DNA of 64,000 nucleotides, taken from contig CAMWNG010000001.1 in NCBI GenBank assembly GCA_947175575.1, forward strand, positions 62,001-126,000, written 5' to 3'. Every line of letters begins with the position of its first letter. Within the stretch, counting starts at the first letter, position 1. The notes beneath the pieces are model-generated. The model did not search any database. It was given only the letters and a program-made list of their open reading frames with translations, and was not told where the DNA came from. Below are positions 1 to 64,000 of the stretch, one piece after another. The DNA is from an uncultured Bacteroidales bacterium. Lineage in GTDB: Bacteria; Bacteroidota; Bacteroidia; Bacteroidales; Muribaculaceae. Both the position numbers and the translations under genes were made by a program.

Positions 1-169
1 TATGGCATCTTGCCGGAATATTCCGGTACCTCAGATGCCACTCATCCCATATCAGGCAATGACCGCGTTTCTGTCCGGGCGAAAGGTTGGTCGTCCCGGT
101 GTTAAGAGCCGGGCAACTGCCACAGCTACCCGGCTCTTCGTAGAATTTGTAACCGTTTATCTCAACCAT
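1..169 (-). CDS. Small Cys-containing hypothetical protein, truncated at the left window edge (MVEINGYKFYEEPGSCGSCPALNTGTTNLSPGQKRGHCLIWDEWHLRYRNIPARC...)
   Basis: Open minus-strand frame from ATG (cat at 167-169) to the window edge; CxxC and His/Cys pattern looks protein-like. Too short inside the window for the ORF track. Confidence 0.5.
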   Translation of the reverse strand, partial: MVEINGYKFYEEPGSCGSCPALNTGTTNLSPGQKRGHCLIWDEWHLRYRNIPARCH

Positions 170-356
170 GTCAGAACGGGAAACGTATTGGTTTAGCCCC
201 CGGCTCATTTTTCACCATATCGACAAGCACGATAGGTGGATGACGGGAATAAAAGCTTTCAGGAATATCTTTCCGATGAATCACAGACCAAAGAGTGGGG
301 ACGCCCTACCCTTGCTCGGATTAATTATGCCTACGTCGTTGGCTATGATTAAGAAT

Positions 357-396
357 GAACAATGGCCATTCTTTTGAGGTGAATGACCATTGTTCG
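357..396 (-). terminator. Stem-loop downstream of the thioredoxin-like gene
   Basis: gaacaatggccattc...gaatgaccattgttc, 15-bp stem with one G-T wobble when read on the minus strand. Confidence 0.5.
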
Positions 397-421
397 GTAG
401 GAATAAGTATGTTCAAAGAGT

Positions 422-724
422 TCAGTTAATGAATCCGTTGATTGATTCGTCGATTGTTTCGAATTTCTTTGTACCGGCAGCGTTCCATACTTCCTGTCCA
501 TCCTTGAAAAGTACCCATGCAGGATAGGTGTCAATTTTGTATTTACGAGCCATCGGGTGGTTATAAGATCCATCAACCATTAGAAATTCGGCTTTATCAC
601 CATATTTGTCTCTGAGTTCTTTTACGATGTATTTTACTTCAACGGCGTCTTGACGCCCGGCATGGAGGAATGCCAGAAGAACCGGTTTTCCGGAAGCGAG
701 GCATTTTTCAAAGTTACTTTTCAT
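422..724 (-). CDS. Thioredoxin-like fold protein
   Basis: 100 aa; thioredoxin-like pattern KPVLLAFLHAGRQDAVEVKYIV...YKIDTYPAWVLFKDGQEVWNAAG; the CxxC position is not cysteine. Confidence 0.7.
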   Translation of the reverse strand: MKSNFEKCLASGKPVLLAFLHAGRQDAVEVKYIVKELRDKYGDKAEFLMVDGSYNHPMARKYKIDTYPAWVLFKDGQEVWNAAGTKKFETIDESINGFIN

Positions 725-781
725 ATCGGTTGTATTTTATGTTCTGATATTATAACAACCGGATTATTATGCGGGTTCAAA

Positions 782-815
782 AAAAGTGTCCGACAACTGT
801 GTTGCGGACACTTTT
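782..815 (-). terminator. Stem-loop terminator downstream of the OmpH-family gene
   Basis: aaaagtgtccg / cggacactttt, 11-bp perfect stem plus an inner caac/gttg. Confidence 0.65.
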
Positions 816-834
816 AATCTATTTAGTGGTTTTC

Positions 835-1338
835 TTATTTTACGCCAAGTTTGGCCTTGACATCATTAGTGACATTGATCACGGTTGAACCGGTGTAAAG
901 AAGAATTGATTCATTGGGCATAATGAAGGTGAATCCCCCGTCCTGGCCGACAGCCTTGATTGCTTCCATGAGGCGCTGCTGGATGGGAGCCATGAGCTGT
1001 TCGTGCTGACGTTGAAGATCTTGAGAAGCGGTCTGACGGAAGTTGTCTACGTTGCCGGCGAGTGTCTGTATTTCCTGCATGCGACGTTCTTTGATGGTCT
1101 GGGGAGTTTCGGGATCGTCCTGAATGGTCTGGAATTCAGCATAACGCTTCTGGAGTTCGTCCTGAAGTTTCTGGAATTCAGTTTCGTATTTTTTAGACGC
1201 TTCGTTGATGGTTTCCTGAGCAGCGGCAGTTTCGGGCATGGCCTGCATGATGGCGTCAAGGTCTACGACACCGAATTTCTGAGCGAATACCGACATGGGA
1301 AGCATGACGGCAAGCACAAGGATGAGTTTCTTAATCAT
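835..1338 (-). CDS. OmpH/Skp family periplasmic chaperone
   Basis: 167 aa; signal peptide MIKKLILVLAVMLPMSVFAQ then KFGVVDLDAIMQAMPE and a long coiled coil. Confidence 0.85.
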   Translation of the reverse strand: MIKKLILVLAVMLPMSVFAQKFGVVDLDAIMQAMPETAAAQETINEASKKYETEFQKLQDELQKRYAEFQTIQDDPETPQTIKERRMQEIQTLAGNVDNFRQTASQDLQRQHEQLMAPIQQRLMEAIKAVGQDGGFTFIMPNESILLYTGSTVINVTNDVKAKLGVK

Positions 1339-1373
1339 TTTTAATTAGATTTGTATGAGATTGTATAATTGAT

Positions 1374-1889
1374 TTATTTGGAATAACCGAGTTTTGCAAG
1401 CACTTCGTTGCTGACATCAATCGTAGGCGATGAGTAGATGATGTTGGATGAGGACGCACGGTCGAAGATGGTCTGATAGCCTCTCTGCTGCGCAATGGAT
1501 TTTATTGCTTCATACACTTCATCCTGTATGGGCTTGAGCAGTGAAAGGCGTTTCTTATATAATTCACCTTCCGGTCCGAAATATTTGTAGCGCAGATCGG
1601 TGGCCTCTTTTTCTTTGGCAACGATCTCAGTTTCACGTTTTTTCACCTGATCGTCTGTCAGGAAAACTTTTTCGGCCATGAAATTCTGATACATGGATTC
1701 GGCTTCCTTACCCACAGCCTCAACTTCTTTCTGCCAACGCTGCGAGAGCTGGTTGAGCTGCTCTGAGGCCATTTCGTAAGAAGGTACGTTGCGAAGGATG
1801 TAGTCCATATCCACCATGGCATATTTCTGTGCCGAAGCGCCTATAGATGCTGCGGCCGCAATTATGAGGGTCAATACAATTTTTTTCAT
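1374..1889 (-). CDS. OmpH/Skp family periplasmic chaperone (second copy)
   Basis: Likely start at MKKIVLTLIIAAAASIGASAQKYAMVDMDYILRNVPSYE inside the longer track ORF; coiled-coil body. Confidence 0.85.
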   Translation of the reverse strand: MKKIVLTLIIAAAASIGASAQKYAMVDMDYILRNVPSYEMASEQLNQLSQRWQKEVEAVGKEAESMYQNFMAEKVFLTDDQVKKRETEIVAKEKEATDLRYKYFGPEGELYKKRLSLLKPIQDEVYEAIKSIAQQRGYQTIFDRASSSNIIYSSPTIDVSNEVLAKLGYSK

Positions 1890-1941
1890 TTTAATTATTC
1901 TAAAGTCCTTATTATATAAGACAATCATGGATGGCAAAGGT

Positions 1942-4584
1942 TTAGAATTCCTGTCCAAGGATGAAGTGGAAATGGCTTCCACCCTTCATTCCGTCCACTT
2001 TGTCGAAGCCGTATGCCCAGTCAATACCCATCATGCCGACCATGGGAAGGAAGATGCGGACACCTGCGCCGGCGGAGCGTTTGAGATCGAATGGATTGAA
2101 CTTGCTGACAGAGGTCCAAGCATTACCGCCTTCGACGAATGTGAGCGCATAAATCGTTGTGGAAGTCTGGAGCATCAGCGGGAAATGGACTTCAAGACCG
2201 AGGCGAGTGTATGCGTAACCTTCACGCCTCCAAGGTGTGAGACTACCGTTGTCATAACCACGCAGGGCGATGGTCTCGGTGGCGTAGGTATAAGAGCCTG
2301 ACATGCCGTCACCGCCGACATAGAAGGTCTCGAACGGCGTTTTGAGATACTTGTTATATGAACCCAGGAGGCCAAAATCGGCGCGGGTCATAAGCACGGG
2401 AGTGTATGTGCCGTCAGCGTTAGCGAGCGGGGTGTATGTACGGCTCTTGAAACGGAGTTTCCAATACTCGATCCATTTGTACAGTTCTTTTTTCGATGCG
2501 GTAGTACCTTCTTCGCTGATAGCCTTCCAATCGCGTTTACCCATGAAGAGCGAAGCCGGAGGAGTGAGCGAGAGGTTAAGTGAGAATGTCGAACCGCTGC
2601 GTGTATAGATAGGATTGTCGATTGAATTGCGTTGCAGTGTCAGACCGAGCACGAGGGCGTTCGATGTACCGTTGCGCATATAGTAAAGATAATCCCAGTT
2701 TTTAAGATAGTACCAGTTATAACCGAGTTCGGCGGTGAATGTGAAATAGTCATCGGGCCACTTGAGGCGTTTACCGAAACCGAGGCTTACACCCACCATC
2801 TGAAGCACCTTGTTGGGGTCGTATGATGCCTGATAGGAGTTCTGATAATAGTCGTTGTAGTAGTTATTATTGTATCCGTATCCATAGCCGTATCCGCCAT
2901 AGTAAGGATTGTAATATCCTCCATTAGCCCACTGAGAATTATAATACGAACTGTTCACGCCTGTCTGACGCGAATAGTAGGCAGAGAGCTGAAGCGAGTT
3001 GGGACGTTTGCCACCGAACCAGGGATCCAAAAATGAGATTGAGTATGCCTGATAATAGCGGGCATTGGTCTGCGCGCTGATGGTAAATGTCTGACCTTCA
3101 CCCTGAGGTATGATTCCCTTATATGTCGAGGGATAGAAGAGATTCTTTATAGAGAAGTTGGTAAACTTGAGCGAGAGCTTGCCGATGATACCGGTCTGGC
3201 CCCAGCCCATCGAGAATTCGATCTGGTCGTTGGCTTTCGACTCAAGATTGAAGATGATATCGACCGTACCGTTCTCTTCATTAGGTTCGGGACGGATGTC
3301 CATGTGTTCAGGGTCGAAATGACCTGTCTGGGCTATTTCGCGTGCAGAACGCATAAGATCCGATTTAGAGAAGAGTTCGCCGGGGCGAACACGAAGTTCG
3401 CGACGGATGACTTTCTCGTACAGACGGTCGTTACCGTTAATGACCACATTATTGATGCGGGCCTGCGGACCTTCGATTATGCGCATCTCAAGTGAAATGC
3501 TGTCGCCTGTGATTTCCTTTTCGATGGGATCAAGGCTATAGAAGAGATAGCCACGGTCCATGTAGAGGTTTGAAACAGCATCCTCGTCCTCGTTAAGGCG
3601 TTTGTTGATGTGTTTCTGGTTGTACACATCACCGGGGTGCATTCCGAGGAACTGATCAAGCACTTCGTTGGGATACAATGTATTCCCTACCCATGTTATA
3701 TCCTTGATATAATATTTGGGGCCTTCGTCCACTGTGATATGAACGTCAACGCGATTGTCAGAAAACTGTGTGACTGAGTCTGCCACGATACGGGCGTCGC
3801 GGTATCCGAGTTCGTTATATTTGGCAAGGATACGATTGAGGTCGTCATCGTAATCTGTGCGTACGAATTTCTTTTGCGAGAATATTTTCAGCAGGTCATT
3901 GTTCTCGTTGGTTTTCTTCATGGCACGCTTGATCTTTGAATCGGAGAGCACTTCGTTGCCTTCGATATAGATCTTGTGTACCTTCATCTTGTCGCGGCGA
4001 TCGACGGCGATGTCAACGATCATCTCGCCGGGAGCAGAGAGATCCTCATGCAGCGTGATATTGACTTTTGCTGAACTGAAACCTTTGTCCTTGAAATACT
4101 TCTCCACAATCATCTGGGCTCGATTCACGATGTTTTGAGTGATCTGATTGCCCTTCATGAGTGCAAGTCGCTCCTGAAGATCCTCACGTTCGCTTTTCTT
4201 CATGCCGTAATAGTTTACCTGCGATATGCGCGGCTGGGTGCGCAGACGAAGTTTGAGCCAAGCCCGGTCGCCCACAACCTTGTCAAGGCTGAACTGAGCC
4301 TGCTGGAAGAGGCCCTGACGCATCAGTCGTTTAGTGGCGTTGGTGATGTCGGGTCCCGGCACGGAGATTCGTTCGCCCACTTTAAGTCCGGCATATCCGA
4401 GGATTATCTGCTCATCATAGTTCGGAGCTCCTTCGACAGTAATGTCGGCAATCTCATAGACGCGGGGCATACCGGTGAACATCACTGCCGGAGCAAAGAT
4501 GGTGTCGGCCGGGGTCTGAGCGGAGAGTTGCGGACCTGTGACTGCAGAGAGGAGAAGTATGGCGGATAGAAGATTGTATCGCAT
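1942..4584 (-). CDS. bamA: BamA outer membrane protein assembly factor (POTRA domains and beta-barrel)
   Basis: POTRA-like repeats, barrel with terminal Phe (HFHFILGQEF); start reassigned to MRYNLLSAILLLSAVTG (cat at 4582-4584). Confidence 0.9.
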   Translation of the reverse strand: MRYNLLSAILLLSAVTGPQLSAQTPADTIFAPAVMFTGMPRVYEIADITVEGAPNYDEQIILGYAGLKVGERISVPGPDITNATKRLMRQGLFQQAQFSLDKVVGDRAWLKLRLRTQPRISQVNYYGMKKSEREDLQERLALMKGNQITQNIVNRAQMIVEKYFKDKGFSSAKVNITLHEDLSAPGEMIVDIAVDRRDKMKVHKIYIEGNEVLSDSKIKRAMKKTNENNDLLKIFSQKKFVRTDYDDDLNRILAKYNELGYRDARIVADSVTQFSDNRVDVHITVDEGPKYYIKDITWVGNTLYPNEVLDQFLGMHPGDVYNQKHINKRLNEDEDAVSNLYMDRGYLFYSLDPIEKEITGDSISLEMRIIEGPQARINNVVINGNDRLYEKVIRRELRVRPGELFSKSDLMRSAREIAQTGHFDPEHMDIRPEPNEENGTVDIIFNLESKANDQIEFSMGWGQTGIIGKLSLKFTNFSIKNLFYPSTYKGIIPQGEGQTFTISAQTNARYYQAYSISFLDPWFGGKRPNSLQLSAYYSRQTGVNSSYYNSQWANGGYYNPYYGGYGYGYGYNNNYYNDYYQNSYQASYDPNKVLQMVGVSLGFGKRLKWPDDYFTFTAELGYNWYYLKNWDYLYYMRNGTSNALVLGLTLQRNSIDNPIYTRSGSTFSLNLSLTPPASLFMGKRDWKAISEEGTTASKKELYKWIEYWKLRFKSRTYTPLANADGTYTPVLMTRADFGLLGSYNKYLKTPFETFYVGGDGMSGSYTYATETIALRGYDNGSLTPWRREGYAYTRLGLEVHFPLMLQTSTTIYALTFVEGGNAWTSVSKFNPFDLKRSAGAGVRIFLPMVGMMGIDWAYGFDKVDGMKGGSHFHFILGQEF

Positions 4585-4612
4585 ATGTGAGATTGGTATG
4601 GAGAGAGTGGGT

Positions 4613-5389
4613 TCAGTTCTGAGTAGGGGTTTCGTTGTTTTGAGAGAGTGTGGCCTCAACTTGTTGGCCGGTGAGTCCGAAGCGTCTCTGTCGGTTCTGG
4701 AACCGCCGAATTGCGTCGGCAAAGTCATCCTTGGTAAAGTCGGGCCAATATTTCGGTGTGACATCTATTTCGGAATAAGCTATCTCCCATAAGAGATAAT
4801 TGCTTACGCGCATGTCGCCCCCCGTGCGTATAAGCAGATCCGGCTCGGGCATGAAGGATGTACTGAGCCTTGAAGCGAACAAATCGCTGTCAAGAGCATC
4901 AGCACTTAATGTTCCTGCGGCGGCGTCGGCCATAAGTGATTTTGTGGCTCTGACAATGTCCCAGCGGGCAGAATAGCTTAGGGCGAGGACGAGTGTCAGA
5001 CCGGTGCAGTGAGCGGTTTCCGCCATACATTGTTCAAGACGTCGAAGTGCCTGTTCAGGCATTCGCGACGAGTCGCCGATCATCTTCAGACGTACATTGT
5101 TTTTGATCAGATCGGGAGTCTCGCGTTCGATCGCCACAACAATCAGATGCATCAGTGCATCGACTTCGGCTGGCGGACGATTCCAGTTTTCTGTAGAAAA
5201 GGTATATAATGTGAGAAATTTTACACCGAGTTCGGAGGCTGCTTCCGTAATGCGTCGCACTGTATTCACGCCTTCGACATGTCCTGCGGAACGGTCAAGA
5301 CCGCGTGCCACAGCCCAACGTCCGTTGCCGTCCATGATGACAGCCACGTGAGCGGGAATTCGATTCATGTCGATGTCTTTTATATTCAT
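4613..5389 (-). CDS. uppS: Isoprenyl transferase (undecaprenyl diphosphate synthase)
   Basis: HVAVIMDGNGRWA, TLYTFSTENWNRP, DLLIRTGGDMRVSNYLLWEIAYSE motifs. Confidence 0.93.
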   Translation of the reverse strand: MNIKDIDMNRIPAHVAVIMDGNGRWAVARGLDRSAGHVEGVNTVRRITEAASELGVKFLTLYTFSTENWNRPPAEVDALMHLIVVAIERETPDLIKNNVRLKMIGDSSRMPEQALRRLEQCMAETAHCTGLTLVLALSYSARWDIVRATKSLMADAAAGTLSADALDSDLFASRLSTSFMPEPDLLIRTGGDMRVSNYLLWEIAYSEIDVTPKYWPDFTKDDFADAIRRFQNRQRRFGLTGQQVEATLSQNNETPTQN

Positions 5390-5409
5390 GAGTGCGGAAT
5401 GATTATTGA

Positions 5410-6105
5410 TCAGTTAACATAGTGGCAGGTCTCACATCGTTTTCCGAATTCATACGTTATGCCGATAGTAAAGCGCGCAAACCAGTCGGTATTCTTGTAA
5501 AAATCTGTCTTTATACCGTTTATATCAGCCATATTGGCGCCGTCGACATGGTCGGAGAAAACTTTGGTCATGGAAAACTCACCCATGAGATTGAGACGTT
5601 CCTTAAGTTTGAACTTGACTCCGAACGCCAATGGCAGTGAAGGGGCAACAGCTGTATTACCTCCAGATGAAGCGAGACTGACCCCTACTCCGACCGCAAG
5701 ATACGGACTCCAGCGACGCAGACGTTTGTATGTTTCACCGATTCCGTAAGAGAAGAAGTTAAATTCGCCGCGCAGCCCGAGATCGAATACCTGAGAAGTG
5801 AAATCGAAATGTTCGGTGCCGGCGGGCAAGACGTTTGTCATGTCGGTAGTGGATCCGCTCAGACCCATCGTTGAAAGCGACGCGCGGAAAGCCCATCGGG
5901 TATCCAGAATATAGCCGGCTCTTACATCGGCTGTGAAGCCAGGATGCCGGAACGGGAATCCTGAATTCGCATCACCTTCATATCCGCTCATGCCGAGTCC
6001 GGCCCCGAAATCGAATTTGTAGGGGGCTATCGCACTCTGACCGTATGATCCCACGGCCGAGACACTCAATAAAGCAACTGCAAATATTTTGCGGATTATC
6101 GACAT
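5410..6105 (-). CDS. DUF6089-like outer membrane beta-barrel protein
   Basis: Signal peptide and beta-barrel pattern; typical position next to uppS/bamA in Bacteroidales. Confidence 0.65.
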   Translation of the reverse strand: MSIIRKIFAVALLSVSAVGSYGQSAIAPYKFDFGAGLGMSGYEGDANSGFPFRHPGFTADVRAGYILDTRWAFRASLSTMGLSGSTTDMTNVLPAGTEHFDFTSQVFDLGLRGEFNFFSYGIGETYKRLRRWSPYLAVGVGVSLASSGGNTAVAPSLPLAFGVKFKLKERLNLMGEFSMTKVFSDHVDGANMADINGIKTDFYKNTDWFARFTIGITYEFGKRCETCHYVN

Positions 6106-6118
6106 GAATTATTCAGAA

Positions 6119-7585
6119 TCAGACAACCGGAATGAATGTGAAATGACGGATAACACCTCGCCATACGGTATTCTGCAACGAACCACCAGCGTTGATACCT
6201 CCGAAAAGATATATATAGGGACATTCCCATTCTATGGTCGAACTCGATACTTTCGGCTGGTAGAGCTGTCCGCTGAGTGTGGTCGTCATGACGTAAGCCT
6301 GCGCTCCGTAAGCAGCGGTTATATAGGATGGTAACTGGAGACACGCGGGTGCTTCCGACCAATGATATCCATAATCGTTGGAAATATATACGGTATTGTT
6401 CACACTTCCGTCAGATTTGCGTCCGCCGAATGCGATTAACGATGGCATTTCCGTAGTGTCCCATAAAGTAGAGGAACTGAGGGAGTAGTAAGGAGCTACG
6501 GCCACTTCACCTAAACCTTGCGGCAATCCTTTCTGTGACACTTTTGCCCACGAAGATCCGTCGTAGCCCCATGTATCCCGTGAGAGTGAACCGTCGGTCT
6601 TGCGACCGCCAACGAGGAGCATCTGCGGATTACCTCCCATCTCGAACGAATAGCAGACAGGAACGGATGTGTCGCTTACCGGCATATCCTGAGGAAGCGC
6701 AACTGTGGCTCCCGAAGGCCAGGTCTGAATCATCCAACCGCCATCGGTGTACACTGCTCCAAGAAGGGTATCACCGTAACCGCCGTAAACGGAATGCCAT
6801 TTCATGGATGTGGGTTCCCAGAAAAGACCGTCGGCAGATGTATATAAATTACCGTCAGTATCCAAGATAAACAGAGCTGAATCATTTGCTGAAAATGATG
6901 CCACGTCGGGGGTAAAGTTGAATGTAACCGGATTCAGCGACCAGTCGGCTGCACCCGGCATGGTGCGGTTCATAGACCCTACTCCACCGGTGAATGATGC
7001 CAGACAATAAGCGTTTTCCGACCGTGTGAGGCAATAGAAAGCATCGCCCATTCGGGCAGTGCGCTGTTGCGCCGGATAACCGAATGAGGAAGGGAGAGTC
7101 GTACGATCATTGCGGCCCCACGTCAGAGAGTCTGACTTGCAACGGTGCACGTTAACCTTGATTGTGTAGATACGTTCGACGAGTCCGTCTGTTGACACGA
7201 GTCTGAGCTTGACGGGATTCGTGAAGTCAATGGAGTCGCTCGAGTTTTTGAGATAATTTATGACTGTATCCGGTCGACCGGCGCGAGTGACGGTCAATTC
7301 AGCGACAGAAGCACCATCATATGTGACAATCTGGGGTACAAGCGCGTTGACTCTTGTGCCGACAGGAAGAGAATCTGCGTTGAAAATCTGACCTTTAATC
7401 AGATCAATGGAGAAAAAGACCGAGTCAAGGCCTTGGAGTATCTTGGTATTGGCTGCAAGGCTGAACGATTTTACGGCGGCATTACCGGCTGTCTCCTCTG
7501 CAGATTGTACAGACGAGTTACAACCGACAAACACCCCGGCAGAAGTACCGGTCAACAATGCTAAAGCAATCTGGCGGATAGTCAT
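6119..7585 (-). CDS. Lipoprotein, DUF6242-like, kelch/beta-propeller-like repeats
   Basis: MTIRQIALALLTGTSAGVFVGC lipobox; repeated GG/W motifs. Track start at 7603 is TTG; ATG at 7585 preferred. Confidence 0.6.
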   Translation of the reverse strand: MTIRQIALALLTGTSAGVFVGCNSSVQSAEETAGNAAVKSFSLAANTKILQGLDSVFFSIDLIKGQIFNADSLPVGTRVNALVPQIVTYDGASVAELTVTRAGRPDTVINYLKNSSDSIDFTNPVKLRLVSTDGLVERIYTIKVNVHRCKSDSLTWGRNDRTTLPSSFGYPAQQRTARMGDAFYCLTRSENAYCLASFTGGVGSMNRTMPGAADWSLNPVTFNFTPDVASFSANDSALFILDTDGNLYTSADGLFWEPTSMKWHSVYGGYGDTLLGAVYTDGGWMIQTWPSGATVALPQDMPVSDTSVPVCYSFEMGGNPQMLLVGGRKTDGSLSRDTWGYDGSSWAKVSQKGLPQGLGEVAVAPYYSLSSSTLWDTTEMPSLIAFGGRKSDGSVNNTVYISNDYGYHWSEAPACLQLPSYITAAYGAQAYVMTTTLSGQLYQPKVSSSTIEWECPYIYLFGGINAGGSLQNTVWRGVIRHFTFIPVV

Positions 7586-7686
7586 GTGTATATAATGTTT
7601 CAAGATGCAAAGTTATAATTTCCCCACCAAATGAGATGCGATAGAGCTCATTTTCTGTCGCTTTTTATAGGTTTTTAACACAGCGT

Positions 7687-7734
7687 GGCGGGCTCTTTAA
7701 CAAAGGTAAAGCACCTTGCCAAAAAGAGCCCGCC
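7687..7734. other. Two-tier intergenic inverted repeat 3' of pyrD
   Basis: ggcgggctcttt / aaagagcccgcc (12 bp perfect) enclosing aaggt/acctt. Confidence 0.6.
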
Positions 7735-7753
7735 GGGATATGAATATCAATCG

Positions 7754-8665
7754 TCAGATAATTCCACGCAAAGAATTGATGTCGGAGATATTGTGGCGAT
7801 GGCAATAATCGGTTATGCCGTCGATAATGCGGATAGTGACGGTGGGATCGATGAAGTTCGCAGTTCCGACCTGAACGGCTGTGGCTCCGGCCATGATGAA
7901 CTGGAGTGCGTCGTCGGCCGAACAAATTCCGCCCAGTCCGACTACCGGGATTTTAACGCGCTTCGCCACCTGCCATACCATGCGTACGGCCACGGGACGT
8001 ACGGCCGGACCTGACAGACCTCCGGTGATGGTGCTAAGGCGCGGACGACGGCGCTCGACATCAATATCCATAGCAAGGAGGGTATTGATCAGAGATACGG
8101 AGTCAGCGCCGGATGCTTCTGCGGCGGTCGCTATTTCAGTGATATCAGTAACATTAGGAGACAATTTGACCATCAGATGCTTATTCCAGGCTTTGCGTAC
8201 GGCTGAAGTGACTTCAGCGGCTCCGGCAGCCGTGGTTCCGAAAGCCATTCCTCCGGCCTTGACATTCGGACATGATATATTGACTTCGATGGCATGTATT
8301 TTGTCAAGAGGCGCAAGAGCTTCCGCTACCGCTACATAATCAGACAATTTGGCACCGGATACGTTCACTATCACTTCCGAATCGAAGCGGGTAAGCGTGG
8401 GATAAATATGGTCAACGAAATAAGCCACACCTTTGTTCTGCAAGCCGACGGCATTGATCATCCCCATCGGAGTTTCAGCCATACGGGGAGAAGGGTTTCC
8501 CTGGCGTGGCTCGAGAGTGGTTCCCTTTACAATGAAACCACCTAATTTGTCGAGATCAATAAAATCAGAAAATTCGTGACCGTATCCGAATGTTCCTGAC
8601 GCGGTGAGCACCGGATTCTTCAGAACAAGACCGGCGCCGAGGTCTACACTAAGATTTATTGCCAT
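7754..8665 (-). CDS. pyrD: Dihydroorotate dehydrogenase, catalytic subunit (PyrD, class 1B)
   Basis: NPVLTASGTFGYGHEF, EVNISCPNVKAGG, VVGLGGICSADDALQFIMAGATAVQVGTA. Confidence 0.93.
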   Translation of the reverse strand: MAINLSVDLGAGLVLKNPVLTASGTFGYGHEFSDFIDLDKLGGFIVKGTTLEPRQGNPSPRMAETPMGMINAVGLQNKGVAYFVDHIYPTLTRFDSEVIVNVSGAKLSDYVAVAEALAPLDKIHAIEVNISCPNVKAGGMAFGTTAAGAAEVTSAVRKAWNKHLMVKLSPNVTDITEIATAAEASGADSVSLINTLLAMDIDVERRRPRLSTITGGLSGPAVRPVAVRMVWQVAKRVKIPVVGLGGICSADDALQFIMAGATAVQVGTANFIDPTVTIRIIDGITDYCHRHNISDINSLRGII

Positions 8666-9441
8666 GATGTCAGTCTGTTAATATTGAAAACAGGGCCTTC
8701 AGTGCATACGCACACGTTGCCTTCAGCTTCATTTATGTTCTCCACACAGCAAAGGCAGGCTCCGAGTCCGCATGCCATGTGGTTCTCAAGTGAAACCTCG
8801 CACCATACCTCTGAAGCGCGTGCGATACGCGCTACGGCTTTCATCATGGGAGTGGGGCCGCAGCAATACACACGTTCATAATCCGCGAGACGTTCGAATA
8901 TCGGAATGTCGGTAACAACGCCTTCTGTTCCGGCAGAGCCATCGTTCGTAGATGCAAACACTCTTTCCGCCTTCGGGAACAGCTGTGGAATACCGTTGAT
9001 ATCGTTTGCCGAGCGGCCCCCGAGAGCGATGTGCACTGTCGCACCTTTCTCTGCGAGACAGTCGCAAAGCATCACGAGCGGGGCAATCCCTACCCCTCCT
9101 CCTGCAAGCAGCACTTTTTCGCCGGGTTTGATATCAGTGTTGAATCCATGACCCAGCGGAAGCATCATATTGACCACTGAACCCAAGGGGAGTTCAGTGA
9201 AAAGTGATGTCGCCGGGCCCTGAGGTTTTACAAGAAGAGTGAGTCCGTCTCGAACAGAGTAATGGCAGACGGATATGGGGCGCCTCAATAAGGCTGTGGG
9301 TGCATGGTCAATTTTTACCTCTATGAATTGTCCGGGAAAACATTCCGGGCAATCACCTTCGGGAATAAACTGCATGATCCTGTTGCCGGATGGCAACGCG
9401 TACGACTGTATCAGTCTGAAATCACAGATACATTTTGACAT
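8656..9441 (-). CDS. pyrK: Dihydroorotate dehydrogenase electron transfer subunit
   Basis: FAD/NAD reductase pattern, LLAGGGVGIAPL, C-terminal CGLGACLCCV iron-sulfur motif; overlaps pyrD start. Confidence 0.92.
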   Translation of the reverse strand: MSKCICDFRLIQSYALPSGNRIMQFIPEGDCPECFPGQFIEVKIDHAPTALLRRPISVCHYSVRDGLTLLVKPQGPATSLFTELPLGSVVNMMLPLGHGFNTDIKPGEKVLLAGGGVGIAPLVMLCDCLAEKGATVHIALGGRSANDINGIPQLFPKAERVFASTNDGSAGTEGVVTDIPIFERLADYERVYCCGPTPMMKAVARIARASEVWCEVSLENHMACGLGACLCCVENINEAEGNVCVCTEGPVFNINRLTSWQ

Positions 9442-9448
9442 GTTTAAG

Positions 9449-10195
9449 TTAATGGAAGGTAGAATGTTTTATGTATTCTTCGGCTTTACGGAGTGTTTCC
9501 GGTTTGCCGACATCGAACCAGCGGGCGTCGGACGGGATATCATAGCCCATAATATTAAGTCGGTCTGCATTTTCAATATAGAAATCAGTTATTGAAAATC
9601 TGACGTCCCGGGTGGCGAATTGTCTCAGGCTTTCAAAGACAGAGTGCGATATGACATGCATTCCGTCAAATGCACGCATCTTGTCAGCTTCCTCAAATTT
9701 AAGTCCGGCAGGTCGGACGTCACCGGTTTCAGAATTAGTCCAGCCCTTCAACCTGTCAGATTGAGAAAATACAAATCTCCGGGTGGTAAGACGCGGATCC
9801 ACAAGTAAGGTGACATCGGCTCCTGAAGCACGATGAAATTCCAACATCTCCGACGCATTGACCGTGTCAAGAACGTCAGCGTTATGAATCAATACGTCTT
9901 CGTGGCCGATGAGCGGTAGAGCGTTTACAAGGCCACCTCCGGTATCGAGAAGTCTGTCTGTCTCATCGCTAATCAGAATTTTCACAGGGCAGTCCAATCC
10001 GGCGACCATTTCTTTGATCTGATCGGCAAAATGGTGAACATTAACGACGATTCGGGAAACACCGAAACCGACCATCCTGTCTATGACACGCACAAGCATC
10101 GGAACACCACCGACCGGCACCAAGGCTTTGGGATGGAAATCGGTCCACGGTTTAAGACGACTGCCGATGCCGGCCGCAAAAATCATTCCTACCAT
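9449..10195 (-). CDS. Sugar-1-phosphate nucleotidyltransferase, MurU-like
   Basis: MVGMIFAAGIGSRLKPWTDFHPKALVPVGGVPML; adjacent to an AmgK-like kinase. Confidence 0.82.
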   Translation of the reverse strand: MVGMIFAAGIGSRLKPWTDFHPKALVPVGGVPMLVRVIDRMVGFGVSRIVVNVHHFADQIKEMVAGLDCPVKILISDETDRLLDTGGGLVNALPLIGHEDVLIHNADVLDTVNASEMLEFHRASGADVTLLVDPRLTTRRFVFSQSDRLKGWTNSETGDVRPAGLKFEEADKMRAFDGMHVISHSVFESLRQFATRDVRFSITDFYIENADRLNIMGYDIPSDARWFDVGKPETLRKAEEYIKHSTFH

Positions 10196-10197
10196 TT

Positions 10198-11640
10198 CTA
10201 TCTGCGTGGGAATAATTGTTCGATATTCTGTTCCCGATGTATTAGTTCCACCTTTACGTTGAATTTCCGGCTCAGATGTTCAGCCATGTGCTGTGCGCAA
10301 TATACGGAACGGTGTCTACCACCGGTGCATCCGAACGCCACAAACAGATTTGTGAAACCGCGGTCGATATATCGTTGTGTCGAAGCATCGACCAACGCAT
10401 AGCAATGGTCAAGGAACGATATAATCTCACCATCTTCTTCGAGAAAGTCGATTACCTGTTTGTCAAGACCGGTAAATGGCTTGTATCGCTCGTATTTTCC
10501 GGGATTATTGACTCCGCGGCAGTCGAATACATATCCGCCGCCATTGCCGGACGCATCGTTAGGAATGCCTTTTTTATATGCGAAACTGAACACACGAACT
10601 GTGAGCGTGCGTTTGTCGAGATCGCTGCTGAATTGTTTCAGATCCACAAGTTTGGTCAGCATGTCCGACAGATATGGATATTTGGAGAAATCGTAGTCGG
10701 CAAGCAGATTACGTAGATTCGCCACGGCAAAGGGCACACTCTGCATGAAATGCGGTTTTTTCTCGAAATATCCCCTGAAGCCGTACGCACCGAGAACCTG
10801 TAGAGTGCGGAAGAGCACGAAGAGGCTCAGAGTCTGCATGAACTGTGCCGGGTCGATTTCTCGATATTCTTTAGCTGCATCGATATACTCGGCGATGAGT
10901 TCGGTCCGAAGCTTAGGCGAAAAGTTAGCCTTGGCTTGCCATAGGAAAGATGCGACGTCATAAAAATACGGGCCACGACGACCGCCCTGAAAGTCTATAA
11001 ACCATGGTTCGGAGTCGTGAATCATCACATTACGGCTCTGGAAATCGCGGTACATGAAAGTGTCGCAATCGGTCTGGAGCAGATCGTCGGCCAACCGTCC
11101 GAAGTCATCTTCGAGAAGGTTCTCTTCGAATTCGAGTCCGGTTGCTTTCAGGAAACAATATTTGAAATAGTTGAGATCCCACATGATCGACCGACGGTCG
11201 AAATCCGTGGTGGGAAAACTTTTCGAGAAATCGAAACCGTCTGCGCCCGCGAATTGAAATTTCGGGAGAAGCCGGATGGTTTTCGCAAGCAATTCGCGTT
11301 CTTCCGGAGAAAAAATGTGTGTCAATCTGCCTTTTTCGATGGCTTGACAAAGGAGAGTGTCACCCAGATCAGTCTGCAGATAAGCCATCCGATCCGACGA
11401 TACCGCAACCACCGCAGGCACCGGCAGCCCTCTCTCTACAAATTGCGAGTCAAAATCAAGAAAAGCCTCATTTTCCTGTAGATTATTTCCCAGAACGCCG
11501 ATTAGAGTTTGGCCATCATTGCCGCGAAGGCGGAAATATCTGCGGTTGCTGCCGCTTGACGGCAGTTCTATGATTTCGACCGGGGAAAAGCCCGTATATG
11601 AGCGATATAGCTCGATAAGATGGTTTTTGTCAAGTGTCAT
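10198..11640 (-). CDS. AmgK-like aminosugar kinase (APH fold) fused to a RapZ C-terminal domain
   Basis: N-terminal kinase with MYRDFQSRNVMIHDSEPWFIDFQGGRRGP; C-terminal VFSFAYKKGIP...VFDCRGVNNPG...GLDKQVIDFL...FVAFGCTGGRHRSVYCAQHMAEHL...HRE, which is RapZ-like. Confidence 0.88.
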   Translation of the reverse strand: MTLDKNHLIELYRSYTGFSPVEIIELPSSGSNRRYFRLRGNDGQTLIGVLGNNLQENEAFLDFDSQFVERGLPVPAVVAVSSDRMAYLQTDLGDTLLCQAIEKGRLTHIFSPEERELLAKTIRLLPKFQFAGADGFDFSKSFPTTDFDRRSIMWDLNYFKYCFLKATGLEFEENLLEDDFGRLADDLLQTDCDTFMYRDFQSRNVMIHDSEPWFIDFQGGRRGPYFYDVASFLWQAKANFSPKLRTELIAEYIDAAKEYREIDPAQFMQTLSLFVLFRTLQVLGAYGFRGYFEKKPHFMQSVPFAVANLRNLLADYDFSKYPYLSDMLTKLVDLKQFSSDLDKRTLTVRVFSFAYKKGIPNDASGNGGGYVFDCRGVNNPGKYERYKPFTGLDKQVIDFLEEDGEIISFLDHCYALVDASTQRYIDRGFTNLFVAFGCTGGRHRSVYCAQHMAEHLSRKFNVKVELIHREQNIEQLFPRR

Positions 11641-11664
11641 GCGTAGCTTCAGTTTTGCGATGAA

Positions 11665-13851
11665 TTAATTGCCGAGTTCGGAGAGGAACTTGATTCTGAC
11701 AAGTCTTACCTCATCTTCGGTATAATCGGGACAAAGTTCCTTATAAGCCGTATTGAGAGAACCGTCTTCAGCCGATCGGAAATAATCGAAGATCTCATCC
11801 TGTTCATCTTCGTCGAGATGTTCGTTAATGAAATAATTCAGATTGATTTTATTGCCCGAATTGACTATAGATTCGATTTCATCGAGCAACTGGTCGAATT
11901 CAAGGCCATTGCTCGCAGCCACTTCCTCAAGGTCAATCTTACGGTCGATCGCCTGAATGATGGCGATCTTACGTTTGGATTTATTGGCAACAGAGCGCAC
12001 ACGCCAGTCTTCGGGGCGTTCGATCTCTTTTTCGTCAACATAATCCTTTATGACTTTCAGGAATTCTTGTCCGTAGCGTTTCGCTTTTCCTTCGCCCACA
12101 CCGGGAATGTTCTGAAGTTCTTCCGTCGTGATGGGATATGTGGTGGCCATGGCTTCCAGCGATGGATCCTGGAAAATGACATACGGCGGCAGATTATGAT
12201 GCTGCGCGATAGTCTTGCGCAAGGCTGAAAGGATAGAATATAATTCGGGATCAGCTGCACAGCCCGACCCGCTTTTCATATTAACCACCACATCCTCCTC
12301 GTCTGAGAATTCATTATCCTCGACCACATGGAATGAAACCGGATTCTTGAGATAAGATTTGGCCTTTGGAGTGAGAGATATTATTCCGTAGTTTTCAATG
12401 TCGCGTGTAAGATATCCGTCCAGGGTGGCCTGTCTTATCAGAGCATTGAGGAATCGTCTGTTAGATGATTCCAGACATCCGAAAACCTCAAGATCTTCAT
12501 GACGATAGGATTTGACATCGGCGGTGTCTTTACCTAATAGAATATCAATTATATAATCTGCCTTGAATTTTTCTTTAAGAGCGGCTATAGTTTCAATTGT
12601 CGCAAGTAGTTCTTCTTTAGCTTCCACTTTCTTCTTAGTGTTTTTACAATTGTCACAGTTGCCGCAGCGCTCGTCGGTGAAAACTTCACCGAAATAATGG
12701 AGCAGCGTGCGTCTACGACACACCGACGATTCAGCGTAAGCAGCCGTTTCGGCAAGGAGCTGTCGTCCGATTTCCTGTTCAGCCAACGGTTTGCCCTGCA
12801 TGAATTTCTCCATCTTTTGCAAATCGCGGTAGGCATAGAATGTCAGGCAGTAGCCTTCGCCTCCGTCACGGCCGGCGCGCCCTGTTTCCTGATAGTAGCC
12901 CTCAAGTGATTTTGGCATGTCATAATGTATGACAAACCTCACATCGGGTTTGTCGATACCCATGCCGAATGCTATCGTAGCTACAATAATATCCACTTTC
13001 TCAAGAAGGAACGCATCCTGGTTTTCGGAACGGGTGGCGGCGTCCATGCCTGCGTGATATGGTAAAGCTTTGATATTGTTTACCCTTAACAGTTCGGCGA
13101 GTTCCTCTACCTTCTTACGGCTGAGGCAATATATTATTCCGGATTTACCGGAATGTTGTCTGATGAACCGGATTATGTCGTGATCTGTGCTCTTGGTCTT
13201 AGGGCGGACTTCATAATACAGGTTATGACGATTGAAGGATGATTTGAACACCCTCGCACCCACATTCATACCAAGATTCTTTTGTATGTCGTGTTGTACC
13301 TTAGGAGTGGCCGTAGCCGTCAAGGCTATGACCGGTCGTGAGCCTATCTCATTGATGATCGGACGGATGCGCCTGTATTCCGGACGGAAGTCATGTCCCC
13401 ATTCCGAGATACAGTGAGCTTCGTCAATCGCAAAGAACGAGATGGTCACGGATTTCAGAAAATCAATGTTATCTTCTTTTGTGAGCGATTCAGGGGCTAC
13501 ATAAAGCAGTTTAGTTTTTCCGTCTGTCACATCCGACTTGACCTGATCGATCTGCGTGCGACTTAGAGACGAATTGAGAAAATGCGCGATTGAATCTTTC
13601 TCACTGAAGTTTCTCATTGCGTCGACCTGATTTTTCATTAACGCTATGAGCGGCGACACCACGATCGCTGTACCGTCGAGCAGTAGTGCGGGAAGTTGAT
13701 AGCACAAGGATTTTCCTCCTCCGGTGGGCATAAGCACAAAGACATCATTACCCTCCATAAGGCTGGTGATGATAGCCTCCTGATTGCCTTTGAAGGTGCC
13801 GAATCCGAAATGCTTTTTGAGTGCTTCCGTCAGGCTTATCGTAGTGGCCAT
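11665..13851 (-). CDS. recQ: ATP-dependent DNA helicase RecQ (with RQC and HRDC)
   Basis: MPTGGGKSLCYQLPALL, DEAHCISEWGHDFRPEYRR, QETGRAGRDG, CGNCDNC zinc motif. Confidence 0.96.
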   Translation of the reverse strand: MATTISLTEALKKHFGFGTFKGNQEAIITSLMEGNDVFVLMPTGGGKSLCYQLPALLLDGTAIVVSPLIALMKNQVDAMRNFSEKDSIAHFLNSSLSRTQIDQVKSDVTDGKTKLLYVAPESLTKEDNIDFLKSVTISFFAIDEAHCISEWGHDFRPEYRRIRPIINEIGSRPVIALTATATPKVQHDIQKNLGMNVGARVFKSSFNRHNLYYEVRPKTKSTDHDIIRFIRQHSGKSGIIYCLSRKKVEELAELLRVNNIKALPYHAGMDAATRSENQDAFLLEKVDIIVATIAFGMGIDKPDVRFVIHYDMPKSLEGYYQETGRAGRDGGEGYCLTFYAYRDLQKMEKFMQGKPLAEQEIGRQLLAETAAYAESSVCRRRTLLHYFGEVFTDERCGNCDNCKNTKKKVEAKEELLATIETIAALKEKFKADYIIDILLGKDTADVKSYRHEDLEVFGCLESSNRRFLNALIRQATLDGYLTRDIENYGIISLTPKAKSYLKNPVSFHVVEDNEFSDEEDVVVNMKSGSGCAADPELYSILSALRKTIAQHHNLPPYVIFQDPSLEAMATTYPITTEELQNIPGVGEGKAKRYGQEFLKVIKDYVDEKEIERPEDWRVRSVANKSKRKIAIIQAIDRKIDLEEVAASNGLEFDQLLDEIESIVNSGNKINLNYFINEHLDEDEQDEIFDYFRSAEDGSLNTAYKELCPDYTEDEVRLVRIKFLSELGN

Positions 13852-13917
13852 AATGTAAATGAATGATCGGTTTGACTATTTGAGAAGAGTAAATTGAATG
13901 TTGTTTCTTATGCTGAA

Positions 13918-15198
13918 TCAGGATCCAACCGAGGCTGCCTCGAAATGCGCCGCTTCGAATTTTTCTTTGGCGTAAGGTAAAGTAACCTCGAATTCCTTGA
14001 CATTCATGGACGGGATATCGAACATGGCATCCACCATAATCGCCTCGACGATAGAACGCAGACCTCGCGCGCCTAATTTATATTCAATGGCTTTGTCGAC
14101 CACAAATTCAAGAACTTCCGGTGCGAACGTGAGTTTCACTCCATCCATTTGGAAAAGTTTCTCATATTGTCGTGTGATTGCGTTCTTCGGCTCGGTGAGA
14201 ACCCGAAGAAGCGCATCGCGTGACAATGGATTGAGATGTGTCAGAATGGGAAGGCGGCCTATGATCTCAGGTATGAGGCCATAGGAACGGAGGTCCTGGG
14301 GTGCGACATAGCGCAGGTAGTCCTGCTTGTCGCGCGGACGTTCCCGGGTGCTGTCGGTCGCGTAACCCACTACATGGCTGTTCATGCGTTGAGCTATCTT
14401 GCTCTCGATGCCTTCGAAAGCGCCTCCGCAGATGAACAGTATGTCTTTGGTGTCAACTGGAATCATTTTTTGTTCGGGGTGTTTGCGACCGCCTTGGGGC
14501 GGGACATTCACAATCGAACCTTCGAGAAGTTTCAGGAGACCTTGTTGCACACCTTCACCGGAAACATCGCGTGTAATCGACGGGTTATCGCCCTTTCTGG
14601 CTATTTTGTCTATCTCGTCGATGAACACGATTCCGCGCTGGGCTTTCTCCACGTCGTAGTCAGCGGCCTGAAGCAGTCGTGTCAGCAAGCTTTCGATATC
14701 CTCGCCGACATATCCGGCCTGGGTAAGGACAGTGGCATCCACGATGGTGAAAGGAACATTGAGCTGACGGGCAATCGTTTTGGCTAAAAGTGTTTTGCCC
14801 GTACCGGTAGGACCAACAATAATTATATTCGATTTTTCGATGTCGACATCATCATCTTTCAGGCGGGGTTGCATCAGTCGCTTATAATGATTATACACCG
14901 CAACGGAAAGATATTTTTTTGCATCGTCTTGTCCGATTACATATTGATCGAGATGTTCCTTGATCTGATGCGGAGTCGGAACATTATCTTTCATACTGGC
15001 GATGAACTCCCGTTTGTCGTCCTGCCGCTGTTTTTCGGGCAGTTCTTCGCGTATATATCCGCTGAGAGTCTCTATGCAGTCGGTACAGATACATGACTGC
15101 TGGTCAGAGGAAGGTACGAGGAAACGATACTGCGAGGGATCGGCCGGACGGCCGCACCATTCGCAATAAGCGTCTGAAGGATTTTTCTTTTTTGCCAT
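13918..15198 (-). CDS. clpX: ATP-dependent Clp protease ATP-binding subunit ClpX
   Basis: N-terminal CEWCGRP...CTDC zinc binding domain, [21 protein letters not shown]. Confidence 0.97.
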
Positions 15199-15206
15199 TT
15201 AACGTA

Positions 15207-15896
15207 TCAATGCTTGGCTTTAATGAGCACCTGATCTATCATGCCGTAATTCTTTGCTTCTTCGGCTGTCATCCAGTAATCGCGGTCGCTGTCGCGTTCC
15301 ACTTTGTCGAACGGCTGTCCGGAATGATCCGAGATAATGGTATAAAGTTCGTGCTTGAGTTTTTGTATCTCGCGAGCTGTTATTTCAATGTCTGAAGCCT
15401 GGCCTTGCGCACCGCCCATGGGTTGGTGAATCATGACGCGGGAATGGCGTAGGGCAAAGCGTTTGCCTTTCTGACCTGCGACAAGAAGCACCGCGGCCAT
15501 CGAGGCTGCCATACCGGTGCAAATGGTAGCAACGTCGCTGGAAATATACTGCATGGTATCATATATGCCAAGACCGGCATATACTGATCCGCCGGGTGAA
15601 TTTATATAGATGGAGACATCCTTGCCGGGATCAGCTGAATCAAGGTAAAGCAGCTGAGCCTGGATGACATTTGCTGTATAATCGTTTACTTCTGTGCCAA
15701 GAAAGATGATCCGATCCATCATCAGTCGGGAGAAAACGTCCATTTGAGCGACATTAAGCTGACGCTCTTCGATGATGCTCGGATTGATGTAGTTCGATGT
15801 GATTACGTTGGAAACTGCCGAGGTGTATTGATCCAACGCGAGACCGTTGAGACCCATACCTTTCACGGCGAAATTACGAAAATCTGTATGTTGCAT
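15207..15896 (-). CDS. clpP: ATP-dependent Clp protease proteolytic subunit ClpP
   Basis: [48 protein letters not shown]; start reassigned to [13 protein letters not shown] (cat at 15894-15896). Confidence 0.95.
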
Positions 15897-15944
15897 ATTT
15901 ATAAATGTATATTGCCTGTAGTTGGTGTTTCGGGAATTCTTTTT

Positions 15945-15952
15945 CAAAGTTA
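15945..15952 (-). promoter_or_regulatory. Bacteroidetes-type -7 element (TAACTTTG) upstream of clpP
   Basis: caaagtta on + strand = TAACTTTG on minus strand; CAAA at 15975-15978 gives a slightly long 22-nt spacer to the -33 element. Confidence 0.5.
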
Positions 15953-16023
15953 CTAAAAAAATCTGAGATAGCATCAAAAAAATATTTTTTATTGACTGCC
16001 GAATGTCAAAAAGAGCAAAAAAA

Positions 16024-16055
16024 GAGGTTGTGTCTTGGTTCAGACACAACCTCTG
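16024..16055 (-). terminator. Rho-independent terminator of the glutaminase-like gene
   Basis: agaggttgtgtct / agacacaacctct, 13-bp perfect stem, 6-nt loop, A-rich + strand flank (U-tract on minus transcript). Confidence 0.8.
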
Positions 16056-16128
16056 CGCAGAATTATATATAACATTCAACCATAAAGGTTGGTTTCAGTC
16101 ACCTTTCATAGATTAATAAAAGGGCTGT

Positions 16129-17070
16129 TTATTTCTCGACCTCAACACGTGCTGAAGAATAGACGTTGAGCTGGAGTGTGTTTGCAATGTATTTGATGGC
16201 TTTCTTAGCCTTGACAGAGACGCCTCTCTGATCAAGTTCGGGACTGTATGCAGCGATTGCACCGAAACCGGGGAGAACGGCCAGAATCAGACCGCCTTTA
16301 CCGCTGCGTGCTGGAAGACCGACCATTACATTCCAGCCTTTGGCTTCTTTATGAAGCCCGCGTGTGGCCATCATACCTACGACGTTGGCAGCAATTTCAC
16401 CGTCAAAAGCTACTTGACCGTTAGTTACATTTCGGCCGTCGGCTGCAATTGTTGCGCCGAGTGTCGCCAACTGTTGTGTGTTGACTTGAAGGCTTGTCAG
16501 TTTGGCATACAGATCAAGCGCTATATTTGCTTGGTCGTAAAGCGAGAATTCAGCTTGAGCGAGCTGATCGACTGCGTTCTCATCAGCCAATTGTTGTTTA
16601 ACGGCTTTGTAGTATTTGTCATTGAGAACAGGTGCAGAACCGACAAGATTGATGAAGTTGTTTATCATCACATCCCACTTGCCTTCGGGGTCGTTCTGAG
16701 GCTGAATGATGCTCACGGCACGTACACCGTGGCGGCTCAGACCGATATGGGGTTTGGCATGCTTCTCGGTCTTGGCACATCCGCATTTACACATGCCGAT
16801 TTTCTTCATCAGATCTTTGACCTTATTCTGAGTCATAAGAACCACCGCAGACGAAACCTGAGCTACGTCGCCCATCACGGTCAGGGCGTCAGTGTCACCC
16901 TTATTTATTACTGTACCGTCGGTCAGCACTACGCTGATGCCGAAAAGGTTATCTTTTTCTACTTCAATGCGGGGATCTTTTTCGCCTTCTTTGATGCTTT
17001 TGAAGTTCTCATAAGCATCGACGACCGCTTTCTGCACGTCGCCAAGAGATATTTTTCGTGTCATAGTCAT
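16129..17070 (-). CDS. Glutaminase (GlsA-family) homologue with divergent N-terminal half
   Basis: C-terminal VGLPARSGKGGLILAVLPGFGAIAAYSPELDQRGVSVKAKKAIKYIANTL matches the serine-dependent glutaminase family; likely start MTMTRKISL. Confidence 0.75.
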   Translation of the reverse strand: MTMTRKISLGDVQKAVVDAYENFKSIKEGEKDPRIEVEKDNLFGISVVLTDGTVINKGDTDALTVMGDVAQVSSAVVLMTQNKVKDLMKKIGMCKCGCAKTEKHAKPHIGLSRHGVRAVSIIQPQNDPEGKWDVMINNFINLVGSAPVLNDKYYKAVKQQLADENAVDQLAQAEFSLYDQANIALDLYAKLTSLQVNTQQLATLGATIAADGRNVTNGQVAFDGEIAANVVGMMATRGLHKEAKGWNVMVGLPARSGKGGLILAVLPGFGAIAAYSPELDQRGVSVKAKKAIKYIANTLQLNVYSSARVEVEK

Positions 17071-17151
17071 AGGTTTATCAAATTCTGCCAGTATAACATA
17101 ATCGGAAGGAGTAAAGTTGCGCTCGGGAGTATATTTTAATATTTTTTTTTG

Positions 17152-17159
17152 TAACTTTG
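17152..17159 (+). promoter_or_regulatory. Candidate -7 element TAACTTTG upstream of the Wzi-like gene
   Basis: Exact TAnnTTTG match, 8 nt before the ATG at 17168; no good -33 TTTG. Confidence 0.4.
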
Positions 17160-17167
17160 TGGCTGCA

Positions 17168-18691
17168 ATGAAAAAAGATGTCCTAAAATATCTGACTGTT
17201 TGTGCCGCGCTTGCATCCACGCATGGAATTCTGGCTCAAACCGCTTTGAATTACGAAGTTTCAGCACTGGGATCCGGCGCTTCAGGTGCGTTCGCGCCAT
17301 ATTTTATCGGAAGTATGAACGGATCCAGAATAGTCCGTAAAGGACATGCGCTTATGGATGCCGGAGTCTCGGTTGATCTTGACCGATCAAAAAGATTCTC
17401 ATGGGCGGCCGGAGCGGAAATAATCACCGGTTATTCGACTGCGAATGATTATGACCGTTGGGATGGCGCATGGTCCTCAAATGTCAATAGACCTTCGGCC
17501 GTATGGATTCAGCAGCTGTACGGTCAGATAAAATTCCGCGGTGTACAACTTACGGTCGGACAAAGAGATGCGGTCTCGGCTATCCTTCCTCAAGAACTTA
17601 CTTCTGGAGATCTGACGCGTAGCGGCAATGCGCGCGGTGTGCCGGGTGCATCGGTCGGATTTATTGACTTTCAGGACATTCCGTTTACAAACGGATGGGT
17701 ACAGATCGACGGTGTGGTCGATTACGGCATGTTCACTGATACGGATTTCCGTGCCAAACAGTTCAATTATTATACCGGACTGCTTACCGGGAATACTTAT
17801 TATACCTATAAACGCTGTTATTTCAGGACAAAACCGACGGTGCCGTTCAGCGTTACGCTCGGTATGCAGACAGCTGGACAGTTCGGCGGCTGGACAGAAT
17901 ACTACCGTCTTGGAACCATGTATCGTGATGACCGGCGGGGATTCCGGGTCGCAGATGTGTTCAAGATGTTTTTTCCCATCGAAGGTAATGGCAACGGTTT
18001 CTATGAAGGAAATTCTCTTGGTTCATGGGATTTCAAAGCTCGTTATCTTCTGAAAAACGGAGATGCGCTTACATTCGCGTTCCAATGGCCTTGGGAAGAC
18101 GGTTCGGGAATCGGACATCGCAACGGATGGGACGGTCTTTACGGCCTATATTACCAGAGCTCAAATAAAGGTTTGATATCCGGAGCTGCAGTAGAATGGG
18201 TGGATTTCCGTAACCAGAGCGGTCCGATTCATCTTGAGCCGGGCGATTTTCCCGGTACGGATCTCAACGTGCATACCACCGGTGGAGACAACAATTATAA
18301 TAACGACACATACGCATCATATACCAACTACGGAATGGCGATAGCCACGCCGATTCTCGTTGCTCCGGTGTATAATCTTAACGGTTGTTCTTATTTCCTC
18401 CATAATTGTGCACGCGGACTCCATATGGCGCTTACAGGGTATATTATACCATCGTTAGGATATACACTGAAATACTCCTGGCAACAGGCATGGGGCATGG
18501 GTCGCAAGCCATCGCCTTACTGTATGATTGATAATTCGATTCTTGCCGATGTACGATGGGATATGTCCGCGCTGGCTCCGGGCTGGCGCTTGGGCGCTCA
18601 AGTCGCGGTTGATGCCGGCCGGCTTCGTGGCGACAATTTCGGTGCGATGGTTTCAATTTCATATTCAGGCAGCTTTAATTTCAAAAAATGA
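17168..18691 (+). CDS. Capsule assembly Wzi-like outer membrane protein
   Basis: Signal peptide (MKKDVLKYLTVCAALASTHGILAQ) and beta-barrel pattern; PYFIGSMNGSRIVRKGHALMDAGVSVDL and genomic context with sugar genes. Confidence 0.65.
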   Translation: MKKDVLKYLTVCAALASTHGILAQTALNYEVSALGSGASGAFAPYFIGSMNGSRIVRKGHALMDAGVSVDLDRSKRFSWAAGAEIITGYSTANDYDRWDGAWSSNVNRPSAVWIQQLYGQIKFRGVQLTVGQRDAVSAILPQELTSGDLTRSGNARGVPGASVGFIDFQDIPFTNGWVQIDGVVDYGMFTDTDFRAKQFNYYTGLLTGNTYYTYKRCYFRTKPTVPFSVTLGMQTAGQFGGWTEYYRLGTMYRDDRRGFRVADVFKMFFPIEGNGNGFYEGNSLGSWDFKARYLLKNGDALTFAFQWPWEDGSGIGHRNGWDGLYGLYYQSSNKGLISGAAVEWVDFRNQSGPIHLEPGDFPGTDLNVHTTGGDNNYNNDTYASYTNYGMAIATPILVAPVYNLNGCSYFLHNCARGLHMALTGYIIPSLGYTLKYSWQQAWGMGRKPSPYCMIDNSILADVRWDMSALAPGWRLGAQVAVDAGRLRGDNFGAMVSISYSGSFNFKK

Positions 18692-19152
18692 AAATATCAG
18701 GCTATATTAGGCTTATCGTGACGAGTATCGCCGCAATTTGTATCGCAGGTTGTCAGAATGAAGGCCCGATCGGATATAAATTCGGAGTATGGCGTATCGA
18801 CAGTTATTCTGCGGATGGAATTCCTGTTACAGATATTCTTGTCGAGAATACCACGATCGCTTTTCAAGGTGGTGCGATAAATGTAATCGCGCTACGAGAT
18901 AATTATATGAACAGCTTTGACCAGTACGGGTCTTGGACTGAAGAAGGAAATACGCTTTATCTTAATTTCACTCACAGTGATGACAATCATCCCGCAGGGA
19001 GTGATTTCTACGCTGCTCCATATTGGCTCGGATGGACTTCCGAAGAAGTTATGGCCTTTGAGGTGGAAAAGCATTCCAACCGCGAAATGACCTGGCGTTA
19101 CATAAGCCCGGCAGGAGTGGTCAATATCTATAAACTTCACAAAACTTGGTAA
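18688..19152 (+). CDS. Small lipoprotein of unknown function
   Basis: MKISGYIRLIVTSIAAICIAGCQNEG lipobox; overlaps the preceding stop by 4 nt. Confidence 0.7.
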   Translation: MKISGYIRLIVTSIAAICIAGCQNEGPIGYKFGVWRIDSYSADGIPVTDILVENTTIAFQGGAINVIALRDNYMNSFDQYGSWTEEGNTLYLNFTHSDDNHPAGSDFYAAPYWLGWTSEEVMAFEVEKHSNREMTWRYISPAGVVNIYKLHKTW

Positions 19153-20162
19153 TGATTGATCCGCATAAGATAGTATGTGTTACCGGAGCTGATGGATTTA
19201 TCGGCTCGCATCTCACGGAGATGTTGCTTTCACGTGGCTTTAGAGTCAGAGCGTTGGCACAATACAATTCATTCAACTATTGGGGTTGGCTTGAGGATGT
19301 GATGTCCCATGCAGACGCTTCTGCTCGTGAACGTCTCGAGGTGGTTACCGGCGATGTACGTGATCCTAATTTCTGCAGGGAGTTCGTGAAGGGCTGCGGG
19401 ACGGTGTTTCATCTGGCCGCACTTATTGCCATACCTTACAGTTATATTGCCCCCGACAGCTATGTGGCTACTAATATTACCGGTACCTTGAATATGTGTC
19501 AGGCATGTCGCGATTCGGAAGTGGACAGGCTTATCGTAACCTCAACCAGCGAAGTTTATGGAACAGCTCGTTTTGTCCCCATCCCGGAAACACATCCGCG
19601 TCAGCCTCAGTCACCCTACTCCGCCACAAAGATCGGAGCGGATGCTATTGCCTTAAGTTTCTTCAATGCATTCAATCTTCCGGTGGTTGTTGCCCGGCCT
19701 TTCAATACGTATGGCCCTCGGCAAAGCGCTCGAGCCATCATCCCCACAATAATTTCTCAGATCGCCTCCGGAAAAGAAGTGATTAAAGTCGGTGATCTTA
19801 CGCCTACCCGCGATTTTAATTTCGTGAATGATACCTGTCGCGGATTCATCGCTCTGGCGCAGACGCCCGGAATCGAAGGCCGTGAAATCAATTTAGCTAC
19901 CGGTACTGAAATCTCGATGGCCGACACTCTCCGCACCATCGCTGAAGTTATGGGACGTGATGTTCGGTTTGAGGTGGATCGGGTCCGGTTGCGTCCTTCG
20001 GCAAGCGAAGTGCGCCGTCTGTGCGGAGACAATTCGTTAATCACGTCTCTGACCGACTGGCGTCCGGAAGTGTCGCTTCGTGAAGGTTTGGAAATCACGG
20101 CACGATGGTTTTCGAATCCGGAGAATATTGCTAAATATAAGGTCGATATATACAACCGATGA
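19152..20162 (+). CDS. NAD-dependent 4,6-dehydratase, LegB-like (SDR family)
   Basis: VCVTGADGFIGSHLTEMLLSRGFRVRALAQYNSFNYWGWLED, SEVYGTARFVPIPE, YSATKIGADAIA. Confidence 0.85.
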   Translation: MIDPHKIVCVTGADGFIGSHLTEMLLSRGFRVRALAQYNSFNYWGWLEDVMSHADASARERLEVVTGDVRDPNFCREFVKGCGTVFHLAALIAIPYSYIAPDSYVATNITGTLNMCQACRDSEVDRLIVTSTSEVYGTARFVPIPETHPRQPQSPYSATKIGADAIALSFFNAFNLPVVVARPFNTYGPRQSARAIIPTIISQIASGKEVIKVGDLTPTRDFNFVNDTCRGFIALAQTPGIEGREINLATGTEISMADTLRTIAEVMGRDVRFEVDRVRLRPSASEVRRLCGDNSLITSLTDWRPEVSLREGLEITARWFSNPENIAKYKVDIYNR

Positions 20163-20776
20163 AACGTCCGCGACTCATATTGGTAGGAGCGGGAGGACAT
20201 GCCCGTTCGGTTGCAGCTGCATTGTCGGCAGAAGTTGTCGGATATGTTGATCTGCATCCGTGCGAAGATATGCCGTGGCCTTATCTCGGAGACGATAGTG
20301 AGTTTATCTCAGCGCCTGTGGACGGTGATGTTATCGTTACACTCGTTTCCGATCGTTCGTGCGACTTGAGCGTACGGCGTAAACTCCTCGCACAATATGA
20401 TTCTTTAATACACAATCATTGGATAGCGTCAGACGCTATTGTCGATTCCACCGCTACCATTGGGGACGGAACCGTCGTGATGCGGAAGGCCGTTATTAAT
20501 TGTCTGAGTGTTTTAGGACGGCATTGTATTGTGAATACCGGTGCTATAGTCGAGCATCATTGTCAAATCGGCCGGAATGTCTTTATTGGACCCGGAGCCG
20601 TGATATGCGGAGGTGTACATATCGGAGATGACGTGTATATCGGTGCAAACGTGTCGCTCAGACCCGGCATATCGGTTGCTTCCGGGAGCGTTATAGGCTT
20701 GGGAGCTGCTGTGACAACGGATATCGTCGCACCGGGAATTTACGGCGGTGTTCCGGCAAAATTATTAAAAAAATGA
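20159..20776 (+). CDS. Acetyltransferase, NeuD/PglD family (left-handed beta-helix)
   Basis: LILVGAGGHARSVAAAL, hexapeptide repeats, C-terminal GVPAKLLKK. Confidence 0.87.
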   Translation: MKRPRLILVGAGGHARSVAAALSAEVVGYVDLHPCEDMPWPYLGDDSEFISAPVDGDVIVTLVSDRSCDLSVRRKLLAQYDSLIHNHWIASDAIVDSTATIGDGTVVMRKAVINCLSVLGRHCIVNTGAIVEHHCQIGRNVFIGPGAVICGGVHIGDDVYIGANVSLRPGISVASGSVIGLGAAVTTDIVAPGIYGGVPAKLLKK

Positions 20777-21780
20777 CCAAGACTCTTATTATAGCCGAAG
20801 CCGGAGTAAATCATAACGGATCTCTTGAACTGGCTTTAAAGTTGGTGGAAGAGGCTGCCCGGGCAGGTGCTGACATCGTAAAATTCCAGACATTCAAAGC
20901 TGAGAATCTGGTGTCGGCGGCAGCGAAAAAAGCAGCCTATCAAACCGCAAATGACCCCTCCGAGGATGATTCGCAGCTTAACATGCTGCGTGGCCTCGAA
21001 CTTTCCGAGTCAGATTTTCATGATATAGCCGACTATTGCGAAAAGTGCGGCATAGGATTCCTGAGCACCCCATTTGATGAGGAATCGGTGGACATGCTCC
21101 ATTCAATGGGTATGCGTGTATGGAAAATTCCAAGCGGTGAAATAACAAATTTTCCTCTGTTGCGCAAGATCGGCGCGTTAAAAGAGGAGGTGATTATGTC
21201 AACCGGGATGTGCGAAATAGCCGAGATAGAAGAAGCACTCAGTGTTCTTGAAGAATTCGGCACGCCACGTTCCGAAGTCATATTACTGCATTGCACCACT
21301 CAGTATCCCGCTCCATTGGAGTCTGTTAACCTTCTCGCAATGGATACGCTGAAGAATTTGGGCTGCAAGTCTGTGGGTTACAGTGATCATACCGAGGGAG
21401 TGCTTGTCCCTGTTGCTGCGGCTGCCCGTGGTGCAGCAGTCATAGAGAAGCATTTTACACTCAGCCGAGAGATGCCGGGCCCTGATCACAAGGCATCTCT
21501 CGAGCCAGCCGAGCTTGCCGGGATGGTAGCGAAGATTCGAGAGGTCGAGGTTATGCTCGGTTCGTCGGAAAAAAATGTTACTGCGGCAGAAAGTCCTAAC
21601 GTAGCGGTTGCGCGTAAATCAATTGTCGCGTCGCGTCCCGTAGCTAAAGGCGAGATGTTTTCTGAGCAAAATATTACTGCTAAACGTCCGGGAACAGGCA
21701 TTTCTCCAATGTGTTGGAGAGACGTAATAGGAAAACAGGCGCGATTCGATTTCGATACAGACGAGCAAATCCGTTTTTGA
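20773..21780 (+). CDS. N-acetylneuraminate/legionaminate synthase family (NeuB/LegI-like)
   Basis: IIAEAGVNHNGSLELALKLVEEAARAGADIVKFQTF, HCTTQYPAP, SAF-like C-terminus. Confidence 0.9.
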   Translation: MTKTLIIAEAGVNHNGSLELALKLVEEAARAGADIVKFQTFKAENLVSAAAKKAAYQTANDPSEDDSQLNMLRGLELSESDFHDIADYCEKCGIGFLSTPFDEESVDMLHSMGMRVWKIPSGEITNFPLLRKIGALKEEVIMSTGMCEIAEIEEALSVLEEFGTPRSEVILLHCTTQYPAPLESVNLLAMDTLKNLGCKSVGYSDHTEGVLVPVAAAARGAAVIEKHFTLSREMPGPDHKASLEPAELAGMVAKIREVEVMLGSSEKNVTAAESPNVAVARKSIVASRPVAKGEMFSEQNITAKRPGTGISPMCWRDVIGKQARFDFDTDEQIRF

Positions 21781-21792
21781 GTCTGAATCATA

Positions 21793-21840
21793 AAAACGCA
21801 TAACGCGGAGGCTAAATACACCCTCCGCGTTATGCGTTTT
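21793..21840. terminator. Bidirectional terminator between convergent neuB-like and bcp genes
   Basis: aaaacgcataacgcggagg / cctccgcgttatgcgtttt, 19-bp perfect stem, 10-nt loop, A/T flanks on both sides. Confidence 0.9.
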
Positions 21841-21857
21841 AGATACCCCTGCAGAAC

Positions 21858-22313
21858 TCAGGAAAGAATCTGAGCAGCGTGGTTCGATGTTTTTATTTCT
21901 TTCGGTGTGATTATACGTACGATCTTACCATCAGGATCGATAATAAAAGTGGTGCGGTTTGTTCCCATATATTTTCGTCCGTACATGGATTTCTCGGCCC
22001 ACACGCCAAAAGCTTCAAGCAGATGGTGTTCCGGATCTGAAATGAGAGGGAATGGCAATGAATATTTGTCGATAAACTTTGTATGCGAAGCGGCCGAATC
22101 GGCACTTACTCCTATCACCTGATAACCGGCGTCGAGCAGTTCATGATAATTGTCGCGCAGATTACATGCCTGAGCAGTGCAACCTGAAGTATTGTCTTTA
22201 GGATAGAAATACAGAGCGATTGTCTTCCCAGGATAGTCTGAGCGCTTTACTTCATTTCCGTTCTGATCAGTTCCGAGCAGATCAGGAACGATATCACCGA
22301 TTTTGTAGCTCAT
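21858..22313 (-). CDS. bcp: Thioredoxin-dependent thiol peroxidase (Bcp/PrxQ)
   Basis: YFYPKDNTSGCTAQACNLRDNY peroxiredoxin motif. Confidence 0.93.
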   Translation of the reverse strand: MSYKIGDIVPDLLGTDQNGNEVKRSDYPGKTIALYFYPKDNTSGCTAQACNLRDNYHELLDAGYQVIGVSADSAASHTKFIDKYSLPFPLISDPEHHLLEAFGVWAEKSMYGRKYMGTNRTTFIIDPDGKIVRIITPKEIKTSNHAAQILS

Positions 22314-22341
22314 GATATGTGTTTTTTATTTAGTGGGTTAA

Positions 22342-23133
22342 TCAGATCCGTTCGACATCTGTGGAGCGCACCCATGCTGCCGAGGAGCCGTTGATGCTTA
22401 TTTTATACCATCTGGGTGAAACCGGATCATCAGGTGTAGAAACAGAATCTATTATCTCAATTTTTGTACCTTCATGGAGGGGAACAACCTTATCAGTCTG
22501 TTTAGGCTGACGAGGCACCGAATTCAGAAGAGTGCCGGGTACGGCCACAATAGCTTCGTTATGGCTGTTGCGACGCGAAGCTGCATCTGCCGCCACAAAT
22601 ATAGAATATATGGTCACTATTGCCAACACAATAGCTCCGAAGAACCCTACTTTACGCATCATTACACCGCCGGAGAAAATGTATAATGCAAGCGAGCTGC
22701 AACACAGGACAAACAGAACGAATGCTGTCCATGCCCATGCATTGGCTGACATACTCTCTACCATTCCCTGATGAGCCAGCGAAAGGAAAGATCGGTTATC
22801 AGCAGGTTTATCCTCCAGTCGAGAGTTCACGAAGTCAAGATTGGTACGGGCATCGGTATGCGACGGATTAAGCCGGAGTGCACGTTCATAAGCCAATACG
22901 GCCTGTGCGGTGTGTCCAGCACGATAATGAGCGTTGCCGAGATTATAATATAATTCTGGATTCGGACCCTCGGAATACAATAGATCGGTGTAAAGCGCGA
23001 TAGCTTTGGTAAACTCCTCGTGATTGTAAGCCGAATCAGCCTCCTGAGGTGTAACTGCATAGGCGGACGATGTGGCTGCAAAAGCAACCGTAAGGCTAAA
23101 TATGAATTTTTTAATTGTCCTCATAATCTGCAA
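22342..23133 (-). CDS. BatE-like TPR protein with C-terminal SH3-like domain
   Basis: TPR (YNLGNAHYRAGHTAQAVLAYERALRLNPSH), two TMs, C-terminal SH3-like segment; last gene of the Bat cluster. Confidence 0.8.
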   Translation of the reverse strand: MQIMRTIKKFIFSLTVAFAATSSAYAVTPQEADSAYNHEEFTKAIALYTDLLYSEGPNPELYYNLGNAHYRAGHTAQAVLAYERALRLNPSHTDARTNLDFVNSRLEDKPADNRSFLSLAHQGMVESMSANAWAWTAFVLFVLCCSSLALYIFSGGVMMRKVGFFGAIVLAIVTIYSIFVAADAASRRNSHNEAIVAVPGTLLNSVPRQPKQTDKVVPLHEGTKIEIIDSVSTPDDPVSPRWYKISINGSSAAWVRSTDVERI

Positions 23134-23139
23134 GAGTTT

Positions 23140-25014
23140 TTACTTATGCTTTTTAGCTTCTTCGATTTCCTTCACGGCAACAGATGCCTGTGTGTAAAGA
23201 TCCTGCATCGCCTTTTCAGAATCGGAAGGCGTGAAGCGGGCCATCTCACATTGGTCAAGAACATCCAGGACAGATGTGATAGTCTGTTCCCCTACTCCGG
23301 CCCGGGCAAGTTTCTCGGAAATTGCGGCACTTATCAGCTGAGACTGTGGCATAGCCAGTTTATCACTGATATATCCTTTTAGCGCACTGGCGAGTTCGGT
23401 ATAGAACTTCTGACTGTCATGGTTCTTCATACAAGCCGCGGCCGATTTCAGACGTTTTTCAGCCACACGTCCCGCTTTCGCCTCCTTACGTCCGGTAACA
23501 TCCGATGAAAGACGTATATAACGACGGTATGCGATTACGGCTATCACAAGGCTAATGAACACCAGACCCCAGAGGCTCCAGTACCACCATCGCCCGAAAA
23601 TCGTGTCCGGTGTTCGAGCAATGGTTGAGGGAAGAGAATGAATGTGAACTATATCGTTCATCTCGGCATCAATCGCTTTTTGTTCGGAAGCGACAGATAC
23701 GGTTGAACCTCGTTCGACTTTTACATCAAAGGTTTCGGTCGAGAGAGTTTCGTAATGTCCGGTCTGTAAATTGAAATAGCTGAATGTCTGAGCCGGAATC
23801 GCATAATTACCCATTTCCTGCGGTACAAGAGGATAATCAACGCGATAAGTACCGGCGTATGTCTGCCCTGAAACACGGGCATTAACATCAGTTTTGGCTG
23901 AATATTTGTCAAATGTTACCGGGAATTCGACCGTGGGGACGGTAAGATATTTTACATTACCAGATCCTTTGAAAATCAACGAGTAAGTTGCGGATTCGTT
24001 GGTCCGAAGGATTTCCGGAGAAAGTGATGATTCAAGGGAGAAGGAACCTACGGCGCCACAGAAGTCGGCGGGGCGTGGCTCCGGAAGAGCCTTGACATGC
24101 AGCGTGGCGGTGGTCATAGGAGTGGTATATGAATAATCATCATATGTGGCTGTGCCGAACCACCCCATGCTCATGGTACCGGTTTGTTCGCGTATTTTGA
24201 GAGTATATACACCGGATGTTACCTTTAGCTCACCTGCTTTTTGAGGGAACAATAGTACCCGAGAGAGTTCGTAGGTAATATAATTCTTACCGTTGTAGTT
24301 CTCAATTTGTCCTTCAGGATTAGCCTCCAGATCTTCTGAGAGAAATCCTTCATAGACAGGTGTGCGTGGGACAGCCTCAAGATTCAATGAGAATTTATGA
24401 CTCGCAGGACGATATAATTTTGTGATAGCAATTACACCTTCCTGTTCATAAACTGAGGATTTAGAGAAAAATACCCTTACAAAGAAATCCTTCGCCGAAG
24501 CTGTTGAGTTGGCTGCAGTAGTACCGGTGGCCGAAGCACCAGGAGTATTCCCCGAAGGACGGCCGTTGCCATAGTTTCCGGCGGATGGGTCAGAATCCGG
24601 TGGGAGGATCTCAAATGAAGACGAATTGGAGGAATAAGTCTTTCCTCCGACATTTATCGAAACCGGTGGAACGGTCACTTTACCTTCAGAACGTGCGCGA
24701 TAGACACAGGTAAGGTCTATTATAACCAGACTTGTCCTTTTTCCGTTTATGTATGTCTCCTGTTGTTGAGAAGAGGTAGAGTTGGGACCGCTCAAGAGTC
24801 GGCATCCTTCAAGTTCAGGAGCTTTAGGCATCGTGATATCCCTCGTCGATTCGTTTTCAAGAGTGAGTCGGAACGTGAGTGGAAAACTTTGGTTGGCTAT
24901 CACGTTCTGACGCGGGAGAAGCTGAAATTTGACCTCCGCCTGCACTGACACAGGCAGGAGAATGGTCATCAGAAGCAGGGTCAAATATGTGAATAGTGAA
25001 ACTCTCTTAGTCAT
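23140..25014 (-). CDS. BatD family protein
   Basis: Signal peptide, Ig-like extracytoplasmic region, TM and cytoplasmic tail; position in Bat operon. Confidence 0.85.
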   Translation of the reverse strand: MTKRVSLFTYLTLLLMTILLPVSVQAEVKFQLLPRQNVIANQSFPLTFRLTLENESTRDITMPKAPELEGCRLLSGPNSTSSQQQETYINGKRTSLVIIDLTCVYRARSEGKVTVPPVSINVGGKTYSSNSSSFEILPPDSDPSAGNYGNGRPSGNTPGASATGTTAANSTASAKDFFVRVFFSKSSVYEQEGVIAITKLYRPASHKFSLNLEAVPRTPVYEGFLSEDLEANPEGQIENYNGKNYITYELSRVLLFPQKAGELKVTSGVYTLKIREQTGTMSMGWFGTATYDDYSYTTPMTTATLHVKALPEPRPADFCGAVGSFSLESSLSPEILRTNESATYSLIFKGSGNVKYLTVPTVEFPVTFDKYSAKTDVNARVSGQTYAGTYRVDYPLVPQEMGNYAIPAQTFSYFNLQTGHYETLSTETFDVKVERGSTVSVASEQKAIDAEMNDIVHIHSLPSTIARTPDTIFGRWWYWSLWGLVFISLVIAVIAYRRYIRLSSDVTGRKEAKAGRVAEKRLKSAAACMKNHDSQKFYTELASALKGYISDKLAMPQSQLISAAISEKLARAGVGEQTITSVLDVLDQCEMARFTPSDSEKAMQDLYTQASVAVKEIEEAKKHK

Positions 25015-25025
25015 GTCGGTTAAAA

Positions 25026-25748
25026 TTACCAGGGTTTGTCAGTGGTGCGTCGGCCGGCAGGCTGTTCCTGCTGTTGAGCTTTGCGACGAGTGGCATTCTC
25101 TTTGTTCTGCATAGCCTGCAGCAGCTGTTCGGCACTCTGTGTCATCTGTTGTTGCTGAGGTTGCTGTTGTTGTTCTTGCTGCTGATCCTGTTGATTCTGT
25201 TGATCCTGCTGCTGCTCGTCATTTTTATCCTGCTGATCTTGTTGATCCTGCTTGTCCTGATTCTGATCCTGCTCTTCTTTCTTTTTGAGTGCGAGAAGGA
25301 GGTTCTGACGACATTCCTTGTTCTCGTTTTCAATCCTTAGAGAGCCTTTATACATGCTTATGGCGCGATCGAGTTCATCGTCATTGAACGCCATATTGCC
25401 CAGGTTGTAATAGGATTTGGCAGCAAGAGTATTGTTGGATTTCAAATTTGCAATATCCTCAAAAATCTTACGGGCTGCCACTCGCGGATCGTTCTGAGTG
25501 CCTTTGTTGTCATCAGATGCAAGTTGGGTCAACGCAAGCGCCTTATTGTACAATGCGTATTGATAGGAGGGATTCACCGCAAGAGCCTTTTCATAACATT
25601 CCAATGCCTCATGATATTTTTCCTCGGCATAGAGTTTGTTGCCTTCGACGACAAGATTACGTTCTGTCTTTGTCGAAGACTGAGTATCAGCTGCAGACAT
25701 CGATAGTGCGACGAATGCTCCGAATAATATTAATGCAAATTTTTTCAT
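25026..25748 (-). CDS. BatC-like TPR protein with Gln/Asp-rich C-terminal tract
   Basis: TPR repeats then QDQNQDKQDQQDQQDKNDEQQQDQQNQQDQQQEQQQQPQQQQ. Confidence 0.82.
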   Translation of the reverse strand: MKKFALILFGAFVALSMSAADTQSSTKTERNLVVEGNKLYAEEKYHEALECYEKALAVNPSYQYALYNKALALTQLASDDNKGTQNDPRVAARKIFEDIANLKSNNTLAAKSYYNLGNMAFNDDELDRAISMYKGSLRIENENKECRQNLLLALKKKEEQDQNQDKQDQQDQQDKNDEQQQDQQNQQDQQQEQQQQPQQQQMTQSAEQLLQAMQNKENATRRKAQQQEQPAGRRTTDKPW

Positions 25749-25759
25749 GTAACGGAAAT

Positions 25760-26797
25760 TTATTTACGTGTGAAAAAATTTATTTTCTTCAACAGTGTAT
25801 TCTTACGTTCAAGCACGAACACATCGATAACCAGAAATATCAACGCGATCCAAGCGAAAGCCGGGAATTGCTCGGCTCCTGAGCTGTATGTCACATGTTT
25901 GAATTCTGATTTCTGAAGTTTCTCAAGCTGAGCCACAAGTTTGTCGAGAGCGTCAGATGATGCGCCATTGACAAAAATTCCGTTTCCTGCTGCAGCAATT
26001 TCAGCCGCGAGTCCTTCGTTGAGCGTGGAAAGAACCATCTGGCCGTTTTGGTCAGAGATGTATTCGCCCCGGCGCCCTTCGCGTGGAATCGGCATTCCCT
26101 TGGCGGTGCCGAGTCCTATTACATCGACCTGAATATCGCGTTCTGCCGCAGCTTTGGCAGCTTCTACGGCATCACCTTCGTGATCTTCAGCGTCGGTGAT
26201 GAGAATGATCGCCTTATGAATATTCTCATCGGGCGAAAAACCGTTAGTTGCCATTGAGATAGCTTCAGCGACCGATGTTCCCTGATAGGCCATCATCGAG
26301 GGAGTAAGTTCATTGAAATACATGCGTGCCGCATTGAAGTCAGTTGTCATCGGGAACTGAACTTTAGCTGAGCCGGCGAAAACTACCAGTCCCACCTTGT
26401 CATTGGTCAGACGTCCGAACAACTTTTCCATAAGAAGGCGCGCACGGTCGATTCGCGGAGTGCCGTCGGGATTATCTGTCGAGGACGCTAACATGGAGTT
26501 TGAAACGTCAAATGCGACCATCACTTCTATGCCGGCCACAGTTTCGTTCTGTTCCTTTGATCCAGCCCTTGGACGTGCGAGCACAAAGATCAGCGCTGTA
26601 AGCGCGATAAGACGTAGCGTAAGTTTTATGGCGGGTTTGTAGGGTGATGCTTCAGGCATGAGATGAGCGATGACACCCGGTTGCCCGAATTTTGCCAACC
26701 GGCGTTTTCGCGCGCGACGTCCGAGCCAGAACGCGAGAACAAACAGCGGCACCAGCCACAGAAGATATAATAGATATGGATTAGCGAAATCAAACAT
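25760..26797 (-). CDS. VWA domain membrane protein, BatB-like
   Basis: MIDAS DVSNSMLAS, VWA fold, terminal TM helices. Confidence 0.88.
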   Translation of the reverse strand: MFDFANPYLLYLLWLVPLFVLAFWLGRRARKRRLAKFGQPGVIAHLMPEASPYKPAIKLTLRLIALTALIFVLARPRAGSKEQNETVAGIEVMVAFDVSNSMLASSTDNPDGTPRIDRARLLMEKLFGRLTNDKVGLVVFAGSAKVQFPMTTDFNAARMYFNELTPSMMAYQGTSVAEAISMATNGFSPDENIHKAIILITDAEDHEGDAVEAAKAAAERDIQVDVIGLGTAKGMPIPREGRRGEYISDQNGQMVLSTLNEGLAAEIAAAGNGIFVNGASSDALDKLVAQLEKLQKSEFKHVTYSSGAEQFPAFAWIALIFLVIDVFVLERKNTLLKKINFFTRK

Positions 26798-26807
26798 AGT
26801 TTATAGT

Positions 26808-27794
26808 TTATGGAATAGGACGGAAGAACATCCGGCGCAGTAACATCTCGAATGCGAAAAGACCGAACGCAAGCCAGGCCCAAAGCATGTAGTTGTCCTC
26901 GGTGTGAGAAAACATCTTTACATCCATACGGGTCTTTTCAAGAGCGTCAATCTCCGCAAATATGTTCTGAAGCGCGGCATTATCCGTGGCACGGAAATAT
27001 TTACCGCCGGTAATATTCGCGATGGCGTTAAGTGTGGCTTCGTCAATCTCTACTTTCTGTTTCTGAAATTCTATGCGACCGAATACGTTGCGCACCGGAT
27101 AATCAGCCATGCCGTTTGTACCGATTCCGACAGTATAGATTTTCACACCAAGTTCTTTCGCAACTTCGGCTGCGGAGAGCGGCGCTACAATACCGGTGTT
27201 ATTCGAACCGTCGGTAAGCAGGATGATACTTTTGGATTTTGCCTGGCCTTCTTTCAGTCGATTCAGAGAGGTGGCGATACCGTCACCGATGGCCGTACCG
27301 TCCTCGAGCATACCGATCTGAACGCCTTCCAGATAATTCAGAAGTTGGGTGCGGTCAATCGTCATAGGCATACCGGTAAGACTCTCACCCGCGAACAGTA
27401 CAAGGCCGAGATTGTCGTTCTCACGTCCTTGAACAAATGCCGATGCCACAGTCTTCGCCGCACCGAAACGGTCCGGTTGAAAATCACGGGCATACATCGA
27501 ACTTGAAATATCAAGTGCGAGAACTATATCGGTGCCTTGGGTAGACGATGTGCTCCAGCGGTCGCTCATCTGAGGACGTGCGAGCACAACGATCAGACCG
27601 CCGATAGCACCCATCCGCAACGCAAAGAGAAAATGTCTCAGATATTGCTTCCAGGAGCGAGGCATATCCGCGAAGGCGGATGTACTGGACATCCCCATCG
27701 AAGGATAGGAGTTGCGCTGATGAAAAATGTACCAGACTGTAAGAATCACGGGCACAACCAGCAGCCACAGAATATTGGGATGTGCAAATTGCAT
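26808..27794 (-). CDS. VWA domain membrane protein, BatA-like
   Basis: MIDAS DISSSMYARDFQPDR, LLTDGSNNTG, TM helices. Confidence 0.88.
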   Translation of the reverse strand: MQFAHPNILWLLVVPVILTVWYIFHQRNSYPSMGMSSTSAFADMPRSWKQYLRHFLFALRMGAIGGLIVVLARPQMSDRWSTSSTQGTDIVLALDISSSMYARDFQPDRFGAAKTVASAFVQGRENDNLGLVLFAGESLTGMPMTIDRTQLLNYLEGVQIGMLEDGTAIGDGIATSLNRLKEGQAKSKSIILLTDGSNNTGIVAPLSAAEVAKELGVKIYTVGIGTNGMADYPVRNVFGRIEFQKQKVEIDEATLNAIANITGGKYFRATDNAALQNIFAEIDALEKTRMDVKMFSHTEDNYMLWAWLAFGLFAFEMLLRRMFFRPIP

Positions 27795-27800
27795 AAGTTA

Positions 27801-28760
27801 CTATTGCTTGTTTTCTTTAGTTTTCGGTTTGCCGTCACCTTCGTTTTCGGAGACTTCCGGAGCAGGTTTAGTGTCTTCGACAAACTGTACGACATTATTG
27901 AATGTCTTGATATTATCATCGGGAAGGGGCCGGATATTGGCGAATTTGACAAAGTCGGCCAGTTCAAGAATCTGCTTGATGCGCGGTTGATTGTCTCGTG
28001 TGAGGGGATTGCTGCGGAGTGTCTGCAAAATCTGTGTAGTGGACATTTCCATCGCATATATGCCGAAACGACGCTCGAGATATGTGCGCAGAATGTCAAC
28101 AAGATTAGTATAGAACTCTTTCTCACGTCCACTTTCGGCCAGTTTCTTTTCACGTAATCGACCGAGTTCAGCCATAGCCGCCTCATAAGGATCGACAGGC
28201 TTGACATGACGTACGATAAGGGTACCGTGCTTCCGATAGATGAGGAAAAGACTCACGCCGACTCCGGCAAGAGCGATACCGAGGAGTGCCCAGAAAATCC
28301 AGTCGGGAACATAATCATACCATTTGCGTGGAGGATTGACCGTTCCTGCCATCGGATTAATGGTTTCGAGCGAATCAAGTTCCACGGGCATTATCTTTAG
28401 AGAAAGCGCGTTACTGAATGCTGTATCGGAGCCATAGACATATCGGAACGGCGGAAAAGTGACTGATCCGGGTTCGAATGCCTGAATTCTCAACTTATAT
28501 TTGAATCCCCCCGGGAACGTATCAGCCTCGACTGACGAAAAGTCGAAAGGTCCGGCTTCTGCACCGGCTTCCGGAAGGTCGATGAATACGCCACGCTTTT
28601 CGGCATCAGCAATATCAACGGTAATCTGAGCGTAATCGCCCATCTCAACGGAGGCAGAGTCAATCGACGCTGTCACACGCGGAGCTACCGCATGAACCGT
28701 GAATGCCGGAACAAGCAATACGCCGGCCAGAAATTTTTTTATATGAAATCTATTCATCAC
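27801..28760 (-). CDS. Bat-cluster membrane protein, BatD-like ectodomain with cytoplasmic tail
   Basis: Signal peptide, beta-rich ectodomain, single TM (WIFWALLGIALAGVGVSLFLIY), helical C-terminus. Confidence 0.7.
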   Translation of the reverse strand: MMNRFHIKKFLAGVLLVPAFTVHAVAPRVTASIDSASVEMGDYAQITVDIADAEKRGVFIDLPEAGAEAGPFDFSSVEADTFPGGFKYKLRIQAFEPGSVTFPPFRYVYGSDTAFSNALSLKIMPVELDSLETINPMAGTVNPPRKWYDYVPDWIFWALLGIALAGVGVSLFLIYRKHGTLIVRHVKPVDPYEAAMAELGRLREKKLAESGREKEFYTNLVDILRTYLERRFGIYAMEMSTTQILQTLRSNPLTRDNQPRIKQILELADFVKFANIRPLPDDNIKTFNNVVQFVEDTKPAPEVSENEGDGKPKTKENKQ

Positions 28761-29626
28761 ACACGTTTCTTGAACAGGCCCATCAGGGCTTTTACATAAT
28801 CCTCATCCGTTGCGACAGAGGTAAAATTCACCCTACTCTTCTTGAGTTGTTCCGACATAGCTTGCTGACGGTCATACCACCATTTTGCGTAAGCTTTGCG
28901 CACACGCGACGAACCGGTATCCACCCATCGGGTAGCGCCGCTTTCCAGATCGGTAAGGCGCATCAAGCCTACATCAGGAAGTTGAGCGTCACGACGGTCG
29001 TAGACCTGAACGGCCATCACGTCATGTTTGTTTCGGGCGAGAGACAATGCCTGCCGATACTCATGACTGTCGATAAAATCAGATATGATGAATACCGTGG
29101 CGCGTTTGCGCATCGCATCAGTGAAATAGCGCAAGGCTACCGATAGGTCGGTACCCTTACTTTCGGGTTCGAAGTTCAACAGTTCGCGTATTATCAGGAG
29201 AATATGCTTCTTGCCTTTTTTCGGCGGAATGAACTTTTCCACTTTGTCTGAGAAGAAAAGCGCACCGATTTTGTCATTGTTCTGACTTGCCGAGAATGCC
29301 AGCGTAGCAGCAATTTCGGCTATCATATCGCGTTTTTCAACCCCGACAGCGCCGAACTCGCGCGATCCGCTGACGTCTACCATGAGCATGACAGTCAGTT
29401 CACGCTCTTCTTCGAAAACTTTTACGAAAGGTTTGTTATGTCGCGCGGTGACATTCCAGTCAATGTCGCGGATGTCATCACCATATTGGTACTCGCGGAC
29501 TTCGGAGAACATCATGCCGCGTCCTTTGAAGGCGGAGTGGTATTCCCCGGCAAAAATATTCTGCGACAGTCCCCGGGTCTTTATCTCGATCTTGCGGACT
29601 TTCTTCAGAAGTTCATTAGCATCCAT
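28757..29626 (-). CDS. DUF58 domain-containing protein
   Basis: GMMFSEVREYQYGDDIRDIDWNVTARHNKPFVKVFEEERELTVMLMVDVSGS. Confidence 0.92.
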   Translation of the reverse strand: MDANELLKKVRKIEIKTRGLSQNIFAGEYHSAFKGRGMMFSEVREYQYGDDIRDIDWNVTARHNKPFVKVFEEERELTVMLMVDVSGSREFGAVGVEKRDMIAEIAATLAFSASQNNDKIGALFFSDKVEKFIPPKKGKKHILLIIRELLNFEPESKGTDLSVALRYFTDAMRKRATVFIISDFIDSHEYRQALSLARNKHDVMAVQVYDRRDAQLPDVGLMRLTDLESGATRWVDTGSSRVRKAYAKWWYDRQQAMSEQLKKSRVNFTSVATDEDYVKALMGLFKKRV

Positions 29627-29653
29627 TTGACACCGCTGTAATTAATTCAATAA

Positions 29654-30649
29654 TCAAGGAACTTGAACTTTGTCAAGAATCTCAGTTATGATTTCATCGG
29701 TAGTGATGTTGTTAGCCTCGGCCTCATAGGTTACACCGATACGATGACGGAGAACATCGTGGCATACAGCAATCACATCCTCCGGCACCACATAGCCGCG
29801 ACCGTGTATGAACGCGTATGCGCGAGCTGCGCGGGCAAGCGATATCGACGCACGCGGCGATGCCCCGAAAGCAATGATGCCTGTAAGATCATTAAGCCCG
29901 AAATCTGCCGGGAAACGTGTGGCGAAAACGATGTCCACGATATAACGCTCGATCTTTTCATCCACATATATCTGTTCTACTACTTTCTGAGCCTCGATAA
30001 TTTCCTCAGGCTTGAGCAGGGGCTGAACTTTGCGTTTTTCGTTAGAGATATTCTGTCGGATGATCAGTTTCTCTTCTTCTTTCGAAGGATAACCGATAAT
30101 CACTTTCATGAGGAATCGGTCGACCTGCGCTTCGGGAAGCGGATAGGTGCCTTCCTGTTCGATAGGATTCTGGGTAGCCATCACCAGGAAGGGTTCATCA
30201 AGCGGGAAAGTGCTCTCGCCGATGGTAACCTGACGTTCCTGCATGGCCTCCAGAAGTGCGGACTGCACTTTTGCGGGAGCACGGTTTATTTCATCCGCAA
30301 GTACGAAGTTGGCGAAAATCGGGCCTTTCTTGACCTGGAAAGTCTCGTTTTTTACGCTATATACCATCGTACCGATGACGTCGGCCGGAAGCAAGTCAGG
30401 TGTAAACTGGATACGACTATATTTCGCATCGATAAGCTGTGCGAGAGTCTTGATAGCGAGAGTCTTGGCCAGACCGGGGACACCTTCGAGAAGCACATGC
30501 CCATTGCTGAGCAATGCTATGAGCAAAGATTCCACGAGATGTTTCTGTCCGACGATGGTCTGATCCATGCCGTGGGTTATGATGTTGATGAAGTCGCTCT
30601 TAGAGGCAACCAGAGCGTTGAGATCGCGAATGTTTACAGAGTCGCTCAT
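29654..30649 (-). CDS. MoxR family AAA ATPase
   Basis: GHVLLEGVPGLAKTLAIKTLA, FVLADEINRAPAKVQSALLEAMQERQVTI, MATQNPIEQEGTYPLPEAQVDRF. Confidence 0.95.
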   Translation of the reverse strand: MSDSVNIRDLNALVASKSDFINIITHGMDQTIVGQKHLVESLLIALLSNGHVLLEGVPGLAKTLAIKTLAQLIDAKYSRIQFTPDLLPADVIGTMVYSVKNETFQVKKGPIFANFVLADEINRAPAKVQSALLEAMQERQVTIGESTFPLDEPFLVMATQNPIEQEGTYPLPEAQVDRFLMKVIIGYPSKEEEKLIIRQNISNEKRKVQPLLKPEEIIEAQKVVEQIYVDEKIERYIVDIVFATRFPADFGLNDLTGIIAFGASPRASISLARAARAYAFIHGRGYVVPEDVIAVCHDVLRHRIGVTYEAEANNITTDEIITEILDKVQVP

Positions 30650-30838
30650 ATAGTTTTTATATGGTTTTTATGTTATTGATTACGTGACAGGATAGTAAGA
30701 CTTCATTCTTACCTACACAAAGTTACTAAGAAAACAAACAAGGATTCCGAACCAAATGTTAATTTAACCTATAATTGCTTTAGCAGATTGAAGTCTTAAC
30801 ATTTTTTGTATAATAAGAGAGTGCATGTAAAATAAAAT

Positions 30839-30873
30839 TAACACGTCGTCGCTGTTCGGGCGACGACGTGTTA
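30839..30873 (-). terminator. Terminator downstream of the HU-LysM gene
   Basis: taacacgtcgtcgc / gcgacgacgtgtta, 14-bp perfect stem, 7-nt loop, A-rich + flank (U-rich on minus transcript). Confidence 0.85.
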
Positions 30874-30885
30874 TCAGTTTCATAA

Positions 30886-32043
30886 TCAGAATTTGTATTT
30901 ACGAGACAACTCTCCGATGAGTTTTGAGGCCTTGGCCGCGGTGGCCTGAGGTGTCTCTTCCTCAAAAGTCGATTTGTCAGGTATCAGAACTTTCGTTCCG
31001 GGGGCTATCTTGTTCGGATTGCCAAGCCCTGGATTCGCTTCATATATGAAAATCCAATAGTTTTTAACCCCATAATGTTCTTTTGCAAGAATGGCCAGAT
31101 ATCTTTTATTGGTAACGGTGTCGTAAACCGGTTCTGCCTTCTTGGATGATTCCGGCGCGTCTGTCACGACCGTTTCAGGCTCATTGATCGCCGTTCGGAT
31201 CTCCGGCGTCTCTTCAGGCATCTGTTCATCAGGCATAGGGGTAGTTTCGGTCATTTCAGCAGGTGTTTCTACAACTACTTCCTGACTTTCCTCAACAGTT
31301 TCAGTCTCAGGATATTCGAAATCTTCAGGCAGGCTGTATGCGCCCATCGCTTTTCCTGCAAAATATCCTCCGCAGAGGCCTACTATCAGCCCGATCAATA
31401 TACCTGCGACTAACCACAGCGTACGGTTCTGTTCTGGAGAGGCCGGAGCATCCTGTTCTTCTTCAATTTCTTCAGGGATCGGTTCGTGTTTTAACTCGCC
31501 GGCTGGCTCTTCATCCTCGGGCTCGAGCACCGGTGCCGGAACATCTTCCGATACAGCGGTATTTTCACATTCATCTGACACTTCAGACGTGTTATTTTCC
31601 GTGTCCTCCGGAACACTGACGGTTATATCCTCAGCTGCAACATCCGGAGTCTGGTCGGGCGTTGCGGTCAATGGAATCTCAGCGGGTTCGGCCACCATCT
31701 CCGAACGAAATTCGTTGGGAATCTCGTCGCGGGCGTCATCAGCCGGTAATACTGAAATTTCCTGTTCGGCACCATCGTTAAGTTCTACCGCTTCAAAGGC
31801 TGCAAACGGCTCGTTCAGGCATGCGGCCAGTTCAGGTTCAGGTCTGAAAAGAACCGGATGGGAAATATCGGCACCTCTGACGAATGCTCCGAGTCCCTTG
31901 ATCTCAACTATTTCACCGGAGCTGAGTCCCTGTTCTACCGTTGCGAAAAGTTCATGCAGAAATCTGCGTACATCAGCAGGCGAAATGCCTGTGGCCACCG
32001 AGATTTTGGAAATCAGTGAAGGAAGATTAATTGGCTGATTCAT
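30886..32043 (-). CDS. HU-like DNA-binding domain - acidic linker - TM helix - LysM fusion protein
   Basis: N-term MNQPINLPSLISKISVATGISPADVRRFLHELFATVEQGLSSGEIVEIKGLGAFVRG (HU-like); Glu/Pro-rich linker; TM TLWLVAGILIGLIVGLCGGYFAG; LysM YLAILAKEHYGVKNYWIFIYEANPGLGNPNKIAPGTKVLIPD. Confidence 0.82.
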   Translation of the reverse strand: MNQPINLPSLISKISVATGISPADVRRFLHELFATVEQGLSSGEIVEIKGLGAFVRGADISHPVLFRPEPELAACLNEPFAAFEAVELNDGAEQEISVLPADDARDEIPNEFRSEMVAEPAEIPLTATPDQTPDVAAEDITVSVPEDTENNTSEVSDECENTAVSEDVPAPVLEPEDEEPAGELKHEPIPEEIEEEQDAPASPEQNRTLWLVAGILIGLIVGLCGGYFAGKAMGAYSLPEDFEYPETETVEESQEVVVETPAEMTETTPMPDEQMPEETPEIRTAINEPETVVTDAPESSKKAEPVYDTVTNKRYLAILAKEHYGVKNYWIFIYEANPGLGNPNKIAPGTKVLIPDKSTFEEETPQATAAKASKLIGELSRKYKF

Positions 32044-32317
32044 CCTTAAAAAGCTTTTTGCGCAACATGGCTGCAGGTGTGAATACTAAAGATATCTGTG
32101 GCGGCAACAACATTCGCTTTCCGGATACATGGTCCGTTACCACTTCCTCATCATTTTTGACGGCCGCGAATGTTCCGAATGACGGGATAGCCACATGGTC
32201 TCCGTCTGTCGCCGCTTTGCTAACGGCTGAGACAAAAGCTGTAAGCAGATTCCGGACTTCCCCGGAATCTATATCCAGCCTTGCCGAAATATTCTGTACA
32301 AGTGTTTTTGTATCCAT
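32027..32317 (-). CDS. HU family DNA-binding protein
   Basis: 96 aa HU-like fold pattern; overlaps the start of the HU-LysM gene by 17 nt. Confidence 0.85.
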   Translation of the reverse strand: MDTKTLVQNISARLDIDSGEVRNLLTAFVSAVSKAATDGDHVAIPSFGTFAAVKNDEEVVTDHVSGKRMLLPPQISLVFTPAAMLRKKLFKDESAN

Positions 32318-32366
32318 AATAATATCTTAACTATATCTTCTATATTCTATATTCTATAAATGAGAA

Positions 32367-33638
32367 TTAGCGGTTGCAGTTTATGATTATCGAATGGTCA
32401 AGTCTTGTTGAGTACAAGCGGCTACGCCGTTCGCTGCGCACGATGGATTCTACCGGACTATATGCCGCGACATGAACGGTGTCATGAGAGACCGATGATG
32501 CATTTATACGGTCGAGCACACACATAAGACGAGCCCTTTTGGCTCGTTCCTCAGCGTCAGTGAACAACGATCTCCTCACAGCACGAATAGGAATCACTTC
32601 GTTGATTATTATTCCGGCTTTCTTATATTGGTATCCCTGCTTATAAACACTCCGCAGACATTCGGTAGCCATAGCCACCAGACCGATGGTGTCACAGGTG
32701 GCTTCCGGCAACTGACGGAATGCGGAATTATAATATTGTGGCAGATCTTTACGCATGGAGTTCGTATGAAGGAACACCGATATCGATACTGCGGCACAAC
32801 CCTGGGCGCGCAACTTGCGCGACACTATAGTAGCGAACAAGGCGACCGCCTGACGCAAATCCTCGAAATTTTCAAGCATACGTCCGAACGAACGGGAACA
32901 AATCATCTGCTTTTTGGCCGTTTCTTCCTGTTCGACCGAAATGCAGGCATCGCCATTGAGTTCACGCCAGGTCCGCTCACCTACTATATTCAGCATACGC
33001 TTTACTCCCGCCTGATCCATATCTGCAAAATCAAGTGCAGTACGTACTCCTATATTGTCGAAGTGACGCCGCAGACGGCGCCCTACTCCCCACACATCCT
33101 TTATCGGTGTAAGGCTCAAAGCTTTGCGACGGCGCTCTTCGGAGTCTATAATCGCACAGGAGCGATAGGCCGGATACTTTTTTGCGAATCGCGCGGCCAC
33201 CTTTGCAAGAGTTTTGGTAGATGCTATACCTAAGGAGGTGGGAATACCTGTACAACGGCGTATTTTCCGCACGATCTCCCTACCTAATACTTCAAGTTCA
33301 GAACCGTTAACTCCATCGAGATAAAGAAACGCCTCGTCAATCGAATATATTTCAATTTCGGGTACGATAGACCCGAGTATGGCCATTACGCGGGAGGACA
33401 TATCACCATAAAGCCTGTGATTCCCTGAAAGTGCCCTGACTCCTTGCCTCAGACACATCTCCTTTATCTGAAAAAAAGGATCACCACGTTTGATGCCGAG
33501 GGCTTTGGCCTCGTTTGAGAGCGCAACCACACATCCGTCGTTATTAGATAATACAACGACAGGACGGGCACGAAGCGAAGGGTCAAAAACACGTTCGCAC
33601 GACACGAAAAAGTTATTGCAATCGATCAGGCCAACCAT
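32367..33638 (-). CDS. umuC: Y-family DNA polymerase, UmuC
   Basis: [44 protein letters not shown]. Confidence 0.93.
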
Positions 33639-33647
33639 ACATCTCTT

Positions 33648-34121
33648 TTATTCGTCGGTCTTGCGCTTCTTGGATCGGTTGCGCCGATGCTGTTTGATGG
33701 AATGTGTGACTACCCCCCATACTTCAAATTCGCGGTCGGGAGTTACGAGAATGGGATCGAATGATTCATTTGACGGCACGAGCCATACCTGATCTTTTAC
33801 GAGTGACAAGCGTTTGAGTGTAAACTCGCCGTCGATACAGCAGACGGCCATATCTCCGTCCTTGGGTTCAAGCGAACGATCGATCACGAGCAGATCTCCG
33901 TCCTCGATTCCGTCTCCTATCATGGATTCTCCCGACACTCTGGCATAGAAAGTTGATGCAGGATGCTGCACAAGCTCATGATTGAGATCTATGGCTTCCG
34001 AAAGATAATCCTGTGCAGGAGAGGGAAATCCGGCCTGAATTCCCATATCAGCTAACGGAAGGCGGACTTGCCCGGTGAGTTCCGGGCGCAAGATATGTAT
34101 CATAATCTCACCTCGCTTCAT
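33648..34121 (-). CDS. umuD: S24 family peptidase UmuD
   Basis: QAGFPSPAQDYLSEAIDLN cleavage region, SGESMIGDGIEDGDLLVIDRS, DGEFTLKRL. Confidence 0.92.
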   Translation of the reverse strand: MKRGEIMIHILRPELTGQVRLPLADMGIQAGFPSPAQDYLSEAIDLNHELVQHPASTFYARVSGESMIGDGIEDGDLLVIDRSLEPKDGDMAVCCIDGEFTLKRLSLVKDQVWLVPSNESFDPILVTPDREFEVWGVVTHSIKQHRRNRSKKRKTDE

Positions 34122-34128
34122 GCCGTGG

Positions 34129-35076
34129 TCATTTAAGATATTCCCTGACATGGAAGCGTGGGCGATGTTTTACCTCGAGAAATATTTTACCGATGTATTC
34201 GCCTACTACGCCTAATGACATTAGAATCAGACCACCGAGAAGCCATACGGAAAGAATCAATGAAGTCCAACCGGTGACTGTCCGATGGGTCAGATAGGAG
34301 GTGAGCGCCCATATTCCTACTATAATGTCAAGGAACACGATGATGATTCCCAAGGCAAAAATCATGCGCATGGGCCGCGATGTAAACGATGTCACCCCGT
34401 CTATGGAGAGAGCCAGAAGTTTGCTGAAATTGTATTTTGTTTCTCCGGCGAGACGTGGATTGCGGGTGAAATACACGATGTCGTAAGGCAACCCGAGACT
34501 CTGGACCACTCCGCGCAGAAACATATTACGCTCATCATATCGCTTGAGCATATTGATTGCGCGTCGGCTCATCAGACGGAATTCCGAATGATCGTATAGC
34601 ACTTTCACTCCCATTGCGCGCTGAATTCTGTAAAACAGATGTGCTGATGTGCGCTTGAACCAGGTATCGCTGTCGCGGCGGGCTCTCACACCATAAACGA
34701 TGTCCGCTCCACCCACGAACTTTTTAACCATTTCTATTATAGCCTCGGGGTCATCCTGAAGATCAGCATCGATTGTTACAGCACAATCAGCATCATCCGA
34801 AGCAATCTCAAGACCGCAGATCATAGCAGGCTGTTGTCCGGCATTCGCCATCAGGGAGATTCCCCGTACACTTTTGTCGGAACTGTTTGCCCGGCGTACC
34901 ATCTCCCACGTGGCGTCAGAGGAACAATCATCCACAAAAAGCAGATATGATTCCGACGAAATCAGGTTCATGGCTATCATACGGGCACGGAGGTCACCCA
35001 ACACCCTGAGGGTGTCGGGCAACACCTCCTGCTCGTTAAAGCACGGAACGATTATGGCCAGCCGCGGAGAGGTCAT
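34129..35076 (-). CDS. Glycosyltransferase family 2, GtrB/DPM1-like with C-terminal TM helices
   Basis: LAIIVPCFNEQEVLPDTL, DADLQDDPEAI, two C-terminal TMs. Confidence 0.9.
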   Translation of the reverse strand: MTSPRLAIIVPCFNEQEVLPDTLRVLGDLRARMIAMNLISSESYLLFVDDCSSDATWEMVRRANSSDKSVRGISLMANAGQQPAMICGLEIASDDADCAVTIDADLQDDPEAIIEMVKKFVGGADIVYGVRARRDSDTWFKRTSAHLFYRIQRAMGVKVLYDHSEFRLMSRRAINMLKRYDERNMFLRGVVQSLGLPYDIVYFTRNPRLAGETKYNFSKLLALSIDGVTSFTSRPMRMIFALGIIIVFLDIIVGIWALTSYLTHRTVTGWTSLILSVWLLGGLILMSLGVVGEYIGKIFLEVKHRPRFHVREYLK

Positions 35077-35080
35077 CGCA

Positions 35081-36562
35081 TCAATATGCTCGGGCGATTA
35101 TGACGCGGCGTTTCGAAGGCTTGCCGGTAACCATGCAGACGCCTTCTTCTTCCTCGCCGTCAAGAGGGATGCAGCGGATAGTGGCTTTTGTCTCGGCTTT
35201 GATTTTTTCCTCCGTCTCTGGAGTGCCATCCCAATGACAAAGGAAAAATCCGCCGTTTTCGATTTTTTTCTTGAATTCTTCGTACGAATCCACTTTTTCG
35301 ATACGGCTGTCGCGCATCTTGAGGGCTTTATCGTATATATTGCTCTGAATCTCTTCCAGCAGATCACGAATGGCTTCGGGAAGGCCTGCTATCTGCATCT
35401 GAGACTTTTCGAGAGTATCGCGACGCATAACCTCAACTGTTCCATTCTCGAGATCTCGGGCTCCTATGGCCAGACGAACGGGAACACCCTTCAGTTCGTA
35501 ATCTGCGAATTTGAAGCCGGGACGACGCTTGTCGTCATCATCATATTTGACGGATATTCCGAGAGCGGCAAGCTGTGCGATAAGAGGTGTTATGGCCTCG
35601 GTTATGGCGGCGAGTTGTTCGGTGTTCTTGAATATCGGCACGATCACCACCTGGATGGGAGCCAGATGGGGCGGGAGTACCAGACCGTTATCATCGCTGT
35701 GAGCCATGATGAGGGCACCCATCAGACGGGTGGAAACGCCCCATGAGTTGGCCCAGACATATTGAGGCTTGTTCTCTTTATTCACGAATGTGACATCGAA
35801 AGCCTTTGCAAAATTCTGACCGAGATTATGTGAAGTACCGCTCTGGAGCGCTTTGCCGTCCTGCATCATAGCCTCGATAGTATAGGTGTTGAGGGCGCCG
35901 GCAAAGCGTTCGGTCTCTGTCTTAACCCCGATGATTACGGGCAGACCCATGTATTTTCGGGCAAATTCGGCGTAAAGGTTTATCATCTGTACCGTGCGTG
36001 CTTCGCTTTCTTCTGCAGTAGCGTGTGCGCAGTGACCTTCCTGCCACAGGAATTCGGATGTGCGGAGGAACATGCGCGTACGCATCTCCCAACGCATCAC
36101 GTTACACCACTGGTTGCATATGATAGGAAGATCGCGGTACGAGTGAATCCAGTTTTTATAAGTACCCCATATGATGGTTTCGGAAGTAGGACGGACAATG
36201 AGTTCTTCTTCCAGACGGGCTTCCGGATCGACTATCACACCTTTGCCTTCGGGATCGTTTTTTAGACGATAATGTGTCACTACGGCACATTCTTTAGCGA
36301 ATCCCTCAACATGTTCAGCCTCGCGGCACAGGAAAGATTTGGGGATGAGCAGTGGAAAGTACGCGTTCTTGACACCGGTCTGCTTGAACATATGGTCAAG
36401 AGTCTGCTGCATCTTCTCCCAGATGGCATAGCCATAAGGTTTTATTATCATGCAGCCACGTACGGCCGACTGCTCGGCCAGATCGGCTTTGACTACCAGT
36501 TCGTTGTACCATTGTGAATAGTTCTCGGCACGTTTGGTAAGGTGTTGCAGTTCGATTGCCAT
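35081..36562 (-). CDS. proS: Prolyl-tRNA synthetase
   Basis: Class II aaRS motifs ([54 protein letters not shown]). Confidence 0.95.
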
Positions 36563-36844
36563 TTTCTTAATATCTTGATTAGATTTGCGTTAGTGTTTTT
36601 GATTGGTTCGTACATGCGATAGTCAGCCAATCATGGTTGACGCGTCGCGAATTAGATGCAAAGTTACAATAAAAACGTGAAACTATTATAAAGATAGCAT
36701 GCTTTTTTCATTTATCGTTGTGGCATAAGACGTTTATGATGTCTCACGGGCGCATATATTTGGCTTTTTTATGGTTTTTTACCATATTGACTGCATGTTA
36801 TTCTATCAAAAATGAGTAAATTTGCATCTTGCAAAGATTTTGTT

Positions 36845-38005
36845 ATGCCAATCATACTTTTCGATGACCCGAAGGTGCGTCTACAGCTCCTTCCGATTAC
36901 ATTTACCCGACCTGTGGGTGCATTGCGCATGGGACTGCTGACAATGTGGCAGCGATGGCGGTATTTTTTCAATACCGATTTTTTCTGGCAGACAGAGCCT
37001 TACCTGCACGCAATGTTCCCGGAATATACGGGTCATGATATCGACGATACCCTATGGATCGCCGGTCACGTTGTTGCGACCGAACATCTGGCTGCCGCGA
37101 TCGCTGCTCTCACGCCGGGACAACAGCTTGAATACGATGGCCGGATTATAGCCCGACGAGGTTCTCAAACCAGAGAGACCCTCGGTTATGATGGAGATCT
37201 TATTCTGATTGAGCGGGTATACGATATTTTCAGATATAATGATAGGGTCATCGCGCATGATTTCGACTTGGTTACATCGGGCCGTCAGTCAGGGCCGGTT
37301 TCAGACACGAATACGGTCATCGGTCCATGTGATATGATCTTTGTAGAGAATGGCGTAAAGGCTGAAGGTGCGATTTTCAACACCACGAACGGTCCGATAT
37401 ATCTCGGTGAGAATTGTGAAGTGATGGAAGGCAGCTGTCTGCGCGGTCCTATTGCCATCGGGGAGCACTCGGTAGTGAATATGGGTACCAGAATATATGG
37501 TGCCACTACACTCGGACCTTACTGCAAAGTGGGTGGTGAACTCAACAACGTGGTCATGATCGGATATGCTAACAAGGCTCACGACGGATTCCTTGGAAAT
37601 GCTGTAATCGGTGAGTGGTGCAACCTCGGAGGCGGGACTGTGGCGTCGAATCTAAAGAACGACTATTCCGAGATAAAACTCTGGGATTATGCCACGCATC
37701 GATTTCTGCGCACCGGTCTTCAGTTCTGCGGTCTTATAATGGGAGACCACTCCAAAAGTGCGATCAACACCACTTTCAATACAGCTACGGTTGTAGGTGT
37801 AGGCTGCAATATCGTTAGCGAAGGCATGCCTCGGGTATTCATACCGTCGTTTTCGAAAGGTGGAACAGCCGGATTCGAGAATGTGAACCTGAATGAGTTC
37901 TTTACCATAGCAGCCAGAGTAATGGGGCGCCGTGGAGTTGAACTTACGGAATCGTATCGTAATATGTGTTCCGAAATATTCAATTTTGCCGACAGATTCA
38001 AATAG
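36845..38005 (+). CDS. GlmU-like putative sugar nucleotidyltransferase/acyltransferase
   Basis: MPIILFDDPKVRLQLLPITFTRPVGALRMGLLTMWQRW and left-handed beta-helix repeats. Confidence 0.85.
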   Translation: MPIILFDDPKVRLQLLPITFTRPVGALRMGLLTMWQRWRYFFNTDFFWQTEPYLHAMFPEYTGHDIDDTLWIAGHVVATEHLAAAIAALTPGQQLEYDGRIIARRGSQTRETLGYDGDLILIERVYDIFRYNDRVIAHDFDLVTSGRQSGPVSDTNTVIGPCDMIFVENGVKAEGAIFNTTNGPIYLGENCEVMEGSCLRGPIAIGEHSVVNMGTRIYGATTLGPYCKVGGELNNVVMIGYANKAHDGFLGNAVIGEWCNLGGGTVASNLKNDYSEIKLWDYATHRFLRTGLQFCGLIMGDHSKSAINTTFNTATVVGVGCNIVSEGMPRVFIPSFSKGGTAGFENVNLNEFFTIAARVMGRRGVELTESYRNMCSEIFNFADRFK

Positions 38006-38048
38006 ATGTAAAATATAGAAACAATATAAAATCAATAAACCAATTAAT

Positions 38049-41000
38049 ATGACTAAAAAACTCGCATTAGTTTTGGCTGCCACAGGAGCGCTCGCCGTAC
38101 AGGCCGCGCCATATCAGGCCAAGGCCAAATCCTACCTGGAGCATCAGGCTGCGAATCCTATGCGTTATGCGCGTCATCTGAAGAGCGCATCCGTTATGGA
38201 CATCATGGCCTTGAATGAGCCGAAAGGTAAAAAGATTTCCCCCTCAAAACAGCTTCCGCAGGCTGATCTCTATTCGTTTCTTGACGGGCCTAAAGGCGAA
38301 CTGTGGGCATGTACATACGATTTCGAGACCGAAACCATACAGCATGATTATTATGTAGAAACCAAGCTGCATGGGGTAACCGTCACCGTTTTCGACTCTA
38401 ATCTGGAAGAAGTCGGTAAGGTCGTTGATCACTTTGATCCTGCAGAAGGACAGTCAGGAATCGCGCAGATAATGATTGATCCTGTACTTACCCAGCGCTT
38501 CTTCAACTTCGATCAGGCTTACGAGCTTGCAGTAATGGTGTCTTACAACACTCCTGAATATATCAATCAGAACAAGACTTATATCTATTCAGTAGGTGCT
38601 GATCTCGATGCCGACGGTCACACTCCGCGTTTAGCTGAATTCGATGGATATATCGTTTCTTCTGTAGACGCAGGAACCGACAAGTGGAGCGAAGATTTCT
38701 ACATAACTTTCGTTACCGAATCCGGCTACGATGATAATGCCACAACATTTGAAGAATATGTCGCAAGCCAGAAATACATTGCCGAGACATATAAAAAGGC
38801 CGGTTGGGGAGGCGGTCCCGAACCCATCGGTAAGGTTGAGATCAGCGTAGCAAATCTACCCGGCGACATGATGTCCTGCCCGTTCATGTTATCATCATTG
38901 GTCAATGGCCAGCCCACCTTCATAGTGCAACAATATGAAAAGTGGTTCTTCAACAATGCCATCGGTCCTATCGGAGACCACATGGAGGATGATGAGGAAG
39001 GAATGCCGACGGAGAACAATAATCTTATTGTAGATGTTTACACCTACCCTCGTATGGGAAGCGACTGGATTCTCGACCATACCACAAAAGTGCCGTGTGT
39101 TCAGGAGGACGACATCGCGGACGTAGTCTTCCGCTATTATGGTATCGGTAATCTTACTTATGAGCAGGATTATCGTCCGGACGGTTCGTTGCGTATGTCG
39201 ATATACAAGTACCGGCTTTCTGACGACGATAATTATCTCGAGACCTATGTTCTCTACGATAAAGACGGTCAGGAGATCGCCACATTGGCTGAAAATGCTT
39301 CAAGCTATATTCTCATGAGCGAAGTTCCCGGACAGGAAGATCAGGCTATGTTCATTGATCTCAATTCAATTACGGATGAGAATCCCGATGCCACAGCATC
39401 GTTCTATTTTGTGAATCTCGAATCCGGTGAACGTGTACTTGAAATTTCTAATGTAGTCGATCGTTTCACACTCAGGGCTAATGTTGACCGTGTGCCATTC
39501 GGGAACACATACCGATATGCATTCGAAACCAATCAGACAGATGTAGATGATGATTTCAACGTATGGGAAAACATACTATGGCTGGATGCAGACGGCCAGG
39601 TCGTAAGGGTTGACAAGATCAATCTCGGACCAAGCGTTGCCCTTGCCAAGGTGTATCTCGACCAATCTGTCCTTAATCCCTATCTTTTCGATACTGATGA
39701 CGCTCAGGAGTATCTCTGGCTCGTCAAAAGATACATAAACTTGACCGGAAGTGAAACCGTTACCGAACTGGTTATAGGTTCAGCCAACGGAAACACTCTT
39801 CTGATTCTCGGTCCTGACGAAAGCAAGGGCAGACTGAATACAATCAGCACTCTCAAGACAGATACTCAAAATCCTTTACTTTGGGTTTCGTATGTTAATG
39901 ACAACGATCTTTATAATCAGGATTTTTATGAACTTCCGTTCAACACACTGAAAGGCTCCGGCACCGAAGCCGATCCCTATAAGCTGGCTACAATCGGCGA
40001 TTTTTTACATATCGGTAAGAACCTCAATGCATATTATGTTCTTACAGATGACATTGATGCCTCTGTAGTCATATTCAACACGATCTCCGGAACATTTACC
40101 GGTAAACTTGACGGAGCCGGACACTCTATCAATAATCTTGCAATCGCCGGCAATGGTTCTATTTTCAGCAGCCTTACACAAGGTGCGGAAATCAAGAATC
40201 TATATATTAATAATGTGAAGATTCTGTCTAACGGAACTACTACCGGCACTCTTGCCTCCACGGCATCGGAAGCAAAGATAGACAATGTTCACATCCTTGG
40301 GCTTACAGCGTCTCTGGAAGGTACCGTGACTTTCGGCGGTCTTCTTGGCGGAGCTTATCTTCATTCCACAATAAGCGACTGTTCTGTCAGCGCTGCAAAT
40401 ATCAACGCTCCTAACAGTTCTGATCTGGGTGGTGTATGCGGTGATATGCGTACAGGTGCTACAATTTCATCTGCATCATTCGCAGGATCAATTCATGCCG
40501 GTTCTTATGTCGGAGGTATTGCCGGATCTATGAATTCGGACAACACTATCTCGGACTGTCATGTCGATGCAGACATCGTCGCTCTAAATACAGTAGGTGG
40601 TATCGCCGGATATCAGAATACAGGTCTCATAACACGTTGTTATGTGGAAGGATCAGTTGAAGCTGTCGGAAATCCTGCTGCTTCATATGATTTCGGTCCC
40701 GCAGCCGGCGGTATTCTCGGATACCTGAATTGTGAAGGCTCAGTACTTTCATCATCGAACGTAGAAGCTGTGTTGAAAGACAATATGGTGGCTCTTTCCT
40801 CTCTTAAAGGTTACACCCCCAAAACGCAGGATAACACGACCGCGACTTTACATCGTATTGCCGGTCGTACAATCTTCAACCAAGAGGCAGATGAAACCAC
40901 CGGCTCATGGGCTGCTGATCCGCGCCTGAGCAATAACTTTGCGCTGGCATCCATCCCGGTTAATGACAATATCGAAGCAACTGAAAACTCTACCGAAGGA

Positions 41001-41600
41001 AAGAGTGTTGAAGTTTCCGCGCTCAATCAGGATTGGTTCAAGAATTCGCTGGGATTCCAATATGGCGATACCGCTCCGTGGAATGATTCTACTGATGCCG
41101 ACCCTGCACTAAATCACGAACAACTCAATGTCTGTGTACCTGCAAAAGTTACGGCTCCTGAAAACACGAAGTTTGTAATCAATGTCATTCTTGCCGGTCG
41201 AGAAATTTATACTGAAGAAACTGCGATGGAACAGTTCTCGTATGACTGCGATGAACAGTATCTGGCGCCTACAGGTGTATTCTCTCTTGTGAACAATGTG
41301 CTCGGAGTGGAATTCGAGGCATACAAGCAGGGTGAAGTTCCTGTCACCATCTGTGGAGCGAAGTGTCTCGTTACCATCACTGAAAACCTGGGTGTGTCCG
41401 ATAACGTAATCGAAGAATCCAAATCAGTGCTCACATTCTCCGGAACCAATGTACAGGCCTACGGAGCATGCATCACTGTGTACAATCTCCAGGGTGTAGC
41501 CGTCAAAGCCGGACAAGACAGCGTCTATGTTTCCACACTTGCCAATGGTGTATATGTAGCCGTTGCCAACGGAGAATCCCTGAAATTTTTGGTAAAATAA
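38049..41600 (+). CDS. Large secreted protein with GLUG-type repeats and T9SS-like C-terminal region
   Basis: Signal peptide; GTEADPYKLATIGDFLHIGKNLNAYYVLTDDID...GTFTGKLDGAGHSINNLAI, repeated GGIAG motifs; C-term GACITVYNLQGVAVKAGQDSVYVSTLANGVYVAVANGESLKFLVK. Confidence 0.75.
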   Translation: MTKKLALVLAATGALAVQAAPYQAKAKSYLEHQAANPMRYARHLKSASVMDIMALNEPKGKKISPSKQLPQADLYSFLDGPKGELWACTYDFETETIQHDYYVETKLHGVTVTVFDSNLEEVGKVVDHFDPAEGQSGIAQIMIDPVLTQRFFNFDQAYELAVMVSYNTPEYINQNKTYIYSVGADLDADGHTPRLAEFDGYIVSSVDAGTDKWSEDFYITFVTESGYDDNATTFEEYVASQKYIAETYKKAGWGGGPEPIGKVEISVANLPGDMMSCPFMLSSLVNGQPTFIVQQYEKWFFNNAIGPIGDHMEDDEEGMPTENNNLIVDVYTYPRMGSDWILDHTTKVPCVQEDDIADVVFRYYGIGNLTYEQDYRPDGSLRMSIYKYRLSDDDNYLETYVLYDKDGQEIATLAENASSYILMSEVPGQEDQAMFIDLNSITDENPDATASFYFVNLESGERVLEISNVVDRFTLRANVDRVPFGNTYRYAFETNQTDVDDDFNVWENILWLDADGQVVRVDKINLGPSVALAKVYLDQSVLNPYLFDTDDAQEYLWLVKRYINLTGSETVTELVIGSANGNTLLILGPDESKGRLNTISTLKTDTQNPLLWVSYVNDNDLYNQDFYELPFNTLKGSGTEADPYKLATIGDFLHIGKNLNAYYVLTDDIDASVVIFNTISGTFTGKLDGAGHSINNLAIAGNGSIFSSLTQGAEIKNLYINNVKILSNGTTTGTLASTASEAKIDNVHILGLTASLEGTVTFGGLLGGAYLHSTISDCSVSAANINAPNSSDLGGVCGDMRTGATISSASFAGSIHAGSYVGGIAGSMNSDNTISDCHVDADIVALNTVGGIAGYQNTGLITRCYVEGSVEAVGNPAASYDFGPAAGGILGYLNCEGSVLSSSNVEAVLKDNMVALSSLKGYTPKTQDNTTATLHRIAGRTIFNQEADETTGSWAADPRLSNNFALASIPVNDNIEATENSTEGKSVEVSALNQDWFKNSLGFQYGDTAPWNDSTDADPALNHEQLNVCVPAKVTAPENTKFVINVILAGREIYTEETAMEQFSYDCDEQYLAPTGVFSLVNNVLGVEFEAYKQGEVPVTICGAKCLVTITENLGVSDNVIEESKSVLTFSGTNVQAYGACITVYNLQGVAVKAGQDSVYVSTLANGVYVAVANGESLKFLVK

Positions 41601-41623
41601 TTTATTATTAACTACCTGATTTA

Positions 41624-41654
41624 TAGAGTCGATACCCGTGAGGTGTCGACTCTA
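41624..41654 (+). terminator. Terminator after the GLUG-repeat protein gene
   Basis: tagagtcgatacc / ggtgtcgactcta, 13-bp stem (one T-G wobble), 5-nt loop. Confidence 0.75.
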
Positions 41655-41736
41655 TTCAATTTATTGTAGAACAAATTTGCAACTTGAATGTTTAGATGGT
41701 ATAAGACCTTATACTAACCCTTAAATTTCATCAGAT

Positions 41737-42108
41737 ATGATTAAAGCAATGCTTATTGCCGGTGCCGGAGGTTTCGTAGGCACATGTGGACGCTATTTAG
41801 TAGGAAAATGGGCCGCTGGAATGTGGCATGGTGCATTCCCGATGGGAACTTTCCTTGTAAACGTGATCGGCTGTTTCATCATCGGCCTCTTTTTCGGTTT
41901 GCTTGAAAAGGCACATGTAATGACTCCCGGTGAAAACGTATTGCTTATCACGGGCTTCTGCGGTGGCTTCACCACTTTCTCGTCGTTCGCTGATGACATG
42001 TGGGTGCTGGGTAACAAAGGCGATTGGGCAACCTTCGCTCTCTATCTCGCCGCCAGCGTAATTCTTGGTATTCTCCTCGTCTGGGCAGGTCGCGCCATTA
42101 TCCGCTGA
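41737..42108 (+). CDS. crcB: CrcB/Fluc family fluoride channel
   Basis: GAGGFVGTCGRYLVGKW, GTFLVNVIGCFIIGL, TGFCGGFTTFSSFADD. Confidence 0.93.
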   Translation: MIKAMLIAGAGGFVGTCGRYLVGKWAAGMWHGAFPMGTFLVNVIGCFIIGLFFGLLEKAHVMTPGENVLLITGFCGGFTTFSSFADDMWVLGNKGDWATFALYLAASVILGILLVWAGRAIIR

Positions 42109-42130
42109 TTCCCGATTTAATGATAAATGT

Positions 42131-42157
42131 AAAGCGTTCGGATGTCCCGGACGCTTT
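42131..42157 (+). terminator. Terminator after crcB
   Basis: aaagcgttcgg / ccggacgcttt, 11-bp stem (one wobble), 5-nt loop. Confidence 0.7.
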
Positions 42158-42259
42158 TGCCATATATATGAAAAAATTTAATCACCCAATATAGACAAAG
42201 TTAATAGGAAAATTTGTAACTTTGCAAAACGGAATATCGTGTCCGATTGTTTTAGCTAA

Positions 42260-43135
42260 ATGAACACCCTGACTCAAACGATAGCAATAAGTAAAGACAC
42301 AGTGGCCGAACTGCCGGTAGTGAACTATACCGGCAAGATAACATTGGTCGACACTCCTGAAAAGGCACGAGATGCAATCAGGGTACTCACCGACGCACGC
42401 GTTGTAGGTTTCGATACGGAAACGCGTCCGTCTTTTCAACGTGGACGCACGCATAATGTAGCCCTGCTCCAATTATCCACTGAAGATCATTGCTATCTGT
42501 TCAGATTGAACAAACTCGGAATTTCAGAACCACTTAAGGATTTTCTTCAGAATCCGGAAATAATCAAGATCGGCCTCTCGGTGCACGATGACTTCTCCGT
42601 AATGCGTCGGCTGGCTCCGGATCTTGACCCTGCCGGATTCATTGATCTTCAGGAATATGTCAAATATTTCCACATCAACGACATATCCCTTCAGAAAATT
42701 TATGCGATAGTCTTCAGTGAGAAAATCTCGAAACAACAGCGTCTGACAAACTGGGAAGCTGAACATCTCACTGAAAATCAGCAGAAGTATGCCGCCCTTG
42801 ACGCCTGGGCGTGTCTGCGGCTTTATCGTACGCTACGTTCCGGTCGGTTTCATCCCGATGAATCTCCGTATATAGTAGATCGCTGCCAGCTATGTTCGTC
42901 GCAGAACAATCAGCTCATTGGGCCTAAACAAGCGGCCGAACACGCTGCGGCACTCAAACGCGCCGAAGAAAAACAAGCCGCACAGATAGCTATGGCATCC
43001 GCGGCCAAAGAGGCTGCCGAGAGAAATGAGAATACGAAAACATCCTCGGGAAAAAAGAAGACCGTCGCACATCGCAAGCGTGCCGCTTCCACGCATCGTT
43101 CACGCAAAACTACATCCGGGAAAAATGAAAATTAA
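42260..43135 (+). CDS. 3'-5' exonuclease domain protein (RNase D-like) with basic C-terminal tail
   Basis: VVGFDTETRPSFQRG, KIGLSVHDD, YAALDAWACLRLY (DEDDy pattern); tail SGKKKTVAHRKRAASTHRSRKTTSGK. Confidence 0.87.
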   Translation: MNTLTQTIAISKDTVAELPVVNYTGKITLVDTPEKARDAIRVLTDARVVGFDTETRPSFQRGRTHNVALLQLSTEDHCYLFRLNKLGISEPLKDFLQNPEIIKIGLSVHDDFSVMRRLAPDLDPAGFIDLQEYVKYFHINDISLQKIYAIVFSEKISKQQRLTNWEAEHLTENQQKYAALDAWACLRLYRTLRSGRFHPDESPYIVDRCQLCSSQNNQLIGPKQAAEHAAALKRAEEKQAAQIAMASAAKEAAERNENTKTSSGKKKTVAHRKRAASTHRSRKTTSGKNEN

Positions 43136-43358
43136 TCGTCCGGTATTCATTCCTCTCGTCCTTACGGTATATCTGGTGATAATGTCTGTAATCGGTCTTG
43201 AAGGACTTCGCAACGGCCAAACATCCTTTATACAGTACATCGGGACCATCGTTATTACAGCAGGTATTATAATTCTGCTTCATTTTCATCTGAAGAAACG
43301 CGAGCGCTTACGTGCACAGCGGCTCAAAGACTTGGAAAATAATTCTGAAAACAAATAA
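43125..43358 (+). CDS. Small two-TM membrane protein of unknown function
   Basis: [71 protein letters not shown]; 11-nt overlap with upstream CDS. Confidence 0.7.
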
Positions 43359-43371
43359 CACACTCTATATT

Positions 43372-44889
43372 ATGTCAAAAAAAGCACTCCTGATCATCCT
43401 TGACGGATGGGGCATCGGCGACAAAAAACATGACGATGCCATATTCTCAACTCCTACCCCGTATTGGGATTATCTTCTCAAGACCTATCCTCATTCGCAA
43501 CTCAAAGCCGGTGGTGAAAGCGTAGGTCTGCCTGACGGTCAGATGGGTAACTCTGAAGTCGGTCACCTCAATATCGGTGCCGGTCGTATCGTATATCAGG
43601 ACCTTGTGAAAATCAACAAGGCTATCGAATCTGGTGAGATTCTCGATAATCCCGAAATCAAGTCGGCGTATGAATATGCACGCAAAACCGGAAAAGGACT
43701 GCATCTGATGGGTCTGACCTCTAACGGCGGTGTACATTCCTCGCTCGATCATGTGTTTGCGCTATGTGACATCGCGAAGAAATATGAACTTGAAAATGTA
43801 TTCCTGCACTGCTTCATGGACGGTCGTGACACTGACCCTCGCAGCGGCAAAGGATTCATCGAACAACTTCAGGAGCATTGCGGTAAATCAGCCGGGCAGA
43901 TCGCTTCTATCATAGGACGTTATTATGCCATGGACCGCGACAAACGCTGGGATCGTGTCAAAGTGGCCTATGATCTCCTTGTCGATGGTAAAGGCGAGCA
44001 GGCCACCGATATGGTTGCCGCTATGCAAAAGAGCTATGATGAAGGCGTCACCGACGAGTTCATCAAACCCATAAACAACTCCACGGTCGACGGAACAATC
44101 AAGGATGGTGATGTGGTAATATTCTTCAATTACCGCAATGATCGCGCTAAAGAACTCACCTCCGTCCTCACCCAGCATGACATGCCCGATGAAGGCATGC
44201 ACACCATTCCCGGTTTGCAATATTATTGCATGACTCCCTATGATTCGTCATTCAAGGGCGTTCATATACTTTTCGACAAACAGGATGTAACTAACACGCT
44301 CGCTGAACTTCTGTCGTCCCTCGGCAAGAAACAGCTTCATATTGCGGAAACCGAGAAGTATGCTCACGTGACATTCTTCTTCAATGGCGGCCGTGAAAAT
44401 CCGTTCGAAGGTGAGGATCGTATTCTGGTTCCATCACCCAAGGTGGCCACCTATGACCTGAAACCTGAGATGAGCGCCTATGAAGTGAAAGACAAGCTTG
44501 TGGATGCGATCAAAGAAGACAAATATGACTTTATCGTAGTCAATTTTGCCAACGGCGATATGGTCGGTCACACAGGAGTATATCCCGCGATTCAGAAAGC
44601 TGTAGAGACTTTGGACAATTGCCTGAAAGACGTTGTAGAAGCAGCGAAAAGCACCGGTGACTATGAAGTGATCATCATTGCAGATCACGGTAACGCTGAC
44701 CATGCTGTTAATCCCGACGGTACACCGAATACGGCCCATTCGCTCAACCCGGTGCCCTTTGTATATGTTACAGAGAATTCGGATGCGAAAACAGAAGACG
44801 GCATTCTTGCTGACGTCGCACCCTCGATTCTGCACATAATGGGTATACAGCAGCCGTCAGAAATGACAGGTAAGGATCTTATAAAATAA
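43372..44889 (+). CDS. gpmI: 2,3-bisphosphoglycerate-independent phosphoglycerate mutase
   Basis: [66 protein letters not shown]. Confidence 0.96.
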
Positions 44890-44906
44890 ATTCATAATAA
44901 CAGTCT

Positions 44907-44939
44907 CATAGCGGTGTCGATTGTACCGACACCGCTATG
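44907..44939 (+). terminator. Terminator after gpmI
   Basis: catagcggtgtcg / cgacaccgctatg, 13-bp perfect stem, 7-nt loop. Confidence 0.8.
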
Positions 44940-44967
44940 TTTACACATTATACATCTCTTACACTAA

Positions 44968-46380
44968 ATGTCGAGAAAGCGTAAACCCTACCCCATGATT
45001 GAGGGGGTCTGCATTACCGATGTGGCGGCTGAAGGCAATGCCCTCGGTCGCGTGGATGATATGGTAATCTTTGTCCCCTATGGTGCTCCGGGCGATGTGG
45101 CGGATATTCAGATCACCAAAAAGAAAAAATCGTATGCCGAAGGACGCATCGTCCGTATCACTAAACCCGGAGAGTGCCGCATAGATCCTCGTTGCTCCCA
45201 TTTCGGCACATGCGGAGGTTGTCGATGGCAGCATCTGCCCTACGAGGTGCAGCTTGCCTGCAAGCAGAAACAAGTTGTCGACGCGCTGACACGTATTGCC
45301 AAGGTAAAACTGCCGGAAGTGTCTCCGATCAAAGGAAGCGCAGAGATTTGGGAATATCGAAACAAGATGGAGTATACGTTCTCAAACCGTAAATGGCTTA
45401 CACCGGAACAGATGGCTTCCGGGCAGGTTTTCGATGACCGTGATGGTGCAGGATTCCATATACCCGGAGCTTTCGACAAAGTGCTTGATATAGACCGTTG
45501 TTTTTTGCAGGATGATTTTTCAAACCGCCTGCGCAAGTTTGTTAAAGAATTCGGTAAAACCAACGGACTCAGTTTTTATGATCTCAAAGCTCAGAGCGGT
45601 CTTCTCCGTACGCTGATGGTCCGCATCGCATCAACCGGAGAAATCATGGCAGTGATGTGTTTCGGTGAAGATAAACCGGATGATGTCAAAAAAGTGATGG
45701 ATGCTGTCAGAACTGAATTTCCTGAGATAACGTCATTGATGTATGTTATAAATCTGAAAGTAAACGATACTATAACTGATCAAGACATCATTTTGCACAG
45801 TGGTCGCGATTACATTGAAGAAGAGATGGAAGGACTACGTTTCCGCATCGGCCCGAAGTCTTTTTATCAGACAAATTCCAGACAGGCTTACGAACTGTAT
45901 AAGGTAGCGAGAGACTTCGCCGGACTAACAGGCAATGAACTTGTTTACGACCTGTATACCGGAACCGGAACCATCGCAAACTTCGTAAGTCGACAAGCTC
46001 GACACGTTATCGGTATTGAATATGTGCCTGAAGCAATCGAAGACGCCAAACTCAATTCCGCCGTCAACGGTATCGGGAATACTGAATTTTATGCCGGTGA
46101 TATGAAAGACGTCCTCACCGACGACTTTGTCACTGAACACGGACGTCCTGATGTAATGATAGTTGACCCTCCGCGAGCAGGAATGCATCAGGATGTGGTT
46201 GATGTTATATTGAATGCAGAACCGGGGCGAATTGTCTATGTCAGCTGTAACCCGGCCACTCAGGCACGAGATATCGCGTTGCTCGACTCAAAATATGAAG
46301 TGACGGCCGTACAGCCTGTCGATATGTTCCCACATACTCACCATGTCGAGAATGTGGTACGGCTCGAATTACGTCACTGA
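44968..46380 (+). CDS. rlmD: 23S rRNA (uracil-C5)-methyltransferase, RlmD/RumA family
   Basis: TRAM-like N-terminus, CSHFGTCGGCRWQH Fe-S cysteines, DPPRAGMHQDVVD, YVSCNPATQARD. Confidence 0.92.
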   Translation: MSRKRKPYPMIEGVCITDVAAEGNALGRVDDMVIFVPYGAPGDVADIQITKKKKSYAEGRIVRITKPGECRIDPRCSHFGTCGGCRWQHLPYEVQLACKQKQVVDALTRIAKVKLPEVSPIKGSAEIWEYRNKMEYTFSNRKWLTPEQMASGQVFDDRDGAGFHIPGAFDKVLDIDRCFLQDDFSNRLRKFVKEFGKTNGLSFYDLKAQSGLLRTLMVRIASTGEIMAVMCFGEDKPDDVKKVMDAVRTEFPEITSLMYVINLKVNDTITDQDIILHSGRDYIEEEMEGLRFRIGPKSFYQTNSRQAYELYKVARDFAGLTGNELVYDLYTGTGTIANFVSRQARHVIGIEYVPEAIEDAKLNSAVNGIGNTEFYAGDMKDVLTDDFVTEHGRPDVMIVDPPRAGMHQDVVDVILNAEPGRIVYVSCNPATQARDIALLDSKYEVTAVQPVDMFPHTHHVENVVRLELRH

Positions 46381-46820
46381 CCTATATTCGAGTTATAAAA
46401 TCGTTCATCGCCGGTAACCTCCTGCCCTACCCATGAGGGTAATTCGACTGATGAGGCTTCACAAGGCAATTCAACTTCGGCAATGGTTGGCGCAAGCGGA
46501 CTGATGAATTCATCTACTTCCCATGTGAGACCGCCGCTACCCGGGACAATGAATCTCCGCTTAATTATCACACCGGTGCAAGCCTTTTTCAGCATTTTCC
46601 GGGCGTCGGTCTCCGGTATCTCATATTCCCATTCATCGCGCACGGAACCCTTATTACGTGTCTTGACGGTAAGGAAAGCTCTTTCATCGACAATCCGTAC
46701 ACGCACCGTACGGTCTGGATCGCGGTTAAGGTAGCCTTGTTCGATGTTTCGTACAACTATACACTGGTTGCGGTAATCATTTGATATAACCAAGAATTTT
46801 CGTTCTATTTCTTTTGCCAT
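46374..46820 (-). CDS. CYTH domain-containing protein (triphosphate tunnel metalloenzyme)
   Basis: MAKEIERKFLV (EXEXK variant EIERK), basic/acidic tunnel pattern; start reassigned from 46898. Confidence 0.88.
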   Translation of the reverse strand: MAKEIERKFLVISNDYRNQCIVVRNIEQGYLNRDPDRTVRVRIVDERAFLTVKTRNKGSVRDEWEYEIPETDARKMLKKACTGVIIKRRFIVPGSGGLTWEVDEFISPLAPTIAEVELPCEASSVELPSWVGQEVTGDERFYNSNIGQ

Positions 46821-46830
46821 TTTAGCCCGT

Positions 46831-49374
46831 TTGAATACTGTTGCAAATATACGCATTCGATTTGGATTGACGATATTGTCAGCGTTACTTTTATTCACGA
46901 TACTTCCTGTTGAAGCCGTGGACGGCTACTTCGTGCGCGGAATAGTACGCGATTCGATAACGGACGAACCACTTCCCTATGCATCTGTCATTATTGGAGA
47001 AAGCGGTCGCGGAACAGTTTCAGACAATAACGGTGTGTTCGAATTCACTGTGCCGTCATCAACAAGTTCATTTCAGGTGAGCTATATGGGATATGAAAAA
47101 AAAATCATTCCGGTAAAGCGTGGCATGGTGAACATGTATGCCGTCTATCTGTCGCCTACATCGACCGGGCTTAAGGAAATAGTTGTCCATAAAGGGAAGT
47201 ATTCCAAGAAAAATAATCCGGCGGTTGATTTTTTGAATCGACTGAAGGAAATGTCTGCCATGTCAGACCCTCGTACAAGACCATTTTACTCATATGATAA
47301 ATACGAGAAGATTAATCTTGGACTTAATAACTTTACAGTGGAAGATAAGAACTTTCTTAAAGAAAAATTCCCTTTTCTGGTTGAATATGTTGACACATCG
47401 GAGGTTTCAGGAAAACCTTACCTAACACTTTTGGTTAAAGAAAAGAAATCAGGTATTTATCACCGTTCCGATCCTGAACATGATCTTGAAATTGTTGAAG
47501 GAATACGGAGTGCCGGGGTCGATCAGATATTGGATGGTGAGTCAACTCGAACATTTTTCGAAGACGTGATGCGTGAGGTGGATCTGTATTCTAATGACAT
47601 TACGCTCATGCAGAACCGATTTGTGAGTCCGCTTGGACGTCTGGCTCCGGATTTCTATAAATTTTATCTCACGGATACTGTTGACGTAGGGGGAGAACGG
47701 TGTTCAGTGCTATCATTCTATCCACACAATAAATCATCTTTCGGATTCATAGGACATATCTATGTGCCTGTCGATAGGGAGGATATGCCGGTGAGAAAAG
47801 TCGATATGCACGTACCTTCCGACATAAACCTCAACTTTGTTGATAATCTGTACATTTCACAGACCTATCTCGAATCCCCGGATGGTGCGCGTTTGAAACA
47901 TACAGATGATCTGACCGTTGAGTTAAGCATTGCGGGTAAAGGACAGTTATACGCATCGCGGCGGACTATACTTAACAACCATTCATTTAATCCTGTACCG
48001 GATACAGTGTTCAACTCAACCGGTCCGACACCGGATGAACTCGAAAGAGATTCTGCATATTGGGCGCAGGTGCGTCCAATTGATGTGGGCCGTGGAGATG
48101 TCGGTGCAGCACACTTGATGGATCGCTTGCGTCGCGTACCACTTTATTACTGGACTGAAAAAATCCTTAAGTTCGCTTTTACCGGATATGTCAACACTTC
48201 CGAACATTCCTATTTCGATGTTGGTCCACTCAACTCTGTATTAAGCTTCAATAACCTCGAAGATATCAGACTTAGGATAGGCGGTATGACAACGGCGCAT
48301 CTGTCGCCACATTGGTTCGGCAGATTTTATGTGGCATACGGATTTTTCGATCATCGGTGGAAATATCAGGCCGAGGCTGAATATTCCTTCAACCGGAAGC
48401 GATATCATTCACGGGAATTTCCTGTCCATGCTTTGAGGTTCACCACTTCATACGACTTCGAGAGACCTGGACAGAATTATTCGTTTACCTCAGGAGATAA
48501 TATCGTTTTGTCGCTTAAACGAAAAAGCGATGACAGGGCTGTCTACCGTAATCGTCAGCTGTTGGAATATATCTGGGAAAACGAATCACATTTTTCGGTT
48601 AATATGGCCGTCGAGCATATTCATCGAACTCCGGCCCATAGCATGCCGTTGATCACCGGTTACGGTCAGATTATCGAATCGCTTAATACGAATGCCGCGA
48701 CACTGACGTTACGCTACGCACCCGGTGAGAAATTTTTTCAAACAAGGACCTACCGCATTCCGGTCAACTTGGATGCTCCGGCCGTATCACTTCGCCAGAC
48801 CTATGCCCCGAGACATCTGTGGGGCACTCGTTATGGTGTTAACCGCACCGAAATAGATGTCTCCAAACGATGGTGGTTCTCTGCTTTTGGATACCTTGAC
48901 ACCTATGCAGGAGGAGGTCATTGCTGGGGTGAGACGTCTTTTCTCGATTTATACACACCTGAGGTGAATTTGTCGTATATTATTCAGCCTCGCAGTTTCG
49001 CGTTGATGAACCCTATGGAGTTCGTAGCATCAACGTGGGCATGGTGGGACTTCACATATTGGGCCAACGGAGCCATCTTTAACTATATTCCCGGTATACG
49101 CAAACTGAAACTCCGTGAAGTTTTCGGTTTCCGCGGTTATTGGGGAAATCTGGATGCCTCCTCTAATCCATCGGATAACAAGGAATTGCCCGTGCTTCCT
49201 GACGGCACGGATGCCATCCGGCTCGATCACGGCCCGTATATGGAAGCCTCAGTAGGACTTGACAATATATTCAGAGTTTTACGACTTGATTATGTATGGA
49301 GACTGAATTACCGGCATACTCCCTACTCCATTAACCGGTCCGGCATAAGGGTGGCTCTCCATTTCACTTTTTGA
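46831..49374 (+). CDS. DUF5686-like outer-membrane protein with carboxypeptidase-regulatory-like N-terminal domain
   Basis: FVRGIVRDSITDEPLPYASVIIGESGRGTVSDNNGVFEF, barrel-like C-terminus ending HFTF; only a TTG start available before the signal peptide. Confidence 0.8.
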   Translation: MNTVANIRIRFGLTILSALLLFTILPVEAVDGYFVRGIVRDSITDEPLPYASVIIGESGRGTVSDNNGVFEFTVPSSTSSFQVSYMGYEKKIIPVKRGMVNMYAVYLSPTSTGLKEIVVHKGKYSKKNNPAVDFLNRLKEMSAMSDPRTRPFYSYDKYEKINLGLNNFTVEDKNFLKEKFPFLVEYVDTSEVSGKPYLTLLVKEKKSGIYHRSDPEHDLEIVEGIRSAGVDQILDGESTRTFFEDVMREVDLYSNDITLMQNRFVSPLGRLAPDFYKFYLTDTVDVGGERCSVLSFYPHNKSSFGFIGHIYVPVDREDMPVRKVDMHVPSDINLNFVDNLYISQTYLESPDGARLKHTDDLTVELSIAGKGQLYASRRTILNNHSFNPVPDTVFNSTGPTPDELERDSAYWAQVRPIDVGRGDVGAAHLMDRLRRVPLYYWTEKILKFAFTGYVNTSEHSYFDVGPLNSVLSFNNLEDIRLRIGGMTTAHLSPHWFGRFYVAYGFFDHRWKYQAEAEYSFNRKRYHSREFPVHALRFTTSYDFERPGQNYSFTSGDNIVLSLKRKSDDRAVYRNRQLLEYIWENESHFSVNMAVEHIHRTPAHSMPLITGYGQIIESLNTNAATLTLRYAPGEKFFQTRTYRIPVNLDAPAVSLRQTYAPRHLWGTRYGVNRTEIDVSKRWWFSAFGYLDTYAGGGHCWGETSFLDLYTPEVNLSYIIQPRSFALMNPMEFVASTWAWWDFTYWANGAIFNYIPGIRKLKLREVFGFRGYWGNLDASSNPSDNKELPVLPDGTDAIRLDHGPYMEASVGLDNIFRVLRLDYVWRLNYRHTPYSINRSGIRVALHFTF

Positions 49375-49406
49375 TTTGTGAATTTTAATAAAAATAGCTA
49401 CCTTTG
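49375..49406 (+). promoter_or_regulatory. Bacteroidetes promoter upstream of rfbA
   Basis: TTTG (49375-49378) - 20 nt - TACCTTTG (49399-49406). Confidence 0.75.
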
Positions 49407-49427
49407 TAAACTTAAAGTCAAGTTGAT

Positions 49428-50330
49428 ATGAAAGGTATTGTTCTGGCCGGTGGATCCGGTACACGATTATATCCCATAACCAAAGGTGTGTCAAAACAGC
49501 TTCTGCCGATTTATGACAAACCGATGGTATATTATCCCATTGCTACGCTGATGCAGGCAGGTATACGTGAAATCCTGATTATATCCACACCACTGGATCT
49601 CCCGGGATTCAGACGCTTGCTGGGTGATGGTTCTGACTATGGGGTAAAATTCCAATATGCAGAACAGCCTTCGCCTGACGGACTTGCTCAGGCCTTCGTA
49701 ATAGGACGTGATTTTATTGGTGATGATGACGTTTGTCTCGTTCTGGGGGACAACATCTTTCATGGAGCGGATTTTATACCCCGGCTTGCAGATGCCGTTC
49801 AAACGGCATCTGCGGATGACAAAGCCACTGTATTCGGGTATTGGGTAAATGATCCCGAACGCTACGGAGTGGCGGAATTCGATTCAGACGGAAATTGCAT
49901 CAGCATAGAGGAAAAACCTGAAAATCCCAAAAGTAATTATGCCATCGTCGGATTATATTTCTACCCGAACGATGTTGTAAAGGTCGCTGCCGAGATACGT
50001 CCTTCCGACCGTGGCGAATATGAGATTACCTCTGTCAACAGCCATTATCTCGCACAGCGACGGCTTAAGGTCCAACTTCTGCCACGAGGTTTCGCATGGC
50101 TTGACACCGGTACACACGATTCATTGGCAGAAGCGTCCATATATGTTGAGGTGCTGGAAAAACGCCAGGGACTAAAGATTGCATGCCTCGAGGGTATCGC
50201 TTACCGCAAAGGCTGGATTACAAAAGAGCAGTTGATGGAGATCGCAAGACCAATGCTTAAGAATCAGTATGGTCAATATCTCATGAAAGTTATAACCGAG
50301 TTAGAGCATAGCTGCGATATAAATCTCTGA
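49428..50330 (+). CDS. rfbA: Glucose-1-phosphate thymidylyltransferase
   Basis: [46 protein letters not shown]. Confidence 0.96.
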
Positions 50331-50334
50331 TTGA

Positions 50335-50895
50335 ATGAATATCATTAAAACACATATCGCCGGAGTTCTCATTCTGGAGCCACGCATATTCAAAGACTCC
50401 AGAGGATATTTTTACGAGAGCTATAACAAAAAAGAATTCGACAGGATGGTCGGTACTACTGACTTCGTACAGGATAATATATCATGTTCGCGTCGAGGAG
50501 TAATGCGAGGACTGCATTTCCAGCGCCCCCCTCATGCTCAGGCCAAGTTAGTGAGATGTATGGAAGGTGCAGTTCTTGATGTAGCTTTGGATATAAGAGT
50601 CGGCTCGCCTACATACGGCCAATATGTCTCATGTCTTTTGACCGGTGACAATTTCAGGCAATTTTTTATCCCGCGTGGCTTCGCACACGGCTTCGTCGTC
50701 TTATCAGATAAGGCGGTGTTTCAATACAAATGCGACAATTTCTATGCGCCGGATGCGGAAGGAGGTATAGACATCTGCGATTCCTCACTTAATATCGATT
50801 GGGGTCTCGATCCTTCTGAAGTGATTCTGAGCGATAAAGATTCCGGACATCCGTTGCTGTCTGAATTCGTCTCGCCTTTTACATACGAAAAGTAA
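50335..50895 (+). CDS. rfbC: dTDP-4-dehydrorhamnose 3,5-epimerase
   Basis: GVMRGLHFQRPPHAQAKLVRCMEGAVLDVALDIRVGSPTYG, RGFAHGF. Confidence 0.95.
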   Translation: MNIIKTHIAGVLILEPRIFKDSRGYFYESYNKKEFDRMVGTTDFVQDNISCSRRGVMRGLHFQRPPHAQAKLVRCMEGAVLDVALDIRVGSPTYGQYVSCLLTGDNFRQFFIPRGFAHGFVVLSDKAVFQYKCDNFYAPDAEGGIDICDSSLNIDWGLDPSEVILSDKDSGHPLLSEFVSPFTYEK

Positions 50896-50911
50896 ACCAA
50901 ATTACTGCCAC

Positions 50912-52045
50912 ATGAAACGAAATATTCTGATTACCGGAGGTGCCGGTTTCATCGGCTCGCACGTTGTCAGACTCTTTGTGAACAAATATCCTGACTATCG
51001 CATAATCTGTCTTGATCTGCTTACCTACGCCGGGAATCTGGAAAATCTTGCAGATGTCGAGCACAGAGAAAACTATGCATTCGTCAAAGCCGATATTGCG
51101 GACCTTGACGCCATGCGAGATGTAATGAAAAAATATGATATCGATGGTGTGATTAACCTCGCAGCCGAAAGTCATGTCGACCGGTCCATAACCGATCCCT
51201 TCTCTTTTGCCAGAACGAACGTGATGGGCACACTTGCATTGTTGCAGGCCGCTAAAGAATATTGGATGCAGTCTCCCGGCGGTTTTGACGGTAAGATGTT
51301 CTATCATATCTCCACCGATGAGGTCTACGGTTCGCTTCCGGTAGATTGTCCCGACGGAACTGTGCCGCCTTTCTCGGCTCATTCATCGCGTGAAGGTCAG
51401 GTGGCATACGGTAGCAGTTATTTCACTGAACAGTCGGCCTACTCTCCACATTCTCCATATTCGGCCTCGAAAGCATCCTCAGATCATTTCGTGCGTGCAT
51501 TCCACGATACATACGGAATGCCTACTGTCATCTCGAATTGTTCCAATAATTACGGTCCCTACCAGTTCCCGGAGAAGCTAATTCCTCTGTTCATAAATAA
51601 TATACGCAAAGGCCTTCCGCTGCCTGTTTACGGAAAAGGCCTGAATATACGCGACTGGCTTTATGTCGAGGATCATGCCCGGGCCATCGACCTAATTTTC
51701 CATAACGGCTCACCATCTGATACCTACAATATCGGAGGCTTCAATGAATGGAAAAACATTGATCTGGTGCGCTTGCTGGTCAAGGTCACTGACCGTGTGC
51801 TCGGAAATCCGGAAGGATACTCGGAGCATCTGATAACCTTTGTGACAGATCGTCCCGGACACGATGCCCGGTATGCCATCGACTCGCGAAAACTCCAGGC
51901 TGGCCTCGGCTGGGAACCCTCTCTGCAATTCGAGGAAGGCTTGGAACGTACTGTCCGGTGGTATCTGAGTCATCAGGAATGGCTTGACCGCATAACGTCG
52001 GGCGAATACGTGAAATATTACGAAACTATGTACAGCAACCGCTAA
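50912..52045 (+). CDS. rfbB: dTDP-glucose 4,6-dehydratase
   Basis: ILITGGAGFIGSHVVRLFVNKYPDYRIICLDLLTYAGNLENL, STDEVYGSL, YSASKASSDHFVRA. Confidence 0.96.
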   Translation: MKRNILITGGAGFIGSHVVRLFVNKYPDYRIICLDLLTYAGNLENLADVEHRENYAFVKADIADLDAMRDVMKKYDIDGVINLAAESHVDRSITDPFSFARTNVMGTLALLQAAKEYWMQSPGGFDGKMFYHISTDEVYGSLPVDCPDGTVPPFSAHSSREGQVAYGSSYFTEQSAYSPHSPYSASKASSDHFVRAFHDTYGMPTVISNCSNNYGPYQFPEKLIPLFINNIRKGLPLPVYGKGLNIRDWLYVEDHARAIDLIFHNGSPSDTYNIGGFNEWKNIDLVRLLVKVTDRVLGNPEGYSEHLITFVTDRPGHDARYAIDSRKLQAGLGWEPSLQFEEGLERTVRWYLSHQEWLDRITSGEYVKYYETMYSNR

Positions 52046-52051
52046 TCATAT

Positions 52052-54172
52052 ATGAAGAATCTTGCCGTAATCTTTCTGACGCTTTTAATGCTGCTCACGT
52101 CGGGCGTGCAGAATCGCGTTTATGCCATGAAGCACACTGACGAAGTAATGGCCAATATCAGACATCATCTTTCTACTATCAATGAGCCGGCCGATTCATT
52201 GCCCCCGCTGTTGAATCTTTTTGATCTCGAACAGGCTGTTGGATTGAGAAAGAATTACGACTCGCTCGCGGTGGTGATTTACGATGTTGCGCTTAGGGCC
52301 GGAAACTCTACAGTAGCACTCGAGATGTTGCGTCATCAGGCAAATTCTGTCAACACCAAAGGTTTGAATCTTAAGAAGCTTCTTAAAGAGACAGAGCGGT
52401 TCGAAGGGCATGCTGATAAGAAAGCAACCGAGACATTCATCCTCATGCGGTTAAACCGATATTATACTTATTTGACTGACGCCGACTCCACCCAGACTCA
52501 GTTTCAGGAACAATTGAGAGAGATTACGGTTGCTCCTCCCAAAGACATTTATGATAATATCGTTAAACTTCATGCAGTGTGTATGCATCTTTCGAAAGAA
52601 AAATCACGAGAGCTGCTTCCCAAATATTTCGGCAGACTTGAAACCCTTGTTGATTCGGTTCACGATCGTACTCATGCTCTTGCAAGCACAGTGTATCTCC
52701 ATTCGGCACTTGCTTATTCGGATGCTGACGTCACTGACCGCGCGTTGGAATCTGATCGTAAACTGCTTGAGCTGATGGACACCATGGACATGCAATATGA
52801 AGCCGCAGGACGTCCGTTCAGAGAATATGGTAATGCCAAATACATGGCATATAGACGCATGCTTCGAAACTGGCGCGACCTATCTTCATCCGAACTTGAA
52901 AATCTGTATGCGAAAGCAAACGAGGCCGCGGCCAATGCACCGCAGGCACAGATTGCCGATCGACTCAATCCTCTTGTCGATATATACTACAACATGGGTA
53001 AGAAGAATTATTCCGAGGCAAAACCCTTGTTGGAAAAAGCTCTTGCAAGAGCTGATAACAACTCGCGGCGCACTGAATTGTTACGCGACATGATGATCGT
53101 TGCTAAAGCTACCGATGACACCGAAACATACATGAACATCGCTGATGAGTATGTCCAGCATCTGCATACTATTCTAAACAACAGACTTCAGGAACGCTAT
53201 AAAGAATTACAGGTCGCATACGACATCAATCAATTTAAATCTGAGATTACTTCTCTTAAAAACGAGAAAAAAAATACACAGATCGGTTTTCAACGCACGA
53301 TTATATGGATTTCGCTGAGTGCTTTGCTTGTTCTTCTTATTCTTTTGTTTTTCCTTATCAGGCAATACTCTCATTCGAGAAAACTCGCTCAGAATCTTGC
53401 GCAGATAAACAAGGCATTGGTCAAGGAAAGCGAATCACTCAGAAAATCAAAAGCTGAGATTATCGAGATGCGCGACGAGGCTCAGAAGGCCAATCAGTTC
53501 AAGACTACATTCATGCGCAACCTCGGACGAGAAATTTCCGTACCCCTCAATTCGATAGTAGAACACTCGCGCCTTATTGTCGATTGCATCGACTCCACCA
53601 ACAAACCCTATCTGACCCAGTATGCCGAAATGATCCAGTTCAACGGAGATTATATAACAACTGTGGTCAATGATGTGCTGCATCTCGCACAGCTCGATTC
53701 CGATTCCCTCAGCCTGTCGCGTTCACTTGTCGATATTCGTAAGATAGCGGAACTGGTTATTGATACCGTCACACCGGAAATTAAGGAAGATGTGAAACTC
53801 GTTTTCGACCCGGATTCCGTGAATCCCATAATCTATACCGATCCCCGGCGCGTTCAGCAGATTCTGATGAATGTCGTTTCGAACGCTGCGAAATTCACTG
53901 CTTCAGGAACCGTTACCTTGCAATGCAACTTCGTAAATCAGGGTAAGATGGTGGCTATTTCAGTGACTGACACCGGTGTCGGCATCGATCCGAAATACAA
54001 GGATGTAATTTTTGACCGTTTTGTAAAGATAGATGACAACACTCCCGGTGCCGGACTTGGTCTTCCGCTCGCACGCATGCTCGCACGACTTCTCGGAGGT
54101 GACTTGACATTTGATTCCAATTACCGTAAAGGGGCGCGATTCGTATTAACCATACCAAATACCACCAAATAA
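52052..54172 (+). CDS. Membrane sensor histidine-kinase-like protein with degenerate HisKA box and intact HATPase motifs
   Basis: Helical extracytoplasmic sensor, TM TIIWISLSALLVLLILLFFLI, HisKA-like FMRNLGREISVPLNSIVEHSRLI, N-box NVVSNAAKF, G1 DTGVGID, G2 GAGLGLPLA. Confidence 0.85.
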   Translation: MKNLAVIFLTLLMLLTSGVQNRVYAMKHTDEVMANIRHHLSTINEPADSLPPLLNLFDLEQAVGLRKNYDSLAVVIYDVALRAGNSTVALEMLRHQANSVNTKGLNLKKLLKETERFEGHADKKATETFILMRLNRYYTYLTDADSTQTQFQEQLREITVAPPKDIYDNIVKLHAVCMHLSKEKSRELLPKYFGRLETLVDSVHDRTHALASTVYLHSALAYSDADVTDRALESDRKLLELMDTMDMQYEAAGRPFREYGNAKYMAYRRMLRNWRDLSSSELENLYAKANEAAANAPQAQIADRLNPLVDIYYNMGKKNYSEAKPLLEKALARADNNSRRTELLRDMMIVAKATDDTETYMNIADEYVQHLHTILNNRLQERYKELQVAYDINQFKSEITSLKNEKKNTQIGFQRTIIWISLSALLVLLILLFFLIRQYSHSRKLAQNLAQINKALVKESESLRKSKAEIIEMRDEAQKANQFKTTFMRNLGREISVPLNSIVEHSRLIVDCIDSTNKPYLTQYAEMIQFNGDYITTVVNDVLHLAQLDSDSLSLSRSLVDIRKIAELVIDTVTPEIKEDVKLVFDPDSVNPIIYTDPRRVQQILMNVVSNAAKFTASGTVTLQCNFVNQGKMVAISVTDTGVGIDPKYKDVIFDRFVKIDDNTPGAGLGLPLARMLARLLGGDLTFDSNYRKGARFVLTIPNTTK

Positions 54173-54183
54173 GGTTGTTTCGG

Positions 54184-57100
54184 ATGGCTGAAAAGTTTCT
54201 TGAGCAGATAGCCCGCAATTATACAGCTCCGGAACGCATCGGTTCTCTGGGCGATATACTTTTTATAATGCCGAATAAACGCTCCGGCATGTTTTTGAAA
54301 CATTATATTCAGAAACATGCCGGGAATACTCCGGTATTTATGCCTCGTTTCGCCACCATGCAGCGTCTTGCGTCTTCCATGTTGCGCATACCGGAAGCAT
54401 CAAGGAACGAATTGCTGTTCATGCTTTATAATGCATATATTGAAGAAGTCAGTAAGGCAGCCCATCAGGAGCGACCAACAGAATTCGACCGCTTTATCTT
54501 CTGGGGAGATATGATCCTGTCGGACTATGACCTTATTGACAAATCTCTGGCAGATCCGGCCAAACTGTATGCTAATCTCAGTGACCTGCATGATCTTCAG
54601 GCCGATTACCTGACTGATGAGCAGAAAGAGGTTATAACGCGTATCTGGGGACCGACAAACATGACCGGACAGACGGACTCTTTCTGGTTCCCGTCCGGAA
54701 AAGAATTGGCCAAGACCGACATTGTGCGCAAATTCGTTAGCCTATGGGAAATTCTTGGGCCGATGTATTTTAATCTCAGAAACAGACTCAATCAGGCCGG
54801 AATGTCCACTCCCGGCATATTGATTAGGAAAGCTGCAGAGTTGCTCCGCGATTCTGTTCCTGAAAGTATGTTGCGTAAGAAATTTGTGTTCGTGGGATTG
54901 AGTGACGTGTCTACTGCAGAGTTGTCAATCATGGAGTCGCTTAATCGTAAAGGAATCGCAGATTTTTTCTGGGACATTGATCTTCCTTTGTTTGAAGGCG
55001 ATGATACGGATAATCCCGCATCCGGAGCTACCGCCATGATACGCACCCTTGCCCGCAAGTATCCGATGCCTGATGATTTCTCATTGGATCGGACGCATGT
55101 AACTCCGGAAATAAATATATTCGGAATTCCATCCACTGTGGGCATGGCCAAAGGCGCTGCAGGAACTATCCGTACTTTGCTCGAAAACGGGAATCTTTCC
55201 GCAGCCGACGCCATTGAAACAGCCGTTGTACTACCTGACCCATCGCAGCTCATGCCTTTTCTGCTCGGGCTGCCTCAAGGACTTCCGGGTCTGAATGTAA
55301 CCATGGCGCTGCCTTATGCAGACACGACTTTTGCGACACTGCTGCGAACGATAATACTTTTGCAAAACTCAGTGCGACGGACGCGCGAGGGTACAGTGTA
55401 CTATATGTACGAACAAGTACTCGAAATACTGCAACATCCGCATATCAGCATCATCTTACCGGATAAGATCGACATATTCCGGCAAAAGGTCATTGACTCC
55501 GGGAAACGCTTTATTGACGGTAAGTGGCTTGCAGAGGAACTTCCTGAACTCGAATTCATTTTCAATCCGATCAATAATCCTGACAGTCTTGAGGATACCT
55601 GTGAGTATCTTCGTAATTTACTGACCGAACTGACCGGAAGGCTCGGAAATATTGCTGAAAACTATCACGCTTCAGGCTCCGGCGAAATTGAAGCACTCGA
55701 ATATCTGTCAGGGCAGATAGATTCGCTTGAGGCACTTATCAGGCAATATGGTGTGGCCATGAAGGAATCCACATTCTTGCATTTGTTCGAACGCATCCTG
55801 AATGCCCGCCCTATCAATCTGGAAGGTACACCTCTTAGCGGAATGCAGGTGATGGGGGTGTTGGAGACTCGTTGCCTTGATTTCGACAATATCATATATA
55901 TGTCGCTAAACGAGAAGGTATTTCCAAGACGCGATTATGTCCGCACGATGATTCCCAACACTCTCAGACGTGGATATGGCTTGCCTACCATCCAACATTC
56001 AGAGAGCTTTTATTCATATTACTTTTTCCGTTCTCTGTCGCGTGCCTCTGTAATTACTCTGTTTTATGATTCAAGGACACCCGGATCTTCCACCGGTGAA
56101 ATGTCCCGTTTTCTGACACGCCTTCTCTATCTTCCAGGTGATGCTCGGGTAAAACTTTATCGGTCGGTACTTGAGAACAGCATGCCACCGTCAGCTCCAA
56201 TCGAAATTGCAAAGACACCCGCTGTCAAGGCCCGCTTAAATGAATATCTTAAAGGGGGCTCTCGATCGCTGTCGGCATCTTCACTGAAAAATTTATTCCA
56301 CTGTCCGCTTCGTTTTTATCTTCAGAACGTCAATCGCATCAACTACGAGGACGAACCAAGGGATTATCTGAATGCTGCCGCTATCGGAAGCATTTTCCAC
56401 GATACGATGCAGTTTCTTTTCCGCTCATATGAAGGTTCGTTGATAACATGTGATATCATAGATTCTCTGATGAGTCAGGACGCTCTTGACAAAGCTTTTT
56501 TCGAAAGTTTGACTCTGCATGCGGACTATCGTCCGGGAACTTCCGATGAAGACATGCGCTATGAATACATTGTGGTGAAAGCGGCCGTCCAACATCAGAT
56601 TAGATGTCTCCTTTCCGCAGAGAAAGACCGGATCATGTCCGACGGTGATTTCACCTATATCAAAGGCGAGGAGACATTCACTGTCGACTGGGATATAATT
56701 AAAGATAAATTGACGGTTAATTTTCTTATGATCATTGACCGTATCGATCGTCTCGCCGCGGATCATCTGCGCTTTATTGATTATAAGACCGGTGGAGACA
56801 AGACCGGTATCGGTAAGGATATTAATAATCTTTTTGAAAAATCAGATTGTGCCGGCATCCTGCAACTCATGATATACGCCGAGGCATACCACGACACTAA
56901 AGAATCTTCATCATCAATAGACATATCTCTCATAAACATAAGCGATGTGGTTAAATCTGGTCACATTGATCCGGTGATGTTCAACGGAAAACGACTGCCG
57001 CCCTGCCCCGACTTTCCAACGGAGTTCCGCGAAATTTTCAATGAGCGAATGGAAGAGTTCTTTTTGAAAGATACCCCGATACGTCAGACGGAAAATGTGG

Positions 57101-57186
57101 ACAATTGCAGATACTGTCCGTTCAATAACATCTGCAACCGTCAGACCACGGTGACGGAACATACTCATGACTCATATACGATATGA
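54184..57186 (+). CDS. PD-(D/E)XK nuclease family protein, AddB-like
   Basis: MIIDRIDRLAADHLRFIDYKTGG nuclease motif; C-terminal CRYCPFNNIC plus upstream FHCPLRFYLQ (Fe-S-type cysteines). Confidence 0.85.
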   Translation: MAEKFLEQIARNYTAPERIGSLGDILFIMPNKRSGMFLKHYIQKHAGNTPVFMPRFATMQRLASSMLRIPEASRNELLFMLYNAYIEEVSKAAHQERPTEFDRFIFWGDMILSDYDLIDKSLADPAKLYANLSDLHDLQADYLTDEQKEVITRIWGPTNMTGQTDSFWFPSGKELAKTDIVRKFVSLWEILGPMYFNLRNRLNQAGMSTPGILIRKAAELLRDSVPESMLRKKFVFVGLSDVSTAELSIMESLNRKGIADFFWDIDLPLFEGDDTDNPASGATAMIRTLARKYPMPDDFSLDRTHVTPEINIFGIPSTVGMAKGAAGTIRTLLENGNLSAADAIETAVVLPDPSQLMPFLLGLPQGLPGLNVTMALPYADTTFATLLRTIILLQNSVRRTREGTVYYMYEQVLEILQHPHISIILPDKIDIFRQKVIDSGKRFIDGKWLAEELPELEFIFNPINNPDSLEDTCEYLRNLLTELTGRLGNIAENYHASGSGEIEALEYLSGQIDSLEALIRQYGVAMKESTFLHLFERILNARPINLEGTPLSGMQVMGVLETRCLDFDNIIYMSLNEKVFPRRDYVRTMIPNTLRRGYGLPTIQHSESFYSYYFFRSLSRASVITLFYDSRTPGSSTGEMSRFLTRLLYLPGDARVKLYRSVLENSMPPSAPIEIAKTPAVKARLNEYLKGGSRSLSASSLKNLFHCPLRFYLQNVNRINYEDEPRDYLNAAAIGSIFHDTMQFLFRSYEGSLITCDIIDSLMSQDALDKAFFESLTLHADYRPGTSDEDMRYEYIVVKAAVQHQIRCLLSAEKDRIMSDGDFTYIKGEETFTVDWDIIKDKLTVNFLMIIDRIDRLAADHLRFIDYKTGGDKTGIGKDINNLFEKSDCAGILQLMIYAEAYHDTKESSSSIDISLINISDVVKSGHIDPVMFNGKRLPPCPDFPTEFREIFNERMEEFFLKDTPIRQTENVDNCRYCPFNNICNRQTTVTEHTHDSYTI

Positions 57187-58283
57187 CCTCCGGTGGCCTG
57201 TATATTCACATCCCGTTTTGTAAATCAAAGTGTATCTACTGCGATTTTTACTCCGTGCCGTCCGAAAGTTGTTTTGATGCGGTTGTCGATGGTCTTATTA
57301 ACGAATGGGAGGTTCGGAAGCGGGAACTCGAAACCGCTCCTCACACCATATATATCGGAGGCGGAACCCCATCGGTGCTTCCGGGTCGGCTGGTCGAAAA
57401 GCTTTTTCACGTTTTGCCGGTCGACACAGCCCGCGAAATAACATTTGAAGCAAATCCGGACGATATAACGCCCGATTATATAAAATTATTGGTTGACAAT
57501 GGCGTGAATCGTCTGAGTCTCGGAGTCCAGAGTCTGAATGACGACCTTTTAAGATGGATGCGCAGGCGTCACGATTCCGCGTGCGCATTGCAGGCCATAG
57601 ATACAGCCCGGCAAAACGGTATTACGAATATTTCGGGCGACCTTATATACGGTCTTCCGGAAATGACTGACCAACAATGGAATAGTTCCTTGAACCGCCT
57701 TATCGCAACTGGCATTTCCCATTTATCGGCCTACTGCCTGACTTATGCAGACGGAACACCGCTGGCTGTAGCTCTTGAGCGAGGGGATGTGGCAGAGACG
57801 GACGACAATACAATCGGCAGTCAGTTCGAGCTTCTGCGGGATATTACTGCACGAGCCGGGTTCGAACATTATGAAATATCGAATTTTGCCCTTCCCGGTA
57901 GTCGCGCGCTTCACAATTCGGCGTATTGGCGGCCGGATTCCCAATGGCTCGGAATCGGTCCGGCGGCACATTCCTTCATAGCGCATAAAAGACGTGCAAA
58001 TCCGTCAGACATAGAGACCTGGCTTAAACAAGGGGGACAGGCGCCATCATCTGAGGAAGAAAGTCAGCTCGACCTGCTGAATGATTTTATAGTGGCGGCA
58101 TTGAGAACGAGTGAAGGAATCGACATTAACGATATTCCACAGAGATACAGGGAAAGACTGATGGCCGCAGCTGCCCCACATATCGCCTCCGGACAAATGT
58201 TCTTAAAGGATAATCATGTCGGAGTAAATCCCCGTTACTGGCTTATTTCCAACATATTCATGCGCGACATGATTCTCGAATAA
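57183..58283 (+). CDS. hemW: HemW-like radical SAM protein
   Basis: LYIHIPFCKSKCIYCDFYS, IYIGGGTPSVLP, GVQSLNDDLL. Confidence 0.93.
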   Translation: MTSGGLYIHIPFCKSKCIYCDFYSVPSESCFDAVVDGLINEWEVRKRELETAPHTIYIGGGTPSVLPGRLVEKLFHVLPVDTAREITFEANPDDITPDYIKLLVDNGVNRLSLGVQSLNDDLLRWMRRRHDSACALQAIDTARQNGITNISGDLIYGLPEMTDQQWNSSLNRLIATGISHLSAYCLTYADGTPLAVALERGDVAETDDNTIGSQFELLRDITARAGFEHYEISNFALPGSRALHNSAYWRPDSQWLGIGPAAHSFIAHKRRANPSDIETWLKQGGQAPSSEEESQLDLLNDFIVAALRTSEGIDINDIPQRYRERLMAAAAPHIASGQMFLKDNHVGVNPRYWLISNIFMRDMILE

Positions 58284-58323
58284 TAAAGCAGTGTCCCGCT
58301 CGTTCAGGCGGGGCACTGCTTTA
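58284..58323. terminator. Terminator between convergent hemW and the Rossmann-like gene
   Basis: taaagcagtgtcccgc / gcggggcactgcttta, 16-bp stem with one wobble, followed by ctattttttg. Confidence 0.88.
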
Positions 58324-58342
58324 CTATTTTTTGTTATTAGAA

Positions 58343-58816
58343 TCAGGCGATATATTCCTCCCGATGGCGTGTAGGATTGAGAGCTTCCTCTGCGGCACGT
58401 GTCGCATAATCGCCTTCGGTGGATATATAGACCCAGTCGATATCGTTGTGACGGCGGAGATCGCCCAGGAAGAATGCTTCCGCATTGTAGCCGCCTACTA
58501 CAATCAGTCGTGTAACACCTGCTTCACGCACAGCGTTTACGAGTTCCGCGTAGCGTTTCAGCGCGAAATCATTAGCGTCCTTGTCGGTCTGCTTGTCGCC
58601 GAAAGCGAGGATTACAGTATTATAGCCTTCGAAGCCTTCAGCGAGTGTCTCCTTTGTCGCGGTGTTGAGATGTGAGACGGTAAGTGCAGTGTTCTCAATC
58701 ATGAGGTGTTCGGGATTCGTTACGATGGCGTTCACAGCTGCCTGACGATGCAGAAGTGCGCTGAGAATGTCCGAGAAGATGTGGCCGTTTATACCGGCAA
58801 GAGCAATTTCTTTCAT
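58343..58816 (-). CDS. Short NAD(P)-binding Rossmann-like protein
   Basis: KEIALAGINGHIFSDILSALL, YNTVILAFGD, VTRLIVVGGYNAEAF; 157 aa. Confidence 0.7.
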   Translation of the reverse strand: MKEIALAGINGHIFSDILSALLHRQAAVNAIVTNPEHLMIENTALTVSHLNTATKETLAEGFEGYNTVILAFGDKQTDKDANDFALKRYAELVNAVREAGVTRLIVVGGYNAEAFFLGDLRRHNDIDWVYISTEGDYATRAAEEALNPTRHREEYIA

Positions 58817-58877
58817 AGTGTAGTGTTGTTAGGTTAGAGATGTCTTTCTTCTTTTTAACAAATTGAAAGGCGTGTTG

Positions 58878-58909
58878 TTTGAAAGAATGGGAAATAATCC
58901 GTAAATTTG
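58878..58909 (+). promoter_or_regulatory. Bacteroidetes promoter upstream of DUF4250-pcrA
   Basis: TTTG (58878-58881) - 20 nt - TAAATTTG (58902-58909). Confidence 0.78.
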
Positions 58910-58933
58910 CATCACGTAAGTTATTATTGAATA

Positions 58934-59113
58934 ATGGAAAATCTTCCTCAGGACCCATATATGCTTTTAAGCGTGGTGAACATGAAACTACGCGACAATT
59001 ATTCTTCGTTGACAGAATTGTGCGATGATCTGGATATAAATCCCGAATCGCTGTGCGACACTCTCGCCGAAGCGGGATTTACATACGATGAGGAAAACAA
59101 CCGTTTCGCCTGA
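58934..59113 (+). CDS. DUF4250-like small protein (59 aa)
   Basis: MENLPQDPYMLLSVVNMKLRDNYSSLTELCDDLDINPESLCDTLAEAGFTYDEENNRFA; missed by the track because it is under 60 aa. Confidence 0.83.
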   Translation: MENLPQDPYMLLSVVNMKLRDNYSSLTELCDDLDINPESLCDTLAEAGFTYDEENNRFA

Positions 59114-59115
59114 AA

Positions 59116-61383
59116 ATGTCAGCAACATATCTCGACGAACTGAATGAACAGCAGCGTCTGGCCGTAAAATACATTACCGGTCCACAGTTGGTTGTGGCCG
59201 GAGCCGGTTCAGGCAAGACGCGCGTGCTGACATACAAAATCATGCATCTTCTGGCAAACGGATACGATCCCGGACGCATCCTGGCTCTGACATTTACAAA
59301 CAAAGCGGCCAAAGAAATGAAGGAGCGTATCACCGCGCAGGTGGGCGAACATTCATCCCGACGCTTATGGATGGGGACCTTCCACAGCATTTTTTCACGG
59401 ATTCTGCGACGTAATGCCGAACATATCGGTTTTACACCCAATTTTACCATCTATGACCAATCGGATTCCCGGAATCTGGTGAAACTGATTGTCAAGGACA
59501 TGAATCTTGATGATAAATACTATAAGCCGGCAACAATCCAGAATGAAATCTCCAATGCCAAGAATCAGTTGATTTCACCGGAGCAATATGCCCGCGACAA
59601 AGATATAAACGCATATAACCGAAAAGCCGGACGTGAGAAACTTGCGGCGATTTTCAATGAGTATGTACGCCGGTGCAGAATCAGTGACGCCATGGACTTC
59701 GACGATCTGCTGTATTATACGGCTGTGCTGTTTCGGGATCATGTGGAAATTCTGAGACATTACCGTGAATTTTTCCAATATGTACTCGTAGATGAGTTTC
59801 AGGACACAAATTTCGCACAGAATTATATCCTGATCTCGCTTACCAAAGGCATCGGGAATTTGTGTGTGGTTGGGGATGACGCCCAAAGCATATACTCTTT
59901 CCGCGGTGCAAACATACGTAATATTCTTGACCTCAAACGGTCGTATCCAGACCTCGAGACATTCAAACTCGAACAGAATTATCGTTCTACACAGAATATA
60001 ATCAATGCCGCCAACACGCTGATTGAGAAAAATCGTGACCAGATAAAAAAACGAGTGTTCTCAGTCAATGATCCGGGTGACCGCATCGAAGTTCAGACCG
60101 GTTCGTCCGATTATGACGAGGCGGGACTTGTAGCATCGAAAATCGTCACGCGACAGGCCATGACCGGCGATCCGTTCAGTGAGTTCGCCATACTTTACCG
60201 AACAAACGCACAGTCGCGTGTGTTGGAGGAAGCCCTGCGACGCCGCAACATCACATACCGGATTTACGGAGGTCTGGCATTCTACCAGCGCAAGGAAGTC
60301 AAAGACGCCCTCAGTTACTTCCGTCTTTCTGTAAATCCTAACGATGACGAAGCTTTAAGGCGTGTAATCAATGTGCCTGCCCGGGGTATAGGAGACACCA
60401 CCGTTGGCAAGCTCACACGTTGTGCCCTGGATGCCTGTGTAAGCATCTGGACCGTGCTTACTGATCCTGAACGCTACGGTCTGGATGTCAACCGCGGAAC
60501 GATGTCGAAGTTAAACGGATTTATTTCTCTTATTGAAAAATACCGTCAGTTCGGCGAAAAAGCGGATGCTGAATCCCATGCGCGCTTCATTATTCAGGAT
60601 GCAGGACTACTGAGACAATACCTGAGCGATTCGAGTCCTGAGAATATTTCGAAGATCCAGAATCTCGAAGAACTAATCCGTGGTGCTCATGAGTTTGTGG
60701 AGGAACGGAAAAACGAAGGCAGCGATTCCGAAACTACCCTGGCATCGTTCCTTACCACTGTTTCGTTGCAGACTGATCAGGACCAGAATGATCCGGCTCT
60801 TGCCAATTCGGTCACTCTGATGACCATACATGCAGCCAAAGGACTTGAATTTTCAAATGTATTCATTGTAGGTGTTGAAGCGGATTTACTCCCATCCTTG
60901 ATGTCGCACAACAGTATGGAATCCGTCGAGGAAGAACGGCGTCTTCTGTACGTCGCGATTACGCGTGCGAAAAAATTCTGCATGATCACATACGCCAAGA
61001 ACAGATATCTCAACGGCCAGACAATGGACTGCCGTCCCTCTCCATTCCTGAATGACATTGATGGACGGTATCTGAAATTTTCATATGGTGCACAACGTAT
61101 GGCTCCCCCGATGCCACGACCCAAAACCGAACCGTCGAGACCTCGACCGGCGGTTAAACCGACCGTACGTCAAAGCACAGCATCGACCGGGTCTGCATCA
61201 CAACATAGAGCGTCAGAGCTTAAAGTCAATATGGAAATCGAACATCTTCAGTTCGGCCATGGCATAATTCAAGATATAACGGTATCAGAACTGGGTGAAG
61301 CCATTATCGTGAAATTTGATAATGAAAATTCTGTCCGTAAACTGCTGCTGTCTTACGCAAAATTCAATATAATCACTCAATGA
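59116..61383 (+). CDS. pcrA: UvrD/PcrA-type ATP-dependent DNA helicase
   Basis: LNEQQRLAVKYITGPQLVVAGAGSGKTRVLTYKI, VDEFQDTN, VVGDDAQSIYSFRGA, C-terminal basic linker plus tudor-like domain. Confidence 0.94.
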   Translation: MSATYLDELNEQQRLAVKYITGPQLVVAGAGSGKTRVLTYKIMHLLANGYDPGRILALTFTNKAAKEMKERITAQVGEHSSRRLWMGTFHSIFSRILRRNAEHIGFTPNFTIYDQSDSRNLVKLIVKDMNLDDKYYKPATIQNEISNAKNQLISPEQYARDKDINAYNRKAGREKLAAIFNEYVRRCRISDAMDFDDLLYYTAVLFRDHVEILRHYREFFQYVLVDEFQDTNFAQNYILISLTKGIGNLCVVGDDAQSIYSFRGANIRNILDLKRSYPDLETFKLEQNYRSTQNIINAANTLIEKNRDQIKKRVFSVNDPGDRIEVQTGSSDYDEAGLVASKIVTRQAMTGDPFSEFAILYRTNAQSRVLEEALRRRNITYRIYGGLAFYQRKEVKDALSYFRLSVNPNDDEALRRVINVPARGIGDTTVGKLTRCALDACVSIWTVLTDPERYGLDVNRGTMSKLNGFISLIEKYRQFGEKADAESHARFIIQDAGLLRQYLSDSSPENISKIQNLEELIRGAHEFVEERKNEGSDSETTLASFLTTVSLQTDQDQNDPALANSVTLMTIHAAKGLEFSNVFIVGVEADLLPSLMSHNSMESVEEERRLLYVAITRAKKFCMITYAKNRYLNGQTMDCRPSPFLNDIDGRYLKFSYGAQRMAPPMPRPKTEPSRPRPAVKPTVRQSTASTGSASQHRASELKVNMEIEHLQFGHGIIQDITVSELGEAIIVKFDNENSVRKLLLSYAKFNIITQ

Positions 61384-62555
61384 CGGAAAAGACTGTATTA
61401 CCTCCCGGAACGGAGATCCCTACCCCCGCCTTCGTGGTCAATGAAGATGACTTGCGACGAAATCTTTCATTGATTGATCGTGTGAAGAAGGAAGCCGGAG
61501 TGAATATCATAATGGCTTTCAAAGCCAATGCCTTATGGCGTACATTCAATATAATCAAAGAATATTGTCAGGATTCCACTGCCAGTTCTCTGAATGAATT
61601 GCGTCTTGGACGGGAATTTCTCGGCGGTAACGTACATAGCTATTGTCCGGCATACACCGATGTCACAATAGACGAATATATGAACGGAAGCTCTCATATT
61701 ACATTCAACTCGGTGAGCCAGTACCTCAAATTCGCCGATCGGATCCGACGGTACAACTCGGAATCCGGGCGGCATGTCTCGCCGGGACTGCGTGTAAATC
61801 CCAAATGTTCTGTAATAGAAACAGATATATACAATCCTGCTCTACCGGGCTCACGGTTCGGAGCTAATTCCGAAGAACTTTCAGAAGGATTACCCGCGGG
61901 TCTTGAAGGTTTACATTTCCATGCACTGTGCGAGTCGTCGAGTTATGATCTCGAAAAGGTACTTGATGCATTTGAAAAGCAATTCGGTCATCTTTTGCCG
62001 GACATAAAATGGGTGAATATGGGAGGCGGCCATCTCATGACTCGCGAGGGTTACGATGTAGACCACCTGATCCGTCTCCTTAAAGAGTTCCGGAACCGTT
62101 ATCCATGGCTCGAAGTGATTCTCGAACCCGGAAGCGCCTTTACATGGCGCACAGGAAATCTCGAGACTTCAGTAGTGGATGTGATCACCAATGATGGTGT
62201 GTCTACGGCGATAATAGATGCCTCATTCGCCTGCCACATGCCGGATACACTGGAGATGCCGTATAAACCCGCAATATCCGAAAGTCTCGGTGAAAAACCC
62301 GTGGTCGGGAAACCGACATACCGCCTCGGTGGAAATTCATGTCTTAGCGGAGACTATAAAGGTGACTGGAGCTTTGAATCGCCTTTGAAGGAAGGTGATC
62401 GTCTCACTCTGGAGGATATGAACCATTACACTACCGTAAAGACCACGATGTTCAACGGTATCAGTCATCCGGACATCTGGTTACGCAGATCTGACGGCTC
62501 CGCTGAACTCTTGAGACATTATACCTATGAAGATTACCGATCGAGAATGTCATGA
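61380..62555 (+). CDS. nspC: Carboxynorspermidine decarboxylase-like PLP enzyme
   Basis: IPTPAFVVNEDDLRRNL, MAFKANA lysine region, LHFHALCESSSYDLE, EPGSAF, CHMPDTLEMPYKP. Confidence 0.87.
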   Translation: MTEKTVLPPGTEIPTPAFVVNEDDLRRNLSLIDRVKKEAGVNIIMAFKANALWRTFNIIKEYCQDSTASSLNELRLGREFLGGNVHSYCPAYTDVTIDEYMNGSSHITFNSVSQYLKFADRIRRYNSESGRHVSPGLRVNPKCSVIETDIYNPALPGSRFGANSEELSEGLPAGLEGLHFHALCESSSYDLEKVLDAFEKQFGHLLPDIKWVNMGGGHLMTREGYDVDHLIRLLKEFRNRYPWLEVILEPGSAFTWRTGNLETSVVDVITNDGVSTAIIDASFACHMPDTLEMPYKPAISESLGEKPVVGKPTYRLGGNSCLSGDYKGDWSFESPLKEGDRLTLEDMNHYTTVKTTMFNGISHPDIWLRRSDGSAELLRHYTYEDYRSRMS

Positions 62556-63559
62556 AGTCCCCTATGCTGTTTTCTGTTATTGTTCCGGTATATAATCGTG
62601 TCGATGAAGTGCGAGAGCTTCTTGATAGTCTGGAGTGTCAGAGCGTCCGAAATTTCGAAGTCTTGATTGTGGAGGACGGTTCATCTGTTCCTTGTGAGGA
62701 TGTTGTGCATCAGTCTGCCGAAAATGGTCTTGATGTACGGTATTTCTATAAAGAGAATGAAGGGCGGTCCATTGCACGCAATTTCGGCATGGATCGTGCC
62801 CGTGGCGACTATTTCGTGTTCTTTGATTCTGATTGTGTGATACCGCCGGATTATTTCGAAAAACTTCAGAAGCTTGTGCGTAATAATCCGTCCGACTGCT
62901 TCGGAGGCCCTGATGCAGCCCATGACTCTTTCTCAGACACTCAGAAAGCCATAAATTACTCTATGACTTCGTTTCTCACGACCGGTGGAATCCGTGGCGG
63001 AAGAGTAAATCTTGAAAAATTTGTTCCACGTACATTCAACATGGGTTTTTCACGGCATGTATATGATCGTGTTGGAGGATTCAGAGAAATGTTCTCCGAG
63101 GACATCGATATGAGCACGCGGATAAAGAACGCGGGATTCTCGATTTCGCTTTACAGAAATCCGGTCTGGCATAAACGCCGCGTCGATTTCCGGAAATTCT
63201 TCCGTCAGGTATATGTATTCGGCAAATCCAGGGTGACTCTGAAATTACTATATCCCGGCTCGTTGAAGCTCGTACATCTTTTGCCGGCCGTTTTCGTCCT
63301 CGGAGTTCTGTTCATGATTCTTATGGCCATTTTTGTCAGTCCGTGGTGGTTGGCTCCGTTGGCTTTATATCTCATCGCAGTATTCGCAGGTGCCCTGATT
63401 TCGGTACGCAATATTAAAATTGCTGCTATGAGTGTTCCGGCCGCTGTCATACAACTCGGTGGATATGGTCTCGGTTTCCTTAAAGACTATACTCTGAAAA
63501 TAATTTTAGGCCGAGGCCGCGATGAAGCGGAAGAAATAGCATTACGGAAAGGACGGTAA
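62552..63559 (+). CDS. Glycosyltransferase family 2
   Basis: FSVIVPVYNRVDEVRELLDSLECQS, FFDSDCVIPPDY, C-terminal TMs. Confidence 0.9.
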   Translation: MKSPMLFSVIVPVYNRVDEVRELLDSLECQSVRNFEVLIVEDGSSVPCEDVVHQSAENGLDVRYFYKENEGRSIARNFGMDRARGDYFVFFDSDCVIPPDYFEKLQKLVRNNPSDCFGGPDAAHDSFSDTQKAINYSMTSFLTTGGIRGGRVNLEKFVPRTFNMGFSRHVYDRVGGFREMFSEDIDMSTRIKNAGFSISLYRNPVWHKRRVDFRKFFRQVYVFGKSRVTLKLLYPGSLKLVHLLPAVFVLGVLFMILMAIFVSPWWLAPLALYLIAVFAGALISVRNIKIAAMSVPAAVIQLGGYGLGFLKDYTLKIILGRGRDEAEEIALRKGR

Positions 63560-63560
63560 C

Positions 63561-64000
63561 ATGGAAAAATACATTCCACTGATTAAAGATCTTGCAGCCG
63601 ATGACCGTCCGCGCGAAAGAGCGATGAAACACGGTGTCAAGAGCCTCTCGGATGCCGAACTTCTCGCCATACTTTTCGGAACCGGTCTCAAAGGAAAAAG
63701 CGTTATCGAATTGAGCAAAGAAATTCTTGACGACAACGAAGGACACCTTTCTCGTCTGTCGAGGATTACAATCCAGGATTTCATGAAACGCTATAAAGGC
63801 ATAGGTGCTGCTAAAGCAATCTCTGTGCTTTCGGCTCTCGAACTCGGAAATCGTGCGGCTGCCGACGCCGTATTATCGGAAAATGATAAAATATCCGATT
63901 CTACACGGGCCGCTGCAATCATGCGGACACAACTCGGCGGACTTCCACACGAAGAATTCTGGATAATGATGCTCAACAGGGCGAATCATATCATAAAGAA
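63561..64000 (+). CDS. radC: RadC/JAB family protein, truncated at right window edge
   Basis: IKDLAADDRPRERAMKHGVKSLSDAELLAILFGTGLKGKSVIELSKEIL, ...FWIMMLNRANHIIKK. Confidence 0.9.
   Translation, partial: MEKYIPLIKDLAADDRPRERAMKHGVKSLSDAELLAILFGTGLKGKSVIELSKEILDDNEGHLSRLSRITIQDFMKRYKGIGAAKAISVLSALELGNRAAADAVLSENDKISDSTRAAAIMRTQLGGLPHEEFWIMMLNRANHIIK

Follow-up and report, generated by a model that had tools for sequence, protein, structure and literature searches.

A Bacteroidales gene pair joining HU and LysM folds by a transmembrane helix, with eroded HU arms in a Muribaculaceae lineage: a candidate wall-anchored docking module

Two overlapping genes in the stretch of Muribaculaceae DNA analysed here (64,000 nucleotides, hereafter the window) encode a stand-alone HU-family protein, HU1, and a single-pass membrane protein, HU2-TM-LysM, which links a second HU-fold domain to a LysM-fold domain. 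This architecture and the pairing of the two genes were confirmed and are general beyond the window. The arm by which HU proteins grip DNA is deleted in HU2, and that of HU1 is acidic. The original prediction had read the pair as a chromosome-to-cell-wall tether. We propose instead, as a reading whose chances we judge to be evenly balanced, that the window pair would be a trans-envelope HU heterodimer acting as a wall-anchored protein dock, in which HU-like binding to DNA is slight or absent, and that its ancestor gripped DNA.

In the proposed arrangement, HU1 would pair with the N-terminal domain of HU2 as an HU-type heterodimer at the inner membrane, facing the cytoplasm. From there a long acidic disordered tether of HU2 would lead to the transmembrane (TM) helix, and a further tether from the helix to a LysM end in the periplasm, which would most likely hold peptidoglycan. 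The ancestral two-armed Bacteroidales heterodimer probably gripped DNA, joining nucleoid to wall. In the window's Muribaculaceae lineage the HU2 arm was deleted and the HU1 arm lost both its basic charge and its intercalating proline, and the heterodimer is now most likely a wall-anchored docking module, as are the tandem HU domains in CCDC81-type proteins. How chromosome, membrane and wall are connected is poorly known in Bacteroidota. If the tether is true, the pair would be a simple mechanical link between chromosome and wall; if it is false, the pair would show HU domains put to use as protein docks in a bacterium, in parallel with ciliary CCDC81.

Domain architecture and topology

Both open reading frames were rechecked, and their coordinates, strand, lengths (385 and 96 aa) and 17-nt overlap are as first described. 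The features of the pair are the following:

32027..32317, minus strand: HU1, stand-alone 96-aa HU-family protein
30886..32043, minus strand: HU2-TM-LysM, 385-aa single-pass membrane protein
31774..32043, minus strand: HU2 domain, HU dimerisation fold (aa 1-90)
31849..31881, minus strand: site of the deleted beta-arm in HU2 (aa 55-65, VRGADISHPVL), from comparison of arm lengths
31432..31758, minus strand: acidic/proline linker, disordered, predicted cytoplasmic (aa 96-204)
31357..31413, minus strand: transmembrane core (aa 211-229, LVAGILIGLIVGLCGGYFA)
31135..31335, minus strand: acidic/proline linker, predicted periplasmic (aa 237-303), from the AlphaFold2 model and composition
30976..31131, minus strand: LysM-fold domain (aa 305-356)
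30895..30951, minus strand: C-terminal helix after LysM (aa 365-383), from the AlphaFold2 model

The order HU-fold domain, acidic linker, TM helix, second acidic linker and LysM-fold domain is borne out by the Pfam HU match, Foldseek, Kyte-Doolittle hydropathy and an AlphaFold2 model of the 385-aa protein built on a 61-row family alignment. Both proteins exceed the cut-off of the Pfam family Bac_DNA_binding (PF00216, 22.4 bits), HU1 with 49.1 bits and HU2 with 29.1 bits, the latter match covering aa 9-54 only. In the model, the first 90 residues of HU2 adopt the H-H-E-E-E-H fold of HU (pLDDT about 87-98) and find HU proteins as their best PDB matches with Foldseek; the HU fold anticipated at the N-terminus is thus present.

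A single Glu/Pro-rich linker of about 170 residues had been described. Its acidic, proline-rich character holds, but it is split into two stretches that flank the TM helix: 109 aa before it (32% D/E, 14% P, net -32) and 64 aa after it (net -19), both modelled with pLDDT about 50. The TM segment itself is the only one, with a Kyte-Doolittle mean of 2.25 where no other hydropathy window of the protein rises above 1.2, and AlphaFold2 places one long helix there. Basic residues are more frequent on the N side of the TM helix in 64 of 75 homologues and on the C side in 4, so that HU is predicted to be cytoplasmic and LysM periplasmic; the N-in topology first put forward is supported as a prediction.

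Family spread and coupling of the two genes

When the conservation of the gene pair was surveyed, it was found to recur in more than 100 loci across Bacteroidales, among them Bacteroides, Parabacteroides, Barnesiella, Paludibacter and Muribaculaceae. Relatives of the 385-aa protein were found across the window's genus, and the protein is present in all 10 sampled genomes of the same family, the window's genome included. About 85 of 393 Bacteroidales genomes (counted from the table) show a match at E<=1e-20, while among the listed genomes from outside the order none gave a match better than about 1e-12, and these matches were confined to the HU or LysM part. Cultured carriers include Bacteroides finegoldii and Parabacteroides distasonis, where the annotation of each gene reads just 'HU family DNA-binding protein'. 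As the two-gene system is widespread and cultured Bacteroides and Parabacteroides from the gut carry it, the tether idea is directly testable. The open papers searched contained no previous account of an HU-TM-LysM pair, though one may exist elsewhere, and nothing relevant on HU together with LysM or SPOR.

Other origins were considered and rejected. Chance juxtaposition of the domains does not agree with the recurrence of both gene pair and architecture in so many loci. For phage cargo, only one weak phage match was retrieved, on an unannotated record. For plasmid cargo, the 3 matches from plasmid collections were partial (22-24% coverage), and 2 of them lie in a chromosome-like rimO-MoxR context.

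The stop of HU1 and the start of HU2 overlap in 85 of the 104 loci with separate genes, and the genes are at most 30 nt apart in 102 of them. Moreover, in-frame HU1-HU2-TM-LysM fusions occur in two lineages:

L051:1570-2847, fused gene, Muribaculaceae
L058:4170-5516, fused gene, Muribaculaceae
L094:4713-6029, fused gene, Porphyromonas
L107:4722-6122, fused gene, Porphyromonas

The L051 fusion (aa 1-191) was folded with AlphaFold2 on an alignment of HU1 rows and the four natural fusions, in which HU2 coverage is thin; it yielded one compact two-HU unit (pLDDT 92.6, pTM 0.84) where the fold of HU1 is visible. Taken together, gene overlap, natural fusions and this compact model make an HU1-HU2 heterodimer likely, so that the coupling and heterodimerisation originally suggested for the 96-aa HU are probable.

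Erosion of the HU arms

HU grips DNA by a 28-residue beta-arm, the tip proline of which intercalates. Such arms are not found on both subunits of the window pair: HU1 has 28 residues and HU2 only 11. With its arm cut down in this way, HU2 is the dimerisation half of HU only, and it carries a net charge of -8. The HU1 arm is full-length, with a net charge of -1 and a histidine at the tip column; the basic arm with an intercalating proline, found in HU1 of all 70 two-armed relatives, is absent from the window HU1. The original prediction had counted the lack of a DNA-binding arm in the N-terminal domain as an outcome against it; the arm is missing, and with the HU1 arm as it is the claimed DNA binding is not supported here. 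It had noticed neither the loss of the HU2 arm nor the acidity of the HU1 arm, nor the frequent adjacency to MoxR/Bat genes described below.

We compared the arms over 109 loci. The HU1 arm has 26-28 residues in all of them. The HU2 arm has 28 residues in 70 loci and 4-21 residues in the other 39, which include the window; since the short arm is common to 39 loci, a sequencing or assembly artefact was rejected as its source. Where the HU2 arm is intact, the HU1 tip proline is present in 70 loci out of 70 and the HU1 arm charge ranges from +3 to +7. Where it is short, the proline is found in 4 of 39 loci, two of these carriers being Porphyromonas fusions whose local alignment is uncertain, and the charge ranges from -3 to +1, with one arm at +5. 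When the arm columns are left out of the tree, about four changes are needed to account for the short HU2 arm. HU1 changed in the same direction in 2.9 of 3 independent pairs on average and in none in the opposite direction (3-4 pairs), the two Porphyromonas fusions having been assigned manually to the state without proline; with only 3-4 independent losses, a sign test cannot reach significance. Judged from these alignments, HU2 arm loss and HU1 arm decay go together in about four lineages. One member of the window's family (locus L165) still has both arms, so that the loss occurred within the family. These losses constitute a natural set of DNA-competent and probably DNA-incompetent versions of one complex.

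These data bear directly on a chromosome-to-cell-wall tether in the window's lineage too, according to which a one-armed heterodimer would bind DNA, perhaps weakly or site-specifically, with LysM on peptidoglycan. HU folds in both proteins agree with it, as does the existence of two-armed relatives such as Bacteroides finegoldii, which keeps the two arms whole and has a basic HU1 arm. The HU1 arm of the window is also full-length and, with the conserved residues K54, E57 and PP72-73 in the arm region, probably still does something specific, which could be an unusual form of DNA binding. This has to be set against the deleted HU2 arm, the net -1 HU1 arm without proline, the position of the net -8 HU2 domain beside a net -32 linker, and the two canonical HU proteins of the same genome, which retain arms of +5 and +4. 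We regard this tether as unlikely. As the DNA-gripping features are gone in both partners, it is doubtful for the window member and a dock appears more likely, whereas a DNA-to-wall tether is plausible for the two-armed relatives in view of their arms.

Likeness to other HU proteins

The docking reading also draws on the structural matches of the fused HU1-HU2 model. Its top PDB matches are chains of doublet microtubules (8snb, 8v3l, 9e78 and 8g2z), which span both HU domains; the resemblance is at the fold level only, with 13-15% identity, and the matched chains are presumed CCDC81 homologues. HU monomers rank behind or among these chains, and chains of the Mycoplasma gliding G1-ATPase (9io5) also rank high. 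In the Tetrahymena doublet, the CCDC81 homologue IJ34 stabilises CFAP52 (PMC10105768). The presumed CCDC81-type tandem HU proteins of ciliary doublet microtubules (8snb, 8v3l, 8g2z) resemble the fused model in both HU domains and offer a case of use in protein docking; unlike the window pair, they are eukaryotic and have neither TM helix nor LysM.

An HU-SPOR precedent in Bacteroidetes was reportedly described by Burroughs et al. in their 2017 work on the HU superfamily. The window's genome also encodes a protein of this kind, HU-CCDC81_bac_1/bac_2-TM-SPOR (locus L145, G000:C67, about 2577-3335), scoring 75.0 bits for CCDC81_bac_1, 55.7 for CCDC81_bac_2 and 20.8 for SPOR, which just misses the cut-off of 21. 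Like the LysM pair, it has a pair of HU domains in the cytoplasm, crosses the membrane once and carries a domain of wall-binding type beyond it, but it is one polypeptide ending in SPOR, whereas the LysM pair consists of two overlapping genes with long acidic linkers. In the window pair the CCDC81_bac domains stay below cut-off (HU1, 16.7 against 26 for PF18174; HU2, 15.7 against 35 for PF18175), PF18175 being matched at E<=0.01 by 26 of 61 family members, and no SPOR match was found with Pfam in the 385-aa protein, where the LysM fold takes its place. Since both occur in one genome, the LysM pair represents a separate design that exists in parallel with the SPOR protein. A broader scenario, in which a Bacteroidales-wide chromosome-peptidoglycan HU heterodimer, separate from the SPOR version, would have been rewired to docking in Muribaculaceae, and in a few lineages besides, as the DNA-binding features of the two arms disappeared in a coordinated way, is held only tentatively and remains rather doubtful.

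Compared with HU/IHF proteins (PF00216; E. coli HU alpha-beta, IHF), the pair has the same HU fold, a full-length HU1 and an expected heterodimer. The likeness is closest for the two-armed relatives, whose HU1 is basic with a tip proline. The window pair departs from them in being membrane-tethered, in lacking the HU2 arm and in having an acidic HU1 arm without proline.

The LysM-fold domain

The LysM fold expected at the C-terminus is present in the AlphaFold2 model (pLDDT 93-98) and superposes on the LysM domain of E. coli Kbp (YgaU) with an rmsd of 1.3 A over 54 residues in Foldseek. The NCBIfam PRK11198 LysM model matches the window protein at 3.5e-6, with a score below its equivalog cut-off, and matches 56 of 61 family members at E<=1e-3. 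Kbp is thus the nearest LysM protein in both sequence and fold, but it is a K+-binding BON-LysM protein, whereas the window protein is a membrane HU fusion. The fold suggests that the domain most likely holds peptidoglycan.

The domain might alternatively bind another ligand or a protein, given that the nearest solved structures are Kbp and contractile-injection baseplate LysM. Sequence and Foldseek matches indeed comprise Kbp and contractile-injection LysM chains, and the Pfam LysM score of the window protein falls below the gathering cut-off (12.6 against 20.9). When a LysM is predicted to lie in the periplasm of a Gram-negative cell, however, its ligand is usually peptidoglycan, and a Bacteroides homologue comes near the Pfam LysM cut-off (20.1 against 20.9). 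We consider a ligand other than peptidoglycan decidedly improbable.

In a Prevotella (oral taxon 299, L181:5697-7359), the LysM-like C-terminus has diverged and lacks the YWxxIY motif, and both HU arms are intact.

Genomic neighbourhood

Downstream of the pair, the window contains two further features:

30839..30873, minus strand: very strong intrinsic terminator (z -5.1) directly behind HU2, with a 14-bp stem followed by a T-rich tail
22342..30649, minus strand: complete bat operon (MoxR, DUF58, unnamed, BatA/VWA, VWA, TPR, BatD, TPR), downstream context outside the pair

The adjacency of MoxR-Bat genes to the pair is conserved in many Bacteroidales families without being universal. Of 64 informative related loci, 22 have the start of MoxR no more than 700 bp downstream, and MoxR is near the pair in 40 of 69 genome loci from many families, divergent two-armed ones included. 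The gene order in Bacteroides and Parabacteroides runs ftsY-rimO-HU1-HU2-moxR-DUF58-(BatD)-VWA-VWA-TPR. Such arrangements fit an envelope factor of the MoxR/Bat system, where the HU heterodimer would recruit, or be remodelled by, MoxR-VWA and LysM would place the machine at the wall. In the window, however, the terminator parts HU2 from MoxR, and the adjacency is absent in 23 of 32 short-arm related loci. In Leptospira, a member of another phylum, neither a growth nor a stress phenotype followed from bat deletion (PMC3557215); in Riemerella, MoxR affects stress tolerance (PMC11834572). A role in the MoxR/Bat system seems distinctly unlikely.

The upstream context varies with the arms. RimO is near 49 of 70 two-armed loci vs 3 of 38 short-arm loci, and short-arm loci have umuDC (13/36) or proS (20/36) upstream. 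The presence of umuDC there, together with the topology and a nucleic-acid-binding fold on the cytoplasmic side, would suit a ToxR-like membrane-bound regulator in which the HU pair alters transcription in response to wall fragments sensed by LysM. Yet HU is not a sequence-specific activator domain and the DNA-binding features are eroded in the window lineage, which leaves such a regulator very improbable.

In the window, HU1 is preceded by a UmuC/UmuD-like SOS pair (32367-34151) at a distance of about 50 nt, and no terminator is predicted between them. As the same layout is seen in the 13 short-arm loci mentioned above, the HU pair may be read together with the SOS operon.
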